Positions 1-64,000 of a stretch of 64,000 nt of DNA are shown piece by piece. The DNA is taken from NCBI GenBank assembly GCA_029961745.1, contig CP124680.1, positions 2,666,001 to 2,730,000 on the forward strand, written 5' to 3'. A program made the translations under genes and the position numbers. Position 1 is the first letter of the stretch. Each line of letters starts with the position of its first letter. The DNA comes from Nocardioides sp. L-11A (GTDB lineage Bacteria > Actinomycetota > Actinomycetes > Propionibacteriales > Nocardioidaceae). The notes under the pieces are model-generated. The model was given only the letters and a program-made list of their open reading frames with translations. It made no database searches and was not told where the DNA came from.

Positions 1-1116
1 GCGTGGGAGGGCCGCACCTTCGACGCGGTCGTCGGCAACCCGCCCTTCCTCGGGCAGCTCCGGCGACACTCCGCGGGACGGAGCGAGGAGCACCGCCGCG
101 GCCTGGGCGCCTACACCGACACCAGTGCCGTGTTCCTGCACCGCGCGCTCGATCTCGCCGGCACCGGCGGGACGGTCGCCCTGGTGCAGCCGATCTCGGT
201 GCTGGCCGCTCGCGACGCGGGACCGGTCCGCGCCGCGGTCGCCGGTCGCGGTGCGGTCACGGACTTCTGGTGCAGCGAGCGACCGGTCTTCGACGGGACG
301 CCGGTGCTCACCTGCGTCCCCGTGGTCCGGATCGGCGCGGGCCCCGCGACCGACCCCGACGGGTGGGGCGCGCTCGCGGCGCCGGCCTTCGGGATCCCCT
401 CCGTCGCCCTACCCGACGGCACCGGCACGCTCGGGGAGCGGGCGACCTGCACCGCCGACTTCCGGGACCAGTACTACGGCCTCGCGCCCTTCGTCGGCGA
501 CGGTCTCCGCGACGGCACCCCGCTGGTCACCACGGGCCTGATCGAGCCCGCGGAATCCCGCTGGGGACGGGTGCCGACCCGCTTCGCCCGCCGGCAGTAC
601 GACGCCCCGTCTGTCGACCTCGCCGCGCTGCGTGCCGACGGAGCACTGGCCAGGTGGGCCGACGCGCGCCTGGTGCCCAAGCTGCTGGTGGCCGGACAGG
701 GCCGCGTCATCGAGGCCGTGGCCGACGAGCACGGCGCCTGGCTGCCGTCGGTGCCCGTCGTGAGCGTCGTCCCGCACGACCCCGCCGACCTGTGGCGGCT
801 GCTCGCGGTCACGCTGGCCCCACCGCTCGTCGCCCACGCCGCGAGCCGCTACCTCGGCAGCGGCCTCACGCCTGGCTCGGTGAAGGTCAGCGCCCGCCAG
901 CTCGCCGCCCTGCCGCTGCCGACCGACGAGGCAGCCTGGGCCGAGGGGGCGGCGTGGGCGTGCGCCGCTCAGCGGGCGACGGACGCGGAGCGGCCGGACC
1001 TGCTCGCCGCCACCGGCCGGGCGATGAGCGCTGCGTACGGCGCCGACCCGGCGTCGTACGCATGGTGGTGGGGGCGCGTCCGGCGCCGGCCCGACGACGA
1101 TGGCGGACGTGCCTAG
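1..1116 (+). CDS. N6-adenine DNA methylase, C-terminal part (cut by window start)
   Basis: The frame is open from base 1, so the gene begins upstream. NPPF at fragment residues 13-16 is catalytic motif IV of N6-adenine methyltransferases, where the target adenine is bound; the preceding stretch (FDAVVG) is typical of the strand leading into it. The following roughly 350 residues would carry the rest of the catalytic fold and a target-recognition region, as in Eco57I-like or type I/II M proteins. The SAM-binding motif I must lie outside the window. It could be a restriction-modification or other defence methylase, or an orphan. Its TAG stop shares bases with the stop of the convergent downstream gene, so the two genes overlap tail to tail by four bases. 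No restriction endonuclease is visible in the part that can be read. Confidence 0.75.
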   Translation, partial: AWEGRTFDAVVGNPPFLGQLRRHSAGRSEEHRRGLGAYTDTSAVFLHRALDLAGTGGTVALVQPISVLAARDAGPVRAAVAGRGAVTDFWCSERPVFDGTPVLTCVPVVRIGAGPATDPDGWGALAAPAFGIPSVALPDGTGTLGERATCTADFRDQYYGLAPFVGDGLRDGTPLVTTGLIEPAESRWGRVPTRFARRQYDAPSVDLAALRADGALARWADARLVPKLLVAGQGRVIEAVADEHGAWLPSVPVVSVVPHDPADLWRLLAVTLAPPLVAHAASRYLGSGLTPGSVKVSARQLAALPLPTDEAAWAEGAAWACAAQRATDAERPDLLAATGRAMSAAYGADPASYAWWWGRVRRRPDDDGGRA

Positions 1117-1961
1117 CGGGAGGTGCAGAACACCTCGGGCGCGATCACGACGGCGCTGCCGCCGGTGGTCAGCGGTGTCGGGCTCGGCCCGGTGTCCTCG
1201 AGGGTGAAGCGCAGCGCCATCTGGGTCGGCCGCCCCAGCGGGACCGTGGCGTACTCCGACTCGCCCCGCCCGAAGCTCCTCGCGTAGAACGGCAGGTCGT
1301 CGCCGAGAACCGTCACGGTCGCGCGGACCCGGGCGTCGGAGCCGTCGCTGAGACCGAACCGGCCACGGACCGCCACGCAGTTGTGGGCGAACGCGTAGCT
1401 CTTGACCTGCTCCGCGGGTGGCCGTTCCCAGGACCCGACCAGAGCGGGGGCGTAGACGACCCCGCCGACCTGTGTGGTCGTCGGCGGTGTCGTCCCTGGC
1501 ACCATCGAGCCGATGTGCGTACTGGACATCAGGGTGAGGTCCCGCCACGCGTAGACGCCGACCTTGATCTCGGCTGACCTCGTCCTCGGTCCGCTCGCGC
1601 TGACCACGCGGTAGCGGCGGATGGCCGCCGCGGTGGTCCGGTCCTCGAGCCGGTAGCTGCCGTCGCTCCGGACGTGCGTCGTGCGCTGGGTTCGCCACCG
1701 GGAGCCGGCTTGTCGCTGCTGCAGCGACACCCGGGTGATCCGCCGGCTCTTCACGGTGCCCGTCACGACGACCTTCTTGCCGCGCTCGACCTCGGTGCTC
1801 CTGGCGGCGATGGTGATCGCCGGTACGGCGCGATGCGCGGGCTCCGAGGTGGTGGCGACGGTCTGCGCCGCGTGCGGGAGCGCCGCGAGTGAGGACGGCA
1901 TCGCCGCGACCAGGACGGCGGTGAGCAGTAGGGCCGATGAGCCGGTGGCGAGTGCGCGCAC
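1113..1961 (-). CDS. secreted Ig-like / NPCBM-like protein, copy A
   Basis: A 282-residue exported protein. The GTG start at 1961 was chosen because GAAGGGA lies about 6 nt upstream and a signal peptide (RALATGSSALLLTAVLVAA) follows directly; the longer ATG form would run back into the divergent VOC gene. After the signal peptide, residues about 40-110 hold an Ig-like strand pattern (VERGKKVVVTGTV, then a KVGVY-type edge). The C-terminal half, with a Gly-rich loop, a conserved Cys (HNCVAVRGRFG) and GDDLPFYARSFG, resembles the carbohydrate-associated NPCBM fold. It is a clear paralogue of the gene at 2508-3314: both end in PEVFCTS, and the two cysteines could form a disulfide. Ligand and function are unknown; sugar or cell-wall binding is an inference. 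Confidence 0.75.
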   Translation of the reverse strand: MRALATGSSALLLTAVLVAAMPSSLAALPHAAQTVATTSEPAHRAVPAITIAARSTEVERGKKVVVTGTVKSRRITRVSLQQRQAGSRWRTQRTTHVRSDGSYRLEDRTTAAAIRRYRVVSASGPRTRSAEIKVGVYAWRDLTLMSSTHIGSMVPGTTPPTTTQVGGVVYAPALVGSWERPPAEQVKSYAFAHNCVAVRGRFGLSDGSDARVRATVTVLGDDLPFYARSFGRGESEYATVPLGRPTQMALRFTLEDTGPSPTPLTTGGSAVVIAPEVFCTSR

Positions 1962-2115
1962 GGGATTCCCTTCGAGATCGGACGGGGCTCGGGCCGGGGG
2001 CCACGGTCCCACGCGGATCGGTTCCCCTGCCCCCGGTCGCGGAAACCGCTCGCCGGGTTCGGCCTCAGCGCCGCCGCGGCGATGAGTCCGGTGCCCGCGC
2101 CCGGTCTGTCCCGGC

Positions 2116-2493
2116 ATGAGCGAGTTCCTGGCTGACGGGGTCGAGCTGTTCGCGGGAGTCTGCGTGCGCGACTACGCGCAGGCACGACCGTGGTACGAGG
2201 CGCTGCTCGGAGCGCCCCCGTCGTTCCTCGCTCACGACACCGAGGCGGTCTGGGAGCTGGCCCCGCACCGGTGGCTGGTGGTCGAGCAGCGCCCGGAGCG
2301 CGCGGGCTACGGCACACAGACGGTCTTCGTCGACGACCTCGAGGACCGGGTGGCCGGCATCGCCGCCCGCGGGATCGAGCCGGCCGCGGAGGAGACCTAC
2401 GGCGACGGCGTCCGGAAGGTGATCTACCGGGACGCCGACGGCAACGAGGTCGGCTTCGGGGGCAACCCCGTCACCGACCTCGCTGCTGGGTGA
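2116..2493 (+). CDS. VOC-family (glyoxalase/bleomycin-resistance-like) protein
   Basis: A single-domain 125-residue vicinal-oxygen-chelate protein. It shows the family pattern of a first beta-alpha-beta module (LFAGVCVRDYAQARPWYEAL), a central strand pair and a C-terminal DADGNEVGF strand supplying the last metal-ligand-type Glu. VOC proteins isomerise, cleave or sequester small molecules, usually as dimers; the substrate cannot be read from the sequence. It lies between two convergently placed secreted paralogues on the other strand. No good Shine-Dalgarno sequence precedes the ATG. Confidence 0.75.
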   Translation: MSEFLADGVELFAGVCVRDYAQARPWYEALLGAPPSFLAHDTEAVWELAPHRWLVVEQRPERAGYGTQTVFVDDLEDRVAGIAARGIEPAAEETYGDGVRKVIYRDADGNEVGFGGNPVTDLAAG

Positions 2494-2507
2494 GTGGCAG
2501 GCAGCCG

Positions 2508-3314
2508 CTACTTCGTCGAGGTGCAGAACACCTCGGGCTGGGCGACGACCGGGATGACGTTGGGCGTCGTCGGGAGTCCGCCGGGGTTCTCCACCGTGAA
2601 GCTCATGCCGACCCGGAAGGGCGCACCGAGCGGCACGGTGACGTACTCCGACTGGGTGATGCCGAAGGACTTCGAGTAGACCGCGACGTCGTCGCCGGCG
2701 ACGGAGATCGTCGCGCGGCCGGCGAGGTCGGAGGCGTCGCTCACACCGAACCGCGCCCGCAGGGAGACGCAGTCGCGGTTGAGGTTGTAGTCGACGAGCG
2801 ACGAAACGGTGGGGTAGACCCATCCGCGGTAGGCCGGGCCGTAGGCGACTCCGTTGATGCTCACGGTCTTCTCGACGGTCCATCCGTTCCTGACGCGGGG
2901 CTGCATCTTGGTCAGGTCACGCCACTCGTAGACGCCGACCGTCACCTTGGCGGACTTCTGCTTCGGGCCCGCCGCGCTGATCACGCGGTACTTGCGGGTC
3001 ACCGCGGTGGTGGTCTTGTCCTTGAGCTTGTAGCTGCCGTCGGCCTTGACCTTCGCGGTGGCCTGGGCCTTCCACTTCGTGCCCACGCGCTTCTGCTGGA
3101 GGGTCACCCGGGTGATCCTCTTGTTCGCGACCGCGCCGGTCACGACGACCTTCTTGCCGCGCTCGACCTGCATGCTCTTGGCGGCGATGCTGATGGCCGG
3201 CCCCCCGGCCGAGGCACCGGCCGCGGGCTCCGACGTCGTGGCGATGGCCGGGCCCGCCAGGGTCAGCGAGGCGGCCAGCAGCAGGGCGGAGGGCCCTGAG
3301 GTCAGAAGTCGCAT
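2508..3314 (-). CDS. secreted Ig-like / NPCBM-like protein, copy B
   Basis: A 268-residue exported protein paralogous to the gene at 1113-1961. The ATG start follows GGAG at about 6 nt and opens a signal peptide (MRLLTSGPSALLLAASLTLAG). Residues about 45-120 contain the Ig-like segment with the shared VERGKKVVVTGAV strand, then KVTVGVYEWRDL. The C-terminal NPCBM-like half has NRDCVSLRARFGVSDASD and GDDVAVYSKSFG, ending in PEVFCTSTK. The mature domain is Lys-rich (many AAG codons), as is common in extracellular actinobacterial beta-sandwich proteins. The role is unknown; binding to cell-surface glycan is an inference from the fold only. Confidence 0.75.
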   Translation of the reverse strand: MRLLTSGPSALLLAASLTLAGPAIATTSEPAAGASAGGPAISIAAKSMQVERGKKVVVTGAVANKRITRVTLQQKRVGTKWKAQATAKVKADGSYKLKDKTTTAVTRKYRVISAAGPKQKSAKVTVGVYEWRDLTKMQPRVRNGWTVEKTVSINGVAYGPAYRGWVYPTVSSLVDYNLNRDCVSLRARFGVSDASDLAGRATISVAGDDVAVYSKSFGITQSEYVTVPLGAPFRVGMSFTVENPGGLPTTPNVIPVVAQPEVFCTSTK

Positions 3315-3443
3315 GGGTGCTCCAGATGTCTCGTCGGGACTCGTTCGGGGGGAGTCCGCGGTGCAGCGATCGATGCCCAGGAACAGCGCGGATGAAACCC
3401 GTGATAACTCCTGATGACTTCTGAGGTCGTCCGCGAGCGGGCG

Positions 3444-4202
3444 TCAACGCCCCCGGAGTCGCCGGCCGAGGGCGTCGGCGGTGGCCACGACCGCATCGGC
3501 CAGCCGCTCGCGCTGGCGTTGGTCGAGCTCCTCGGTCGGGAAGGTGACCGCCACTCCCGCGACCGGCAGTCCGTTGTGGTCGAGGACCGCCGCCGCGACG
3601 CTCGCCATGCCCGCGGTGACCTCACTGTCCTCGGTGGCGTAGCCCCGCTGCCGGGTCTCGGACAAGACCGACCGCAGGGCCGTGGGGGAGCCCGGCCCGA
3701 CCCCGGTGCGGTCCACGAACGCGGTGCGGTCGGGGTAGAGCGCGCGCACCTGGCTCGCGGGCAGGTGCGCCAGGATCGCCCGTCCGCTGGCGGTCAGGTG
3801 AGAGGGCAACCGGACGCCGACGTCGGTCACCAACGGCGGCCGGCCCGGCGCCCGCTCCTCGACGACGTAGAGAACGTCGCGGCCGTGGGGTACGGCGAGG
3901 TGCGCGCTGTGCCCGGTCCGGTCGACCAGGGTGGCGAGGGGGCGCCGAGCCAGGCGCTGCAACGGCGCCTGGCGGGCGTACCCCGACCCGACCTCGAAGG
4001 CCGCCACCCCCAGGCCGTAGCGGCGCTCGTCGGCCAGGTGCACGACGAATCCCTCGTCGGCCATCGCCTGGAGCAGGTGGTACGTCGTGGACCGCGGGAT
4101 CTCCAGCTCCCGCGCGATCCGCTCGACCGCGACCGGCTCCGGCTGCCCGGCCAGGAAGCGCAGTACGCGCAGCGCGCGAGTGGCCGCGGGAACCTGGGCC
4201 AT
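3444..4202 (-). CDS. IclR-family transcriptional regulator, probable hut regulator
   Basis: A 252-residue regulator with an N-terminal winged helix (residues about 5-60; ARELEIPRSTTYHLLQAM is the recognition segment) and a C-terminal IclR effector-binding domain (about 75-245; HLAVPHGRDVLYV, LPSHLTASGRAILA and VAAAVLDHNGLPVAGVAV are family landmarks). It is divergently transcribed from hutH across a 91-bp gap holding a perfect 16-bp palindrome at 4224-4239. By position it most likely controls histidine utilisation, probably with urocanate or another pathway intermediate as effector. That assignment is inferred from context. Confidence 0.88.
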   Translation of the reverse strand: MAQVPAATRALRVLRFLAGQPEPVAVERIARELEIPRSTTYHLLQAMADEGFVVHLADERRYGLGVAAFEVGSGYARQAPLQRLARRPLATLVDRTGHSAHLAVPHGRDVLYVVEERAPGRPPLVTDVGVRLPSHLTASGRAILAHLPASQVRALYPDRTAFVDRTGVGPGSPTALRSVLSETRQRGYATEDSEVTAGMASVAAAVLDHNGLPVAGVAVTFPTEELDQRQRERLADAVVATADALGRRLRGR

Positions 4203-4223
4203 CGTCGTCCTCCCTTGCCATCT

Positions 4224-4239
4224 GTCTCAGATCTGAGAC
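4224..4239. promoter_or_regulatory. candidate operator of the IclR/hut divergent promoter
   Basis: GTCTCAGATCTGAGAC is a perfect 16-bp palindrome in the gap between the IclR gene and hutH. It begins 21 nt upstream of the IclR start and ends 54 nt before hutH, a position from which a dimeric regulator could affect both promoters. IclR proteins commonly bind short palindromes of this kind. Binding is inferred. Confidence 0.55.
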
Positions 4240-4293
4240 TCATGATGCCGGTTCGCCCTGGCGAGTGTCACGTCGACGGAGTGGAATCAGGGC

Positions 4294-5838
4294 ATGGACA
4301 CAGTGACGGTCGGAACGGGCGCGGTCTCGTTCGACGACGTGGTTGCGGTCGCCCGCGGTGGCGCCGGTGTTGTGCTCAGCGACGAGGCCCTCGCCGCGAT
4401 CGACAAGGCGCGCGCGGTCATCGAGGACCTCGCGGCGTCCCCGACGCCCCATTACGGCGTCTCCACCGGCTTCGGCGCCCTCGCCACCCGGCACATCGCG
4501 CCCGAGCTGCGCGCCCAGCTGCAGCGCTCGCTGGTCCGCTCGCACGCCGCCGGCAGCGGCCCCGAGGTGGAGCGCGAGGTCGTTCGCGGCCTCATGCTGC
4601 TGCGCCTCTCGACGCTCGCCACCGGCCACACCGGCGTACGCCGCGAGACGGCCGAGCTGCTCGCCGGCCTGCTCACCCACGGCATCACCCCCGTGGTGCA
4701 CGAGTACGGCTCGCTCGGCTGCTCCGGCGACCTGGCGCCGCTGGCCCACTGCGCGCTCGCGCTGATGGGCGAGGGTCCGGTCCGCACCGCCGACGGTGAG
4801 CTCACCGACGCCGCGACCGCTCTCGCCGCGGCCGGCCTCACGCCGGTCGAGCTGCAGGAGAAGGAGGGCCTGGCCCTCATCAACGGCACCGACGGCATGC
4901 TCGGCATGCTGGTGCTCGCGATCCACGACCTCACCGAGCTGCTCAAGGTCGCCGACATCTCGGCCGCCATGTCCGTCGAGGGCCAGCTCGGCACCGACCG
5001 CGTGTTCGCGCCCGAGCTGCAGGCGATCCGCCCCCACCCCGGGCAGGCGGCGTCCGCGGCCAACCTCACCGCGCTGCTGCGCGACTCCGGCGTCGTCGCC
5101 TCGCACCGCGGGCCCGACTGCAACCGGGTCCAGGACGCCTACTCGCTGCGCTGCTCGCCCCAGGTGCACGGCGGCGCGCGGGACACGGTCGCGCACGCGG
5201 TGTCGGTCGCGTCCCGGGAGCTGGCCTCGGCGGTCGACAACCCCGTCGTGCTGGCCGACCAGGGCCGGGTCGAGTCCAACGGCAACTTCCACGGCGCGCC
5301 CGTCGCCTATGTGCTCGACTTCCTCGCGATCGTCGCGGCCGACGTCGCCTCGATCGCGGAGCGGCGTACCGACCGCTTCCTCGACAAGGCCCGCAACCAC
5401 GGGCTCCCGCCGTTCCTGGCCGACGACCCCGGCGTCGACTCCGGCCTGATGATCGCGCAGTACACCCAGGCCGCGATCGTCTCCGAGCTCAAGCGCCTGG
5501 CCAACCCCGCCAGCGTCGACTCGATCCCGTCGAGCGCCATGCAGGAGGACCACGTCTCGATGGGCTGGTCGTCCGCGCGCAAGCTGCGCAGGTCCGTCGA
5601 CGGTCTCACCCGCGTGCTCGCCATCGAGCTGATGACCGCGGCCCGGGCGCTCAACCTGCGCGCCCCGCTCACCCCCAGCCCCGCCACCGGTGCCGTCGTG
5701 GACCTGCTCCGCGACGCGGGCGTCGGCGGCCCCGGCACCGACCGCTTCCTCGCCCCCGAGATCGACACCGCCTACCACCTCGTCGCCGACCGCTCCGTCA
5801 CCGCGGCCGTCGCGAACGCGATCGGAGAACTCGCATGA
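4294..5838 (+). CDS. hutH: histidine ammonia-lyase
   Basis: Catalyses the first step of histidine breakdown, L-histidine to trans-urocanate plus ammonia. At 514 residues it has the family length. The active-site electrophile MIO forms from an internal tripeptide that here reads Cys143-Ser144-Gly145 within [12 protein letters not shown], where most homologues have Ala-Ser-Gly; Cys at the first position is within the known family pattern. Other conserved stretches are [20 protein letters not shown] and the C-terminal [13 protein letters not shown]. It is the first gene of the hut operon and overlaps hutU by four bases (ATGA). The start is supported by GGAGTGG upstream. Confidence 0.97.
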
Positions 5839-7505
5839 CCACCCAGCAGGACAACCCGCGCCTCCCCATCCATGCCGCGACCGGCACCGAGCTGACCGCG
5901 AAGTCGTGGCAGACCGAGGCCCCGCTACGGATGCTGATGAACAACCTCGACCCCGAGAACGCCGAGCGGCCCGAGGACCTCGTCGTCTACGGCGGCACCG
6001 GAAAGGCAGCCCGCAACTGGGAGGCGTACGACGCCCTCGTGCGCACCCTGCGCGACCTCGAGGACGACGAGACGATGCTCGTCCAGAGCGGCAAGCCGGT
6101 CGGCGTCTTCAAGACCAACAGGTGGGCGCCGCGTGTGCTCATCGCCAACTCCAACCTGGTGGGCGACTGGGCCAACTGGGAGGAGTTCCGCCGGCTCGAG
6201 GAGCTCGGTCTCACGATGTACGGCCAGATGACGGCCGGATCGTGGATCTACATCGGCACCCAGGGCATCCTCCAGGGCACGTTCGAGACCTTCGCGGCCG
6301 TCGCCGACAAGCGCTTCGGTGGCACGCTCGCCGGCACGATCACGCTGACCGCCGGCCTCGGCGGCATGGGCGGCGCGCAGCCGCTCGCGGTCACGATGAA
6401 CGACGGCGTCGCGATCTGCGTCGACGTCGACCAGAGCCGGATCACCCGCCGCATCGAGCACCGCTACCTCGACGTCCAGGCCGACGACCTCGACCACGCG
6501 CTCGAGCTGGCCGTGGCCGCACGCGACGAGCGCCGGGGCCTGTCCATCGGCCTGCTCGGCAACGCCGCCGAGATCTTCCCGAAGCTGCTGGAGATGAAGG
6601 CGCCGATCGACGTCGTCACCGACCAGACCTCGGCGCACGACCCGCTCTCTTACCTGCCTGTCGGCGTCCCCTTCGACGACTGGCACCAGGCCGCCGAGCG
6701 CGACCCGGAGGGATTCACCAAGGACGCGCAGGCGTCGATGGCGGCGCACGTGCGGGCGATGGTGGAGTTCCAGGACGCCGGTGCCGAGGTCTTCGACTAC
6801 GGCAACTCGATCCGCGACGAGGCGCGCAAGGGCGGCTACGACCGGGCGTTCGAGTTCCCGGGCTTCGTGCCGGCCTACATCCGCCCGCTCTTCTGCGAGG
6901 GCAAGGGCCCCTTCCGGTGGGCCGCGCTGTCCGGCGACCCGGCCGACATCGCCGCCACCGACAAGGCGATCCTCGAGCTCTTCCCCGAGAACGAGCGGCT
7001 CCACAAGTGGATCGGCATGGCCCAGGAGCGCGTGCACTACCAGGGTCTCCCGGCGCGGATCTGCTGGCTCGGCTACGGCGAGCGCCACCTGGCGGGTCTC
7101 AAGTTCAACGAGATGGTCGAGAACGGCGAGCTGAAGGCGCCCATCGTGATCGGTCGCGACCATCTCGACTGCGGCTCGGTCGCCTCGCCCTACCGTGAGA
7201 CCGAGGCCATGCTCGACGGCTCCGACGCGATCGCCGACTGGCCGCTGCTCAACGCGATGACGGCCACCGCCTCCGGCGCCACCTGGGTGTCGCTGCACCA
7301 CGGCGGCGGCGTCGGCATGGGCCGCTCGATCCACTCCGGCCAGGTGTGCGTCGCCGACGGCACCGAGCTGGCTGCTGCCAAGATCGAGGCCGTGCTGACC
7401 AACGATCCGGGCATGGGCGTCATCCGCCACGTCGACGCGGGCTACGACCGCGCCGCTGAGGTGGCCGCCGAGCGCGGCGTCCGGATCCCGATGCAGGAGG
7501 GCTGA
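5835..7505 (+). CDS. hutU: urocanate hydratase
   Basis: Converts urocanate to 4-imidazolone-5-propionate using tightly bound NAD+ as an electrophile. The protein is 556 residues, the usual length. Cys410 in [12 protein letters not shown] matches the conserved catalytic cysteine position of this family, and the Gly-rich [14 protein letters not shown] stretch (about residues 173-186) is the NAD-binding loop. The C-terminal [15 protein letters not shown] is also diagnostic. Its ATG overlaps the hutH stop, so the two are translationally coupled. Confidence 0.97.
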
Positions 7506-7510
7506 GAGCC

Positions 7511-8713
7511 GTGACCCAGGTTGCCGACTTCGAGCAGATGTGGCGCGACCTCGCGCCCGTCGGACGCTCGGCGTCCTCCGGCGGCTACAACCGCTTGCCG
7601 TGGCACTCCGCCGAGCTCGAGCTGCGGGCGTGGTTCCGCGAGGCCGCCACGGCCCGTGGGCTCGAGCTCGAGGAGGACCCGTTCGGCAACCTGGTCGCCT
7701 GGTGGGGGCCGGAGAGCCTCGGCTCGGGCACGGACAAGGTGCTCACCGGCTCGCACCTCGACTCGGTCCTCGACGGCGGTGCGTACGACGGCCCGCTCGG
7801 TGTCGTCTCCTCCTTCGCGGCGCTCGACCTGATGCGCTCGCGCGGCGTGGCGCCCACCCGGCGGCTCGGCGTCTCCGCGTTCGTCGAGGAGGAGGGCTCG
7901 CGCTTCGGCCGGGCCTGCCTCGGCTCGCGACTCGCCGTGGGCGCGACCACCTGGGCCGACGCGCGTGAGCTCACCGACCGCGACGGCGTCCGTCTCGGCG
8001 ACGTCATCGAGGGCGGCACCTCCACCCTCCTCGACGGCGTTGCGACCTATGTCGAGCTCCACGTCGAGCAGGGTCGCGGCCTGATCGACCTCGACGCGCC
8101 GGTCGGCGTCCACGACGCGATCTGGCCGCACGGGCGCTACCGCTACGACATCGCCGGCCGCGCCGACCACGCCGGCACCACCCGCATGGAGGACCGCGCC
8201 GACCCGATGCTGACCTACGCGATGACCGCGCTCGCGGCCAACAAGCAGGCCCGGCTCTCGGGGCAGCGCGCGACGTTCGGCCGCATCGACGTCCGCCCCA
8301 ACGGCACCAACGCCGTGCCCTCCCACGTCACCGCATGGCTCGATGCCCGGGCCGCGTCCGACGACGCGCTGGGCGCGCTCGTGGCCGCCGTCGAGAAGCA
8401 GGCCGTGGACCGCGCGGGCCGCGACGGCACGACCGTCACGGTCACGCCCGAGTCGGTCAGCGGCGAGGTCGCGTTCGACACCGCCCTGCGCGACGAGCTC
8501 GTCGCGCGGCTCGGGGGAGTGCCGGTGCTGCCGACCCAGGCCGGTCACGACGCGGGGATCCTGCAGGACGCGGGCATCCCCACCGCCATGCTGTTCGTGC
8601 GCAACCCGTCGGGCGTCTCGCACTCGCCCTACGAGTCCGCCGAGACGGCCGACTGCCTGGCCGGCGTGGAGGCCCTCGCCGACGCGCTCACCGGGCTGGT
8701 CCAGCGGCCGTGA
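7511..8713 (+). CDS. M20 amidohydrolase (AllC/N-carbamoylase-like), probable N-formylglutamate step of hut
   Basis: A 400-residue member of the M20 peptidase/allantoate amidohydrolase group. The di-metal ligand pattern is visible in order: GSHLDSV (His), DGPLGV (bridging Asp), EEEGSRF (Glu pair), ELHVEQG (His) and a C-terminal HSPYE (His). Domain 2, about residues 205-325, is the dimerisation lid. Family members hydrolyse N-carbamoyl, N-formyl or related amide bonds on amino acids. It lies between hutU and hutF in a tightly packed operon with no hutG-type deformylase, so the best inference is that it hydrolyses N-formyl-L-glutamate to formate and glutamate. Annotation by similarity alone would give allantoate or N-carbamoyl-amino-acid hydrolase. 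Confidence 0.85.
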   Translation: MTQVADFEQMWRDLAPVGRSASSGGYNRLPWHSAELELRAWFREAATARGLELEEDPFGNLVAWWGPESLGSGTDKVLTGSHLDSVLDGGAYDGPLGVVSSFAALDLMRSRGVAPTRRLGVSAFVEEEGSRFGRACLGSRLAVGATTWADARELTDRDGVRLGDVIEGGTSTLLDGVATYVELHVEQGRGLIDLDAPVGVHDAIWPHGRYRYDIAGRADHAGTTRMEDRADPMLTYAMTALAANKQARLSGQRATFGRIDVRPNGTNAVPSHVTAWLDARAASDDALGALVAAVEKQAVDRAGRDGTTVTVTPESVSGEVAFDTALRDELVARLGGVPVLPTQAGHDAGILQDAGIPTAMLFVRNPSGVSHSPYESAETADCLAGVEALADALTGLVQRP

Positions 8714-10017
8714 CCGCGTACCTTCTCGAGCGCGCCTGGGTCGACGGCCGGGTCCGGGACACGGTCCGGATCGAGGTCGAGCACGGGCGGATCACCTCCG
8801 TCGAGCCCGACGCCACGACCACCGGCATCCCGCTGCGCGGGCTCACCCTGCCCGGCCTCGCCAACACCCACAGCCACGCCTTCCACCGGGCCCTGCGCGG
8901 GCGCACGCAGACCGACCGCGGCACGTTCTGGACCTGGCGCGAGCAGATGTACGCCGTCGCCGGGCGGCTCGATCCCGACACCTACTACGAGCTGGCCAAG
9001 GCGACCTACGCCGAGATGGTGGCGGCGGGCTACACCGCGGTGGGGGAGTTCCACTACCTCCACCACCAGCCCGACGGGACGCCGTACGACGAGCCCAACG
9101 CGATGGGCCACGCGCTCCTCGCCGCCGCACGTGACGCCGGCATCCGGATCACGCTGCTCGACACGCTCTACCTGTCGAGCGGCTTCGGCGCCGCACCGGA
9201 GGGCGCGCAGCGCCGCTTCTCCGACGGCACCGCGAAGGCCTGGCAGGAGCGGGTCGCCGCGCTGTCGGTGCCGCTCGGGGCGGAGGGGGCGATCGGCGTC
9301 GCGGCCCACTCGGTGCGCGCGGTGCCGGCCGATGCGCTGAAGGCGTTCGCCCCCTACGTCGCGGACGGCGTACCGATCCACGTGCACCTCTCCGAGCAGG
9401 TCAAGGAGAACGCCGACTGCGTCGCCACCCACGGCGTCACGCCGACCCGGCTGCTCGCCGACCACGGTGTCCTCGGCCCGATGACGAGCACCGTCCACGC
9501 CACCCATCTGACCGACGAGGACATCCGGCTACTGGGCGAGGCGCGCGCGTTCGCGTCGTTCTGCCCCACCACCGAGCGCGACCTCGGCGACGGCATCGGC
9601 CCGGCCCGGGCGCTGCAGGAGGCCGGTTCCGTGCTCACCCTCGGCTCCGACAGCCACGCGATCATCGACGCGTTCGAGGAGATGCGCGCCGTCGAGATGG
9701 ACGAGCGCCTCGCCAGCCAGACCCGCGGCCACTGGACGGCGGCCGAGCTGCTGCTCGCCGGCACCGCCGACGGGCACCGCAGCCTCGGCTTCGCCGACGC
9801 CGGCGCGATCGCGGTCGGCCAGCGGGCCGACCTCGTCACCGTCGACCTCGCCTCGCCCCGCACCGCCGGGACCGGCCGGGACGAGCACACCGCCGTCTTC
9901 GCCGCCGCCGCGGCCGACGTCACGCACGTGATGGTCGACGGCGCGGTGGTCTTCGAGGGCGACCACGGCGCGGTCGGGCGATCCCTCGACGACGTGATCG
10001 GAAGGCTGTGGACATGA
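8710..10017 (+). CDS. hutF: formimidoylglutamate deiminase
   Basis: Removes the imino nitrogen of N-formimino-L-glutamate, giving N-formyl-L-glutamate and ammonia. The 435-residue protein is an amidohydrolase-superfamily TIM barrel: [10 protein letters not shown] is the HxH metal pair on strand 1, HVHLSEQ and HATHLT supply the later histidines, and LGSDSHA gives the strand-8 Asp. The GTG start overlaps the stop of the M20 gene (GTGA), and [23 protein letters not shown] residues around position 70-85 are characteristic of HutF rather than of guanine deaminase or AtzB. Its presence means this operon uses the two-ammonia route of histidine degradation. Confidence 0.93.
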
Positions 10018-11189
10018 CCGACGGGGGACCCATGAGCCTGCTCATCACCAATATCGGCGAGCTGGTCACCAACGACCCGGCCGCCGCCGGACCGGACGAC
10101 CTTCTCGGCGTCCGCACCGACGCGGCCGTCGTCCTGGCCGGCGGCGTGGTCTCGTGGGTCGGCGCCGCCGCCGCCGCGCCCGCCGCCGACGAGGTGTTCG
10201 ACGCCGAGGACCGGGCCGTCCTGCCCGGCTTCGTCGACAGCCACAGCCACCTGGTGTTCGCCGGCGACCGGTCGCTGGAGTTCCAGGCCCGGATGGCGGG
10301 GGAGTCCTACGCCGCCGGCGGCATCCGCACCACCGTCGCCGCCACCCGCGCCGCGTCCGACGACCGGCTCGCGTCCGGCGTCGCGCGCCACGTGGCCGAG
10401 ATGCGCCGTCAGGGCACGACCACGCTCGAGATCAAGTCCGGCTACGGACTGTCCGTCGACGACGAGGCCCGCTCCCTGCGGATCGCGCGCGAGTTCACCG
10501 ACGAGACGACCTTCCTCGGCGCCCACGTCGTCGCCCCCGAGTACGCCGACGACCCGGCCGGCTACGTCGACCTCGTCACGGGTCCGATGCTCGAGGCCGC
10601 GGCCCCCCACGCGCGCTGGATCGACGTCTTCTGCGAGCGCGGCGCCTTCGACGAGGACCAGGCCCGCACGATCCTCGCGGCCGGTGCCGCGGTCGGCCTG
10701 AAGGGCCGGCTGCACGCCAACCAGCTCGGCGAGGGCCCCGGCGTACGGCTCGCCGCCGAGCTCGGCCTCACCGCCGTCGACCACTGCACCTACCTCGGCG
10801 ACGACGACGTCCACGCCCTGCGCGAGGCCGGCACCGTCGCGACGCTGCTGCCCGGTGTCGAGTTCAGCACCAAGCACCCCTACCCGTCGGGGCGCCGGCT
10901 CATCGACGCCGGTGTGACCGTCGCACTCGCGAGCGACTGCAACCCGGGCTCCTGCTACACGAGCTCGCTGCCGTTCTGCATCGCCCTCGCCGTGCGCGAG
11001 ATGGGGATGACGCCCGCCGAGGCCGTCCGGGCAGCGACCGCCGGCGGAGCCGCCGCGCTGGGCCGCACCGACGTCGGCCGCGTCGTACCGGGTGCCCGGG
11101 CCGACCTGATGCTGCTCGACGCGCCCACGCACGTCCACCTCGCCTACCGGCCGGGCGTCCCGCTCGTCGCGCGGACCTGGGGCGGCTGA
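10014..11189 (+). CDS. hutI: imidazolonepropionase
   Basis: Hydrolyses 4-imidazolone-5-propionate to N-formimino-L-glutamate, the step between HutU and HutF. The amidohydrolase barrel shows [12 protein letters not shown] (HxH metal ligands), [20 protein letters not shown] and the late ASDCNPGSC stretch. The ATG at 10014 is preferred: it overlaps the hutF stop (ATGA) and follows GGAAGG by 8 nt. An in-frame ATG at 10032 with a closer G-rich run is the alternative, which would remove six residues. It is the last gene of the hut operon; 51 bp then separate it from an independently promoted gene. Confidence 0.96.
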
Positions 11190-11240
11190 GCGCAAGAACG
11201 GTCGGGTGCCCGGGACCCAGGGATCCCTAGGCTCACCGGC

Positions 11241-11684
11241 ATGTCCGGACTCTCGCCACGACTGGCCGCGGTCGTCGATGCGCTGCCGCTGCGCACGGGG
11301 ATGCGGGTGCTCGAGATCGGCGGGGCACCCGGCGCCGCGGCGCGGGAGGTCGCCCGACGCATCGGCCCCGGCGGCCACGTCCTGGTCGTCGACCGGTCGG
11401 CCAGGGGCATCGCGCTCACGAGCCGCAACGCGGCGGAGGAGATCCGCGACGGGCGACTCAGCGTGCGTCGGGTCGCGGTGGAGGAGCTCGTGCTGCTGCC
11501 CGGCGAGGCGCCGTACGACCTGGCCTTCGCGGTACGGGTCGGAGCCCTCGACGGAAGGCATCCGACGGCCGGTGAGCGGGCGCTGCCCCGGATCGCGGCC
11601 GCGCTCGTTCCGGGCGGCCGGCTGCTCGTCGACGGCGGCGACCCGCTGAGGGACGTCGATCTCCGGCCGGCGCCTCTAGTGTGA
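11241..11684 (+). CDS. small class I SAM-dependent methyltransferase
   Basis: A 147-residue protein with a Rossmann methyltransferase core. Motif I is [20 protein letters not shown] (residues about 24-43), the acidic end of strand 2 is VLVVDRS, and a post-I helix and motif IV-like strand follow ([10 protein letters not shown]). The length is short for the family, with no substrate-recognition insertion, so the substrate cannot be named. It appears to have its own leaderless-style promoter: TAGGCT at 11228-11233 ends 7 nt before the ATG, and no Shine-Dalgarno sequence is present. Confidence 0.72.
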
Positions 11685-11688
11685 GCGG

Positions 11689-12678
11689 GTGCAGCACCTC
11701 CGCATCACCTCCCCGCGGGCTCTCACCCCTGCCGTCCTCGACGCGCTCCGCGCGGACCCGGCCGTCACCAGCCTCACCTGCGTGCGGGGAGCGGCGCTCG
11801 TGCCCGAGGGCGACCTCGTCGAGGCGGACGTGCCCCGTGAGGCCGTGAACGAGGTCGTCGACGCGCTACGGGAGATCGGCGTTCCGAAGCAGGGGGCGAT
11901 CCACGTGGTCCCCGTGACCACATGGCTCTCGCAGGCGGGCCTGGACGCCGAGCGCCTCACGCCGGGCTCGTCGGCCGACTCCGTCGTCTGGGCCGACGTG
12001 ACGCAGCGTGCCTACGAGGAGTCGGAGCTCAACTGGACGTTCCTGACCTTCATGAGCCTGGCGACGCTGATCGCGAGCATCGCGATCATCCTCGACTCCC
12101 AGATCCTGGTCATCGGGGCGATGGTGCTCGGCCCCGAGTTCGTGCCGATCGCGGCACTCGGCCTGGCGCTGGTCCGGCGTCGCCCGTCGCTGTTGCGCTT
12201 CGCGGCCCGCTCGCTCGTCGTCGGGTTCGCCGTCGCCATCGCGGTCACCACCGCGGCCGCGCTGCTCGCGCGAGCACTGGGCTGGATCACCCAGGACATG
12301 GTGACCGCCCCGCGGCCCGCGACCGGGTTCATCTACACGCCCGACACGTGGTCCTTCATCGTCGCCGTCGTCGCCGCCGCGGCCGGTGCCCTGTCCCTCA
12401 CCTCGGCGAAGGTCGGCGGTCTGTCCGGGGTCTTCATCTCGGTCACCACCATCCCCGCCGCCGGCAATGTGGCGCTGGGCCTGGCCTTCGGGCTTCCCGA
12501 CGAGATCCGGGGCAGCCTGCTGCAGCTCCTGCTCAACGTCTCCGGCATGGCCGTCGCCGGCTGGCTCACGCTCGCCTTCCAGCAGGCCGTGTGGAGCCGG
12601 ATGTCCGAGCGCCGGGCCCGTCTGGTCGCGCGGCTGCGGCGCCGGACCGGCACCTGGCAGGTCCTCGACGGCGATTGA
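11689..12678 (+). CDS. DUF389-family membrane protein
   Basis: A 329-residue protein with a soluble N-terminal region (about 1-110) carrying ACT-like alternating strands, followed by a DUF389 membrane domain. About five or six hydrophobic helices are visible between residues 115 and 300 ([36 protein letters not shown] and others); the polar NWTFLTFM and GAMVLGPEF motifs are characteristic of the family. Its function is unknown; transport has been suggested. TAGTGT at 11677-11682, 6 nt before the GTG, suggests a leaderless transcript. The short basic tail is cytoplasmic. Confidence 0.85.
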
Positions 12679-12725
12679 CCGGAACCCGGCTCGTGACCGG
12701 GCGCTCGACGCCCGAGGATGGCCCG

Positions 12726-13271
12726 GTGAGCAGCGAGAGCGCCATCATCGCCCCCGACACCAAGGACTGGACCTGGGTGCTCGAGCACCCCTGCCCGGAG
12801 TGCGGGTTCGCCGCCGCCGCGGTGGACCGGTCGGCGCTCGGCGCGGCGATCCGTGACAACGCCGACTTCTGGGCCACGGCACTGGCCGATCCGCGGGCCG
12901 GCACCCGCCCCGCGCCGGACGTCTGGTCGCCCACCGAGTACGGCTGCCACGTGCGCGACGTCAACCGGGTCTTCACCGGCCGGGTCGCCCAGCTGCTCGC
13001 CGAGGACGACCCCCGGTTCGCGAACTGGGACCAGGACGAGACCGCCGTGACCGAGCGGTACGACGAGCAGCGCGCCGCGGACGTCGTACCGGACCTGGTG
13101 GCGGCGGCCGCCGCCGTCGCGGACGCCTACGACGCCGTCCCGGCGCACGCCTGGGATCGCCCCGGCCGCCGCAGCAACGGCAGTGTGTTCACGGTCGAGA
13201 CCCTCGGGCGGTACCACCTGCACGACCTCGTGCATCACCGGTGGGACGTGCGGTGGATCATGGGGGAGTGA
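12726..13271 (+). CDS. DinB-like / maleylpyruvate isomerase-type four-helix protein
   Basis: A 181-residue protein with a DinB-like four-helix bundle. Likely metal ligands are the His in YGCHVRDV (near residue 77) and two histidines in YHLHDLVHHRWD near the C-terminus, the usual three-His arrangement. An N-terminal CPECGFAA stretch looks like half a zinc knuckle. Actinobacterial members are often mycothiol-dependent transferases or isomerases, but the substrate is unknown. The GTG start follows GAGGAT by 6 nt, a degenerate form of the leaderless hexamer seen elsewhere in the window. Its stop overlaps the start of the DUF3046 gene. Confidence 0.78.
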   Translation: MSSESAIIAPDTKDWTWVLEHPCPECGFAAAAVDRSALGAAIRDNADFWATALADPRAGTRPAPDVWSPTEYGCHVRDVNRVFTGRVAQLLAEDDPRFANWDQDETAVTERYDEQRAADVVPDLVAAAAAVADAYDAVPAHAWDRPGRRSNGSVFTVETLGRYHLHDLVHHRWDVRWIMGE

Positions 13272-13462
13272 GACACACCGAGTTCTGGGCACGCATGGAC
13301 CGCCACCTCGGTGAGGGCTACGCCCGCGTGTGGGCCGACACCTTCGTGATCGGCATCCTCGACCACCGCACCGCCACCGAGGCGCTGGACGCCGGGGTCC
13401 CGCCCAAGGAGGTCTGGCGCGCGGTGTGGGAGGTCCGGGAGCTGCCGGCGAGCGAGCGCTAG
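13268..13462 (+). CDS. DUF3046 small protein
   Basis: A 64-residue actinobacterial protein starting RHTEFWARMDRHLG and ending WEVRELPASER, which matches the DUF3046 family throughout. Members are commonly found just upstream of recA-recX, as here with one MFS gene between. The GTG start was chosen because it overlaps the preceding stop as GTGA, has GGGGGA immediately upstream and gives the family N-terminus; longer in-frame starts add residues from the neighbouring gene. The function is unknown. Confidence 0.88.
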   Translation: MRHTEFWARMDRHLGEGYARVWADTFVIGILDHRTATEALDAGVPPKEVWRAVWEVRELPASER

Positions 13463-13466
13463 GGGG

Positions 13467-14762
13467 ATGAGCCGCCTGGTCGACCCCGTCGAACCCGACC
13501 TCGTCGTCGAGGCGGTGCAGCGTCGTACCGTGCGCGTCCTCGTGCTGACCCAGGCGGTCGGCGCCGTCGGCATCACGATCGGCATCGCCACCGCGTCACT
13601 CCTCGCCCGCGACCTGTCCGGCTCCGAGGCCCAGTCCGGGCTGGCCCAGACCGCCCAGGTGCTGGGAGCCGCGGTGATCTCCTTCCTGCTGGCGCCGCTG
13701 ATGGCGCGGCGGGGCCGGCGCACCGGACTGATGACGGGCTACGTCGTCGGCTCGGCCGGCGGTCTGACCGCCGTGCTGGCCGGCGTGGTCGGGTCGATGG
13801 CGCTGCTGCTCGTCGGCGCGATGATGCTCGGCGCGGCGACCTCGGCCAACAACGCCGCCCGGTACGCCGCGACCGATCTCGCCACCGACGCCAACCGCGC
13901 CCGCTCGCTCTCGCTGGTGGTGTGGGCGACCACGATCGGCGCCGTCGCGGGACCGAACCTGACCGGGCCCGCGGGAGCCGTCGCCGACACCCTCGGCATC
14001 CCGGAGCTGACCGGCCCGTTCGCCATCGGCGCGGTCGGCATGCTCGCCGCCGCGGTGATCGTCGCGGTGCTGCTGCGTCCCGACCCGCTGCTGACCGCCC
14101 AGCGCGCGGCCGCCGGCGGTGGCGGGCAGCCGGCCGTCGGGCGCGCCGGCTCCTCCTGGAGCCGGACCGCTGCGACGGTCCGCGACCGGCCGGTCCTCGG
14201 CTACGCCATCGCGGGCCTCGCGCTCACCCACGCCACGATGATCGGCGTGATGACGATGACGCCCCTGCACATGGAGCACGGCGGCTCCGGCCTCGAGGTC
14301 ATCGGCATCGTGATCAGCGTGCACGTCCTCGGCATGTTCGCCTTCTCGCCGCTCGTCGGGATGCTCGCCGACCGGTTCGGTCGCCCGCCGGTCCTCGCCG
14401 CGGGCGGCGTCGTGCTGCTGACGGCGCTGCTGCTGTGCGCATCCGCGCCCAGCGGGATGTCGTGGCAGGTCACCGCCGGCCTGTTCCTGCTCGGTCTCGG
14501 CTGGTCGCTGGCGATGGTCGCGGCCTCGACCCTGGTCGCCGAGCACGCCCCGCTGCAGGTGCGGACCGACGTGCAGGGCGTCTCCGACCTGGTGATGGGG
14601 TTGACCGCCGCCGCTGCGGGCGCGGTCGCCGGCGTGGTGGTCGGCGCGGCCGGCTATCCCGCCCTCGCCCTGACCAGCCTGCTGCTCGTCGCCGGCGTCC
14701 TCGGCTGCGCGGCCCGCGCGGTCGCCGAGTCCCGGGGCGCCACGACACGCCGACCGGCCTGA
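13467..14762 (+). CDS. MFS transporter
   Basis: A 431-residue integral membrane protein with about 12 hydrophobic helices in two halves joined by a charged loop near residues 200-230. The inter-helix motif VGMLADRFGRPPVL (about residue 292) is the second-half version of the MFS loop 2-3 motif A; the first half has APLMARRGRRTGL. This indicates a secondary transporter, drug-efflux-like in character, but the substrate is not readable. It starts 4 nt after DUF3046 and probably forms a unit with it. Its last bases are 7 nt before the LexA box of recA. Confidence 0.9.
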   Translation: MSRLVDPVEPDLVVEAVQRRTVRVLVLTQAVGAVGITIGIATASLLARDLSGSEAQSGLAQTAQVLGAAVISFLLAPLMARRGRRTGLMTGYVVGSAGGLTAVLAGVVGSMALLLVGAMMLGAATSANNAARYAATDLATDANRARSLSLVVWATTIGAVAGPNLTGPAGAVADTLGIPELTGPFAIGAVGMLAAAVIVAVLLRPDPLLTAQRAAAGGGGQPAVGRAGSSWSRTAATVRDRPVLGYAIAGLALTHATMIGVMTMTPLHMEHGGSGLEVIGIVISVHVLGMFAFSPLVGMLADRFGRPPVLAAGGVVLLTALLLCASAPSGMSWQVTAGLFLLGLGWSLAMVAASTLVAEHAPLQVRTDVQGVSDLVMGLTAAAAGAVAGVVVGAAGYPALALTSLLLVAGVLGCAARAVAESRGATTRRPA

Positions 14763-14769
14763 CGCGACT

Positions 14770-14792
14770 TCGAACATCTGTTCGGCTAGGTT
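14770..14792 (+). promoter_or_regulatory. LexA box and overlapping -10 element upstream of recA
   Basis: TCGAACATCTGTTCGG at 14770-14785 matches the actinobacterial SOS consensus TCGAAC-N4-GTTCGA except for the last base. TAGGTT at 14787-14792 directly follows and fits a -10 hexamer, so bound LexA would block RNA polymerase. The implied transcript has a leader of about 160 nt before recA. Confidence 0.85.
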
Positions 14793-14892
14793 GGGTCGCA
14801 CGGCAGCACGGGTTCCGATCGGGTCCTTCGGCTGTCCACAGGTACGACGTCCGGCCGGGTTGTCCACAACCGCGACACGACTGATCAGGTTG

Positions 14893-14914
14893 TGTCGGGA
14901 CCCCGCTCTAGCGT
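14893..14914 (+). promoter_or_regulatory. PafBC-type (RecA-NDp) promoter of recA
   Basis: TGTCGGGA at 14893-14900 is followed after exactly 8 nt by TAGCGT at 14909-14914. This matches the layout of the LexA-independent DNA-damage promoter of mycobacteria (TGTCRGTG-N8-TANNNT), which is activated by PafBC. The upstream half-site matches six of eight positions. The inferred transcription start is about 40 nt before the recA ATG. Confidence 0.65.
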
Positions 14915-14957
14915 CGCCGATGTACCTGGCCCACCACGACACGAAGGATTGAGGACC

Positions 14958-16010
<1,053 letters not shown>

Positions 16011-16015
16011 TGGGC

Positions 16016-16183
16016 CGAGCGTGTCGTCGCTTCGCTCCGCCACGCTGCCGGCCACGCGGTCGAGTTCCGTAGGTCTCGCCTTCGCGTGGCGGCAGCACGT
16101 TGGCGCGGTGGGAAGCGTCGGGCTCGTCGGCTCCGGTCGCTCGTTCCTCGCTTCCTACGCCTCCTCGCCCGCCGTTCCCGCCG
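16016..16183. repeat. recA-recX intergenic repeat, unit 1
   Basis: The first of two direct copies, about 168 bp each with a 186-bp period; unit 2 is at 16202-16369. The copies are nearly identical except for a block of about 14 bp near 16099-16112. Inside, CCGCCACGC (16037-16045) and GCGTGGCGG (16084-16092) form a perfect 9-bp inverted repeat, so transcribed RNA could fold into a large hairpin. No credible protein is encoded in either strand. Confidence 0.85.
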
Positions 16184-16201
16184 GCGCCGTCGCTGGGGGC
16201 G

Positions 16202-16369
16202 CGAGCGTGTCGTCGCTTCGCTCCGCCACGCTGCCGGCCACGCGGTCGAGTTCCGTAGGTCTCGCCTTCGCGTGGCGGCAGCACCACGGCTCGGCGTCAA
16301 GCGTCGGGCTCGTCGGCTCCGGTCGCTCGTTCCTCGCTTCCTACGCCTCCTCGCCCGCCGTTCCCGCCG
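16202..16369. repeat. recA-recX intergenic repeat, unit 2
   Basis: The second copy of the 168-bp unit, separated from the first by 18 bp and ending 27 bp before the recX start. It preserves the same internal CCGCCACGC / GCGTGGCGG dyad. The block after GGCAGCAC differs from unit 1 at most positions, which suggests conversion or independent drift of the hairpin's outer edge. Confidence 0.85.
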
Positions 16370-16396
16370 TAGCCAGCTGACAGGAGGACGTGACCG

Positions 16397-16927
16397 ATGC
16401 GCGACGAGGAGCCGCCCGACGACGACGGCTGGACCGAGGATGCGGACCCCGAGTCGGTGGCGCGCAAGATCCTGCTCGACCAGCTGAGCATCAAGGCGCG
16501 CAGTCGCCGGGAGCTGGAGGACCGGCTGGCGCGGCGGCGGGTGCCGCCGGAGGTGGCCGCACGGCTGCTCGACAGGTTCGAGGAGGTCGGCCTGGTCGAT
16601 GACGAGGCCTTCGCCCGGGCCTGGGTCGAGGGGCGCCAGCGCAGTCGCGGCCTGGCCCGGACCGCGCTCGCGGTCGAGTTGCGCCGCAAGGGCGTCGCCG
16701 ACGAGACGGCGAAGGCGGTGCTCGCGGAGGTCGACCCAGGTGAGGAGGAGGCGGCGGCGCGTGGCCTGGTGCGCAAGAAGCTCCGCTCGATGCGCGGCCT
16801 CGACGAGCAGGTCGCCGCCCGGAGGCTGGTCGGGATGCTCGCCCGCAAGGGCTACTCCCCGGGGCTCGCCTATGCCGTCGTGCGGTCCGAGCTCGGGGCC
16901 GAGGCGCAGTGCACAATGGGGGAGTGA
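16397..16927 (+). CDS. recX: RecA regulatory protein RecX
   Basis: A 176-residue RecX that caps and disassembles RecA filaments. It has an acidic N-terminal tail (EEPPDDDGWTEDADPE), then three tandem three-helix repeats with family signatures: SRRELEDRLARRRV, GLVDDEAFARAWVEGRQ and LVGMLARKGYSPGLAYAVV. The ATG has GGAGGACG about 7 nt upstream. It lies 386 bp after recA, farther than is usual, because of the tandem repeat; co-transcription therefore has to read through two hairpins. Its stop overlaps the next start (GTGA). Confidence 0.95.
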   Translation: MRDEEPPDDDGWTEDADPESVARKILLDQLSIKARSRRELEDRLARRRVPPEVAARLLDRFEEVGLVDDEAFARAWVEGRQRSRGLARTALAVELRRKGVADETAKAVLAEVDPGEEEAAARGLVRKKLRSMRGLDEQVAARRLVGMLARKGYSPGLAYAVVRSELGAEAQCTMGE

Positions 16928-17421
16928 CGACCGACGTCCCGGCGCCCGAGCGCGAGATCCTGACCTACGACCTCTTCGGCACCGCGGTGCGCGACCTCGC
17001 CCAGCAGGTCGTCGATGACGGCTTCGAGCCCGACATCGTGCTCGCGATCGCCCGAGGCGGGCTCGGGTTGGCGATGGGCCTGGGCTACGCCCTCGAGGTG
17101 AAGAACCTGTCGGCGGTCAACGTCGAGTTCTACACCGGCGTCAACGAGCGTCTCGACGTGCCCATGATGCTGCCGCCGACGCCGGCCGCCATCGACCTGA
17201 CCGGCATGAAGGTCCTGATCGCCGACGACGTCGCAGACACCGGCAAGACCCTCGAGGTGGTCCGGGACTTCTTCGCCGGCCACGTGGCCGAGGCGCGTAC
17301 CGCGGTGATCTACGAGAAGCCGTGGACCGTGATCCGCCCCGAGTACGTCTGGCGGCGCACCGAGGCCTGGATCGACTTCCCCTGGTCGTCGGGCCCGCCG
17401 CTGGTCGGGGTGCGGGCGTGA
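16924..17421 (+). CDS. phosphoribosyltransferase-family protein
   Basis: A 165-residue PRTase fold. The PRPP-binding loop is VLIADDVADTGKTLE (about residues 97-111), and IARGGLGLAMGLG is the PPi loop. The C-terminal hood is short (IDFPWSSGPPLVG). Substrates may be a purine base or another nitrogenous compound; actinobacterial homologues are often called hypoxanthine or xanthine phosphoribosyltransferase without proof. The GTG at 16924 overlaps the recX stop. CACAAT 6 nt upstream could serve as a leaderless -10 element. A longer GTG at 16909 is possible but gives an unconserved five-residue extension. Confidence 0.85.
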   Translation: MTTDVPAPEREILTYDLFGTAVRDLAQQVVDDGFEPDIVLAIARGGLGLAMGLGYALEVKNLSAVNVEFYTGVNERLDVPMMLPPTPAAIDLTGMKVLIADDVADTGKTLEVVRDFFAGHVAEARTAVIYEKPWTVIRPEYVWRRTEAWIDFPWSSGPPLVGVRA

Positions 17422-17455
17422 CCGCCGGCTGAGCACCGCGCCCGCACGCCGCGGG

Positions 17456-17695
17456 TCAGCCGACGTCGGCCCCGCATGCCGGACGGTCCGCGCTGCGGAA
17501 GTCCGTCGTGCGGTGGCTCGAGTCGCAGAATGGCTGGTCCGCAGAACGCCCGCAGCGACACAGCAGGACCACGCGCTGCCCCTCCAGGTCGTACTCCGCC
17601 CCGGTCGGGTCGAGGAGCCGGAAGCTTCCCTTGATCTGCAGCGGTCCGTCCTGGACGGCCTTGACGGTCACGGGACGGCTGGTCTGATCGGCCAT
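17456..17695 (-). CDS. CDGSH iron-sulfur domain protein
   Basis: A 79-residue protein with LCRCGRSADQPFCDSSH, the three-Cys-one-His pattern that holds a redox-active [2Fe-2S] cluster; the usual CDGSH reads CDSSH here. The N-terminal half is a short beta strand region (IKGSFRLLDPTG). The ATG follows AGGAGA by about 5 nt. It is divergent from the copper-chaperone-like gene at 17785, with a metal-type dyad between them, so a link to metal or redox homeostasis is a reasonable inference. Confidence 0.9.
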   Translation of the reverse strand: MADQTSRPVTVKAVQDGPLQIKGSFRLLDPTGAEYDLEGQRVVLLCRCGRSADQPFCDSSHRTTDFRSADRPACGADVG

Positions 17696-17737
17696 GGGTT
17701 CTCCTGACGAAGAGTTCTGCCACTTGTCGTGAATACC

Positions 17738-17754
17738 ATAGGGGGGTACCCTAT
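17738..17754. promoter_or_regulatory. dyad in CDGSH/CopZ divergent promoter, candidate metal-regulator operator
   Basis: ATAGGG-GGGTA-CCCTAT is a 6-bp inverted repeat with a 5-bp centre, 43 bp upstream of the CDGSH gene and 30 bp upstream of the chaperone gene. G/C tracts flanked by AT are typical of CsoR-type copper operators. No csoR gene is in the window, so the regulator is an inference. Confidence 0.45.
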
Positions 17755-17784
17755 CTACGTCCAGAAGTCGAGGAGAGGAACGAG

Positions 17785-17994
17785 ATGAGCAACGTCGCGA
17801 CGGCCACGTACACGGTGGCCGGGATGACCTGCAACGGCTGCGTCAACAAGGTCGCCGCGGCCGTCACGGCCGTCGAGGGGGTGGCCGACGTCGACGTCGA
17901 CGTGAGCACCGGCGCCCTGGAGGTGACCGGTGCCGTCGACGACGCCGCGATCAGGGCGGCCATCGCCGAGATCGGCTACACGATCGAGGACTGA
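17785..17994 (+). CDS. heavy-metal-associated (CopZ-like) copper chaperone
   Basis: A 69-residue single HMA domain. GMTCNGC (residues about 12-18) is the two-Cys Cu(I)-binding loop, followed by the standard ferredoxin-like beta-alpha-beta pattern and a C-terminal IAEIGYTIED. Such proteins carry Cu(I) to P-type ATPases or to CsoR-type sensors. GAGGAG is about 11 nt upstream of the ATG. No copper ATPase is adjacent, so its delivery partner must be encoded elsewhere. A strong hairpin terminator follows. Confidence 0.92.
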   Translation: MSNVATATYTVAGMTCNGCVNKVAAAVTAVEGVADVDVDVSTGALEVTGAVDDAAIRAAIAEIGYTIED

Positions 17995-18000
17995 CCGGGG

Positions 18001-18029
18001 AGGGGGCCGCGCCCGAGGCGCGGCCCCCT
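18001..18029 (+). terminator. hairpin terminator after the copper chaperone gene
   Basis: AGGGGGCCGCGC pairs with GCGCGGCCCCCT, a perfect 12-bp GC stem with a CCGAG loop, starting 6 nt after the chaperone stop. There is no long U tract, as is common in high-GC actinobacteria. It lies between convergent genes and may act in both directions. Confidence 0.75.
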
Positions 18030-18058
18030 CGCTGTGCGCCAGGTGGCTCCGGATCGGT

Positions 18059-19153
18059 TCAGCGCGCGCTGCCGGACATCCGTTCGGCCAGCCACCGCAA
18101 GGCCGGCGGATAGCGGTACTCGACGGCGGGATGCCCGTCCTCGAACAGCTCGAAGTGGACCCGGTCGCCGGGCAGTCCGGTGGCGGTCAGTGCATCGACG
18201 AACGCGGCGGCGCCGAGGTCGAGGAAGTGCTCGTCGCGGGTGCCGGCGTCGACCCAGACCGCATGCAGGCCGCGGCCCGCCGCGGCGTACTCCGGCCGCT
18301 CCAGCATCCGCACCGGGTCCCGGTCCAGCCAACGCTGCCAGACCTCGGGGCGGAGCCGCCCGCTGCGCGGGTCGAAGGGGAGGATGGGTGCGCCGTCGTC
18401 GGCCGCGCTGAAGCTCGCGGCGACCCCGAGGAGGATGCCGACGAGGTAGTCGTAGGGCTTCGTCCGGGAGACCCGTGAGCGGAAGTCGTCCCAGTAGGCA
18501 TGGATGTCGCCGTCGAACTCGGCCAGGGCGCGGGCGGCCAGGGGGAAGCCGGGCAGGAAGCAGGTCTCGAAGAGCGCGTCGCCGGCATGGCTGGCCAGGC
18601 AGCCGAACAGGTCGGGGCGGCGCAGTGGGAGTGCCAGGGCACCGTAGCCGCCGCTCGACTTGCCGGTGACGGCGCGCCCCTCCGGGGCGGTGAGGGTCGG
18701 ATAGTGAGCGTCGACGAACGGGACGACCTCGTCGCACAGATAGCTCTCGTACCGGCCGGTGCCGGGGGAGTCGACGAACTGGCTGCCGCCGTACCTGCTC
18801 CAGGACTCGACGTAGACCACGATCAGGTCAGGCACCGTGGGGTCGGCGGTGAGCAGTTCGACCTCCTCGATGGTGGTCAGCCGGTACGGCAGCCGGTTGC
18901 GCCACATCGTGATGTGGCCGTTGTAGGCCGGCAGCACGTACGCCACCGGGTAGCGCCGTCCCGGCACCGGCTCGCGCGGAGCCTGGACCCACAGCGGGCG
19001 CTCGTGGGCGTCCCCGAGGGGGTTGTCGCAGAGGGCCTGGCTCACGATCGTGTGCTCGACGACCTCGGACGCCAGCAGGGGCAGCGGCCAGGGTGCCACC
19101 GACAGGTCGGGCGGAAGTGGCCCCGGGCCGCGGGGCGCGTTGGTGGTGGACAT
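18059..19153 (-). CDS. esterase D-like alpha/beta hydrolase
   Basis: A 364-residue putative esterase. The nucleophile elbow is VTGKSSGGYGAL (second Ser, about residue 165). Other landmarks are VAYVLPAYNG near the oxyanion strand, an Asp in HAVWVDAGTRDEH and a late His in EDGHPAVEYRYP that completes the triad. The layout fits the esterase D/S-formylglutathione hydrolase/antigen-85-like family, but no signal peptide is seen, so it is probably cytoplasmic. The substrate is unknown. The gene is monocistronic and divergent from the ABC transporter operon, with 192 bp between them. Confidence 0.82.
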   Translation of the reverse strand: MSTTNAPRGPGPLPPDLSVAPWPLPLLASEVVEHTIVSQALCDNPLGDAHERPLWVQAPREPVPGRRYPVAYVLPAYNGHITMWRNRLPYRLTTIEEVELLTADPTVPDLIVVYVESWSRYGGSQFVDSPGTGRYESYLCDEVVPFVDAHYPTLTAPEGRAVTGKSSGGYGALALPLRRPDLFGCLASHAGDALFETCFLPGFPLAARALAEFDGDIHAYWDDFRSRVSRTKPYDYLVGILLGVAASFSAADDGAPILPFDPRSGRLRPEVWQRWLDRDPVRMLERPEYAAAGRGLHAVWVDAGTRDEHFLDLGAAAFVDALTATGLPGDRVHFELFEDGHPAVEYRYPPALRWLAERMSGSAR

Positions 19154-19345
19154 GCCGGGAATCTAGTGCCGCAACGGCGTCTCCTCGCCCTACCGGTGTC
19201 GATGACCACCCCGGCCCACTTTCGACAGCCGTCGGTCGCGGACGCGTGACGCCGATCACATCATGGTGCATCACGGACCGCACCAGCTCGGGAACGCCGT
19301 CCCCGCCCGCCACCGCCGTTCAGGCTCCTTCGAATCGAGGAACAC

Positions 19346-20932
19346 ATGGCCGCCCAGCTCCGAGGAAGCTCTCCCTCCCGACCGGCCCCGCGACCCCGGC
19401 AGGCCGTCGCGGTCCTGACCCTGGCGCTCGCGCTGATCCTCGCCGCGTGCGAGACCGGGGCGAGCGGCGGCCAGGGCGGCTCGACCACCTCGCTGACCAT
19501 CGCCACGACCTACGAGATCACCGATCTGGACCCGGCGGCCTCCGGCTACTGGGCGCCCGAGTTCGGGTACGGCGAGCTGCTGATGCGCGCCCACGACGAC
19601 GGGACCCTCGAGCCGTGGCTGCTGGAGTCGCTGGAGCCGGTCGCTCCCACGACCTGGCGCCTGACCCTGCGCGAGGGCATCACCTTCCAGAACGGCAGGA
19701 CGCTGGACGCCACCGCCCTCAGCGCGCTGCTCAACCACCACCTCACGACCAACGAGGACCTGCAGGCCGTCGTACCGGGCGGTGAGGCGACGCCGGTGTC
19801 GGAGCTCGAGGTCGAGCTGACCACCTCGCGACCCGCGGGCACCGTCCCGGCGGCTTTCGCGCATGAGCTGATGGTGCCGGTCTTCGACCTGGAGGCGGCC
19901 GAGCAGGCCGGGGACGACGTGGCCGCGCAGATCGCCGCGAAGTACTGGACCGGTCCGTTCGTGGTCACGGCCATCACCAGTGAGGACCTGACGATGGAGC
20001 GCAACCCGGACTACTGGGGCGGCACACCGCGCCTGGAGGAGGTCACCGTGCGGTTCATCTCCGACGCTCAGGCCCGGGTGCTCGCCGTGCAGAGCGGTGA
20101 GGCCGATCTCGCCCTCTACCCGGACTCCGCGGCCGCTCAGGTGCTCGAGGGCAGCGACGAGGCGGCCTTCATCACCTCGGAGGTCCCGCACTCGTCGGTC
20201 CGGATGATCCTCAACCAGGAGGACCCGGTGCTCGGGGAGGAGGACGTGCGCCGCGCGATCAGTCTGGCCGTCGACTACGACGAGCTGGCCGAGCAGGTGC
20301 TGCCGGTGGTGTTCGACGTCGGGACGGGGATGTACCCGGCGCACCTGCCGTTCGCGGAGCAGGTGCAGCGCAGCGACCTCGACGAGGCCGAGGCCCTGTT
20401 GGATGCCGCGGGCTGGACGCGGGGGTCGGGCGAAGTCCGGGAGCGCGACGGCCGCCGGCTGCGGCTCTCCTTCGTGGTCGACGACCAGATCGCCGACCTC
20501 CAGGCGATGACCGTCGCGCTCCAGGGGCAGTTGAAGGAGCTCGGGGTGGAGGTGGACATCAACGAGGTCGCCGACGTCTACGAGGCGACGGAAGGTGACG
20601 ACTGGAGCGCGGTGTTCTTGATGTCCAACGTCTACGGTGCCGACTACGTCGGCGACGCCCAGCGGTTCCTGGCCTCGGACGGGCGGCTCAACCTGGGGCA
20701 CATCGACGACGCCGAGCTCGACGGGCTCATCGCCCAGGCCCTGGCCGAGACGGACGGCGTCGCACAGGCGGACCTGCTGCGAGAGATCCAGCAGCGCGTC
20801 GGCGAGCGGATGTACGGGGTCTTCCCGGCCGAGCGTCGCAGCTCCGTGATCGCCTCGGCCGCCTGGCGCGACTACGTGGTGCCGATGAACAACCTCTGGG
20901 TCGACGCCGAGACGGCGGCCTCGGGTTCATGA
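19346..20932 (+). CDS. ABC transporter substrate-binding lipoprotein, peptide/nickel family
   Basis: A 528-residue solute-binding protein of family 5. The signal peptide ends in a lipobox LILAAC (Cys near residue 36), so the mature protein is lipid-anchored outside the membrane. The ITDLDPAASGYWAPEFGYGE opening, LREGITFQNGRTLDA and YDELAEQVLPVV are typical of dipeptide/oligopeptide/nickel binders. The ATG follows GAGGAA. It is the first gene of a five-gene operon, each gene overlapping the next. The ligand is unknown; the family takes peptides, nickel chelates, opines and sugars. Confidence 0.93.
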   Translation: MAAQLRGSSPSRPAPRPRQAVAVLTLALALILAACETGASGGQGGSTTSLTIATTYEITDLDPAASGYWAPEFGYGELLMRAHDDGTLEPWLLESLEPVAPTTWRLTLREGITFQNGRTLDATALSALLNHHLTTNEDLQAVVPGGEATPVSELEVELTTSRPAGTVPAAFAHELMVPVFDLEAAEQAGDDVAAQIAAKYWTGPFVVTAITSEDLTMERNPDYWGGTPRLEEVTVRFISDAQARVLAVQSGEADLALYPDSAAAQVLEGSDEAAFITSEVPHSSVRMILNQEDPVLGEEDVRRAISLAVDYDELAEQVLPVVFDVGTGMYPAHLPFAEQVQRSDLDEAEALLDAAGWTRGSGEVRERDGRRLRLSFVVDDQIADLQAMTVALQGQLKELGVEVDINEVADVYEATEGDDWSAVFLMSNVYGADYVGDAQRFLASDGRLNLGHIDDAELDGLIAQALAETDGVAQADLLREIQQRVGERMYGVFPAERRSSVIASAAWRDYVVPMNNLWVDAETAASGS

Positions 20933-21921
20933 TCCGCGCGGTCCTGGTCCGGGTCGTCGAGGCGGTCGTGTCGCTGCTCATCGCCAGCGGGCTGGTCTGG
21001 GCGCTGCAGCTGTTCGCCCAGGGCGATCCGGCCCGGCGGATCCTGAAGGCCCGCGGCGTCGCCGACCCCTCCCCGGCGATGCTCGCCGATTTCCGCGCCG
21101 AGCACGGGATGGACGACGGCATGCTGCATCGCTATCTCGACTGGACATGGGGCGTGCTGCACGGCGACCTGGGCACATCCTGGCGGACCGGCCGCCCCGT
21201 GGCCGGCGAGTTCCTCGACCGGCTGCCGGCGACCGTGGTGCTGGCCGCCACCGCGCTGGTGATCGCGCTGGTCCTGTCCACAGTGCTCGCGATGGTCCCC
21301 GTGGTGTGGCGCCGGGCCTCGCTGGACCACACTGCCCGGCTGGCCGCGGCCGCGTTCATCGTGGTGCCCAACTTCCTGCTCGCCGTGGTCTTCCTCGAGA
21401 TCGTGGTCCGCCGGCTCGGCTTCGGTCGCGTCGTCACCGATGGCAGCTTCGCCACCGTCGGGCTTCCGGCGCTCGCCCTCGCCCTGGGCACGGCCGGCTA
21501 CTGGTCGCGGATCCTGCGCACCAGCCTGCTGGAGGCGGCCTCGGCGACCTATCTCGACGTCAGTACGGCCCGCGGCTCGGGCCCGCTGCGCCGGACCGTG
21601 CTCCATGTGCTGCCGAACGCGCTGCCGACGTTCCTGACCGTGGTGGGTGTCGGCACCGCCAGCCTGCTCGCGGGCGCGCCGGTGATCGAGGCGATCTTCA
21701 CCTGGCCGGGCGTCGGCCGCTACACGATCGATGCGATCCTTGCCCGCGACGTCCCCGTGGTGCAGGCGTTCACGCTGCTCTCGGTGGCCGTCTACATCGT
21801 GGTCAGTCTGCTGGTCGACCTGGCGATCCTGGCCATCGACCCGCGCCGCGGCGCGCGCCGGCCCCGACGCCGGGTCCGGCCGCCTGCGGCCCAGCGCGCC
21901 CTGATCGGGGCCGGGTCGTGA
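20929..21921 (+). CDS. ABC transporter permease, DppB/NikB type
   Basis: A 330-residue inner-membrane permease with six predicted helices. It has the DppB-type N-terminal layout (one helix, a periplasmic segment with HRYLDWTWGVLHGDLGTSW, then the core). The EAA loop that contacts the ATPases is LEAASATYLDVSTARGSG. GAPVIEAIFTWPGVGRYTID is a B-subunit landmark. The start overlaps the binding-protein stop (ATGA). The basic tail is cytoplasmic. Confidence 0.92.
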   Translation: MIRAVLVRVVEAVVSLLIASGLVWALQLFAQGDPARRILKARGVADPSPAMLADFRAEHGMDDGMLHRYLDWTWGVLHGDLGTSWRTGRPVAGEFLDRLPATVVLAATALVIALVLSTVLAMVPVVWRRASLDHTARLAAAAFIVVPNFLLAVVFLEIVVRRLGFGRVVTDGSFATVGLPALALALGTAGYWSRILRTSLLEAASATYLDVSTARGSGPLRRTVLHVLPNALPTFLTVVGVGTASLLAGAPVIEAIFTWPGVGRYTIDAILARDVPVVQAFTLLSVAVYIVVSLLVDLAILAIDPRRGARRPRRRVRPPAAQRALIGAGS

Positions 21922-22820
21922 CCGCGGCACGGCTGTCCCGGCCCGCGGCCGCGGCCAGCAGGACGGGAGCGGTCGGCAGGGTCGACCGCAGCACGATCGC
22001 GCGGCGGCTGTGGCGGCACGGCGGCGGTCGACTGGGCATCCTGCTGCTGCTCCTCGTGATCGTCGCGATCGGCATCGGCCCGCTGCTGCTCGGCGACCCC
22101 AACGCCACCGACTACGGCGACAAGCTGGCCGCGCCGTCATGGGAGCACCCGCTCGGCACCGACCTCGCCGGCCGGGACATGCTGGCCCGCACGCTGGTCG
22201 GCGGCCGGCTGTCGCTGGGCATCGCGGGCCTGGTCTCCCTCACGACCCTGCTCACCGGCCTCGTACTCGGCCTCGTGGCCGGCCTCGCCGGCGGGTGGGT
22301 CGACAAGGTCCTGAGCCGGGTCTTCGACGTGCTGCTCGGCCTGCCGACCCTGGTCGTCGCGCTCGCCGTGGTCGGCGCCCTCGGCCCGGGACTGGTGAAC
22401 CTGGTGCTGGCGCTGACCGTGATCGGCTGGGCGTTCCTGGCCCGGCTGGCCCGCAACGAGGTGCTCGGGGCCCGCCACCGTCCGGATGTGGTGGCGGCGC
22501 GGATGGCCGGCGTGCCGGCGTACCGGATCGCCTGGTCGCACGTGGTCCCGAATGTCGTCCTGGTCCTGCTCGTGGCGGTGACGGCGGCGTTCACCGAGGT
22601 GGTCCTGGCCCTGGCCGGGCTCAGCTTCCTCGGCCTGGGCGCCCAGCCACCGACAGCCGAGTGGGGACGGATGCTCGCGGAGACCCGCAGCAGCCTGACC
22701 ATCGCTCCCTGGCTGGTGCTGGGGCCGGGGGTGGGGCTGTGTCTGAGCATCGCCGGGATGCTCCTGCTCAGCGACGCACTGCGTGACGTGGCCGACCCGA
22801 CCAGGCACAGGAGGCAGTAG
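21918..22820 (+). CDS. ABC transporter permease, DppC/NikC type
   Basis: A 300-residue second permease. HPLGTDLAGRDMLARTLVGG is the DppC hallmark preceding the transmembrane core, and the EAA-type loop is NEVLGARHRPDVVAARMAG. The GTG start overlaps the previous stop as GTGA. It would pair with the 20929-21921 product to form the translocation channel. Confidence 0.92.
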   Translation: MTAARLSRPAAAASRTGAVGRVDRSTIARRLWRHGGGRLGILLLLLVIVAIGIGPLLLGDPNATDYGDKLAAPSWEHPLGTDLAGRDMLARTLVGGRLSLGIAGLVSLTTLLTGLVLGLVAGLAGGWVDKVLSRVFDVLLGLPTLVVALAVVGALGPGLVNLVLALTVIGWAFLARLARNEVLGARHRPDVVAARMAGVPAYRIAWSHVVPNVVLVLLVAVTAAFTEVVLALAGLSFLGLGAQPPTAEWGRMLAETRSSLTIAPWLVLGPGVGLCLSIAGMLLLSDALRDVADPTRHRRQ

Positions 22821-23788
22821 TGAACGTGGTGAGACGCAAGCAGAGCCCGGCGCCGGCCGGGCCACGACCGACGGCCGGAGCGGCGGTGCTGTCGATCCGC
22901 GGCCTGGAGATCGGCTACGGCAACGGCGGTACCGCGCTGCGCGGCGTCGACCTGGACATCGCCGAGGGCGAGTGCGTGGCGCTGGTGGGGGAGTCGGGAT
23001 CCGGCAAGACGACCCTGGCGCGCTCGATCGTGGGCCTGCTGCCGTCGAGCGCGCGGGCGACCGGATCGGTCCGGCTCGGCGAGCACGAGCTGCTCGGACT
23101 GCCCGCGCGGTCCTGGCGCCGGCTCCGCGGGCCGGTGGTGGGCTATGTCGCCCAGGACCCGTTCGCCGCCTGCGACCCGCTGCGCACCGTCGGTCACCAC
23201 GTGGCCGAGGCGTGGCGGTGCCACGGCGACCGACATCCGCCCGCCGACCATCTGGCGCGGCTGGCCGAGCTCGGCATCCCGCACCCGCGCCGGCTCCTCG
23301 CCGACCGGCCCCATCAGTGGTCCGGCGGGATGCTCCAGCGGGCGACCACGGTGGCCGCCTCGGTCTACGGACCGGCGCTGCTGGTCGCTGACGAGCCGAC
23401 CTCGGCCCTCGACGCCGACCACGCCGACGAGGTGCTCGACTCGCTGCGCCGGGTCAGCCGTTCGCTCCTCCTCGTCTCGCACGACCTCGACCTGGCCGCG
23501 AAGCACGCCGACCGGATCGCCGTGATGTACGCCGGACGGATCGTCGAGCAGGGCGCCGCGCACCAGGTGCGCACCGCTCCCCGACACCCCTACAGCGTGG
23601 CGCTGCTGGCGGCGACGCCACGCGGCGACCGCCTGCCCGACGAGCTGCCCGGGACCGCGCCGAGTCCCCTGGACATGATCTCCGGGTGCGCGTTCGCCGA
23701 CCGCTGCGGGCACCTCGACTCCGCGTGCACGAGCGTCGTACCCGCGCTGGTCGACGGCGTCGCCTGCCACCACCGGGATGCGTCGTGA
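22820..23788 (+). CDS. ABC transporter ATPase, DppD/NikD type
   Basis: A 322-residue nucleotide-binding protein. Walker A is GESGSGKTT, the signature motif is degenerate (QWSGGMLQRA instead of LSGGQ), Walker B is LLVADEPTSALD and the switch His is in LVSHDLDLA. The C-terminal oligopeptide-transporter extension carries four cysteines (CAFADRCGHLDSAC, then ACHH), the pattern that can hold an [Fe-S] cluster in DppD/OppD proteins. GGAGG lies 8 nt before the GTG start, which shares one base with the previous stop. Confidence 0.92.
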   Translation: MNVVRRKQSPAPAGPRPTAGAAVLSIRGLEIGYGNGGTALRGVDLDIAEGECVALVGESGSGKTTLARSIVGLLPSSARATGSVRLGEHELLGLPARSWRRLRGPVVGYVAQDPFAACDPLRTVGHHVAEAWRCHGDRHPPADHLARLAELGIPHPRRLLADRPHQWSGGMLQRATTVAASVYGPALLVADEPTSALDADHADEVLDSLRRVSRSLLLVSHDLDLAAKHADRIAVMYAGRIVEQGAAHQVRTAPRHPYSVALLAATPRGDRLPDELPGTAPSPLDMISGCAFADRCGHLDSACTSVVPALVDGVACHHRDAS

Positions 23789-24546
23789 CCCGCCCCGACC
23801 CGACCGACGCCGTGGTCCGCACGGTGGCCGCGACCCGGCTCTACCAGGAGGACGCGCAGGGGATCCGTGGCGTGCGCGGACTCGACCTCCATGTCCGGCC
23901 GGGCGAGACGGTCGGGCTGTCCGGGCTGTCCGGCTGCGGGAAGTCCACGGCGCTGCGCCTGGTCGCCGGCATCGAGCGGCCCGACTCGGGCAGCGTGCTG
24001 TTCGGCGGCGTGGACGTGTGGGGCACGCGTCGCTCGCGCGGACGGCTGCGCCCGGGGTACGTGATGCCGGTCTTCCAGGACCCGACGTCCAGCCTCGACG
24101 CGCGCTGGCCGATCTGGCGCTCGGTCACCGAGCCCCTGACGGTCGGGCGCCGCCTGGCCCGGGCCGAGCGCGCCGAGCTGGCGCAGGGCCTGCTGGCGGA
24201 GGTCGGACTCGGGCACCTGGACGTCCATGCGCTGCCCTCGCAGCTGTCCGGCGGCCAGTGTCAGCGGGTGGCCATCGCGCGCGCCCTCGCCGGGCGGCCG
24301 GCGCTGCTGGTCGCCGACGAGCCGACGGCCAGCCTGGACGTCACCTCGGCCGCGGGCATCCTGCACGTGCTGCGGCGCACCGCCGCATCGGGCACCGCGG
24401 TCGTCATCGTCAGCCACGACCGTAGGGTCCTGGGTGCGCTGTGCGACCGGACGGTGCGGATGGCCGCGGGTGCGGTGGTCGGTGAGGTCGGGGTCGTCGG
24501 CGAGACCGATCCCGTCCGCCCGACCGGTGTCGAAGCGGGACGTTGA
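23785..24546 (+). CDS. ABC transporter ATPase, DppF/NikE type
   Basis: A 253-residue partner ATPase without the Cys-rich tail. Walker A is GLSGCGKSTAL, the signature is intact (LSGGQCQRVAIARAL), and Walker B is LLVADEPTASLD with IVSHD as switch. The GTG start overlaps the stop of the DppD-like gene. Only this subunit has a canonical signature, so the two ATP sites of the heterodimer may be unequal. It ends the transporter operon; a PLP enzyme with its own leader follows after 84 bp. Confidence 0.92.
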   Translation: MTRPDPTDAVVRTVAATRLYQEDAQGIRGVRGLDLHVRPGETVGLSGLSGCGKSTALRLVAGIERPDSGSVLFGGVDVWGTRRSRGRLRPGYVMPVFQDPTSSLDARWPIWRSVTEPLTVGRRLARAERAELAQGLLAEVGLGHLDVHALPSQLSGGQCQRVAIARALAGRPALLVADEPTASLDVTSAAGILHVLRRTAASGTAVVIVSHDRRVLGALCDRTVRMAAGAVVGEVGVVGETDPVRPTGVEAGR

Positions 24547-24630
24547 GAACTGCGACAACTGTCCTTGGCCCCCGGGGTCCGCGCGTTCCTAGGGTGGCCG
24601 CACCGTCCCGATCCTGCCGATTGAGGTGTC

Positions 24631-25902
24631 ATGCCCGAACTGTCTCCGCCAGAGTCCGCCGCGCTCCACCAGCGCTCGCTCCTCGACCCGACCACGACCT
24701 TCCCGCTCACCCCGCCGCTGCTCGGCGGCGATCCGGTGCACAGCACCGCCGAGGTGCAGTACCCCCTCGACATCGGGTACGACGTCGCGCGGATCACCGC
24801 CGCCGACCTGACCCATCCGCCGCTGCCCGGTCTGCACCGGTGGCAGCGCACCCTCCCGCCGCTCTCCCCGCGCGTCGACCTCGCCGTCGGCGGCACGCCG
24901 CTGGTCCGCATGGACGCACTGGCGCGCTTCGCCGGCTCTCCAGGCGAGGTGTGGGTCAAGGACGAGAGCCGCAACCCGACGTGGAGCCACAAGGACCGGC
25001 TCAACGCGGTCGCGGTGAGTGCCGCGGTCGCCGTCGACGCACCCGGCGTGGTGGTCGCCTCGAGTGGCAACCACGGCGCGTCCGCCGCGGCCCACGCCGC
25101 CCGGGCCGGACTGCCCTGCATCGTGGTGACCAGCCGTGACCTCCCGGCCGGGATGGCGTCGCTGATGGGTGCCTACGGGGCCCTCGTGCTGCAGACTGAC
25201 GTCGACGACCGCTGGCCGCTGCTGCGCCAGATCGTCGAACGCTACGGCTTCCACAGCGTCAGCTCCACCACGCCCGTCCCGACGGGGCACCCCTACGGCC
25301 CCGAGGGCTACAAGACGATCGCCTACGAGCTGCTCCAGCAGCTCGGCGAGGCGCCGGACGCCGTCTTCGTGCCCACCGGCTACGGGGAGTTGCTGTTCGG
25401 CGTCGCGAAGGGCTTCCAGGAGCTCGCGGCCGTCGGCCTGTGCGCGGTGCCGCGGATGTACGCCTGCGAGCCCGGCGCGCTCGCGCCGCTCGCGGCCGCG
25501 ATGGAGGCGGGCGCCGACTGGGGCCGCGTCGCCCCGGCGCCCAGCGACGCCTGGTCGATAGCGTGCACGGTCACCGGCCTGCGGGCGATCCACCCGATCC
25601 GGGCGACCGGGGGAGCGGCGCTGCGCATCGCGGAGTCCGACCTGGCCGCGGCGGCCCGGGCACTGGCGCACTCCGGCCTCTGGCCGGAGCTGTCCGCCGC
25701 GGCCGGCGTGGCCGGTCTGCGCGGACTCGTCGGCAGCGGGGAGCCGGCGCCGCGCCGCGCGGTCTGCATCATGACGTCCAACGGGATCAAGATGCCGCTG
25801 GGGAGCACGACGCCGCCCGCCGAGTTCGCCGGCGACTGGGGCCTCGTGGAGAGCTACCTGGGCAGCGGCGTACCGCGCGTCGCGGAGCCGAGCCGGCCCT
25901 GA
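24631..25902 (+). CDS. threonine-synthase-like PLP enzyme (fold type II)
   Basis: A 423-residue enzyme. The PLP Lys lies in NPTWSHKDRLNAV (about residue 119), and the phosphate is held by ASSGNHGASAAAHAA. The C-terminal TSNGIKMP is a threonine-synthase-type end. The housekeeping threonine synthase usually sits with hom and thrB, so this copy beside a transporter and an amine oxidase is more likely a catabolic beta-eliminase or lyase (threonine/diaminopropionate ammonia-lyase-like). That is an inference from context. It probably belongs to an island with the genes at 19346-28624. Confidence 0.8.
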   Translation: MPELSPPESAALHQRSLLDPTTTFPLTPPLLGGDPVHSTAEVQYPLDIGYDVARITAADLTHPPLPGLHRWQRTLPPLSPRVDLAVGGTPLVRMDALARFAGSPGEVWVKDESRNPTWSHKDRLNAVAVSAAVAVDAPGVVVASSGNHGASAAAHAARAGLPCIVVTSRDLPAGMASLMGAYGALVLQTDVDDRWPLLRQIVERYGFHSVSSTTPVPTGHPYGPEGYKTIAYELLQQLGEAPDAVFVPTGYGELLFGVAKGFQELAAVGLCAVPRMYACEPGALAPLAAAMEAGADWGRVAPAPSDAWSIACTVTGLRAIHPIRATGGAALRIAESDLAAAARALAHSGLWPELSAAAGVAGLRGLVGSGEPAPRRAVCIMTSNGIKMPLGSTTPPAEFAGDWGLVESYLGSGVPRVAEPSRP

Positions 25903-25929
25903 GCCCCGAGGCTGAGCGACGTGCTCCAC

Positions 25930-27234
25930 TCAACCGAGGACGCCGGTGCCGAGGCCGACCGGGCGGTGCCGCGCGTAGCGGCCCAGGTCGACCGGAAGCC
26001 CGGTGTGGCCGAGGTCCACGTGCAGCGGCTCCCGGTCGTGGTCGTGCCCGCTCTCGCAGGCCTCGATCAGCCGGGTCAGCAGCTCGCCCACCACCGGGGC
26101 GTTCTTGAACTGGTTGCCGCTGGTGCCGACCGCGACGTAGTAGCCGTCCAGCCGGGTCCGGTCGTAGATCGGTGCCCAGTCGTCGGTGACGTCGTACACG
26201 CCGGCGATGCCGCTGGGGGTGCCGGGCACGGTCAGCTCCGGCAGCCGGCGCGCGGCGCGGTAGACCTGCGCCTCGTAGGTCCGGGTGCTCACCCGCGGGT
26301 CGGCCTGGTCGGCGTCGTCGAGCCAGTCGAGGGGATCGCACTCGGGCTCGGTGCTGCCGACGATCAGCCGGCCGCTGGGGGTGCCGCGGAAGTAGATGCC
26401 CAGGTCGGGGTCGGCGACGAGTGGACCCGGTACGCCGTACCCCGGCGGGGCCGCCACCTCGTGCACCTCCTGACGCAGCGGGCGGGTACGGATGCTGAAG
26501 TCGTCGAGCACGCCGGCGAGCGCGTTGACGGCCGCGGAGTGCGGTCCGGAGGCGTTCACGACGACGGGCGCGGCGAGCGCGGTGCCGTCGGCGAGGCTGA
26601 CCCCCTGGACCCGTCCCGAGGTGGCCGGGACCTCGACCACCTCAGCGCGGAAGCGGAACCGGACTCCGTGGCGGCGCGCGGCCTGCATCAGGTTCTGTGC
26701 GGCCAGCCGCGGGTCGTCCACGAAGCCGGCGTCGGGTACCCAGATGCCCGACAGCTCGGCCGCATCGGGCCGGGGGTCCTCCCAGAACTCCGGTGCGTCG
26801 ACCGGCTTCGGCGGCCAGTGCCGGGTGGTGTCCAGCCACGGACACGCCCGGCGGATCTCCGCCGCACCCCACTGCTCGTAGGGGATGCCGACCTGGTCGA
26901 AGTGCCCGAGCACCGTCGTCCAGTCCTGCACGGGTGCCATCAGGACCAGCCCTCCGGTCTGCAGGTAGCGGGCGAGATCCTCGCCGGGGGCCGCGCCGAG
27001 GTGGTGCGACCAGGAGCGCCAGCGCTGCAGGGACTCCCATGCGGTGACGACGGCGGTCAGGCTGGAGTAGTTGAACCGGATCGAGGCGGAGGAGGCGCTG
27101 GTCGAGCCGGAGCCGGCTCCCCGGCTCCGGTCGACCACGACGACGTCGCGGCCACGACGGCCGAGTTCGTAGGCGATGCTGCAGCCGATCACCCCCGCGC
27201 CGACGACGACGGCATCACAGGTCAGACGGTCCAT
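25930..27234 (-). CDS. FAD-dependent amine/amino-acid oxidoreductase (DAO/DadA superfamily)
   Basis: A 434-residue flavoprotein. The N-terminal dinucleotide fold VVVGAGVIGCSIAYELGRRG binds FAD, followed by VVVVDR and the GSTSASS loop. The C-terminal region (YYVAVGTSGNQFKNAP) closes over the flavin as in sarcosine, glycine and D-amino-acid oxidases. The ATG at 27234 was chosen because AAGGA is upstream and the FAD fold begins at once; longer starts lack conservation. It is convergent with the PLP enzyme and divergent from pucR. The likely role is oxidation of a secondary or D-amino acid delivered by the neighbouring transporter; the substrate is unknown. Confidence 0.87.
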   Translation of the reverse strand: MDRLTCDAVVVGAGVIGCSIAYELGRRGRDVVVVDRSRGAGSGSTSASSASIRFNYSSLTAVVTAWESLQRWRSWSHHLGAAPGEDLARYLQTGGLVLMAPVQDWTTVLGHFDQVGIPYEQWGAAEIRRACPWLDTTRHWPPKPVDAPEFWEDPRPDAAELSGIWVPDAGFVDDPRLAAQNLMQAARRHGVRFRFRAEVVEVPATSGRVQGVSLADGTALAAPVVVNASGPHSAAVNALAGVLDDFSIRTRPLRQEVHEVAAPPGYGVPGPLVADPDLGIYFRGTPSGRLIVGSTEPECDPLDWLDDADQADPRVSTRTYEAQVYRAARRLPELTVPGTPSGIAGVYDVTDDWAPIYDRTRLDGYYVAVGTSGNQFKNAPVVGELLTRLIEACESGHDHDREPLHVDLGHTGLPVDLGRYARHRPVGLGTGVLG

Positions 27235-27364
27235 CGCGGGTCCTTCTCGAGGGGGCGGGGTGGCGTCGAATCTAGGCAGTTCGCGCCGGCTCCAGCACCG
27301 TCCTGTGTCGAGCATCGGCGGCGCTCCCTCCAACAGGTGTCGGAGATAGGGCAGGCTGCCTCCC

Positions 27365-28624
27365 GTGCGTGACGAGCTGCAGGCCCTCATCGACTCGCTG
27401 GCCGAGCGCCTCGGCCGGAGCGTGACCATCGACGATCCCGAGCTGCGGCTGATCGTCTACACCTCGCACCGTGGCATCGTGGACAAGGTGCGGCTCGACT
27501 CGATCCTCCATCTGCAGCCCGCCGAGGAGGTGGTCCGGCACATCCGGTCGCTGCGGCTGGGCGGCGAGCGGGAGGACGTCATCCGGCTGCCCGCGGTGCC
27601 GGAGATGGAGATGCTGGCCCGGGCCTGCGCGCCGCTGCGCGCCGGCGGCGAGCACCTCGGCCAGCTGATCGTGATCGACGCCGAGGACAACCTCTCGGAT
27701 GCCGAGCGGCAGATGATCGCCGACACCGCGCGCTCGGCCGCCCTCGTGATGCACCGGGAGAAGCTGCTCAACGACATCGCCGCCGAGCGGGTGCGGGCAC
27801 TGCTGCGGGACCTGATCGAGGAGGACGACCGGGTCCGCGACGTCGCCGGGCGGGCACTGGCGGCGATGAACGACGACATCCGCCCGCCCTTCCGGGTCTC
27901 GGTGCTGGAGCTGCGCCGCGACGAGCTGGACCCCGACTCGGTGGAGGAGCAGACCGCGGTGGTCGACCACCTGGTGCGCCGCGCGACCCGGCACGCGCCC
28001 GGCACGGTGCACCTCACCCGGTCCGACCACGTGCTGATCCTGCACCCGAAGGCGTCGGACCAGTACGACCTCACGCTGCAGACGCTCAGCCAGATCCGGA
28101 CCGAGGTGATCCGCGGGCTCGGCGTCGACGGCGATCTCCACACCGGTGTCGGTGACCGGGTCTCGACCCTGCAGCGGGTCCGGCACAGCTATCTCCAGTC
28201 CCGGCGGGCGCTGTACGTCGCCGTGGCGGTCCCCGGCTTCGGCCCGTACGTCGAGTGGAGCGGCATCGGAGTATACCGCGCCCTGGCCGAGCTGGCCAGC
28301 GCCGGCCTGGCCAGCGGGGTCGTCCCGGAGGGCATCCACGAGCTGATGCAGACCGAGGCGGGCATCGAGCTGCTGCGCACCGTCGAGATCTGGCTGGACC
28401 AAGCCACCGACGTACGCCGGACGGTGGAGCTGCTGCACGTCCACCGGACGAGCGTCTACTACCGCCTCAACCGGTTCACTGAGCTGACCGGGCTCGATCT
28501 CCAGAACGGCGGCGAGCGGCTCGCGGTGCACCTCGGCCTCAAGCTCGCGCGGCTGGAGGGCAGCTACCAGGCGCCGCTGCCGCGGGGCAGCGTGCCGCGT
28601 CCGGCGGCTAGGGTCCAGCCATGA
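27365..28624 (+). CDS. PucR-family transcriptional regulator
   Basis: A 419-residue regulator. It has an N-terminal GAF/PAS-like sensor (about 1-140), a central GGDEF-like linker domain with loss of catalytic residues (SRRALYVA), and a C-terminal PucR helix-turn-helix (ELLHVHRTSVYYRLNRFTELTG, about 355-380). PucR proteins often activate purine, amino-acid or amine catabolism. It is divergent from the FAD oxidase, with 130 bp between them, and is its most likely regulator. Its stop overlaps the ppk2 start (ATGA), though the latter also has its own -10-like hexamer. Confidence 0.9.
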   Translation: MRDELQALIDSLAERLGRSVTIDDPELRLIVYTSHRGIVDKVRLDSILHLQPAEEVVRHIRSLRLGGEREDVIRLPAVPEMEMLARACAPLRAGGEHLGQLIVIDAEDNLSDAERQMIADTARSAALVMHREKLLNDIAAERVRALLRDLIEEDDRVRDVAGRALAAMNDDIRPPFRVSVLELRRDELDPDSVEEQTAVVDHLVRRATRHAPGTVHLTRSDHVLILHPKASDQYDLTLQTLSQIRTEVIRGLGVDGDLHTGVGDRVSTLQRVRHSYLQSRRALYVAVAVPGFGPYVEWSGIGVYRALAELASAGLASGVVPEGIHELMQTEAGIELLRTVEIWLDQATDVRRTVELLHVHRTSVYYRLNRFTELTGLDLQNGGERLAVHLGLKLARLEGSYQAPLPRGSVPRPAARVQP

Positions 28625-29478
28625 GCTTTCCACTCTCGGATCTCACGGCGTCGCTGCGCATCGCGCCCGGCCCCATCGACCTGGCTGCTCTCGAGACCGA
28701 CGTCGCGCCCGGCTTCGACGGGGACAAGAAGGACGGCGAGCAGGCGCTGCTGGGGCTCGGTCCGGAACTCGCCGACCTGCAGGAGCGCCTCTTCGCCGAC
28801 GGCAAGTCCGGCGGACGGCGGAGCATCCTGCTCGTCCTGCAGGGCATGGACACCTCGGGCAAGGGAGGCACCCTGCGCTCCACGGTCGGCCTGGTCGACC
28901 CGCAGGGAGTCCGGATCACGTCGTTCAAGGCGCCCACCCCCGAGGAGCGCTCCCACGACTTCCTGTGGCGGATCACCAAAGCGCTGCCGCCGGTCGGGCT
29001 GATCGGGGTCTTCGACCGGTCCCACTACGAGGACGTGCTCATCGCCCGGGTCCGCTCGCTCGCACCGCCCGAGGAGATCGAGCGGCGCTACGACGCCATC
29101 AACGCCTGGGAGGCCGAGCTGGCCGCCGAGGGCACCACGGTCATCAAGTGCATGCTGCACATCTCGGCGGCCGAGCAGAAGGAGCGCCTGCTCGCGCGGC
29201 TGGACGACGAGACGAAGCACTGGAAGTACAACCCGGGCGACGTCGACGAGCGGGAGCTGTGGCCCGCCTATCAGGAGGCCTACGCGATCGCGATCGAGCG
29301 CACCAACACCGAGGTGGCGCCGTGGCACGTCGTCCCCGCCGACAAGAAGTGGTACCGCAACCTCGCGATCGGCACCCTGCTCCACGACGCGCTGCGGTCC
29401 TACGACCTCGGCTGGCCGAAGGCGGACTTCGACGTCGAGCACGAGCGGCGGCGGCTGCTCGACGAGTCGCCGCTGTGA
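28621..29478 (+). CDS. ppk2: polyphosphate kinase 2-family nucleotide phosphotransferase
   Basis: A 285-residue PPK2 that moves phosphate between polyphosphate and nucleoside mono- or diphosphates. Walker A is LQGMDTSGKGGTLR (about residues 76-89), the Walker B region is GVFDRSHYEDVL, and the lid module contains RR-type residues in KNLAIG-like WYRNLAIGTLLHDAL. The single-domain length and the N-terminal tail suggest an AMP- or ADP-phosphorylating class, which cannot be settled here. TAGGGT at 28609-28614, 6 nt before the ATG, suggests a leaderless transcript in addition to coupling with pucR. Confidence 0.92.
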   Translation: MSFPLSDLTASLRIAPGPIDLAALETDVAPGFDGDKKDGEQALLGLGPELADLQERLFADGKSGGRRSILLVLQGMDTSGKGGTLRSTVGLVDPQGVRITSFKAPTPEERSHDFLWRITKALPPVGLIGVFDRSHYEDVLIARVRSLAPPEEIERRYDAINAWEAELAAEGTTVIKCMLHISAAEQKERLLARLDDETKHWKYNPGDVDERELWPAYQEAYAIAIERTNTEVAPWHVVPADKKWYRNLAIGTLLHDALRSYDLGWPKADFDVEHERRRLLDESPL

Positions 29479-29502
29479 GCGCCGAGTGAGCGCGGAGTGA
29501 GC

Positions 29503-30285
29503 ATGGAACAGGTTCGGGTCACCCGCTACGTCACGCCCCTGCGCGAGGGCGGGAGCCTGCCCGGCATCGTCGAGGCCGAGGACCTGGGCACCTACGTCTG
29601 CAAGTTCCGCGGCGCCGGGCAGGGCACCAGGGTGCTGGTCGCCGAGGTCGTCGTCGCCGGGCTCGCCCGCCTTCTCGACGTACCCACCCCGGACCAGGTG
29701 GTGCTCGACCTCGACCCGGAGATCGCGCGCTACGAGGCCGACGAGGAGGTGCAGGACCTGATCAACGCCAGCACCGGGCTCAACCTCGGCATCGACTTCC
29801 TGCCGGGCTCCTTCGGGTATGACCCGACCGGCGCCCCGGACGCCGACCTGGCCGGTCGCGTGCTGTGGTTGGACGCCTTCACCGCCAATGTCGACCGCAG
29901 CTGGCGCAACCCCAACCTGCTGGTCTGGCGGGGCACCCTGCATGCGATCGACCACGGTGCGTCCTTGTACTTCCACCACTCGTGGCCCGGGGGGCCGGGC
30001 GACCCGGCGCGCTTCGCCGCCCAGCCGTACGACGCGTCCGAGCACGTCCTGCGTGGGTTCGCCGCGCAGGCGGTGGCCCAGGACGCCGCCCTGGCCGCGC
30101 GGCTGACCGACGCGGCCCTGACCGGTGTGCTCGCCGACGTGTGCGACGACTGGCTGGAGCCGGTGCCCGGCGCCGAGACGCCCGATGCCCTGCGCGAGCG
30201 GTACGTCGCCTTCCTCGCCGCGCGCCGCGACGGCGGCCGCGCCTGGTTGCCCGCGGGTGCGCCCGCGGTGGAGGCCGACGCGTGA
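29503..30285 (+). CDS. HipA-like kinase-domain protein
   Basis: A 260-residue stand-alone HipA-like kinase domain. Features include YVCKFRGAGQG (nucleotide-binding Lys region), LWLDAFTANVDRSWRNPN (catalytic-loop type Asp and Asn) and LHAIDHGASLYFHHSW (metal-binding DHG motif). It lacks the N-terminal subdomain and the HipB antitoxin partner of the classical toxin. Instead it is coupled by a GTGA overlap to a DUF3037 gene. The ATG at 29503 has GGAG about 5 nt upstream; a GTG two codons earlier has no usable spacing. The substrate is unknown. Confidence 0.82.
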   Translation: MEQVRVTRYVTPLREGGSLPGIVEAEDLGTYVCKFRGAGQGTRVLVAEVVVAGLARLLDVPTPDQVVLDLDPEIARYEADEEVQDLINASTGLNLGIDFLPGSFGYDPTGAPDADLAGRVLWLDAFTANVDRSWRNPNLLVWRGTLHAIDHGASLYFHHSWPGGPGDPARFAAQPYDASEHVLRGFAAQAVAQDAALAARLTDAALTGVLADVCDDWLEPVPGAETPDALRERYVAFLAARRDGGRAWLPAGAPAVEADA

Positions 30286-30698
30286 GCTACCACCCGTACC
30301 AGTACGTCACCCTGCGCTGCGTCCCCCGCGTCGAGCGCGAGGAGTTCGTCAACGTCGGTGTGGTGCTCTACTGCCCGGCCGAGGACTTCCTCGGGGCCCG
30401 CTCGGCGGTCGACCCGGCGCGGATCCGGGCCCTCGACGCGGAGATCGACGTGACCGCGGTCCGGGCGGCGCTCGACGCGGTCGAGCGGGTCTGTCGCGGC
30501 GACGCCCACGCCGGGTTCGGGGTGGGCGTGCGCGCGACGGCCTACGGCTCCCGCGCCCAGAAGGACGACGCCAGCAGCCGGTTCGGCTTCCTCAAGGCGC
30601 CGAGGAGCACCGTGCTGCAGCCCGGTCCGGTGCACGGCGGGGTCACTGCCGACCCGGACCGGACCCTCGAGCACCTCCTGGAGCGGCTGGTCCTCTGA
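30282..30698 (+). CDS. DUF3037 family protein
   Basis: A 138-residue protein starting VSYHPYQYVTLRCVPRVER, then EFVNVGVVLYCPAEDFLGA, both hallmarks of DUF3037. The C-terminal part (SRFGFLKAPRSTVLQPGPVHGG) is the other conserved block. The GTG start overlaps the HipA-like stop, so the two products are probably made in equal amounts and may interact. The function of the family is unknown. Confidence 0.88.
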   Translation: MSYHPYQYVTLRCVPRVEREEFVNVGVVLYCPAEDFLGARSAVDPARIRALDAEIDVTAVRAALDAVERVCRGDAHAGFGVGVRATAYGSRAQKDDASSRFGFLKAPRSTVLQPGPVHGGVTADPDRTLEHLLERLVL

Positions 30699-30713
30699 CC
30701 TCGCCGACCCGGC

Positions 30714-30766
30714 GCGTTCAAACGCGACGGGTCGGCACCTCTCAGGCGTTCAGATGCGACGGGTCG
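30714..30766. repeat. pair of 21-bp imperfect direct repeats in a convergent gap
   Basis: GCGTTCA-AACGCGACGGGTCG (30714-30734) and GCGTTCA-GATGCGACGGGTCG (30746-30766) match at 19 of 21 positions and fill most of the 69-bp gap between the DUF3037 gene and the chelatase gene. They may be remnants of a duplicated transcription end or a regulator site; no stem is obvious. Confidence 0.6.
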
Positions 30767-30767
30767 A

Positions 30768-31511
30768 TCAGACCGGGACCAGCTCGACCGCGCCGACGGC
30801 GTACCGGGCGAGGATCGTGCGGGCGATCTCGGGGTGGGCGCCGAGCGGCTCGGAGACGGCGACGGCGCCGGCCTCCAGGGCGAGCTCGGTGGCCCGGTCG
30901 ACCAGGTTGCCGGGGGCGAGGAAGAGCGAGGCGACCGCGATGTGGCGACGGCCCTCGGCACGGAAGGCGCGCACGGCCTCGCCGGTGGCCGGGGGAGCGC
31001 TGGTGGCGTACGCCGCGGTGACCGGGAGCTTGTGGTGCGCGCCCCACAGCCGGGCGAGCCGGGCGACGGCCTGGTTGGCCAGCGGGTCCGACGTGCCGGC
31101 GGCGGCGAGCACGAGCGCGTCGAGCTCGCGGACCCGGGCCGACCGCAGCGCCTCGCGCAGCCGCTCGTCGAGCACCTCGAGGAAGCGGGCCTCGAGGCCG
31201 AGGACGCCGGTGGCGCGGATCTGCAGGCCGGGGTGCCGGGTCGTGGCCTCGGCGATGACCTCGGGCACGTCGACCCGGGCGTGGAAGGCCTCGACCAGCA
31301 GCAGGGGCACGACGACGATCTCGTCGTACCCGGCCTTGACCAGCCGGTCGACCACCGTGTGGAAGCTCGGCTTGGCGAGGTCGAGGAACGCCTTCTCGAT
31401 GCGCAGGTCGGGACGCAACGCCTTCGTCGCGTCGACGAGCGCGGAAACGGTGGCAGCCGAGCGCGGGTCGCGGCTGCCGTGGGCCAGGGCGATGAGTGCC
31501 GGGGCGGTCAT
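30768..31511 (-). CDS. sirohydrochlorin ferrochelatase-type protein (CbiX family)
   Basis: A 247-residue protein with two CbiX-type halves. The metal-binding His is in LAHGSRDPRS (residue about 11), and a second landmark is LLVEAFHARVDVPEV. It inserts Fe2+ into sirohydrochlorin to give siroheme, the cofactor of the sulfite reductase encoded upstream in the same direction. It is 46 bp downstream of cysH and probably the last gene of the sulfur assimilation operon. Cobalt chelation is possible for the family, but context favours siroheme. Confidence 0.9.
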   Translation of the reverse strand: MTAPALIALAHGSRDPRSAATVSALVDATKALRPDLRIEKAFLDLAKPSFHTVVDRLVKAGYDEIVVVPLLLVEAFHARVDVPEVIAEATTRHPGLQIRATGVLGLEARFLEVLDERLREALRSARVRELDALVLAAAGTSDPLANQAVARLARLWGAHHKLPVTAAYATSAPPATGEAVRAFRAEGRRHIAVASLFLAPGNLVDRATELALEAGAVAVSEPLGAHPEIARTILARYAVGAVELVPV

Positions 31512-31557
31512 CGTCGGTTCCCCCTCTCCTCCGGGATGCGGGCGCTACTGGGCCACC

Positions 31558-32304
31558 TCATGAGTGGATCCCGCATTCGGTCTTGTTGGTCCCGGCCCAG
31601 CGACCGCTGCGCGGGTCCTCACCGGGGGCCACCCGGCGGGTGCACGGCGCGCAGCCGATGGACGGGTAGCCGTCGTAGACGAGCGGGTTGACGAGCACGC
31701 CGTTCTCGGCGATATAGCGCTCGACCTGCTCGTCGCTCCACCGGGCGATGGGGGACACCTTGACCTTCTGCTTCTTGGCGTCCCAGCCGATGACCGGCGC
31801 GATCACCCGGTTGTGCGTCTCGGCGCGGCGCAGGCCGGTCGCCCAGGCGTCGTACCGCGCCAGCGACTCGGCCAGCGGCTTGACCTTGCGCAGCGCGCAG
31901 CACAGGTCCGGGTCGCGCCGGTAGAGCTCGGGGCCGTACTCGGCGTCCTGCTCCGCCACGGACTGGACCGGGGTGATCGAGATGAGGTTGACGTTCATGG
32001 TGGCCGCGACCGCGTCGCGCGTGCCGATGGTCTCGACGAAGTGGTAGCCGGTGTCGAGGAAGACGACGTCGACCCCCGGCACGACCTTCGCGGCGAGGTG
32101 CGCCAGGACGGCGTCCCCCATCGAGGAGGTGATGCAGAAGCGCTCGCCGAAGGTGGCGGCCGCCCACTCGATGATGACCTCGGCCGGGGCCAGCTCCAGC
32201 TCGGCGCCCCAGTGGGACACCAGCTCGCGCAGCTCCTCGGGGGAGCGGCCCTCGGTGTGCGACCCGCGGAACTCGCGGGCCGCGCGGGTGGTGGCGGTCG
32301 TCAT
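31558..32304 (-). CDS. cysH: adenylyl-sulfate / phosphoadenylyl-sulfate reductase
   Basis: Reduces activated sulfate to sulfite with thioredoxin. The 248-residue protein has the pyrophosphatase-like core (SSMGDAVLAHL, FLDTGYHF), the [4Fe-4S] cysteines as DLCCALRK and CAPCTRRV, and the catalytic C-terminal ECGIHS. The four iron-sulfur cysteines identify the APS-using type. The ATG at 32304 follows GGGAGG at 7 nt and overlaps the stop of the zinc-ribbon gene. cysD/cysN/cysC are not in the window, so sulfate activation is encoded elsewhere. Confidence 0.95.
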   Translation of the reverse strand: MTTATTRAAREFRGSHTEGRSPEELRELVSHWGAELELAPAEVIIEWAAATFGERFCITSSMGDAVLAHLAAKVVPGVDVVFLDTGYHFVETIGTRDAVAATMNVNLISITPVQSVAEQDAEYGPELYRRDPDLCCALRKVKPLAESLARYDAWATGLRRAETHNRVIAPVIGWDAKKQKVKVSPIARWSDEQVERYIAENGVLVNPLVYDGYPSIGCAPCTRRVAPGEDPRSGRWAGTNKTECGIHS

Positions 32305-32489
32305 GACGCACCTCCCTCTCTGCCGTCGTCCGTCGTGCCGGGCCGGGTCGGTCGGACCATGCCCAGCATCTTCAGCTGGAAGGCACGCAGGCACGAACGG
32401 CATTCCCAGGCCCCGTGACCCGCCTCGTGGGGCCACAGGTCCTCACCGCCGCAGTAGGGGCAGTGGAAGGGCTGTGCTCGCTCGGACAT
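32301..32489 (-). CDS. small zinc-ribbon protein of the sulfite-reduction operon
   Basis: A 62-residue protein with HCPYCGGEDLWPHE and WECRSCLRAF, two CxxC knuckles that would bind one zinc. It lies 13 bp after sir and overlaps cysH by four bases, so it is made together with both. A small zinc-ribbon gene at this place is also found in other actinobacterial sulfur operons as far as I recall. It may assist assembly or electron transfer; the function is unknown. Confidence 0.85.
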   Translation of the reverse strand: MSERAQPFHCPYCGGEDLWPHEAGHGAWECRSCLRAFQLKMLGMVRPTRPGTTDDGREGGAS

Positions 32490-32502
32490 GGCGTGCGGGA
32501 TC

Positions 32503-34224
32503 TCAGACCGTCGCCAGCGACTTGTCGCCGCGCAGCAGGTCCTCGTCGGTGCGCGCCACCCACTGGGCGAAGCTCTCCTGCGGGCCTTCGCGGTCGACGA
32601 GGTAGTTGGAGACCACGGTCGTGACGTAGTCGTCGAGCCCCTTGCTGGTCACCTTGTGGGCGCGCAGCTTCTTGCCGATCGTCGTGTGCAGGCCGATGCC
32701 GCCGCCGAGGTGGACCTGGAAGCCCTCGACCTGGTTGCCGTCGTCGTCGAGGACCAGCTGGCCCTTGAGGCCGATGTCGGCGATCTGGGTCCGGGCACAG
32801 GCGTTCGGGCAGCCGTTCACGTTGATGCTGATCGGCGTGTCGAGGTCCGGGAACCGCTTCTCCAGCTCGCCCACCAGATCGATCGCGCGCTGCTTGGTGT
32901 CGACGATCGCCAGCTTGCAGAACTCGATGCCGGTGCAGGCCATCGTCGAGCGGCGCCAGTGCGAGGGCTTCGCGGAGAAGCCGATCGCGTCGAGGTCGGC
33001 GACGATGTCGTCGACCTGCTCGGGGGCGACACCCAGCACGACGACCTTCTGGTACGCCGTGAGGCGGGCCCCGGCGACGCCGTACTTCTCGACGATGTCG
33101 CCCAGCGCGGTGAGCGCGGCGCCGTTGATCCTGCCGACGGTCGGCGTGATGCCGATGTAGAAGTTGCCGTCCTTCTGCTCGTGGATCCCGATGTGGTCGC
33201 CGTTGTGCGTGGCGTAGGCGGGTGACTCGGTGCGGACCAGCTTCCGCCCGAGGTACTCGTTCTCGAGGACCTCGCGGAACTTGTCGGCGCCCCAGTCGGC
33301 GACCAGGAACTTCAGGCGGGCGCGCGAGCGCAGCCGCCGGTAGCCGTAGTCGCGGAAGATCGAGACCACGCCCTCCCAGGCGTCGGGGACCTCGTCGACC
33401 GGGATCCACACGCCGAGGCGGGTGGCGAGCATCGGGTTGGTCGACAGGCCACCGCCGACCCAGAGGTCGAAGCCCGGGCCGTACTCGGGGTGGATCACGC
33501 CGACGAACGACACGTCGTTGATCTCGGGCGCGGCGTCCAGGCTCGGGTGCCCCGACAGCGAGGTCTTGAACTTGCGGGGCAGGTTCGAGTAGTCGGGGTT
33601 GCCGATGTAGCGCCGGCGGATCTCCTCGAGCGCGGGCGTGCCGTCGAGGATCTCGTCCTTGGCGACGCCGGCGACCGGGGAGCCGAGGAAGCCGCGCGGG
33701 CAGTCGCCGCACGCCTCGAGCGTGTCGAGGCCGACCGCGGCCAGGCGCTCCCAGATCTCGGGGACGTCGACGATGTCGATCCAGTGGTACTGGATGTTCT
33801 GCCGGTCGGTGATGTCGGCGGTGCCCCGGGCGAAGTCCGTCGAGATGCCGCCGAGCGTGCGCAGCGCGTCGGCACCGAGCAGCTTGCCGTCGGAGCGGAC
33901 CCGCATCATGAAGTAGCGGTCGTCCAGCTCCTCCTCCTCCATCGACCCGGTCTTGCCGCCGTCGATGCCGGGCTTGCGCTGGGTGTAGAGGCCCATCCAG
34001 CGGAAGCGGCCGCGCAGGTCCGCGGGGTCGATGGAGTCGAAGCCGCGCTTGGAGTAGATGAACCGGATCCGGTTCTCGACGTTGAGCGGGTCGTCGTCCT
34101 TCTTGGACTGCTCGTTCTTGTTCAGCGGCTCGCTGTAACCGAAGGACCACTGGCCCTCGGCCCGTCGGGGACGGGGCACCTCGGTGTGGCGCGGCGGCTG
34201 GGACTGGAAGCGCAGGTCAGGCAT
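32503..34224 (-). CDS. sir: assimilatory sulfite reductase (ferredoxin), siroheme [4Fe-4S]
   Basis: Reduces sulfite to sulfide with six electrons from ferredoxin. The 573-residue protein has the duplicated ferrodoxin-like/sulfite reductase layout. The cluster-siroheme cysteines are in TGIEFCKLA preceded by MAC (C-x5-C) and in NGCPNACAR (C-x3-C). Siroheme-binding arginines and the GGGLSTNPML and GRINGAALTAL stretches are also present. It is 52% into the nitrite/sulfite reductase family by look, but the cysH and chelatase neighbours make sulfite the likely substrate. It is the first gene of the operon; GGAGGTCC-type sequence (GAGAGGAGG) precedes the ATG. Confidence 0.93.
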   Translation of the reverse strand: MPDLRFQSQPPRHTEVPRPRRAEGQWSFGYSEPLNKNEQSKKDDDPLNVENRIRFIYSKRGFDSIDPADLRGRFRWMGLYTQRKPGIDGGKTGSMEEEELDDRYFMMRVRSDGKLLGADALRTLGGISTDFARGTADITDRQNIQYHWIDIVDVPEIWERLAAVGLDTLEACGDCPRGFLGSPVAGVAKDEILDGTPALEEIRRRYIGNPDYSNLPRKFKTSLSGHPSLDAAPEINDVSFVGVIHPEYGPGFDLWVGGGLSTNPMLATRLGVWIPVDEVPDAWEGVVSIFRDYGYRRLRSRARLKFLVADWGADKFREVLENEYLGRKLVRTESPAYATHNGDHIGIHEQKDGNFYIGITPTVGRINGAALTALGDIVEKYGVAGARLTAYQKVVVLGVAPEQVDDIVADLDAIGFSAKPSHWRRSTMACTGIEFCKLAIVDTKQRAIDLVGELEKRFPDLDTPISINVNGCPNACARTQIADIGLKGQLVLDDDGNQVEGFQVHLGGGIGLHTTIGKKLRAHKVTSKGLDDYVTTVVSNYLVDREGPQESFAQWVARTDEDLLRGDKSLATV

Positions 34225-34610
34225 GCGGAGAGGAGGTCCTTCGCTGATGGCGCGCCGGGCAGGCGCGCGGCTCGGGTGGATGCGGCGGCGACGTCAGCGG
34301 GGCCAACACATCATGCTGCGCGTGCGCCCGAAGTCCACGTGGCGTCGAACCACGAGGTGCGCATGAGTGGCAGCAGTGACCATGTCAACGAGTCTCATCC
34401 CTCGGACGCCTGTTCCACAAATCCGAATCTCAGTATGTGGATGCCATTCTCGGAATATGGACCACGCTGGCTCTGGCCAGGTGGGTTCAGGCGGGGGCTG
34501 CGATGCAGGTCACACCAGGCGGGGCCTGCCAACCCGCGAGTAGCTTCGGCATACCCCGCCCGGCACCGCCCGCCGGAGCGGGCCGCGCGTGCGGCACTAC
34601 GCTGTGCGCC
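34225..34610. promoter_or_regulatory. divergent sir/glyA control region
   Basis: A 386-bp gene-free gap between divergent genes, less GC-rich than its surroundings around 34380-34465. Two dyads are visible: CCACA (34415-34419) facing TGTGG (34436-34440), and CCATTCTCGGAATATGG (34444-34460) with nested ATTC/GAAT arms. On the sir strand TTGACA at 34388-34383 could be a -35 element. On the glyA strand TACGCT (34598-34603) lies 7 nt before the ATG. The regulator is not identifiable, and no riboswitch is recognised. Confidence 0.5.
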
Positions 34611-36062
34611 ATGAGCGACCTCTCCTTCAACGGCGAACTCGTCAGCAGCGCCTACCACCAGGCCCTCGAGGTCATCGCCTCGGTCGAGCCGCGGGTCGCG
34701 GCCGCGACCCGCCAGGAGCTCGCTGACCAGCGGGCGTCGCTCAAACTCATCGCCAGCGAGAACTACGCCTCGCCCGCCGTCCTGCTCACGATGGGCACCT
34801 GGTTCAGCGACAAGTACGCCGAGGGCACGGTCGGTCACCGCTTCTACGCCGGCTGCCAGAACGTCGACACCGTCGAGGCGCTCGCCGCCGAGCACGCCCG
34901 CGAGCTGTTCGGCGCCGAGTACGCCTATGTCCAGCCGCACTCCGGCATCGACGCCAACCTGACGGCGTACTGGGCGATCCTCGCCCACCGCGTCGAGGGC
35001 CCGTGGCTCCAGAACGCCGGCGTGAAGAACATGAACGACCTCTCCGAGGGCGACTGGGAGCGGCTGCGCCACGAGTTCGGCAACCAGCGGCTGCTCGGCA
35101 TGAGCCTCGACGCCGGTGGTCATCTCACCCACGGCTTCCGCCCCAACATCAGCGGCAAGATGTTCCACCAGCAGCAGTACGGCACCGACCCGGAGACCGG
35201 GCTGCTCGACTACGACGCGCTGCGGGCCAAGGCCAAGGAGTTCAAGCCGCTCATCCTGGTCGCCGGCTACTCGGCGTACCCGCGCCGGGTGAACTTCGCC
35301 AAGATGCGCGAGATCGCCGACGAGGTCGGCGCCACCCTCATGGTCGACATGGCCCACTTCGCCGGGCTGGTCGCCGGCAAGGTGTTCACCGGCGACGAGG
35401 ACCCGATCCCGCACGCCCACGTCGTCACCAGCACCTCTCACAAGTCGCTGCGCGGGCCGCGCGGCGGCTTCATCCTGGCCACCGAGGAGTACGCGCCCAG
35501 CGTCGACCGCGGCTGCCCGATGGTGCTCGGCGGTCCGCTGCCGCACGTGATGGCCGCCAAGGCCGTCGCCTTCGCCGAGGCCCGGACCCCGCAGTTCCGC
35601 ACCTACGCCCAGGCCATCGCCGACAACGCCCACGCCCTGGCCGACGGCCTGATGAAGCGCGGCACCCGGCTGGTCACCGACGGCACCGACAACCACATCG
35701 TGCTGCTCGACGTCAGCTCCTTCGGCCTCACCGGCCGCCAGGCCGAGACCGCGCTGCTCGACGCCGGTGTCGTGACCAACCGCAACTCGGTCCCCGCGGA
35801 CCCCAACGGTGCCTGGTACACCTCCGGCATCCGGGTCGGCACGCCGGCGCTCACGAGCCGCGGCTTCGGCGCGGCCGAGTTCGACGTGGTCGCCGAGCTC
35901 ATCGTCGAGGTGCTCCAGAACACCCGCCCCGGTACGACGTCCGCCGGTGCGCCGTCGAAGGCCGCCTACGTGCTGGCCGACGGCGTGGCCGACCGGGTCC
36001 GCGCGGCGTCGGCCGAGCTGCTCGACAAGCACCCGCTGTACCCCGGTCTCGACCTCTCCTGA
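34611..36062 (+). CDS. glyA: serine hydroxymethyltransferase
   Basis: Interconverts serine and glycine with tetrahydrofolate, the main one-carbon source. The 483-residue protein has [37 protein letters not shown] and the PLP Lys in [14 protein letters not shown] (about residue 279). The protein is longer than the common 420-residue form, with an insertion after [14 protein letters not shown], as in a second actinobacterial GlyA type. The ATG at 34611 was chosen because TACGCT lies 7 nt before it and the family N-terminus follows; an open extension upstream to 34437 is not conserved. Confidence 0.95.
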
Positions 36063-36243
36063 GTCCGCCTGCCACGCAACAACCGATCCTGTCCTCTCGC
36101 GGCGCTCCGGGGCGCGAATTCGGTCGTTGCGCCGTGGTCCGCGAGCTGCTCGAGACAGCGGGACGTCGGTGGACGGCGACGCCGGGTTCGAGGCGTCGCC
36201 CGGGTCCCCCGGGCAGGGGCTCGGGGCGGATAGCGTGAGGGCC

Positions 36244-37194
36244 ATGGCGGAGGACTCGGGCACGCGGCGCCTGCCGTGGCTCCGCCGGCTCGGCCGGCTG
36301 GTGTGGCGCCTGGTCGTGACGACCGTGAGCTCGTGCCTGAGATACCGCGTGACCGGGCTGGCAGCCGAGGCCGCGTTCTTCGCGGTCGTGTCCGTGCCGC
36401 CGCTGATCTTCGCCCTGGCCGGCGGCGTCGGCTACGTCACCGAGCACTTCACCGCCGCCCAGGTGGAGGAGGTACGGCGGGCCGTGGTCGACCTGTTCTC
36501 GCGCTTCCTCACCGACACGGCGGTCAACAAGGTCATCAAGCCGACCATGGACGACGTCCTCAGGGGCGGCCGGTTCGACGTGATCTCGCTGGGCTTCGTG
36601 CTCGCGCTGTGGTCCGGCTCGCGGGCGCTCAACGTGTTCGTCGACACCATCACGATCATGCACGGGCTGGGCGGGCACCGCGGGATCGTGCGGACCCGCG
36701 CCCTGTCCTTCGTCCTGTACATCCTCGCGGTGATCTCGGGGGCGATCACGCTGCCGCTCGTGGTGGCGGGGCCGAAGCTGGTCCGCTCCTGGCTGCCGAA
36801 CCGCGCGGAGTTCCTGATGGGCTTCTACTGGCCGCTGATCGTCGTGATGTGCGTGTGCTTCCTGGCGACGCTGTACCACGTGTCGGTGCCGGTGCGGACC
36901 AACTGGAGCTTCAACCTTCCCGGCGCGGTCTTCTCGCTCGCCAGCTGGATCCTCGGGTCCTACCTGCTGCGCTGGGTGCTCACGGTGACCGCCGAGGACT
37001 CCCACTCGATCTACGGCCCGCTCGCGGCGCCGATCGCCATCTTGATCTGGCTCTACATCGCGGCACTCGCCGTCCTCATCGGCGCGGGGGTCAACGCCGC
37101 CTTCGACGAGGTGTTCCCGCAGGAGGCGACCCAGCGGGCGCGCCGCGAGCTGCTGGACCGCCTGCTGCGCCGCAACCCGGACCCGGTGGAGTAG
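36244..37194 (+). CDS. YihY/virulence factor BrkB family membrane protein
   Basis: A 316-residue membrane protein with six hydrophobic helices. Family landmarks are TGLAAEAAFFAVVSVPPLIFAL, LALWSGSRALNVFVDTI and SIYGPLAAPIAILIWLYIAA. The function of the family is unsettled; despite older labels it is not ribonuclease BN. TAGCGT at 36231-36236 ends 7 nt before the ATG, and there is no clear ribosome-binding site, so leaderless expression is likely. Confidence 0.9.
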   Translation: MAEDSGTRRLPWLRRLGRLVWRLVVTTVSSCLRYRVTGLAAEAAFFAVVSVPPLIFALAGGVGYVTEHFTAAQVEEVRRAVVDLFSRFLTDTAVNKVIKPTMDDVLRGGRFDVISLGFVLALWSGSRALNVFVDTITIMHGLGGHRGIVRTRALSFVLYILAVISGAITLPLVVAGPKLVRSWLPNRAEFLMGFYWPLIVVMCVCFLATLYHVSVPVRTNWSFNLPGAVFSLASWILGSYLLRWVLTVTAEDSHSIYGPLAAPIAILIWLYIAALAVLIGAGVNAAFDEVFPQEATQRARRELLDRLLRRNPDPVE

Positions 37195-37204
37195 GTTCCC
37201 GGCC

Positions 37205-38323
37205 GTGGGCGTGCTGAGCGGAGGACCGGCGGAGACCCCCCTCACGGGGCAGATCGCGCTGCCCGAGCGGATCCGGTCGCCCTGGTGGCAGCTGGGCCGC
37301 CGTCTGCTCCTCGCGCTGGGGATCCTGGTCGGCACGGTGCTGCTCGTCTACCTCGACCGGCACGGCTACCGCGACGGCGGGGATGTGCCCACCGAGGCCA
37401 GCCCCAATGGCGAGATCACCCTGATCGACGCCATCTACTACACGACCGTCACGCTGAGTACGACCGGATACGGCGACGTGACTCCGGTCAGCGACGGCGC
37501 CCGCCTGGTCAACGCCTTCATCATCACCCCGGCCCGCATCGGGTTCCTCGTGCTGTTGATCGGCACCACCCTCGAGGTGCTCGCGCAGCGCGGTCGCGAG
37601 ATGTTCCGGATCACCCGCTGGAGGAAGAACATGGGACACCACGTCGTCGTCATCGGCTACGGGACCAAGGGTCGCAGCGCGGTCGAGACCCTCGTCAACA
37701 ACGGGCTGGACCGGGAGCACGTGGTGGTCGTCGACCCCAGTCCGGTCGCGCTGGCCGACGCGCATGCCGACCAGCTGGCCGTCGTCACCGGCGACGCGAC
37801 CCGGCGCGGCGTCCTGCAGCGGGCGGGTGTGGCCGAGGCCGACCAGGTGATCATCACCACCGGGCGCGACGACTCGAACGTGCTCGCCGCCCTCACCGTG
37901 CGCCAGCTCAACCCGGACGCGTGGATCGTCGCCGCGGTGAGCGAGCAGGAGAACGCGCCGCTGATGCGCCAGTCCGGTGCCGACTCGGTCATCACCTCCT
38001 CCGACGCCGTCGGCCGGCTCCTCGGGCTCTCCACCCTCTCGCCGACCCTGGGCTCGGTGATGGAGGATCTGCTGACCTATGGCGAGGGGCTCGAGGTCGC
38101 CGAGCGCGAGCTGCTCGTCAACGAGGTCGGCATGCCGCCCCAGTCGCTGCCCGACCAGGTGATCGCGGTGGTCCGCGACGAGAGGGTGTACCGCTACTTC
38201 GACCCGGTGGTGACCCTGCTCGCGCGCGGCGACCGGTTGGTCGTCGTACGGCCGGCGAAGGAACTGCCCTGGGCGCCGCGGCCCGGCACCCACAACGAGG
38301 ACTTCGCGGCCGACGAGGCCTGA
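37205..38323 (+). CDS. potassium channel with RCK (TrkA-N) domain
   Basis: A 372-residue two-helix K+ channel subunit. The pore helix and selectivity filter are TTVTLSTTGYGDVTPVSD (filter TTGYGD, about residues 86-91) between two transmembrane helices. A Rossmann RCK domain follows (VVVIGYGTKGRSAVETL binds a nucleotide), with VVVVDPSP and a C-terminal RCK-C-like region. Four subunits would assemble as a ligand-gated K+ channel. TAGGTT at 37192-37197, which contains the preceding TAG stop, lies 7 nt before the GTG. Confidence 0.92.
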   Translation: MGVLSGGPAETPLTGQIALPERIRSPWWQLGRRLLLALGILVGTVLLVYLDRHGYRDGGDVPTEASPNGEITLIDAIYYTTVTLSTTGYGDVTPVSDGARLVNAFIITPARIGFLVLLIGTTLEVLAQRGREMFRITRWRKNMGHHVVVIGYGTKGRSAVETLVNNGLDREHVVVVDPSPVALADAHADQLAVVTGDATRRGVLQRAGVAEADQVIITTGRDDSNVLAALTVRQLNPDAWIVAAVSEQENAPLMRQSGADSVITSSDAVGRLLGLSTLSPTLGSVMEDLLTYGEGLEVAERELLVNEVGMPPQSLPDQVIAVVRDERVYRYFDPVVTLLARGDRLVVVRPAKELPWAPRPGTHNEDFAADEA

Positions 38324-38458
38324 TCCGGGACCGTCGGCGGGACCAGTGGCCCGACGGGACTAGGCGGTACGCCGCCGACCGGGCAGATCTGTGCCCGTGC
38401 CGGGGTGATCCCGGCCGCGTCCCGCGACAGGGGCGTGCGCAACCGGCAGGGTGGTCCC

Positions 38459-38641
38459 ATGGGGAAGGACTTCGGACCGTGGGTGTGCCATGACTGGTGC
38501 CCCCGGTGCTCCCGGCTGACCGAGCAGACACGCTGGTACCGACGATCGCTGGGGGAGCCGCCCGAGCGGCACGAGCGGCACGAGCGCCGGGTGCGATGCA
38601 ACGAGTGCTCCGCGGACCTCGGCCGCGCGGTCGCCGGCTGA
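38459..38641 (+). CDS. small hypothetical zinc-ribbon-like protein
   Basis: A 60-residue open frame with VCHDWCPRCSRLT and VRCNECSADLG, two Cys pairs that could hold a zinc ion. The basic middle (HERHERHERR-like) may bind nucleic acid. AGGGTGG upstream of the ATG is a weak ribosome-binding site. No family is recognised, but codon use and the Cys pattern argue for a real gene. Confidence 0.6.
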   Translation: MGKDFGPWVCHDWCPRCSRLTEQTRWYRRSLGEPPERHERHERRVRCNECSADLGRAVAG

Positions 38642-38710
38642 GCTCCCCGGGTTGCCGGCGACGGAACGGGTACTGCGCGTGCGTAGTCCGTATCCGAGGA
38701 GGAGGCACCC

Positions 38711-39157
38711 ATGCACCGCAAGAGCACGGCCGAACAGCTGAGGGACGACCTGCGCGACCTCGTCGACGCCGTCGTGCCCGATGTCGAGTCCGCCGTCCAC
38801 ACGATCGCCGAACGGACGCCGCCCCTGGTGCGCGAGGGACGCGCCGTCGCGGTCGAGAAGGGCAGCCACGCGGCCGAGACCCTGTCACGACGCCTCTCCG
38901 ACATTCCCGGAGCCCTCCCGGGCTCCGTCGTCGACCGACTGCCCGACGCGGTGTCCGACCACCTGCCCCAGCCGCGGCGCCGGCGTCGCAAGGCGCTGCT
39001 GGTGCTGGGGGCCGTGGGCGTGGCCGTGGTCGTCGGCGCGGTGCTGGCCCGGCGTGCGCGGGGGAGCGACCTGTCGTCGTACCCCCGGGCGGTGCAGGAC
39101 GAGGCCGACCCGACCGACCCCCTCGTCGAGCCCCGCCTCGACGGCGATCGCGACTGA
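38711..39157 (+). CDS. hypothetical single-pass membrane protein
   Basis: A 148-residue protein with an amphipathic N-terminal half (SAVHTIAERTPPLVREGRA), one transmembrane helix (ALLVLGAVGVAVVVGAVLA, about residues 95-113) preceded by RRRRR and followed by RRARG, and an acidic C-terminal tail ending EPRLDGDRD. The strong AGGAGG ribosome-binding site supports the ATG. Function unknown; this shape is common in actinobacterial stress-related membrane proteins. Confidence 0.72.
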   Translation: MHRKSTAEQLRDDLRDLVDAVVPDVESAVHTIAERTPPLVREGRAVAVEKGSHAAETLSRRLSDIPGALPGSVVDRLPDAVSDHLPQPRRRRRKALLVLGAVGVAVVVGAVLARRARGSDLSSYPRAVQDEADPTDPLVEPRLDGDRD

Positions 39158-39180
39158 CCGAAGGGGTACCCTCGCCGCCG

Positions 39181-39210
39181 CATCCTATCGAACAGGTGTT
39201 CGATAGGATG
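39181..39210 (+). promoter_or_regulatory. extended LexA box overlapping a leaderless promoter
   Basis: TCGAACAGGTGTTCGA at 39188-39203 is a perfect LexA core, and the symmetry extends to 13-bp arms (CATCCTATCGAAC and its complement) around a 4-bp centre. TAGGAT at 39204-39209 lies in the right arm and ends 6 nt before the ATG of the next gene, so the operator covers the -10 element. Confidence 0.85.
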
Positions 39211-39215
39211 CGGCC

Positions 39216-39425
39216 ATGGCGGGGGTTCGGCACGTGTGGGTGAGGCTGGCTTTCGTGCCGGTCGAGCTGCCCGGGCTCCTGCTGGACTGGCGCTCCACCG
39301 CGCGTGGCTGGGAGGGCCTGGTCTCCTACGTCGACCGCGAGGGCCGTGCCGTGACCGAGTGGCTGGCAGCCACGGCGCTGCGTCCCGTGGGGCCCGGCCA
39401 GGGGTCTGATTCCGACGTCGGCTGA
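39216..39425 (+). CDS. SOS-regulated small protein
   Basis: A 69-residue protein with RHVWVRLAFVPVELPGLLLDW, WEGLVSYVDREG and TEWLAATALRPVG. The pattern of a short beta-rich domain with PGLLLDWR and WLAATALRP resembles, as far as I recall, small proteins encoded beside imuB/dnaE2 mutasome genes in other actinobacteria, but no such genes are here. Its expression should be strongly controlled by LexA through the 39181-39210 palindrome. There is no ribosome-binding site; the transcript would start at or near the ATG. The function is unknown. Confidence 0.75.
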   Translation: MAGVRHVWVRLAFVPVELPGLLLDWRSTARGWEGLVSYVDREGRAVTEWLAATALRPVGPGQGSDSDVG

Positions 39426-39968
39426 GACCGGGAAAAATCGTCGGGCGTCATCTCCCGTTTTCCCCACGCGCCCCTGCGACGGCCGTTACTCTCGGTCCCG
39501 GTTCCCCAACCACAGCGTGCCCGGCGAACCCCACACTCGCCGGGCGCGGGACGCCCTGTCCGGCATGCCGGACAGGGCGTTCTTGGTCTCCCGGCAAAGA
39601 CCGGGTAAAGCCTTCGCGAGTCCGCTGCGGGTGTCTCGGGTCGGACCTATGGTGGGGCCAGGACCAGGCGAGGACTCGGGATCGACCGGTTGCGACGATG
39701 AAGGGACTCTCGCGCATGGGCACCGTGCGACGACTGCTGCGACGGGCTGTTCCCTGCGTCCCCCGTTCCCCGGCGCACGACCGTTCCCTGTCGTGTGCCG
39801 GCCATGGTGAGGCGTCCCCACTCTGCCTGACCACGGGAGGGTGCTCTCCGGGAGACCGCTGAGCGCCTGTCGGACCCGGCAACTCCGGGTGTCCGCTCCG
39901 TCGCGGGAAGAGCGCGCCCGTGACGGAGTGGACGACGGCGGCTCGGCGCGCACGGCGATGATGGTCCC
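39426..39968. other. gene-free region with inverted repeats
   Basis: 543 bp without a credible gene. It holds an inverted repeat GGGAAAA (39430-39436) / TTTTCCC (39458-39464), a perfect 30-bp palindrome at 39551-39580, and a possible -10 element TATGGT at 39648-39653. Open frames here have no ribosome-binding site or family match. A small RNA or a promoter region for the YjbQ gene is possible. Confidence 0.5.
39551..39580. terminator. perfect 30-bp palindrome, probable bidirectional terminator
   Basis: The arm ACGCCCTGTCCGG pairs perfectly with its complement around CATG, giving a 13-bp stem. TTCTTGG follows on the plus strand. It lies 126 bp after the SOS small gene and may end that transcript; an operator role cannot be excluded. 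Confidence 0.6.
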
Positions 39969-40373
39969 GTGGACACCGAGACCCGCACCTACCGCACCGG
40001 CGACAGCGACGCCGTCCTCGACCTGACTCGCGACTGCGTCGCTTTCGCGGCCGGACGCGGCGACGGTCTGCTCCATGTCTTCGTTCCGCACGCGACCTGT
40101 GGCATCGCGATCCTCGAGACCGGTGCCGGCAGCGACGACGACCTGCTCGCGCTCCTGCGGACCGTGCTCCCTGCCGATGATCGCTGGCTGCACCGGCACG
40201 GCACCCGCGGGCACGGCCGCTCGCACGTCCTGCCGGCCCTGGTGCCGCCGTACGCGACGGTGCCGGTGCTCGCCGGCAGCCTGGCCCTCGGCACCTGGCA
40301 GAGCATCTGCCTGGTCGACCTGAACGTCGACAACCCCGAGCGTGAGGTGCGGTTCAGCTTCCTCGCGGGCTGA
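39969..40373 (+). CDS. YjbQ-family protein (UPF0047)
   Basis: A 134-residue single-domain protein with LLHVFVPHATCGIAILE, HRHGTRGHGRSHVLPAL and QSICLVDLNVDN, the family's conserved blocks; the histidines cluster as a putative metal or phosphate site. Members have been reported to have weak thiamine-phosphate synthase activity, and the true role is unclear. The GTG start is the only one that gives the family N-terminus. YccF follows after 19 bp. Confidence 0.9.
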   Translation: MDTETRTYRTGDSDAVLDLTRDCVAFAAGRGDGLLHVFVPHATCGIAILETGAGSDDDLLALLRTVLPADDRWLHRHGTRGHGRSHVLPALVPPYATVPVLAGSLALGTWQSICLVDLNVDNPEREVRFSFLAG

Positions 40374-40392
40374 GGGGCCCTACGCTCGCGCC

Positions 40393-40821
40393 ATGAAGGT
40401 GCTGCTGAACGTCATCTGGCTGGTGCTCTCCGGCTTCTGGCTGTTCCTGGGCTATCTGCTCGCGGGCGCGCTGTGGTGCATCACGATCATCGGCATCCCG
40501 TTCGGCCTCGCGTCGTTCCGGATCGGGTTCTACGCGCTGTGGCCGTTCGGGAGGACCGTCGTACGGCGGGAGAGCGCCGGCATCCCCAGTGGCATCGGGA
40601 ACATCCTGTGGTTGGTGCTGTCGGGGATCTGGCTGGCGATCGGCCATGCCGTCACCGGCGCGCTGCTCTGCATCACGGTGATCGGGATCCCTCTCGGGGT
40701 GGCCAACTTCAAGATGATCCCGGTCAGCCTGCTCCCGCTCGGGCGCGAGATCGTGCCCACCGACCAGGTCGACGCCGCACTCGCCGCCTACCGCTCCGGG
40801 CAGGCGGGCCCGCGCCTCTAG
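40393..40821 (+). CDS. YccF domain membrane protein
   Basis: A 142-residue protein with two tandem YccF repeats, each WLVLSGxWLxxGYxxxGALxCITIIGIPxGxA, and four hydrophobic segments in total. The second repeat starts near residue 74. The function is unknown. TACGCT at 40381-40386, 6 nt before the ATG, suggests leaderless transcription. Confidence 0.92.
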   Translation: MKVLLNVIWLVLSGFWLFLGYLLAGALWCITIIGIPFGLASFRIGFYALWPFGRTVVRRESAGIPSGIGNILWLVLSGIWLAIGHAVTGALLCITVIGIPLGVANFKMIPVSLLPLGREIVPTDQVDAALAAYRSGQAGPRL

Positions 40822-41391
40822 GGTGTCCGGTGTGGGGTGAGGTGGCGGGGGAGATCGCCGGCGCTCCGGGAGTTCCGGCCGTGACGCGGGAGAGACTGGC
40901 GCCGGCTCACCACCGCGCCGAAGTCCTCCCTCGGGGCAACATCGGCGTGGCGAGCCGCAAGCGGGTCTTGTCCGGCCGGGACCTCCCCCGAGGTGCTGGG
41001 GAGCAGCGGCCGATCCGCTTGGGTCGGGAACTGACCTGGGGAGCAGTCACCGACGCGGGGCGACCTGGACCCCACTCCGGGTCGCCCCTTCTCGACGGCG
41101 GGCCGTGAGGTCCCGCCGGAACGTTCCCTTTCGCCTTTCCCGGTCGGGTCCGGGCGCACCCGCGGACGGACCAGGCGACACGAGCGTCATGTCCGGCGGA
41201 TCGGCATCGTGGCCGATGTGACCGTCGCCGCCGTCGCCCCGGTCCCGGACCCGTCCGAGCTGAAGCTCACCGAGTCCCCGGAGCTGGTCGCGCCTGCGTT
41301 GCTCCTGAACCAGACACCCACGCCGAGCGCGGTCGGCCCGGCCCGGGAGCCAAGGATGGTGACCGGTCGATGGCGGGTCCCGGAAATCGAG
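40822..41391. other. gene-free region between yccF and the tRNA cluster
   Basis: About 570 bp without a convincing gene in either strand. A plus-strand hairpin at 41057-41088 (GGGGCGACC / GGTCGCCCC, then TTCT) looks like a terminator, and a weaker stem CGCCGA / TCGGCG lies near 40918-40949. The stretch could be a long 3' region of yccF or carry an unrecognised RNA. Confidence 0.45.
41057..41088 (+). terminator. hairpin terminator in the yccF-tRNA gap
   Basis: GGGGCGACC (41057-41065) pairs with GGTCGCCCC (41080-41088), a 9-bp GC stem with a 14-nt loop, followed by TTCT. It would end plus-strand transcripts entering from yccF. Confidence 0.6.
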
Positions 41392-41427
41392 ACAGCCCCC
41401 GATCTGCGTCCGCAGGTCAGGGGCTGT
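41392..41427 (-). terminator. terminator of the tRNA Gly-Cys-Val operon
   Basis: ACAGCCCC at 41392-41399 pairs with GGGGCTGT at 41420-41427, and GATCTGCG pairs inside with CGCAGGTC (one G-U pair), giving a long, nearly unbroken stem. On the minus strand it starts 12 nt after tRNA-Val. Confidence 0.8.
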
Positions 41428-41439
41428 TCGCTCTCTCTG

Positions 41440-41511
41440 TGGGCGATACTGGGTTTGAACCAGTGACCTCTTCCGTGTCAAGGAAGCGCGCTACCGCTGC
41501 GCCAATCGCCC
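41440..41511 (-). tRNA. tRNA-Val (anticodon GAC)
   Basis: A 72-nt gene counting the discriminator A. Acceptor GGGCGAT pairs with ATCGCCC, the D arm is GGCGCAGCGGTAGCGC, the anticodon stem CTTCC-TTGACAC-GGAAG carries GAC, and the T arm has GGTTCAAACCC. CCA is not encoded. It is the last tRNA of a minus-strand cluster. Confidence 0.96.
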
Positions 41512-41528
41512 TTGTGGAGTTGTGGTGG

Positions 41529-41599
41529 AGGTGGGTACGGGATTTGAACCCGTGTACACGGATTTGCAGTCCGTTGCCTCGCCTCTCGGCCAACCCACC
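41529..41599 (-). tRNA. tRNA-Cys (anticodon GCA)
   Basis: A 71-nt gene with acceptor GGTGGGT / ACCCACC, D arm GGCCGAGAGGC, anticodon loop ACTGCAAAT and T arm GGGTTCAAATCCC. The discriminator is U, as expected for tRNA-Cys. It lies 17 nt upstream of tRNA-Val in the transcript. Confidence 0.96.
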
Positions 41600-41649
41600 G
41601 CGATGGCCCTACACACTGGCCTGGTCAGGCAGTGGGTCTGACCACTCCG

Positions 41650-41722
41650 AGCGGACGACGAGGCTCGAACTCGCGACCTCAACCTTGGCAAGGTTGCGCT
41701 CTACCAACTGAGCTACGTCCGC
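41650..41722 (-). tRNA. tRNA-Gly (anticodon GCC)
   Basis: A 73-nt gene with acceptor GCGGACG / CGTCCGC, D arm GCTCAGTTGGTAGAGC, anticodon loop CTTGCCAAG and T arm GCGAGTTCGAGCCTCGT. The discriminator is U. It is the first tRNA in the cluster, 43 nt after the inferred transcription start. Confidence 0.96.
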
Positions 41723-41771
41723 TTTGCACCCTTTTGCTGGCCTTCCGACCCGCTCGGTGGTGCGGTTGAGA

Positions 41772-41800
41772 ACATTAGCCGATCCCGAGAACGGCGCCAA
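41772..41800 (-). promoter_or_regulatory. promoter of the tRNA cluster
   Basis: On the minus strand TTGGCG (41800-41795) and TAATGT (41777-41772) are separated by exactly 17 bp, the spacing of a housekeeping sigma promoter. The start would be about 43 nt before tRNA-Gly. Confidence 0.7.
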
Positions 41801-41846
41801 AACGGGGGTCCACTTTCGGCATGTCGGGGCCTCCTAGGCTGGCCCC

Positions 41847-42674
41847 ATGCGTGTGTGGATCAACGGCCAGGTCCTGTCCGACCCGACGGCTCCGGCGGTG
41901 CCGGTGACCGACCACGGACTGACCGTGGGGGACGCGGTGTTCGAGGCGGTCAAGGTGGTCGACGGGCAGCCCTTCGCGCTACGACGCCACCTCGACCGGC
42001 TGGCCCGCTCGGCGGGCGGTCTGGGCTTGGCCGGCCTCGACCTCGACGACGTACGACGGGGGGTCGCTGCCGTCCTCGACGGCGACCCGCTGCCGCTCGG
42101 CCGGTTGCGGATCACGGTCACGGGCGGCAACGCGCCGCTGGGCAGTGGGCGCGGAGAGGACCCGCTGACGGTGATCGTGGTGGCCGCGCCGATGCCGCCG
42201 GCTCCGGAGACGACGGCGGTGATCACGGTGCCGTGGCCGCGCAACGAACGGGGGGCGCTGGCCGGGCTGAAGACGACGTCGTACGCCGAGAACGTGGTCG
42301 CGCTGGCGGCGGCGCGCGAGAAGGGGGCGAGCGAGGCCGTCTTCGGCAACCTGGCGGGCAACCTGTGCGAGGGGACCGGGACCAACGTCTTCTACGTGGT
42401 GGACGGCGAGGTGCGGACGCCCACGTTGGCGAGCGGCTGCCTGGCCGGAGTGACCCGGGCGCTGGTGCTCGAGTGGTTCGGCGCGAAGGAGGTCGATGAG
42501 CCGACGGCCGTGGCCGCCGCTGCCGACGAGGTCTTCCTGGTGTCCACGACCCGCGACGTGCAGGGCGTGCACCGCTGGGACGACCGGGAACTGCCCGCGC
42601 CCGGTCCGGTCACGCAGCAGGCCGCGGCGGCCTGGCGCGAGCGCGAGGCGGAGCTGCTCGGCCTGGACCGCTGA
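41847..42674 (+). CDS. class IV aminotransferase / aminodeoxychorismate lyase-like
   Basis: A 275-residue fold-type IV PLP enzyme. The PLP Lys is in LAGLKTTSYAENV (about residue 144) and the phosphate-side Glu in NLCEGTGTNVF. DHGLTVGDAVFEAVKVVDG is the family's opening. The length and the GLKTTSYAEN form fit 4-amino-4-deoxychorismate lyase (PabC, folate pathway) better than branched-chain aminotransferases, but D-amino-acid transaminase cannot be excluded. TAGGCT 6 nt before the ATG suggests a leaderless transcript. It ends 3 bp from the convergent DUF1772 gene. Confidence 0.87.
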   Translation: MRVWINGQVLSDPTAPAVPVTDHGLTVGDAVFEAVKVVDGQPFALRRHLDRLARSAGGLGLAGLDLDDVRRGVAAVLDGDPLPLGRLRITVTGGNAPLGSGRGEDPLTVIVVAAPMPPAPETTAVITVPWPRNERGALAGLKTTSYAENVVALAAAREKGASEAVFGNLAGNLCEGTGTNVFYVVDGEVRTPTLASGCLAGVTRALVLEWFGAKEVDEPTAVAAAADEVFLVSTTRDVQGVHRWDDRELPAPGPVTQQAAAAWREREAELLGLDR

Positions 42675-42677
42675 GGC

Positions 42678-43163
42678 TCACCGACCGGCCAGCAGGGCCA
42701 CGCAGGTCGCGACGAACGCCGCCACGTCCAGCACCACGCGGACGTTGTTGGCGCGTACCCACCGCGCCTCCGCGAACTCCGCCCGCGCGGCGACGACGTC
42801 GATCGCCGCCGGATCGCCCGCGGCCTTGAGCCGGTCGTTGAGCGGCAGGTGCACGGCGACGGTGATCGCCACGACGACGAGGTGCAGGACGAGGGCCGCG
42901 AGCAGCCACGGGAGCGCGTCCTGCTCCGGCCCGGAGAGGCTCAGCGCCGCGCCGGCGGCGAGCAGCAGCGGGGCGCCGAAGAAGCTCCCGAGCAGGAAGA
43001 CCGGGTTGATGATCGCCCGGTCCATCGCCTGGAAGGCGCCGACGAAGGTCCGGTCGTCGGTACGCCGCAGCCCCGGCATGACGGTGTGCGCGTAGAGCAG
43101 GAACACGCCGGCGGACAGGCCGGTGCTCGCCGTGGCGAGGACGAGCAGGACGTCGCGGGTCAC
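42678..43163 (-). CDS. DUF1772-family membrane protein
   Basis: A 161-residue protein with four hydrophobic helices (VLLVLATASTGLSAGVFLLYA, LLAAGAALSL, LLAALVLHLVVVAITVAV, VVLDVAAFVATCVALLA) and the NDRLKAAGD, WVRANNVR motifs of DUF1772 (anthrone-oxygenase-like). The function in bacteria is unknown. The GTG start lies 12 bp after the GAF regulator's stop, so it is probably co-transcribed with that gene. Confidence 0.85.
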   Translation of the reverse strand: MTRDVLLVLATASTGLSAGVFLLYAHTVMPGLRRTDDRTFVGAFQAMDRAIINPVFLLGSFFGAPLLLAAGAALSLSGPEQDALPWLLAALVLHLVVVAITVAVHLPLNDRLKAAGDPAAIDVVAARAEFAEARWVRANNVRVVLDVAAFVATCVALLAGR

Positions 43164-43175
43164 CGGGTCATCGTG

Positions 43176-44354
43176 TCATCGCGCCCGAGGGTCGATGACG
43201 GTCAGCGCCACGCCGTCGCCGAGCCGGTAGGGGTTGGTGGCGAGCAGGGCGCCGAGCACGCGGCGCAGCCGGGAGATCTCGGCGCGCACGGTCACCTGCC
43301 GCCCGCCGTCGCCGTACAACGCGGTGCTGAGCCGGCCGGCGGACACGCCGCCCGGCCCGGCCGCCGCGATGGCCGTCAGCAGCTCGGCGTGCCGCGGCGT
43401 GAGCGCGACCCGCCAGGGCGCGTCGCCGCCGCGGACCTCGAGCGTTGCGGGCGACGTCGTGAGGTCCAGCACGGCCGTGAGCACCTGGGCCGACGACGGC
43501 GGCCGGATCAGCCAGCCGCCGCGCAGGCGCTCGGGCAGGCACAACCCGAGACCGGGGACGGCGAGCGCCCGGTCGGCCTGCGGAGCCGCCACCCGGTCGC
43601 GCACGGCGACGCCCTGGTGTGCGGCGACCCACCCGTGGTCGTCGACCACGAGAAGCGGTCCGTCGGCGCCGGACAGCAGTGGCTCCGCCGTACGTCGCAG
43701 CTGCTCGAGTCGCTCCTCGTGGTGGCGCCACAGGCGTGCCTCCGCGAGTCGGACCGACGCGGTGACCAGCGCCTCGATGGCCGGGTGCAGGGTGAGCGCG
43801 GGTCCGCTGACGTCGACGATCCCGAGCAGTGAGCCGTCGATGGGGTCGTGGATCGGGGAGGCCGTGCAGTACCAGGGCACCTGCGCGTTCTCGAAGTGCT
43901 CGGCCGAGAACAGCTGCACGGGCGCCGCCTCCGCGAGGGCGGTGCCGATGGCGTTGGTGCCGACCGCGCCCTCGGTCCACAGTGCGCCCTCGGCGAAGCC
44001 CAGGCCGTCGGCCTGGCGCTTCACCCGGGGCGAGCCGCTGCGCCAGAGCACGATCCCGTCGGCGTCGGTCACGACCACGAGGTAGTGCGAAGCGTCGGCG
44101 GCCGAGAGCAGCAGCTCGCGGATCTCGTCGATGACCAGTGCCAGGCGCGACGTACGCCGCCGCTCCTCGACGTCGGCCGGCGTCAGGGGGTCGCGGCCGT
44201 TGCGGCCGTCGGGGTCGATCCCGAGGCTGATCACGCGGCTCCACGAACGTGCGACGACGGCCCGCGGGCGCTCCGGCGGTGCGGCGCCGGAGAGCACCGC
44301 GTCGTGGATCCGGACCAGGTCGCGGGCCCGCATCGCGAGGTCGTGCGTGGCCAT
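43176..44354 (-). CDS. GAF-domain transcriptional regulator with C-terminal winged helix
   Basis: A 392-residue regulator similar in its front half to AcoR: a GAF sensor (about residues 70-210; LWTEGAVGTNAIGTALAEAAPVQ and HFENAQVPWYCTASPIHDP are AcoR-type) but with no AAA+ sigma-54 module. The C-terminus has a winged-helix pattern (LTPRHAELLTAIAAAG, VTVRAEISRLRRVLGA). This is the actinobacterial version that works with ordinary sigma factors. It is divergent from the flavin monooxygenase gene and is its likely regulator. The ATG at 44354 is followed at once by conserved residues. Confidence 0.85.
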   Translation of the reverse strand: MATHDLAMRARDLVRIHDAVLSGAAPPERPRAVVARSWSRVISLGIDPDGRNGRDPLTPADVEERRRTSRLALVIDEIRELLLSAADASHYLVVVTDADGIVLWRSGSPRVKRQADGLGFAEGALWTEGAVGTNAIGTALAEAAPVQLFSAEHFENAQVPWYCTASPIHDPIDGSLLGIVDVSGPALTLHPAIEALVTASVRLAEARLWRHHEERLEQLRRTAEPLLSGADGPLLVVDDHGWVAAHQGVAVRDRVAAPQADRALAVPGLGLCLPERLRGGWLIRPPSSAQVLTAVLDLTTSPATLEVRGGDAPWRVALTPRHAELLTAIAAAGPGGVSAGRLSTALYGDGGRQVTVRAEISRLRRVLGALLATNPYRLGDGVALTVIDPRAR

Positions 44355-44373
44355 GGCACCACCGTAGGCACTG

Positions 44374-44395
44374 GCATGTGATCGAGGCCACATGC
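44374..44395. promoter_or_regulatory. inverted repeat in the regulator/monooxygenase gap
   Basis: GCATGTG (44374-44380) and CACATGC (44389-44395) form a perfect 7-bp inverted repeat with an 8-bp centre, followed by two GCAAC direct repeats. It lies 20 bp upstream of the regulator and 52 bp before the monooxygenase, suitable for control of both genes. Binding is inferred. Confidence 0.5.
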
Positions 44396-44447
44396 AACAA
44401 CGTGCAACGGTTCCGGGCACGCCGCCGCCGGCGGTCTGCTTCTCGGC

Positions 44448-46283
44448 ATGACCCAGCTCGACGACCGGCCCGTCACGACGGCCGACACTCCATCCATCGA
44501 GGACCCGGCCACGGCCTGGTTCGCGGCCTTCGAGGACGCTCTCACCGCCCGCGACGTCGACCGCGCCGCCGGCCTGTTCGCCGCGACCAGCTTCTGGCGC
44601 GACCTGATCGCCTTCTCCTGGAACCTCACCACCGTCGAGGACCCCGCCGGAGTCGCCGACCTGCTCGCGAGCACGCTCGACCGGGTCGACCCGCGCGGCT
44701 TCCGGCTGACCGAGCCGGCCGACACCGCCGACGGCGTCACCACCGCCTGGTTCGAGTTCGAGACCGCCGTGGGCCGCGGACGCGGGCTCCTCCGGGTCGT
44801 CGACGAGGACGGGCCCAAGGCGTGGACCTTCCTCACGACGCTCTACGAGCTGAAGGGACACGAGGAGCCGCGCGGTGCCCGGCGTCCGATGGGTGCCGAG
44901 CACGGGGCCACCCGGGAGCGCGTGACCTGGCTGGAGAAGCGCGAGGCGGAGGACGCCGCGCTGGGCGTGGACACGCAGCCGTACGTGCTCGTCATCGGCG
45001 GCGGACAGGGCGGTATCGCCCTCGGTGCGCGGCTGCGCCAGCTCGGCGTACCGGCGCTCGTGGTCGACAAGCATCCGCGCCCCGGTGACCAGTGGCGCAA
45101 CCGGTACAAGTCCCTGTGCCTGCACGACCCGGTCTGGTATGACCACCTGCCTTACCTCAAGTTCCCCGACAACTGGCCGGTCTTCGCGCCCAAGGACAAG
45201 GTCGGCGACTGGCTGGAGTTCTACACCCGGGTGATGGAGGTGCCGTACTGGTCGAACACGGTCGCCACCTCGGCCGCCTACGACGAGGCGGCGGGGGAGT
45301 GGACGGTCCACGTCGAGCGCGAGGGCAGGCCCTTGGTGCTCAAGCCCACCCAGCTGGTGATGGCGACCGGCATGTCCGGCAAGCCCAACATCCCCGTCGT
45401 GCCGGGCGCGGAGGTGTTCCGGGGCGAGCAGCACCACTCCTCGCAGCACCCCGGCCCCGACGCGTACGCCGGCAAGCGGGTCGTCGTCGTCGGCAGCAAC
45501 AACTCCGCCTTCGACATCTGCGGCGCGCTGTGGGAGACCGGCGCCGACGTGACCATGGTGCAGCGCTCCTCGACGCACATCGTGAAGAGCGACACCCTGA
45601 TGGATATCGGCCTCGGAGACCTCTACTCCGAGCGTGCGGTCGAGGCCGGCGTCACCACGGAGAAGGCCGACCTGATCTTCGCCTCGTTGCCGTACAAGAT
45701 CATGCACGAGTTCCAGATCCCGCTCTACGACCGGATGCGCGAGCGGGACCGGGACTTCTACGACCGGATGACGGCGGCCGGATTCGACCTCGACTGGGGC
45801 GACGACGGCTCGGGGCTGTTCATGAAGTACCTGCGCCGCGGCTCGGGCTACTACATCGACGTCGGCGCCGCGGAGCTGGTCGCGAGTGGCGACGTCAAGC
45901 TGGCCCGCGGGCAGGTCGACCACCTGACCGAGACGGCCGTCGTCCTGGCCGACGGCACGGAGCTGCCGGCGGACCTGGTCGTCTACGCCACCGGCTACGG
46001 CTCGATGAACGGCTGGGCCGCGGACCTGATCAGCCAGGAGGTCGCGGATCGCGTGGGCAAGGTGTGGGGCCTCGGCTCCGACACGACCAAGGACCCCGGC
46101 CCGTGGGAGGGCGAGCAGCGCAACATGTGGAAGCCGACCCAGCAGCAGAACCTCTGGTTCCACGGCGGCAACCTGCACCAGTCGCGGCACTACTCGCTCT
46201 ACCTCGCGCTCCAGCTGAAGGCCCGCCACGTCGGTATCGACACCCCGGTGCACCGGCTGCAGGAGGTCCACCACCTCGGCTGA
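44448..46283 (+). CDS. flavin-containing monooxygenase with N-terminal NTF2-like domain
   Basis: A 611-residue two-domain protein. Residues about 15-145 form an NTF2/SnoaL-like domain (TAWFAAFEDALTARDVDRAAGLF). Residues about 175-600 are a class B flavin monooxygenase/FAD oxidoreductase: VIGGGQGGIALGARL binds FAD, VVVVGSNNSAFDICGALW binds NAD(P)H, and VVYATGYGSMNGW is the late ATGxG motif. It probably oxygenates a small organic compound; the substrate is unknown. It is divergent from the GAF regulator, and a 13-bp-stem hairpin follows the stop. Confidence 0.9.
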   Translation: MTQLDDRPVTTADTPSIEDPATAWFAAFEDALTARDVDRAAGLFAATSFWRDLIAFSWNLTTVEDPAGVADLLASTLDRVDPRGFRLTEPADTADGVTTAWFEFETAVGRGRGLLRVVDEDGPKAWTFLTTLYELKGHEEPRGARRPMGAEHGATRERVTWLEKREAEDAALGVDTQPYVLVIGGGQGGIALGARLRQLGVPALVVDKHPRPGDQWRNRYKSLCLHDPVWYDHLPYLKFPDNWPVFAPKDKVGDWLEFYTRVMEVPYWSNTVATSAAYDEAAGEWTVHVEREGRPLVLKPTQLVMATGMSGKPNIPVVPGAEVFRGEQHHSSQHPGPDAYAGKRVVVVGSNNSAFDICGALWETGADVTMVQRSSTHIVKSDTLMDIGLGDLYSERAVEAGVTTEKADLIFASLPYKIMHEFQIPLYDRMRERDRDFYDRMTAAGFDLDWGDDGSGLFMKYLRRGSGYYIDVGAAELVASGDVKLARGQVDHLTETAVVLADGTELPADLVVYATGYGSMNGWAADLISQEVADRVGKVWGLGSDTTKDPGPWEGEQRNMWKPTQQQNLWFHGGNLHQSRHYSLYLALQLKARHVGIDTPVHRLQEVHHLG

Positions 46284-46294
46284 GGGTCCCGATG

Positions 46295-46338
46295 TGAACC
46301 GCGGTCGGGGGATGCGTTAGAGTCTCCGACCGCGGTTC
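46295..46338 (+). promoter_or_regulatory. tRNA-Val promoter nested in an inverted repeat
   Basis: TGAACC (46295-46300) and TAGAGT (46318-46323), 17 bp apart, look like the -35 and -10 of tRNA-Val. The same stretch is an inverted repeat: GAACCGCGGTCGG (46296-46308) pairs perfectly with 46326-46338 around a 17-nt loop that contains the -10 element. It could also terminate the monooxygenase transcript. Confidence 0.6.
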
Positions 46339-46354
46339 CTCGCGGTTCCGTCCC

Positions 46355-46426
46355 GGGCGATTGGCGCAGTGGTAGCGCGCTTCGTTCACACCGAAGAGGT
46401 CACTGGTTCGAACCCAGTATCGCCCA
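46355..46426 (+). tRNA. tRNA-Val (anticodon CAC)
   Basis: A 72-nt gene with acceptor GGGCGAT / ATCGCCC, D arm GGCGCAGTGGTAGCGC, anticodon stem CTTCG-TTCACAC-CGAAG and T arm GGTTCGAACCC; the discriminator is A. The body is almost identical to tRNA-Val(GAC) at 41440-41511 outside the anticodon arm. CCA is not encoded. Confidence 0.96.
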
Positions 46427-46436
46427 CCCGGGAACC

Positions 46437-46472
46437 ACAGCCTCCGGCTCGCGCAAGCGGCCCGGGGGCTGT
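46437..46472 (+). terminator. terminator of tRNA-Val(CAC)
   Basis: ACAGCCTCCGG (46437-46447) pairs with CCGGGGGCTGT (46462-46472) with one G-U pair, followed by TCTGATTC. The ACAGCC/GGCTGT base is the same as in the terminator of the other tRNA-Val operon. Confidence 0.7.
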
Positions 46473-46489
46473 TCTGATTCCCAGGACGA

Positions 46490-47116
46490 TCATCCTGGGG
46501 TCGTCGCGATGCCCCGGTAGAGGTAGCCCCACGGCCGCATGATCGCCGGTCCGGGCAGGTACGCCGCGGCCAGGTCGTCAACACCGAATCCGGCGTGCCG
46601 GACCAGGGCCGGGACGTCACGGGTCAGGTGGCAGCCGCCGGCGACCCGCCTCTCGACCGGATCGAGCCGGTGCTGCCAGCGGGCGACCCGGGCGTCGGGG
46701 GAGAGGCCGTGCTCGAGGAACGCGAGGGTGCCGCCCGGCCGCACCAGCCGACGTACCTCCCGCAGGGCGCGCGCGGGATCGGGGATCGTGCACAGGGAGA
46801 AGGTGACCAGGGCGTGGTCGAAGCCGTGGTCGGCGGCCGCGACGTCCTCGCCGTCGAGCCCGATCCGGGTGACCGGGACGGAGCTGGCGGCCCGGCGCCG
46901 ACCCGACAGCTCCCACCCGCGGTCCGACGGCTCCACGGCGGCGACCTCGCTCACGGCCGTCGGATAGTGCGTGAGGTTGAGGCCGGAGCCGAAGCCGATC
47001 TCGAGCACCCGACCCGAGAGCCCGGCGCACACCGCCCGGCGCTCCCTGTGCACGGGGCCCGTGGAGAGGGTCTTGTCGACCAGGACCGGCACGACCCGGT
47101 CGTCCCAGAACCGCAT
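46490..47116 (-). CDS. class I SAM-dependent methyltransferase
   Basis: A 208-residue methyltransferase with motif I VLEIGFGSGLNLTHYP (about residues 36-51), the strand-2 acidic end AAVEPSD, and the strand-4 region DHALVTFSLCTIPDPARAL. The C-terminal FLEHGLSPDARVARWQHRLDP and GCHLTRD are typical of UbiE-like/phospholipid-methyltransferase-type members. The substrate is unknown. The ATG at 47116 is the first conserved start (MRFWDDRVVP). It is convergent with tRNA-Val; a small stem around its stop may serve both directions. Confidence 0.83.
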   Translation of the reverse strand: MRFWDDRVVPVLVDKTLSTGPVHRERRAVCAGLSGRVLEIGFGSGLNLTHYPTAVSEVAAVEPSDRGWELSGRRRAASSVPVTRIGLDGEDVAAADHGFDHALVTFSLCTIPDPARALREVRRLVRPGGTLAFLEHGLSPDARVARWQHRLDPVERRVAGGCHLTRDVPALVRHAGFGVDDLAAAYLPGPAIMRPWGYLYRGIATTPG

Positions 47117-47214
47117 GCGACGAGAGTACGGCGGACCGACGTCGGCACGGTGGAGCGCCGCGATCTGCCGCATTCCCGGGACAGGACAGACCGGGCGGCC
47201 TAGGCTGCGGCGCC

Positions 47215-47490
47215 GTGAAGAGCCGTCGTATCGCCGCCGTCCTCGCCGCCGTCGCCCTGGTGGCCCCCGCCTCGCTCGCCCTCGCCTCGCCGGCGGACGC
47301 CGCGGCACCGAAGACCTACCGGAACTGCACCGCGCTCAACAAGGTGCACCCACACGGCGTGGGCAAGCCCGGCGCGGTCGACAAGACGTCGGGAACCAAG
47401 GTCACCAACTTCACGCGCAACGCCAAGCTCTACAAGGCCAACGCGAAGAGCGACCGCGACAAGGACGGCATCGCCTGCGAGAAGCTCTGA
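47215..47490 (+). CDS. secreted Excalibur calcium-binding domain protein
   Basis: A 91-residue exported protein with a signal peptide (RRIAAVLAAVALVAPASLALA) ending near AADAAA. The Excalibur domain shows TYRNCTALNKVHPHGVGKPGAVD and a C-terminal DRDKDGIACEKL; the DxDxDG-type loop is a minimal calcium site, and two Cys are placed to form the domain's disulfide. TAGGCT at 47201-47206 lies 8 nt before the GTG. The role is unknown; the domain is often attached to extracellular nucleases or cell-surface proteins. Confidence 0.92.
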   Translation: MKSRRIAAVLAAVALVAPASLALASPADAAAPKTYRNCTALNKVHPHGVGKPGAVDKTSGTKVTNFTRNAKLYKANAKSDRDKDGIACEKL

Positions 47491-47496
47491 GCCGGC

Positions 47497-48048
47497 TCAG
47501 GCGTCGGCGGCCGCGTCCTTCTCAGTCGCGTCTCCCGCGGTGCTGAGCCGGCCACCGGTGTCCTCCAGGTGCGCGCGGATGAACCAGTGGAACAGCTCCA
47601 GCTGCTCGGTCTGCCCGATGAACATGTCCTGGGTGACCAGGTCGAGGTCGTCCAGCTCCTTGATGCCGTCGCGGTAGGTGGAGATCACCCCCTGGTAGAC
47701 GACGTCGAGGGCGGCCAGGTGCTGCTGGGTCGTGGCACGGCCGATCTCGTAGTCGTCCCAGGGGCGGCGGGCGACGAGTGCGCCGGGTGTGCCCTGGGGT
47801 GAGCCACCGAGGGTGGCGATCCGCTCGGCGAGGTCGTCGGCGAAGCCGCGGACCGTGTCGACCTGGGGGTCGAGCATCTCGTGGACGGCGATGAAGTGCG
47901 GACCGACGACGTTCCAGTGCACGTGCTTGAGCGTGAGGTGGAGGTCGGTGCAGGCGTCGAGGCGGCTCTGGAGCAGTTCGACGACGCGGGCGGCGGCCTT
48001 CTCGTCGAGGCCGGGCGTGGTGAAGTGCAGGGTCGGATTGTGGGCCAT
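47497..48048 (-). CDS. dps: Dps-type DNA-protection ferritin
   Basis: A 183-residue ferritin-like protein. The inter-subunit ferroxidase ligands are visible in LKHVHWNVVGPHFIAVHEMLD (two His, Asp) and DDLAERI (Glu). Dodecamers oxidise Fe2+ with peroxide and may bind DNA; the C-terminal tail is short and acidic rather than Lys-rich, so DNA binding is less sure. It is divergent from thrS. A GTTGCCG/CGGCAAC dyad at 48065-48093, just upstream, may be its control site. Confidence 0.93.
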   Translation of the reverse strand: MAHNPTLHFTTPGLDEKAAARVVELLQSRLDACTDLHLTLKHVHWNVVGPHFIAVHEMLDPQVDTVRGFADDLAERIATLGGSPQGTPGALVARRPWDDYEIGRATTQQHLAALDVVYQGVISTYRDGIKELDDLDLVTQDMFIGQTEQLELFHWFIRAHLEDTGGRLSTAGDATEKDAAADA

Positions 48049-48064
48049 GCACGTTCAGTACGCC

Positions 48065-48093
48065 GTTGCCGCCCGATCAGACGGGTCGGCAAC
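48065..48093. promoter_or_regulatory. dyad upstream of dps
   Basis: GTTGCCG (48065-48071) and CGGCAAC (48087-48093) form an inverted repeat, with CCC/GGG extending the arms inwards. It begins 16 bp upstream of the dps start. It could be an operator or part of a promoter; the binding protein is unknown. Confidence 0.4.
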
Positions 48094-48187
48094 TCCCGCG
48101 CGGCCGATGCGGTCGGCTCGGTACGATCGGGACCGGCGCGCCGACCGGTCGCGCCGCCACCCGTGAACCACTCGAGGGAGTCCTTCC

Positions 48188-50173
48188 GTGCCCGACATCA
48201 AGGTCGCCGTACTCAGTCCTGACGCGCGCCAGGAGCAGACGGTCACCACGGGCACGAAGGCGTGGGAGCTCTTCCGCGACGAGGCGGACGTGATCGCGGC
48301 CCGCGTGGCCGGACAGCTCAAGGACCTCTCCTACGAGCTGGCCGACGGCGACGAGGTGGAGGGCGTGCTGATCGGCAGCCCCGACGGCCTCGACATCCTG
48401 CGGCACTCCACCGCCCACGTGCTGGCCCAGGCTGTTCAGCAGGTGTTCCCGGACGCGAAGCTCGGCATCGGCCCGCCGATCCAGGACGGCTTCTACTACG
48501 ACTTCGACGTCGCGACCCCCTTCGTGCCCGAGGACCTCGTCAAGCTCGAGACCGCGATGCGCAAGATCGTCAAGGAGAACCAGCGCTTCGAGCGTCGGGT
48601 GACCACCGACGATGACGCGCTGGTCGAGCTGGCCGACGAGCCCTACAAGGTCGAGCTGATCGGCCTCAAGGGCAGCGCCGCCGATGCGGCCGAGGGCGCG
48701 AGCGCCGAGGTCGGCGCCGGCGAGCTGACCATCTACGACAACATCAACCGCAAGGGCGAGGTCGCCTGGAAGGACCTCTGCCGCGGCCCGCACCTGCCGA
48801 CCACCAAGCGGATCCCGGCGTTCAAGCTGATGCGCAGCGCGGCGGCGTACTGGCGCGGCGACGAGAAGAACAAGCAGCTCCAGCGCATCTACGGCACCGC
48901 CTGGCCGAGCAAGGACGAGCTCGACGCCCACCTGCACCGGCTCGAGGAGGCCGAGCGCCGCGACCACCGCAAGCTCGGTCGTGAGCTCGACCTGTTCAGC
49001 TTCCCCGACGAGATCGGCTCCGGGCTGCCGGTGTTCCATCCCAAGGGCGGCGTGATCAAGCGGGCGATGGAGGACTACGTCCGCGAGCGCCACATCGCCG
49101 AGGGCTTCGAGTACGTCGGCACGCCCCACATCGCCAAGGAGGGGCTGTTCTACACCTCCGGTCATCTGCCGTACTACGGCGAGGGGATGTACCCCGCCCT
49201 CGATGTCGACGGCATGGAGTACCGCCTCAAGGCGATGAACTGCCCGATGCACAACCTGATCTACCGCTCCCGGCAGCGTTCCTACCGCGAGCTGCCGCTG
49301 CGCCTGTTCGAGTTCGGCCACGTCTACCGGCACGAGAAGTCCGGCGTGATCCACGGCCTGACCCGCGTGCGCGGGTTCGCGCAGGACGACTCGCACTCCT
49401 ACGTCACGCCGGAGCAGGCCCCGGCGGAGGTCGAGCATCTGCTCAATTTCATGCTCAGCCTGCTGCGCGACTTCGGCATCGAGGACTTCTACCTGGAGCT
49501 GTCGACCCGCGACGAGTCCAAGGACAAGTTCATCGGCTCCGACGACGACTGGGCGAAGGCGACCCAGGTGCTCGAGGACGTCGCCCGCGCGACCGGGCTC
49601 GAGCTCGTCCCCGACCCGGGCGGCGCGGCGTACTACGGCCCGAAGATCTCGGTCCAGGCCAAGGACGCCATCGGCCGCACCTGGCAGATGGGCACGGTGC
49701 AGTACGACTTCAACCAGCCCTCGGCCGACCGCTTCGACCTGGAGTACGTCGCAGCAGACGGGTCCCGGCAGCAGCCGGTGATGATCCACTCGGCGAAGTT
49801 CGGCTCGATCGAGCGCTTCATGGGCGTGCTCGTCGAGCACTACGCCGGTGCCTTCCCTCCGTGGCTGGCCCCCGTCCAGGTCCAGGGCATCCCGATCGCC
49901 GAGCGGCACGTCGACTACCTCCACGAGGTGGCCGCCGAGCTGAAGAAGCACGGGATCCGCGTCGAGATCGACGAGTCCGACGACCGGATGCAGAAGAAGA
50001 TCCGCAACGCCCAGCTGCAGAAGGTGCCGTTCATGGTCATCGCCGGTGACCAGGACGTCGAGGCCGGCGCGGTCAGCTTCCGCTACCGCGACGGCCGGCA
50101 GGACAACGGCGTCCCGATCGCCGAGGCGGTCGCTCGGGTGGTCGCCGCGGTCGACGCGCGCGAGCAGGTCTGA
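48188..50173 (+). CDS. thrS: threonyl-tRNA synthetase
   Basis: Charges tRNA-Thr. The 661-residue protein has an N-terminal TGS-like domain, the editing domain with [18 protein letters not shown] (H-x3-H) and the C-terminal zinc-binding Cys/His set, then the class II core: motif 2 region [19 protein letters not shown], zinc Cys in KAMNCPMHN, and motif 3 near [15 protein letters not shown]. An anticodon-binding domain ends it. GGGAGTCC is about 7 nt before the GTG. It heads the conserved thrS-HIT-pgsA block, though here two extra genes follow it first. Confidence 0.98.
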
Positions 50174-50176
50174 GCG

Positions 50177-51181
50177 ATGACCGGCGTCATGGGGGACGCC
50201 GTACGCCGCGCCGGCCTCGGGTGCGCCGTCCTGGCGCTGAGCGCTGTGCTCACGGCGTGCGGGGGCTCCTCGCCGTCCGGTGCGCCGCCGCGGCCGCCGT
50301 CCAGCGCGCCGCCGGCGACCGAGTCCCCCGACGAGGGGACGCCCGCGGGCGACGCGGGTGACCCGGGCGCCGACGCCGGCGATCTGGCCAAGCTCGCCGA
50401 GGAGGCGGCCCGCCAGGGCGGCAGGCCGACGAGCGACATCGCCCCGCGCGACGGCGAGGTCCTCGGCGGCGACGTGAGCTGGCCGCAGTGCCCGCCCGGC
50501 ACAGGCATCCCCGAGAAGCAGGGCCTCGGGATGCCGATGCCGCTGCCCGAGGCGGAGTACGTCGTCCTCGGACTGACCAACGGCCCCGGCTTCACCCCGA
50601 ACCCGTGCCTGGCCGACCAGGTCGCGTGGGCCAAGGACAACGACGTCCTGGTCGCCGTCTACGCCGTGTCGAGCTATCCCAGCCGTGCGACGCTCGAGGA
50701 GTACGGCGCCGACGGCCCCTTCGACGCGACCGACCGGCTCGGCCGGCTGCGCAATGTCGGCTACCAGCAGGCCCGCTACAACATCGGCACCATGGGCCAG
50801 GTCGGCCTGCTCAGCCCGATCGTGTGGATCGACATCGAGCCGGTGCCGAAGTTCGACTGGAGCGGCGACCTGCAGGCCAACGCGGCCGTGATCGAGGGCG
50901 TCGTCCGCGGCTACACCGACGCGGGCTTCGCGATCGGGGTCTACTCCACGCCCGCGCTCTACCGCCGCGTGGTCGGCGACCTCCGTCTCGGCGGGGTGCC
51001 GGAGTGGCGGGCCGCGGGCCAGACCTCCCGGGCGGAGGCGCTCAGCCGGTGCGGCCCCGACTGGTCGATCCAGGGCGGCACCGCGGTGATGGGACAGTGG
51101 GTCGAGCAGCAGCGCGACCAGAACCTCACGTGTCCGGGGATCGCCGCCGACCTCGGCCGCTGGTTCCACCGGTTCACGTGA
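50177..51181 (+). CDS. secreted lipoprotein with GH25-like (DUF1906-type) domain
   Basis: A 334-residue exported protein. The lipobox is VLTAC (Cys near residue 28), followed by a Pro/Ser/Gly-rich and acidic linker to about residue 75. The remaining domain begins GGDVSWPQCPPG and continues YVVLGLTNGPGFTPNPCLADQVAWA and SPIVWIDIEPVPKFDW, which fits a glycoside-hydrolase-25-like TIM barrel of actinobacteria with likely catalytic acids in DIEP. It may act on the cell wall; activity is unproven. It begins 4 nt after thrS, which it likely shares a transcript with. Confidence 0.8.
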   Translation: MTGVMGDAVRRAGLGCAVLALSAVLTACGGSSPSGAPPRPPSSAPPATESPDEGTPAGDAGDPGADAGDLAKLAEEAARQGGRPTSDIAPRDGEVLGGDVSWPQCPPGTGIPEKQGLGMPMPLPEAEYVVLGLTNGPGFTPNPCLADQVAWAKDNDVLVAVYAVSSYPSRATLEEYGADGPFDATDRLGRLRNVGYQQARYNIGTMGQVGLLSPIVWIDIEPVPKFDWSGDLQANAAVIEGVVRGYTDAGFAIGVYSTPALYRRVVGDLRLGGVPEWRAAGQTSRAEALSRCGPDWSIQGGTAVMGQWVEQQRDQNLTCPGIAADLGRWFHRFT

Positions 51182-51221
51182 CCACGCGTGCGCCCGTGAC
51201 GGGACATGAGAGGGTTTGCCA

Positions 51222-51977
51222 GTGACCTCGGAGGGTGTGGAGACGGAGCCGCTCGACGGCCGCCGGCGGCGCTGGCAGGAGCACAACCAGGTGCGCCGGC
51301 AGGTGATCATCGACGCGGCGATCGCGGTCCTCGAGCGCCAGGCGCCGGGGGAGGAGTTCCAGGTCCAGGCGGTGGCCGACCAGGCCGGCATGAGCCGCAC
51401 CGTGATCTACCGTCACTTCGAGGACCGGGCCGACCTCGACCGGGCCGTGCAGCGGCAGATCTGCGAGCACGTCGGCAACGAGCTGCTGCCCGCGCTGTCC
51501 TACGACGGCACGCCCGACCAGATCATCCATCGCATCGTCGGCAGCTTCGTCCGTTGGGCCGAGGCGCACCCCACGCTCTACTGGTTCGCCGAGCGCGACC
51601 TCGCCGGCTGGGGACCGAGTCCACTCAGCCAGGCCGTCGAGCAGGTCGCCGAGGGCATCGAGGGGATCATGGCCGTGGTGGTCGCGGCGATGGGCGTCGA
51701 GCTCACCGACGACGACCGGGCCGCCCTGGACCCCTGGGTGTTCGGCATGATCGGCGCGGTCTTCGCCGCCGTACGCCGGTGGCTGGAGCGCGAGGTCCGC
51801 GAGCCGGGGATCGACGCCTGCATCAGCATCCTTGCGGAGTCGATCTGGCTGCAGATCAACGGCATGGCTCTCGGGCGCGGCCTCAGCCTCCCCGATCTGC
51901 CCGTGGCCGAGCTGCTCCAGGCGCTGGGGCCGTCCGACGCACCCACCCCGTCCCCGGCCGCGGGGGAGCGGGCATGA
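51222..51977 (+). CDS. TetR-family transcriptional regulator
   Basis: A 251-residue regulator. The N-terminal helix-turn-helix (VRRQVIIDAAIAVLERQ, then VADQAGMSRTVIYRHFEDRADLD, about residues 25-75) binds DNA, and the rest is an all-helical ligand and dimer domain with a Pro/Ala-rich tail. The GTG at 51222 has GAGAGGG at 7 nt; a TTG two codons upstream is badly spaced. Its stop overlaps the HIT gene (ATGA), an unusual partner, so it may control its own housekeeping operon or a lipid gene nearby. Confidence 0.88.
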   Translation: MTSEGVETEPLDGRRRRWQEHNQVRRQVIIDAAIAVLERQAPGEEFQVQAVADQAGMSRTVIYRHFEDRADLDRAVQRQICEHVGNELLPALSYDGTPDQIIHRIVGSFVRWAEAHPTLYWFAERDLAGWGPSPLSQAVEQVAEGIEGIMAVVVAAMGVELTDDDRAALDPWVFGMIGAVFAAVRRWLEREVREPGIDACISILAESIWLQINGMALGRGLSLPDLPVAELLQALGPSDAPTPSPAAGERA

Positions 51978-52528
51978 GCGTCCCCGGGCCCGACGGGCTC
52001 GAGCGGCTCTGGACGCCGCACCGGATGGCCTACGTCCGGGGCGAGGCCGAGTCTGCCGAGGAGGCCGCGCACGCCGAGCCGCGTCCGGCCTGCCCGTTCT
52101 GCCGGATCACGCCGGACCCGGCGAGCTCGACCGACGACGAGCTGGTCGTCGTCCGGGGACGCACGGCCTATGTCGTGCTCAACCTCTACCCCTACAACCC
52201 CGGCCACCTGATGGTCCTGCCCTACCGCCACGTCGCCGACTACCTCGACCTCGACGACGAGGAGACCGATGAGGTGACCGCGCTGACCAAGGCCGCGCTG
52301 CGCACCATCCGCGCGGTCGCCCAACCGCATGCCTTCAACGTCGGCCTCAATCTCGGGGGCGCCGCGGGCGGATCGCTGTCGGGCCACCTGCACCAGCACG
52401 TCGTCCCGCGCTGGTCCGGCGATGCCAACTTCATGACCGTCATCGGCGGCACGAAGACCCTCCCGCAGCTGTTGGGCGAGACCCGCAGCCTCCTCGCGGA
52501 CGCCTGGCAGATGGCGCCCGCGACGTGA
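51974..52528 (+). CDS. HIT-family protein (Ap4A phosphorylase-like)
   Basis: A 184-residue nucleotide hydrolase or transferase. The HIT triad is GHLHQHVVPRW (about residues 137-147), and LNLYPYNPGHLMVLPYRHV is the other family block. CPFC near residue 40 is half of a zinc site present in this subgroup. The actinobacterial members next to pgsA act on diadenosine polyphosphates (Ap4A phosphorylase). It belongs to the thrS-HIT-pgsA cluster that is conserved across actinobacteria. Confidence 0.92.
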   Translation: MSVPGPDGLERLWTPHRMAYVRGEAESAEEAAHAEPRPACPFCRITPDPASSTDDELVVVRGRTAYVVLNLYPYNPGHLMVLPYRHVADYLDLDDEETDEVTALTKAALRTIRAVAQPHAFNVGLNLGGAAGGSLSGHLHQHVVPRWSGDANFMTVIGGTKTLPQLLGETRSLLADAWQMAPAT

Positions 52529-52550
52529 CCATCGAGTAGGTTCCTGACCC

Positions 52551-53189
52551 GTGTTGGATCGCTTCAAGGAGTTCTGGGCCGGGACCGTGCTGCACCCCGT
52601 GGTGCGGCTGTTCATCCGGCTGGGCATCAGCCCCGACGCGGTCACGCTCGTCGGCACGCTCGGCGTCTGCGCCGGGGCACTGATCTTCTTCCCGCAGGGC
52701 GAGCTGCTGATCGGCGTCCTGTTCATCACCGCCTTCGTGTTCAGCGACCTGATCGACGGCCGGATGGCCCGCGAGACCGGCCGGGTCTCGAAGTTCGGGG
52801 CCTTCTGGGACTCCACCCTCGACCGGATCGGCGACGGTGCGATCTTCGGCGGACTCGCCCTCTACTTCGCCGGCACCGGCAAGGACCAGGGCGACAGCTA
52901 CCTCTACCTGTGCGTCACCCTGTGGTGCCTGGTGATGGGCTCGGTGACGTCCTACGCCCGGGCCCGCGCCGAGTCCCTCGGCATGGACGCCAAGGGCGGC
53001 CTCGCGGAGCGGGCCGACCGGCTCGTCTCGATCCTCGTCATGACCGGTCTCGGGGCCCTCTTCGACCTGCCGATCCTGATGTACGTCACCCTGTGGGCGC
53101 TGGCCCTCGCGAGCACCTACACGGTGGTCTTCCGGGTGCTCAAGGTACGCCGTCAGGCACTCGCGTCGGAGGGTGAGACTCCGGCGTAG
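52551..53189 (+). CDS. pgsA: CDP-alcohol phosphatidyltransferase, phosphatidylinositol-phosphate synthase type
   Basis: A 212-residue integral membrane enzyme. The catalytic signature D-x2-DG-x2-AR-x8-G-x3-D-x3-D is seen in [13 protein letters not shown] and [12 protein letters not shown], and about six hydrophobic helices follow. By position it corresponds to the mycobacterial gene for phosphatidylinositol phosphate synthase. In mycobacteria an acyltransferase and PimA follow it, but here pdxS follows directly. TAGGTT lies 8 nt before the GTG. Confidence 0.88.
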
Positions 53190-53220
53190 CGGGCCCGCCC
53201 GGGGTCGTAGACTCGCTGTC

Positions 53221-54114
53221 ATGAGCGAGCAGCAGGAGCACGGCACCACCCGGGTCAAGCGCGGCATGGCCGAGATGCTCAAGGGTGGCGTCATCATGGA
53301 CGTGGTGACCCCGGAACAGGCCAAGATCGCCGAGGATGCCGGCGCGGTGGCCGTGATGGCGCTGGAGCGGGTCCCGGCCGACATCCGCGCCCAGGGCGGC
53401 GTGTCGCGGATGAGTGACCCGGACATGATCGACGGGATCATCGCGGCGGTGTCGATCCCGGTGATGGCCAAGGCCCGGATCGGTCACTTCGCCGAGGCCC
53501 AGGTGCTGCAGTCGCTGGGTGTGGACTACATCGACGAGTCGGAGGTGCTGACCCCGGCCGACTACGCCAACCACATCGACAAGTGGGCGTTCACGGTGCC
53601 GTTCGTGTGTGGCGCGACCAACCTCGGCGAGGCGCTGCGGCGGATCACCGAGGGTGCGGCGATGATCCGGTCCAAGGGCGAGGCGGGCACGGGTGACGTG
53701 TCGAACGCGGTGACCCACATGCGCACCATCCGGGCCGAGATCCGCCGGTTGGGGTCGCTGGCCGACGACGAGCTGTACGTGGCCGCGAAGGAGCTGCAGG
53801 CGCCGTACGACCTGGTGGTCGAGGTGGCCCGCACCGGCAAGCTGCCGGTGGTGCTGTTCACCGCGGGTGGGATCGCGACTCCGGCGGATGCGGCGATGAT
53901 GATGCAGCTGGGTGCCGAGGGCGTGTTCGTCGGCTCGGGGATCTTCAAGTCGGGCAACCCGGCGCAGCGGGCCGAGGCGATCGTGAAGGCGACGACGTTC
54001 TACGACGACCCCGACGTGGTCGCGAAGGTGTCGCGGGGCCTGGGCGAGGCGATGGTCGGCATCAATGTCGAGGAGCTGGCCCAGCCGCACCGCCTCTCCG
54101 AGCGCGGCTGGTGA
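53221..54114 (+). CDS. pdxS: pyridoxal 5'-phosphate synthase subunit PdxS
   Basis: The synthase barrel that makes PLP from ribose 5-phosphate, glyceraldehyde 3-phosphate and ammonia channelled from PdxT. The 297-residue protein has the family opening [17 protein letters not shown], the catalytic Lys regions [12 protein letters not shown] and SKGEAGTGD, and [28 protein letters not shown] at 53208-53213 lies 7 nt before the ATG. Normally pdxT follows at once; here they are separated by 3.9 kb of SipW-operon genes and a strong terminator, so stoichiometry depends on separate promoters. Confidence 0.98.
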
Positions 54115-54151
54115 CCGCGGCGGGGTGACCCGCCGGACCTGAACGAACCAC

Positions 54152-54189
54152 CCGAGGCCGTGGCGCTGCGTGCAGCGCCACGGCCTCGG
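54152..54189 (+). terminator. terminator after pdxS
   Basis: CCGAGGCCGTGGCGCTG (54152-54168) pairs perfectly with 54173-54189 around a CGTG loop, a 17-bp stem, followed by TTAAATCT. This is the strongest terminator in the window and isolates pdxS from the SipW operon. Confidence 0.93.
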
Positions 54190-54196
54190 TTAAATC

Positions 54197-54214
54197 TCGG
54201 GACATTGGTCCCGA
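54197..54214. promoter_or_regulatory. inverted repeat upstream of the SipW operon
   Basis: TCGGGAC and GTCCCGA flank ATTG (54197-54214), a 7-bp perfect dyad directly after the pdxS terminator and 120 bp upstream of the first SipW-operon gene. The GAC-N4-GTC core resembles sites of LuxR/NarL-type response regulators; the regulator is not known. Confidence 0.5.
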
Positions 54215-54333
54215 TTCCGGTCACCCGCCGTGCCGGCCTGTGCTGTCCTTCGTTGTGGATCGCGAGGCGCTCCCTGCGTCGCGACCATGACAACCAGACC
54301 TGGGGACAACAGGGCATGGGGACTGGAGAACAA

Positions 54334-54918
54334 ATGAAGAAGACGACGAAGGGCGCGCTCGCGGCAGGCACCGCGGCCGTCCTGCTCATGGGTGGTGCGG
54401 GCACCCTGGCGTACTGGACCGACAACGCGACCGTGGCCGGCACCGGGGTCACCACGGGTCACCTCAAGCTGATCAACGCGGACTGCGGCGACGGCTGGCT
54501 GGTCGACGCCGGTACGCCGGACGAGTTCCCGCTCGTCGGGGCGACCCGCCTGGTCCCCGGCGACACGTTCAGCCAGACCTGCACCTACGAGGTCGACGCC
54601 GTGGGCGACCACATCCTGGCCGAGGTCACGATCGACGAGGGCACGGGCTTCACCGGCAACGCCGATCTGCTCGAGGAGCTCGACCTCAGCTCGTCGAGCA
54701 TCGAGGTCAACAACGTGGCCTATGCCGGCGGCGCTGTCGCGGTGAGCGATGGCCAGACGATCGAGGTGACCTTCGTGGCGGCCTGGCCGTTCGACGACCA
54801 GGTCGACGACCCCGCACAGGGCGCCGGCGCGATCGACAACGGCGCGAACGTCAGCGGTGGCGTCACGGCCGCTCTCGCCGCCGTCGGAGTCACGCTGACC
54901 CAGGTCGACTTCCACTGA
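54334..54918 (+). CDS. SipW-dependent exported protein 1 (alternate-type signal peptide)
   Basis: A 194-residue exported protein. The signal peptide runs MKKTTKGALAAG, a short hydrophobic core, then LAYWTDNATVAG; Ala26-Tyr-Trp-Thr-Asp is the motif of substrates of SipW-type peptidases (TasA/camelysin-like). The mature part is a beta-rich domain with Cys in NADCGDG and SQTCTYEV, acidic throughout, and lacks Lys-rich or hydrophobic patches. GGAGAAC precedes the ATG. It is the first gene of the five-gene operon; such proteins form fibres or coat subunits in other bacteria, but its role here is unknown. Confidence 0.88.
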   Translation: MKKTTKGALAAGTAAVLLMGGAGTLAYWTDNATVAGTGVTTGHLKLINADCGDGWLVDAGTPDEFPLVGATRLVPGDTFSQTCTYEVDAVGDHILAEVTIDEGTGFTGNADLLEELDLSSSSIEVNNVAYAGGAVAVSDGQTIEVTFVAAWPFDDQVDDPAQGAGAIDNGANVSGGVTAALAAVGVTLTQVDFH

Positions 54919-55715
54919 CCTCGGTCGCCGTCCGGCGTGGGCGCACTGCCTTCGGGTGGATCGGTCAGGTCGTCGCATGGCTGGTGATCATCGGCGTGGT
55001 GGTGATCCTCGCGGCCGCGGTCGTCGTACCGCGGCTCGCGGGGGCCACCCCCTACACCGTCCTCACCGGGTCGATGCAGCCGGACTACCCGCCGGGCACC
55101 CTGGTGGTCGTCAAGCCGGCGGCCGTCGATGAGATCGGCACCGGCGACGTGATCACCTACCAGCGGGAGTCGGGCAGGGCCACGGTCGTCACCCACCGGG
55201 TCGTCGCCGTGGCCACCCGGTCCGACGGCGAAGTGGTCCTCACGACCAAGGGCGACGCCAACGACGTGGTCGACCCGGTGCCGGTCAGGGAGGTCCAGGT
55301 CAAGGGACGCCTCTGGTACGCGGTGCCCTATCTCGGACATGTCAACAGTGCGCTGAACGGCGGACAGCGGCAGGTCGCCGTCCTGGTGGTCTCGACCGGG
55401 CTGGTCGGCTATGCGGCGTTCATGTTCGTCGGGGCCCTCCGGGACCGGCGACGCGGGGGGCCGGCGGCACCCGCGGACGACATCGACATCGACACGGCCG
55501 CGCAGATCGACCACACCCCACAACTGGATACGGCAGCGACGCCCGCACCGGTGGCCGCCGCCGCCCCACGGGATCTCCCTGTCGCGGTGCTCGCGGCGAC
55601 GGCGACGGTCCTGGGGCTGCTGCTCCTGGCCCATCGCCGGACCCGCCGTTCAGGTCCGAACCGCCCACGACACCCGAAGCACCCCAACCGACGTACGAAG
55701 GAAGCCCGATCATGA
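54915..55715 (+). CDS. sipW: SipW/ER-type signal peptidase I, copy 1
   Basis: A 266-residue membrane peptidase that would process the AYWTD-type signal peptides. It has the catalytic Ser in TGSMQPDYPPGTLVVV (Ser53) and a His in VVTHRVVAV (His94) that replaces the usual Lys, as in ER-type and SipW enzymes, then KGDANDVVD. A second helix (VAVLVVSTGLVGYAAFMFVG) and a third (LPVAVLAATATVLGLLLLAH) follow. No ATG, GTG or TTG covers the conserved RRGRTAFGW-to-first-helix stretch; the best fit is a CTG at 54915 overlapping the previous stop (CTGA). The first standard start is GTG at 54984, which would cut into the first helix. Confidence 0.85.
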   Translation: MTSVAVRRGRTAFGWIGQVVAWLVIIGVVVILAAAVVVPRLAGATPYTVLTGSMQPDYPPGTLVVVKPAAVDEIGTGDVITYQRESGRATVVTHRVVAVATRSDGEVVLTTKGDANDVVDPVPVREVQVKGRLWYAVPYLGHVNSALNGGQRQVAVLVVSTGLVGYAAFMFVGALRDRRRGGPAAPADDIDIDTAAQIDHTPQLDTAATPAPVAAAAPRDLPVAVLAATATVLGLLLLAHRRTRRSGPNRPRHPKHPNRRTKEARS

Positions 55716-56368
55716 TCCGCCGTCCCGCCTCGCTCGTGGCCGCAGCCGTGCTGGCTGTCGGCATCGCGGCCGCGCCGGCGCAGGCCGCCGACGAGATCGG
55801 CCTCAGCACGGACGGCGTCACCTGGGTTCCCCAACTGGCCGCGCCGCTCTACCCGGCCGGCTTCCGCTGGGTGCCGGGCGACGTGGAGGAGCGCTCCTTC
55901 CGGGTCCGCAACGGTGGCCCGTCGGCCGGCGAGGTCACCGTCGACGTGGTCACCGCCGATCCGGCGGCGCTGCTCGCCTCATCCGACTTCCACCTGGAGG
56001 CCCGGGTCGCTGACGGCCCCTGGACCGAGGTCCTGGACGGCACGACGCGGCTGCAGCCGGCCGTGCTCGACGTGCCCCGGGGCGCGGACACGACGGTGTC
56101 GGTCCGAGGCTCGTTCCGACCGGAGGCGACGGGGCACCTGGACCGGACGGCGTCCTTCGAGGTCCGCTTGACGATGTCCGAGGACGGCGACATCGCCGGT
56201 GAGCAGGACGAGGGTGAGGTCGGCGGTCAGGACGACGGAGTGCTGCCGGACGCCGGCTCCGCCGTCGGCGCCGGCCTGCTCTGGTTGGCCGCCGGTCTCG
56301 TCGGCACCGGTCTCGCGCTCGTCCGACCCCGACGCGCCCGTCGCAAGGAGGTGGCTGCCCATGACTAG
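55712..56368 (+). CDS. secreted protein with C-terminal LPDAG-type sorting signal
   Basis: A 218-residue exported protein. It has an N-terminal signal peptide (LVAAAVLAVGIAAAPAQAA), a beta-rich ectodomain (SFRVRNGGPSAGEVTVDVV), an acidic linker, then LPDAG at residues 178-182, a hydrophobic helix and the basic tail RPRRARRK. This is the layout of a sortase substrate, with Ala replacing the Thr of LPxTG. It could be anchored to peptidoglycan by an unusual sortase or simply remain a membrane protein. The ATG overlaps the SipW stop (ATGA). Confidence 0.82.
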   Translation: MIRRPASLVAAAVLAVGIAAAPAQAADEIGLSTDGVTWVPQLAAPLYPAGFRWVPGDVEERSFRVRNGGPSAGEVTVDVVTADPAALLASSDFHLEARVADGPWTEVLDGTTRLQPAVLDVPRGADTTVSVRGSFRPEATGHLDRTASFEVRLTMSEDGDIAGEQDEGEVGGQDDGVLPDAGSAVGAGLLWLAAGLVGTGLALVRPRRARRKEVAAHD

Positions 56369-56960
56369 GCATGTGCCACGACACCGCCTGGCACGTCCCG
56401 GCTGGTTCGGACGCGGCCGGACCCGCGCCCTCCTCTCCGCGGGTCTGCTGCTCGGCACCGGTGCGGTGGCAACCTCGGCCTATTGGACCGATGCCGCGGT
56501 GGCGCCGGGAGTCACGGTCCGCAGCGGCGAGCTCCACATCGACCTCGAGGACAACCAGCAGACCAGGCCGGAGACCATCACGGACTGGCCCGACCTGAAC
56601 CTGACCGGCATGGCCGACGGCGACATCAGGGTGGCGCTGATGAAGGTCTCGAACAACAGCATCGGCGACGCGACGCTCTCGTACGGCCTCGAGGCCGCCG
56701 CGACGAACCCCCTGGGTGCGGCGTTGCGGGTCACCGTCCGCCAAGGTGGCTCGATCAACGCCGGCGCCTGCGTCGGCGGGAGCCTGGTCGGGGGGACGGG
56801 CGTCCCGCTCAACGGATTCGACGAGGTCGTCAGCGCCCACCTCGGGCCGGGGCAGTCACACGACCTCTGCATCCAGGTACGGCTGCCGTCGCCGTCGGGC
56901 GTCCCCGCGAACGCGACCTCAGCCGTGACGTTCACCTTCCCCGCCAGGCAGGAGCAGTGA
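56361..56960 (+). CDS. SipW-dependent exported protein 2
   Basis: A 199-residue exported protein. A basic N-terminal region (RHVPRHRLARPGWFGRGRTR), a hydrophobic core (LLSAGLLLGTGAVATSA) and Ala40-Tyr-Trp-Thr-Asp form the SipW-type signal. The mature domain has a beta-rich pattern with two Cys (GACVGG and DLCIQV) that may pair. AAGGAGGTG is 8 nt before the ATG, the best ribosome-binding site of the operon, and the start overlaps the previous gene by 8 bp. Confidence 0.87.
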   Translation: MTRHVPRHRLARPGWFGRGRTRALLSAGLLLGTGAVATSAYWTDAAVAPGVTVRSGELHIDLEDNQQTRPETITDWPDLNLTGMADGDIRVALMKVSNNSIGDATLSYGLEAAATNPLGAALRVTVRQGGSINAGACVGGSLVGGTGVPLNGFDEVVSAHLGPGQSHDLCIQVRLPSPSGVPANATSAVTFTFPARQEQ

Positions 56961-57958
56961 TGTCCGCCGCGAAGCGGGTCGCCCGCGAGACCCTCCTGTG
57001 GGTCGGGGGAGTGCTGGGCACCCTGTGCCTGCTCTCCCTGCTCGCCGGCTGGCTCTTCCAGGTCACGCCGCTGGTCTTCTCGTCCGGGTCGATGAGCCCG
57101 GCCTACGCCGCGGGCGCGCTCGGCATCGCCCGCGAGGTCCCCGCCTCCGACCTGGCCGTCGGCGATGTCGTGAGCGTCCTCGACGCCGACGGCAGGCGGG
57201 TCACCCACCGGATCACCGGCCTCGACGCCGCGGGCGACGCCACCGTCCTCACGCTGCGAGGTGACGCGAACGACGTGGCCGACGCACAGCCGTATGTGGT
57301 CCAGGAGGCGGACCGCGTCGTCCTCGGCGTCCCGTACGCCGGCTACGTGCTCAACGCCGCGGCCAGCCCGTTCGGCCTCGCCGCCGCCGCGCTGCTCGTG
57401 CTGGCCGTGCTGCTGATCGGCTTCGGCCGGGGACACCGCCTGGTGCCGGTCGGCCTGGCCTCGACGGTGGCGCTCGGCGCCGGCCTGGGCGCGAGCGGCG
57501 TCGCGCCCTGGGCCTTCACCTCGGCGTACTGGACCGACTCGGCCGTGGCGACCGTCAAGGCGACGACCCCGGCACTGCAGAGTCACGCGCAGCCCGGTTG
57601 CGCCCAGAGCGGCCCCGGAGGGATCGCCCGGCTGACCTGGACCGACGTCAACGACCTGTACGAGTACACCTGGAGTGTGCGCGAGCTCAACGGCACCCCG
57701 GCGCCGGTCGGCACCGCCAATCCGCCGCCGCAGCTCAGTGGCGTCCTCGGCGGGAGCACGACACAGGGACAGCAGGTGCAGCTGGACATCCCGACGACCA
57801 GGGGCCAGGGGCAGGTCCACAAGAAGAACTTCGTCGTGTGGGTGACGACCCGCCTGATCTCGGACAACAGTGTCACTGGACCGACGACCGTCACACCGAT
57901 CCACCGCGAGGAGGGCCAGGGCGGCAACATCTGGGTCGCGTACTGCGGTCACGTGTAG
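56960..57958 (+). CDS. signal peptidase fused to an AYWTD-type exported domain
   Basis: A 332-residue protein joining two parts. Residues 1-155 form a SipW/ER-type signal peptidase: first helix (TLLWVGGVLGTLCLLSLLAGW), Ser44 in SSGSMSPAY, His83 in VTHRITG, RGDANDVAD, then a second helix (AALLVLAVLLIGFG). Residues about 158-332 start with another hydrophobic segment (VGLASTVALGAGLGASG) that leads into Ala189-Tyr-Trp-Thr-Asp, matching the signal of the two exported proteins upstream, and then a beta-rich domain with Cys (QPGCAQS and VAYCGHV). The protein may therefore be its own substrate and release the C-terminal domain. It ends the operon. Confidence 0.83.
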   Translation: MSAAKRVARETLLWVGGVLGTLCLLSLLAGWLFQVTPLVFSSGSMSPAYAAGALGIAREVPASDLAVGDVVSVLDADGRRVTHRITGLDAAGDATVLTLRGDANDVADAQPYVVQEADRVVLGVPYAGYVLNAAASPFGLAAAALLVLAVLLIGFGRGHRLVPVGLASTVALGAGLGASGVAPWAFTSAYWTDSAVATVKATTPALQSHAQPGCAQSGPGGIARLTWTDVNDLYEYTWSVRELNGTPAPVGTANPPPQLSGVLGGSTTQGQQVQLDIPTTRGQGQVHKKNFVVWVTTRLISDNSVTGPTTVTPIHREEGQGGNIWVAYCGHV

Positions 57959-58008
57959 GCCTGGACCGCTGACAACAGAGGGCGGCGGCGGCCCTAGGAT
58001 CGGTGCCT

Positions 58009-58584
58009 GTGCCTGCCATCGGAGTCTTCGCCCTCCAGGGCGACGTCCGCGAACACCTGCAGACCCTGACCGCCCTCGGTGCGGAGGCGTTCGCGGTCCG
58101 CCGCCCGGCCGAGCTCGACCGCTGTGACGGCCTGGTGCTGCCCGGAGGTGAGTCGACCACGATGGCCAAGCTGGCGCGCACCTTCGAGCTGCTCGAGCCA
58201 CTGCGGGCACGGGTGGGGGACGGCATGCCGACCTTCGGGACCTGCGCCGGGATGATCCTGCTGGCCGACCGGATCGAGGGCGGCACCGCCGACCAGGAGA
58301 CGATCGGCGGCCTCGACGTCACGGTGCGCCGCAACGCCTTCGGACGTCAGGTGGACTCGTTCGAGGCGGACCTGCCGTTCGCGGGACTGGCCGATCCGGT
58401 GCACGCCGTGTTCATCCGCGCACCGTGGGTCGAGCGGACCGGATCAGGGGTCGAGGTGCTGGCCGAGGCGCAGGGACATCCGGTCGCCGTACGCCAGGGA
58501 CACCTGATGGCGACGTCCTTCCATCCCGAGGTCGACGGCGACGGACGGGTGCACCGGATCTTCCTGGATCTGGTGCAGCAGTAG
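58009..58584 (+). CDS. pdxT: pyridoxal 5'-phosphate synthase glutaminase subunit PdxT
   Basis: The glutaminase that supplies ammonia to PdxS. The protein is 191 residues from this start; Cys79 in [11 protein letters not shown] is the nucleophile and FHPEV holds the His-Glu pair. LPGGESTT is the oxyanion region. The GTG at 58009 gives the family N-terminus [12 protein letters not shown], and TAGGAT lies 8 nt before it; a GTG two codons earlier is the alternative. Separation from pdxS by a terminator and the SipW operon is unusual. Confidence 0.97.
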
Positions 58585-58619
58585 ACTTCTCCGCTGTTGT
58601 CGGGATGTAAGGAGTCCTC

Positions 58620-59387
58620 ATGTCTGGCCACTCCAAGTGGGCGACCACCAAGCACAAGAAGGCCGTGATCGACGCGAAGCGCGGCAAGCTCTTCGCGAAG
58701 CTCATCAAGAACATCGAGATCGCCGCCAAGATGGGCGGTCCCGACCCCTCCGGCAACCCGACGCTCTTCGACGCCATCCAGAAGGCGAAGAAGCAGTCGG
58801 TGCCCAACAAGAACATCGACTCCGCGGTCAAGCGCGGCGGCGGTCTCGAGGGCGGCGGCGTCGACTACGAGACGATCATGTACGAGGTCTACGGCCCGCA
58901 GGGCGTCGCGCTCCTCGTCGAGTGCCTCACCGACAACCGCAACCGTGCGGCCATGGAGGTGCGCACCGCGGTGACCCGCAACGGCGGCACCATGGCCGAC
59001 CCGGGCTCCGTCTCCCGCCTGTTCAACCGCAAGGGCGTCGTCGTCGTCGCCAAGGCCCAGGAGGGCAAGGACGTCTCCGAGGACGACATCCTCGAGGCCA
59101 CGCTCGACGCGGGCGCCGAGGAGGTCAACGACCTGGGCGAGGCCTTCGAGGTCCAGTCCGAGGCCACCGACGTCGTCGCCGTGCGGACGGCGCTGCAGGA
59201 GGCGGGGATCGACTACGAGTCGGCCGAGGTGCAGTTCGTCGCCTCGATGGACATCCCGGTCGCCGACCCGGCCGCGGCCGGCAAGGTGTTCAAGCTCGTC
59301 GACGCCGTCGACGATCTCGACGACGTGCAGAACGTCTTCTCGAACGCCGACATCCCCGACGACGTCCTGGACCAGATCGAGGAGTGA
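58620..59387 (+). CDS. yebC: YebC/PmpR-family protein
   Basis: A 255-residue protein with [20 protein letters not shown], the conserved N-terminus, and the usual three-domain pattern ([44 protein letters not shown]). Members act as transcription regulators or as ribosome-associated factors that relieve stalling. AAGGAG precedes the ATG. It is placed just before ruvC, as in most actinobacteria. Confidence 0.96.
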
Positions 59388-59444
59388 GCGCCGCTCCCGG
59401 GCGTGTCTCGCCGGCTTTCCCACGGAAAGCGCCTACCTTGGTCT

Positions 59445-59460
59445 CCGAACACATGTTCGG
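59445..59460 (+). promoter_or_regulatory. LexA box upstream of ruvC
   Basis: CCGAACACATGTTCGG is a LexA-type palindrome (flanked by T and A, extending the symmetry), 15 bp before the ruvC start. It differs from the consensus TCGAAC-N4-GTTCGA at the two outermost bases. It indicates SOS control of ruvCAB. Confidence 0.8.
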
Positions 59461-59475
59461 ACGGAAGGTGATGGC

Positions 59476-60033
59476 GTGCGCGTGCTCGGGATCGACCCGG
59501 GGCTGACCCGCTGCGGGCTCGGCGTGGTCGAGGGCTCGATCGGCCGGCCGTTGGCGTTGGTCGACGTCGGTGTGGTCCGCACGCCCTCGGCGTGGTCGGT
59601 GCCCGAGCGGCTGGTGTTCATCGAGAAGGGGATCGAGGCCCGCCTCGACGAGCACGCGCCCGACGCCGTCGCGATCGAGCGGATCTTCGCCCGCTCCGAC
59701 GTGAGCACGATCATGGGCACCGCTCAGGCCGCCGGGATCGCCATGGTCTGCGCGGCGCGCCGCGGCCTGCCGGTCGCCCTGCACACCCCGAGCGAGGTGA
59801 AGGCGGCGGTGTCCGGCAACGGTCGCGCCGACAAGTCCCAGGTCGGCCTGATGGTCACCCGGATCCTGCGCCTGGACGCGATGCCGAAGCCGGCCGATGC
59901 CGCCGACGCCCTCGCGCTGGCGATCACCCACATCTGGCGCGGGGGCAGCCAGGCCCGGATCGACGCCGCCGTCGCCGCGGCCCGCCCGACCCGCTCCCGC
60001 ATCCCCACCCGCACCTCTGGAGGAGTCCGATGA
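59476..60033 (+). CDS. ruvC: Holliday junction resolvase RuvC
   Basis: The endonuclease that cuts Holliday junctions held by RuvAB. In 185 residues, the catalytic Asp7 is in [12 protein letters not shown], Glu in [13 protein letters not shown], and the last acids in [15 protein letters not shown]. The GTG at 59476 follows GGAAGG. It overlaps ruvA by four bases (ATGA). Confidence 0.97.
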
Positions 60034-60626
60034 TCGCGTTCGTGCGCGGCAACGTCGCCACCCTGACCCTGAGCAGCGCCGTCGTCGAGGTCGGCGGCGT
60101 CGGGCTGGAGCTGATGTGCACACCGGGCACGCTCGCCCAGCTGCGCACGGGCACGACCGCGACGCTGCCGACCAGCATGATCGTGCGCGAGGACTCCCTC
60201 ACGCTCTACGGCTTCGCCGACGAGGAGGAGAAGACGATCTTCGAGCTCGTCCAGACCGCCTCCGGCGTCGGCCCGAAGCTGGCCCAGGCGATCGTGGCGG
60301 TGCTCTCGCCCGACGGCGTCCGCAACGCCATCGCCTCCGACGACGTCCGCACCCTCACCAAGGTCCCGGGCATCGGCCAGAAGGGCGCGCAGCGGATCAT
60401 CCTCGAGCTCAAGGACCGCATCGGCGCCGCGACGGGCGCGACCTCCGGCGGCTCGCCGGCCGGAGCCGCCGCCTGGCGCGACCAGGTCCACCAGGGCCTG
60501 GTCGGTCTCGGCTACAACGCCAAGGACGCCGACAAGGCCGTCGACGCCGTCGCCGGCGAGGCGGGCGCCGCGCCCGACGTACGCGCGCTGCTGCGGGCCG
60601 CGCTGCGCACCCTCTCGAAGGCCTGA
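60030..60626 (+). CDS. ruvA: Holliday junction DNA helicase subunit RuvA
   Basis: A 198-residue DNA-binding subunit with the three-domain layout: an OB-fold ([28 protein letters not shown]), tandem helix-hairpin-helix motifs ([14 protein letters not shown] and [19 protein letters not shown]) and a C-terminal RuvB-contact domain after a Gly/Ala linker. GGAGGAG lies 7 nt before the ATG. Confidence 0.97.
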
Positions 60627-60651
60627 CCGGCGAGCTGACGGAGACTGAGCC

Positions 60652-61731
60652 ATGCCCTTCCACGAGGACGACCTGGAAGCCGCCGAGGAGGTCCACCTCC
60701 GCTCCCTCACGGCCGCCGAGGCCGAGGGCGACGAGCGGGCGGTGGAAGCCGCGCTGCGGCCCCGCAGCCTCGACGAGGTGGTCGGCCAGGGCCGGGTCCG
60801 CGACCAGCTCGGGCTGGTCCTGGAGGCGGCCCGGCAGCGGGGGAGGGCGCCCGACCACGTGCTCCTCTCCGGGCCGCCCGGACTCGGCAAGACCACGCTG
60901 GCGATGATCATCTCCCACGAGATGAACGCCCCTCTGCGGCTCACCAGCGGACCGGCGATCACCCATGCCGGCGATCTCGCGGCGATCCTGTCGGGCCTCA
61001 ACGAGGGCGAGGTGCTCTTCGTCGACGAGATCCACCGGATGTCCCGCCCGGCCGAGGAGATGCTCTACCTCGCGATGGAGGACTTCCGCGTCGACGTCAT
61101 CATCGGCAAGGGCCCCGGCGCGACGGCGATCCCGCTCGACATCCCGCCGTTCACCCTCGTCGGCGCCACCACCCGCGCCGGCTTGCTGCCGGGCCCGTTG
61201 CGCGACAGGTTCGGGTTCACCGCGCACCTCGAGTTCTACGAGCCGCACGAGCTCGACCTGATCGTCCACCGCTCCGCCGGCCTGCTCGGCGTCGAGCTCA
61301 CCCCCGACGGCTCGGCCGAGATCGCCGGCCGCTCGCGCGGCACCCCGCGCATCGCCAACCGGCTGCTGCGCCGGGTCCGCGACTACGCCCAGGTGCGTGC
61401 CGACGGCGTCGTCACCCGTGTCGTCGCGCAGGCTGCGCTCGACCTGTACGAGGTCGACGAGCTCGGCCTCGACCGGCTCGACCGCGCCGTCCTCGACGCC
61501 CTGTGCCGCCGCTTCGGCGGCGGCCCGGTGGGCGTCTCCACGCTGGCCGTCGCGGTCGGGGAGGAGCGCGAGACGGTCGAGGAGGTCGCGGAGCCGTTCC
61601 TGGTCCGCAACGGCTTCCTCGCCCGCACGCCGCGCGGCCGGATCGCGACGCCCGCCGCCTGGACGCACCTGGGGCTGACGCCGCCCGCCCTGCCGTACGA
61701 CGAGTCGGGGCCGACCCTCTTCGAGGACTGA
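60652..61731 (+). CDS. ruvB: Holliday junction branch-migration ATPase RuvB
   Basis: A 359-residue AAA+ motor. It has Walker [12 protein letters not shown] (about residues 74-84), Walker [10 protein letters not shown], sensor [18 protein letters not shown] with its arginine finger, and a C-terminal winged helix. The acidic N-terminal tail ([12 protein letters not shown]) is normal for actinobacteria. It completes the LexA-controlled ruvCAB operon. Confidence 0.98.
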
Positions 61732-61878
61732 CCCGCAGCCGCTGGGCGCGACCTCGGGAGCACGGATTTCTCCGTCGATCCGTGCGGCGCAAGGTTCCGT
61801 CGCTACACTTCCCAGTCGGTCCCGGGGACGATGATGTCCTCCGGCGTCCGTCCTTGCCCCCGTGGAGAAGGTTGGTCC

Positions 61879-62205
61879 GTGAAAGACGCTGTGTCCCTGC
61901 TGCCGATCGTGGCGATCGCGGCCATTTTCTGGCTGCTGATCATCCGCCCCGCCTCGCGCCAGCGCAAGCAGGCAGCCGAGCTCCAGGCAGCCCTCGCGGT
62001 CGGTGACGACGTGATGCTGACCTCCGGAATCTTCGGGACCATCACCGGCTCCACCGACGAGCACGTCGAGCTCGAGATCGCGCCCGGAGTCGTGATCCGG
62101 GTCGTGCGCGGCGCCGTCGCGTCGGTGCGCCGCGAGGCCGAGCCCGCGCCGGAGCCCGCCGAGTCGCGGTCCGACGACCTCCCCGACGACGAAGAGGAGC
62201 GCTGA
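61879..62205 (+). CDS. yajC: preprotein translocase subunit YajC
   Basis: A 108-residue single-pass membrane protein of the SecDF-YajC complex. The helix is LLPIVAIAAIFWLLIIRP, followed by RKQAAELQAALAVGDDVMLTSGIFGTI, the family's conserved block, and an acidic tail. The GTG follows GGAGAAGG at about 8 nt. TACACT at 61804-61809 is a possible -10 element for a yajC-secD transcript. Confidence 0.93.
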   Translation: MKDAVSLLPIVAIAAIFWLLIIRPASRQRKQAAELQAALAVGDDVMLTSGIFGTITGSTDEHVELEIAPGVVIRVVRGAVASVRREAEPAPEPAESRSDDLPDDEEER

Positions 62206-62208
62206 GCC

Positions 62209-64000
62209 ATGGCGGCCCGCCGTCCGCGCCCTGGGCGCAATCTCGTCGTCTTCTTCCTCGGACTCGCCATCCTCTACGGCCTCACCGCACTCTCGCAGGC
62301 CAGCGTCGAGGAGCCGGAGAAGCCCTGGCGCCCGGCGCTGGGCCTCGACCTCCAGGGCGGCACTCGCATCACCCTGACCGCCGAGAAGGCCCCCTCCAAG
62401 GAGAACCTCGACGAGGCCCGCCGGATCATCGACCAGCGCGTCAACGGCTCCGGTGTCGCCGAGGCCGCGGTCACGACCCAGGGCGGCCGCAATATCGTGG
62501 TCGAGGTGCCCGGCAAGACCAAGAACCGCGGCCAGCTCGAGGACACCGTCAAGCGCCAGGCACAGCTGCGCTTCCGTCTCGTCGCCTGCTCCGACGTCCG
62601 CCCGGGAGCGTGCGCCGCGGGGACCGGCACCGATCCGATGGGCGGCGGCCTCGGCCGGGCCCCGCTCTCGCTCGCCGAGGACGACCCGACCGACGGTGCG
62701 AGCGACGCCGCCACCGACGCGCCCGCCGAGGGCGCGACGGACGCCCCGTCCGACGCGCCCACGGATGCTCCCACGGACGCGCCGGCCGACACCCCGACCG
62801 ACGCGCCCGCGGCCGGCGATCCCGCCGGCGACGGCGAGAAGTGGACCGTCGAGGACGACATCGCCTGGTCCCGCGCGCCCGACCAGGCGGCGATCACGGC
62901 GTTCAACTCCTACACCTGTGACCCGAAGGGCGTCCTCGTCGACGCCGAGGGCAAGCCCGCCGACCTGCCCGACGACCCCGACCAGCCGGTCGTGGTGTGC
63001 TCGACGCCCGACAAGGACAACGGCGTCATCAAGTTCCTGCTGAGCCGCTCCGTCGTCGAGGGCACCGAGCTCGACGACGCCAGCGCGCAGACCCCGCAGA
63101 ACGGCGTCGGCTGGGTCGTCGCCATCGAGATGGGCAACAGCAAGGACCGGGCGCACCCCAAGGGCTCGCCGGGTGCTGCCTCGGACTTCGAGGCGGTCAC
63201 CCGCGCCTTCGCAGGCACCGACGAGCAGTTCGCCGTCGTCCTCGACTCCCAGGTGCTGACCTACCCGGTCCTCAACAGCGTCATCACCGACGGCCGCTCG
63301 CAGATCGAGGGGGACTTCACCGAGCAGGAGGCCCTCGACCTGGCCAACAGCCTGAAGTTCGGTGCGCTGCCCATCAAGTTCAACGACGAGCAGACCTCCG
63401 TCGAGGAGATCGGCCCGTCGCTGGCCGGCAACCAGCTCTCCGCGGGCCTGACCGCAGGCGCGATCGGCCTCGCGCTGGTCATGCTCTACTGCCTCGTCTA
63501 CTACCGCGGGCTCGGCCTGGTGGTGGTCAGCTCGCTCTTCGTGGCGGCGATCATCACCTACGCCATGGTGCTGCTGCTGAGCAAGACCGCCGGCTTCACG
63601 CTGACCCTGCCCGGCATCGCCGGTCTGATCATCGCGGTCGGCATCACCGCCGACTCGTTCGTCATCTTCTTCGAACGCATCCGCGACGAGATGCGCGAGG
63701 GCAAGTCGATGCGGGTCGCGGTGGAGACCGGCTGGGCCCGGGCCCGGGTCACCCGGGTCGCGGCCAACACGGTCCAGATCCTCTCGGCGCTGGTGCTCTA
63801 CATCTTCGCCACCGGCGCGGTGAAGGGCTTCGGCTTCGCGCTCGGCCTGACCACCCTGATCGACCTCGCGGTGCTGTTCTGGTTCACCAAGCCGATGGTG
63901 TCCTGGCTCGCCCAGTTCAAGCTCTTCAACTCCGGGCACAAGCTGTCCGGCCTCAGCAAGGAGACGCTGGGCATGGATGTCACGCCCTCCCGGCCCGCCG
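62209..64000 (+). CDS. secD: protein translocase subunit SecD (cut by window end)
   Basis: The gene is open to the window's last base; 597 codons are visible. After a first helix (NLVVFFLGLAILYGLTALS), ALGLDLQGGTRITL is the SecD signature. A large extracellular domain follows, holding a low-complexity insertion of TDAP-type repeats (about residues 165-207). The membrane domain starts near residue 406 with LAGNQLSAGLTAGAIGLAL, and GITADSFVIFFERIRDE is the conserved proton-path region. secF is expected downstream. It uses the proton motive force to draw exported proteins across the membrane. Confidence 0.95.
   Translation, partial: MAARRPRPGRNLVVFFLGLAILYGLTALSQASVEEPEKPWRPALGLDLQGGTRITLTAEKAPSKENLDEARRIIDQRVNGSGVAEAAVTTQGGRNIVVEVPGKTKNRGQLEDTVKRQAQLRFRLVACSDVRPGACAAGTGTDPMGGGLGRAPLSLAEDDPTDGASDAATDAPAEGATDAPSDAPTDAPTDAPADTPTDAPAAGDPAGDGEKWTVEDDIAWSRAPDQAAITAFNSYTCDPKGVLVDAEGKPADLPDDPDQPVVVCSTPDKDNGVIKFLLSRSVVEGTELDDASAQTPQNGVGWVVAIEMGNSKDRAHPKGSPGAASDFEAVTRAFAGTDEQFAVVLDSQVLTYPVLNSVITDGRSQIEGDFTEQEALDLANSLKFGALPIKFNDEQTSVEEIGPSLAGNQLSAGLTAGAIGLALVMLYCLVYYRGLGLVVVSSLFVAAIITYAMVLLLSKTAGFTLTLPGIAGLIIAVGITADSFVIFFERIRDEMREGKSMRVAVETGWARARVTRVAANTVQILSALVLYIFATGAVKGFGFALGLTTLIDLAVLFWFTKPMVSWLAQFKLFNSGHKLSGLSKETLGMDVTPSRPA

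Follow-up and report, generated by a model that had tools for sequence, protein, structure and literature searches.

In Bacillus subtilis, the tapA-sipW-tasA operon sets a SipW-type signal peptidase next to substrates of the TasA type. According to the available excerpts of two reports, TasA subunits link via an N-terminal strand, with the first strand donated by TapA, which already has a complete Ig-like fold (PMC9674648, PMC10151520). The sipW-tasA/calY region of Bacillus cereus encodes two TasA-like proteins and a cognate SipW, with no TapA orthologue, and neither an LPXTG-type protein nor a cargo-bearing peptidase is named in the excerpted account (PMC4292775). In Clostridium perfringens, SipW of the sipW-bsaABCRSD locus is required for export and polymerisation of the filament protein; in the available part of that report, the flanking sortase gene srtB is dispensable, BsaA is without an LPXTG motif and the operon contains regulators (PMC7395162).

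The window, by which we mean the whole 64,000-nucleotide stretch of Nocardioides sp. L-11A DNA analysed here, contains a five-gene locus that resembles these systems in part. All five ORFs were confirmed at 54334-57958, on the same strand and between pdxS and pdxT, with SipW-type peptidases (g2 and g5) alternating with g1, g3 and g4 along the cassette. The features are as follows.

53221..54114, + strand: pdxS, the 5' neighbour, whose query matches at least 145 of 149 Nocardioidaceae genomes
54152..54189, + strand: hairpin 3' of pdxS, with a 17-bp perfect stem and a 4-nt loop, then TTAAATCT (stem count)
54334..54918, + strand: g1, SipW-type substrate of the TIGR04089 family (NCBIfam), with AYWTD at 54409
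54915..55715, + strand: g2, SipW-like S26 signal peptidase 1, with a probable CTG start at 54915 and the first usual start, GTG, at 54984
55712..56368, + strand: g3, with an ordinary signal peptide and a C-terminal LPDAG-hydrophobic-basic tail; profile kin of g4 and g1, with LPXTG in most relatives
56243..56257, + strand: LPDAG, a variant sortase motif within g3 (motif and family comparison)
56361..56960, + strand: g4, TasA-like SipW-type substrate with two invariant Cys and AYWTD at 56478 (TIGR04088, profile)
56960..57958, + strand: the whole g5 gene (ORF)
56960..57424, + strand: N part of g5, about residues 1-155, SipW-like S26 signal peptidase 2 (TIGR02228)
57524..57955, + strand: C part of g5, comprising AYWTD (residue 189) and, after it, an FN3-like domain in which two Cys are invariant (motif, profile)
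58003..58584, + strand: pdxT, the 3' neighbour, beginning 44 bp past the end of g5

The juxtaposition of a SipW-type peptidase with TasA-type substrates is shared with the B. subtilis operon. The locus differs from that operon in having two peptidases, one of them with a cargo domain, an LPXTG-type related protein and an actinobacterial TIGR04089 protein. We know of no SipW-type cargo for SipA of the Streptococcus pyogenes sortase pili and, unlike that system, the cassette here is without a sortase gene. Among database families, TIGR04089, TIGR04088 and TIGR02228 name parts (g1, g1 with g4, and g2 with g5, respectively), not the five-gene cassette, and no study of a SipW/TasA set in actinobacteria or high-GC Gram-positives stood out in a limited open-licence literature search. 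The parts are known, while their arrangement is apparently undescribed: a form of SipW/TasA-type secretion that is common across one actinobacterial family and linked there to the interval between pdxS and pdxT.

We searched 149 Nocardioidaceae genomes and fetched the regions of 80 relatives, which together with the window gave 81 loci. Genes were labelled by best score with author-set thresholds, using iterated family HMMs, of which the g1 and g4 models cross-match. The order g1-P-g3-g4-P, where P is a peptidase, is complete in 41 copies at 37 of the 81 loci, window included, with two complete sets in tandem at four loci. Because it recurs in 41 copies, this gene order is more than chance, and co-occurrence in relatives, on which the preliminary description had staked its proposal, extends over several genera. 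On balance, we favour the reading that the locus is a self-contained surface-assembly cassette, which exports, trims and anchors the subunits of a TasA-like fibre or coat.

A dedicated SipW-type set with two Ser/His peptidases had been proposed, and both proteins indeed exceed the 51.85-bit cut-off of TIGR02228, the SipW-like S26 signal peptidase family (g2, 91.4 bits; g5, 60.6 bits), and contain both SMxP and THR(V/I). Residues S44, T82, H83 and R84 are invariant among 28 g5 copies, and we take the SMxP serine and the THR histidine of g2 and g5 to be catalytic. In contrast to B. subtilis SipW, neither peptidase passes the Bacillus SipW equivalog model NF046067, the two scoring 82.7 and 60.5 bits against a cut-off of 190. 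In Pfam, the peptidase S26 match of g2 is the sole one above cut-off among the cassette proteins. Among the matches listed, a third TIGR02228 peptidase gene occurs outside the operon in the same genome (5364507-5364926, 75.6 bits), and the frame adjoining it is weakly g4-like.

The AYWTD motifs are located exactly as previously reported, at residue 26 of g1, 40 of g4 and 189 of g5. An AYWTD-like segment occurs in 39 of 41 copies of g1 and equally of g4, as against one of 41 for g3. Both g1 and g4 exceed the 19-bit cut-off of TIGR04088, the SipW-type signal model (27 and 24.9 bits), which in the complete 5.68-Mb genome has just two matches at E ≤0.001, both within the cassette; g1 also passes TIGR04089 (116.1 bits, cut-off 60), where g4 reaches only 15.1 bits. 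Profile comparisons show g1, g3 and g4 to be mutually related, with the g3-g4 match starting immediately past the AYWTD-like segment. Against the PDB, the g4 profile ranks TasA first, at E 0.027 only; a second-look alignment likewise gave TasA as the nearest solved fold, with modest resemblance. The g3 profile had three weak PDB matches (E 0.42-0.72) and the g1 profile none, and no cassette protein matched the Pfam TasA/camelysin family. The expectation that the exported domains would be TasA- or camelysin-like is thus upheld in part: the g4 fold appears TasA-like, at modest strength, whereas the g5 domain looks FN3-like.

The g3 protein, which has no Pfam or NCBIfam match, had been described as a possible sortase substrate, and its relatives strengthen this assignment. 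LPXTG lies within the last 90 residues of 32 of 41 g3 copies; LPDAG is found in two, including that of the window, other near forms in five and no such motif in two. In a 36-copy alignment, the L and G of the motif are invariant, and P and T are each retained in at least 90%. Of 50 matches besides the window's own, the 19 near homologues that we read all carry LPXTG, among them the sister protein, 78% identical, with LPETG; homologues bearing a name are annotated as hypothetical or LPXTG anchor proteins. Since LPXTG is kept in most copies and near homologues, sortase anchoring of g3 across the family is likely. The LPDAG of the window is a T-to-A change that falls outside a strict pattern of LPXTG, hydrophobic stretch and basic tail, and it may weaken anchoring in this strain. 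The genome has eight sortase matches over the PF04203 cut-off, none of them inside the window.

The second peptidase carries what may be its own cargo. Profile comparison points to an FN3-like fold for the C domain of g5; g5 has no match to TIGR04088. A strict search finds the AYWTD-like segment in 25 of 41 g5 copies, and in a 28-copy alignment the Ala and the aromatic residue two positions on are kept in all 28, and the Asp in 26. At three Promicromonosporaceae loci (L132, L144 and L164), the model of the g5 C domain matches the frame directly 5' of pdxT, with no peptidase detected, and a similar frame occurs at L091, a locus of another family with a set between pdxS and pdxT. These arrangements suggest that fusion of the cargo to the peptidase arose, or was retained, mainly in Nocardioidaceae. 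The Promicromonosporaceae arrangement could represent a pre-fusion state.

In the surface-assembly reading, g1 and g4 would be exported through Sec by their SipW-type signal peptides and trimmed in the AYWTD region by the two cognate S26 peptidases, yielding the main TasA-like subunits that would form the chain of a fibre or coat, with a possible use in biofilm formation or adhesion. With an ordinary predicted signal peptide and the same kind of sandwich, without the SipW-type N-terminal segment, g3 would act as the anchor, joined to the wall (in the family) by a sortase encoded elsewhere, its probable role being that of a base that receives the N-terminal strand donated by the first subunit. 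The C-terminus of g5 would itself be AYWTD-type cargo, cleavage of which would free an FN3-like domain that also bears this N-terminal segment and could plausibly serve as starter or tip. This domain is perhaps the counterpart of B. subtilis TapA, with its complete Ig-like fold and donated N-terminus, as described in the excerpted text (PMC9674648, PMC10151520).

We also consider a real but lesser possibility, that SipW-type secretion here delivers non-polymerising monomeric surface proteins with adhesive, binding or signalling roles, g3 being a separate wall protein. The modest fold resemblance to TasA would be compatible with this, as a common sandwich says nothing about function, and the TasA-like CalY, encoded next to SipW in B. 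cereus, gives only thin, sparse fibrils in the available portion of that study (PMC4292775). However, the joint conservation of three mutually related proteins, an anchor motif and two peptidases across 41 copies fits a multi-subunit assembly better than unrelated monomers. More tentatively, and unlikely as a whole, the cassette could build undescribed actinobacterial TasA-type donor-strand fibres, in which g3 would be a sortase-anchored base offering an acceptor groove without a donor strand, and the FN3-like starter or tip would be carried by a SipW peptidase and released by its own cutting or by that of its twin. TasA-type subunits and a sortase-type anchor in one conserved cassette would link strand exchange with covalent attachment to the wall. 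A signal peptidase bearing its own export cargo would be an unusual and directly testable design. The hosts include the culturable soil genera Nocardioides, Aeromicrobium and Pimelobacter, so deletions and electron microscopy should be practical.

The preliminary description further held that the cassette was inserted between two genes that are normally adjacent, a view that the family does not bear out. Matches to pdxS and pdxT were found in at least 145 and 147 of the 149 genomes, respectively, a few of the pdxT matches being weak. Among the matches listed, 136 pdxS-pdxT pairs lie on one contig and strand, in 136 genomes; their spacing is below 100 bp in 17, 100-1499 bp in 56 and at least 1500 bp, up to 11.8 kb, in 63. 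At least 48 of these 136 pairs enclose cassette-type genes. Sixty-two of the 63 wide gaps (≥1500 bp; all but G010, with the window counted) were examined: the set is complete in 36 and partial (substrate and peptidase) in 12, three contain other parts and 11 none. Of the 73 narrower gaps, 17 were examined, all without a set. Two extra loci without a pdxS-pdxT pair on the same contig hold sets, one of them complete.

Scanning with the g1 alignment identified 79 named loci, mostly from Nocardioides, Aeromicrobium and Pimelobacter; membership of Nocardioidaceae was verified for the last two genera. The flanking counts that follow are lower bounds, as some contigs or flanks end early. Among the 63 family-labelled loci (three by order only), both pdx genes flank 48, pdxS alone three, pdxT alone three and neither nine; among the 16 outside the family and order labels, the corresponding counts are one with both, three with pdxT only and 12 with neither. 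The three pdxT-only loci, with pdxT downstream, belong to Antribacter gilvus and two Promicromonospora (Promicromonosporaceae, Micrococcales). Outside the labelled family, two loci have a set between pdxS and pdxT. Among the matches listed in a class-wide g3 search of 296 genomes, many touch the sorting-signal end alone, and six non-family genomes have a long match (E 7e-13 or better); in the regions fetched, one of these six falls within the pdxS-pdxT interval.

Recent arrival of a mobile or horizontally acquired island, splitting pdxS from pdxT, could explain why the interval measures 3.9 kb here but is close to 0 in certain relatives, why the set is patchy (missing from 11 of the 62 wide gaps examined and from all 17 short ones examined, of 73) and why other cargo, such as a second SipW-type set with a GTLSSWT motif, occupies the same interval elsewhere. 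We regard such an island as improbable. Order and place are identical in Nocardioides, Aeromicrobium and Pimelobacter, cassette GC is 0.70-0.73 against 0.69-0.75 in the flanks, and no tRNA was found at the cassette site. Protein distances of g1-g5 track those of pdxS+pdxT with r 0.34-0.40, values equalled or exceeded in at most one of 2000 permutations (n=35 of 37 loci), though below the 0.62 correlation of pdxS with pdxT. Recent insertion was rejected on this recurrence and co-inheritance with pdxS and pdxT. Since distances track the neighbours, at less than 0.62, and composition is like that of the flanks, the data fit a long-resident cassette, with some exchange or loss likely.

Within the 250 bases that follow pdxS, a perfect stem of at least 8 bp is present at 12 of 37 loci, compared with 27 of 740 letter-shuffled copies; the 36 g5-pdxT gaps examined (first 150 bases) have no such stem. 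At 25 of 37 loci, at most about 76 bp separate the last cassette gene from pdxT, counted up to the first residue of pdxT that aligns. The hairpin at 54152..54189 is a possible end of the pdxS transcript, and as stems follow pdxS and are missing from the short g5-pdxT gaps, the cassette may form its own transcription unit running into pdxT. A consensus scan of 53900-58300, little informative for a GC-rich host, gave no sigma-70 promoter or canonical terminator on the + strand, and the hairpin is absent from its terminator-like list; no Rfam match reached the gathering score in 52000-60000. A functional link to vitamin B6, with the cassette modulating pdxT or co-regulated with it, would accord with the closeness of pdxT to the cassette end without an intervening stem, and with the three Promicromonosporaceae loci that have cassette genes 5' of pdxT and no pdxS in the fetched flank. 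We nevertheless consider this link highly improbable: neither Pfam nor NCBIfam places any of the five genes in a family with a role in B6, and most pdxS-pdxT pairs of the family show no cassette between them. Given the short stem-free gap and these pdxT-linked loci, pdxT may use the cassette promoter.

The genes had been described as all overlapping by 1-8 bp. This stands for g2/g3 (4 bp), g3/g4 (8 bp) and g4/g5 (1 bp); g1 and g2 overlap by 4 bp only if g2 begins at CTG 54915. Among relatives, overlapping starts are available for g2/g3 and g3/g4 in 41 of 41 copies and for g4/g5 in 35 of 41, counts that show starts that exist, not starts used, as g3-g5 starts were chosen nearest a 4-bp overlap, a rule that favours overlap. 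In the g2 frame, there is no ATG, GTG or TTG 5' of GTG 54984, a start that leaves just 29 residues ahead of SMQP. SMxP is present in 36 of 40 relatives' g2 copies, 33 of which have 44-58 residues before it, where starts were chosen by a script preferring ATG and the counts again show starts that exist, not starts used. The g2 residues 5' of GTG 54984 resemble the N-termini of the relatives' proteins, and CTG 54915 fits the spacing. Initiation of g2 at CTG 54915 is therefore probable. The CTG context is identical in the sister strain, Nocardioides sp. LHD-245, so a sequencing error as the cause of the odd start is unlikely. With script-chosen ATG/GTG/TTG starts, g1 and g2 do not overlap in 40 of 41 copies.

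The pdxS-pdxT interval seems to be a favoured home for SipW sets. In relatives, it also holds a second SipW-type set, with the motif GTL(S/A)(S/T)W(T/S/N) and a lower-scoring S26 peptidase; the motif occurs at L032, L046, L047, L050, L056-L060 and L062, in frames at 10 of 12 loci with a peptidase scoring 90-150 bits. At L057 and L059, additional genes lie between pdxS and the cassette, which by eye we take to be ferredoxin-type reductase-like and di-iron oxygenase-like.
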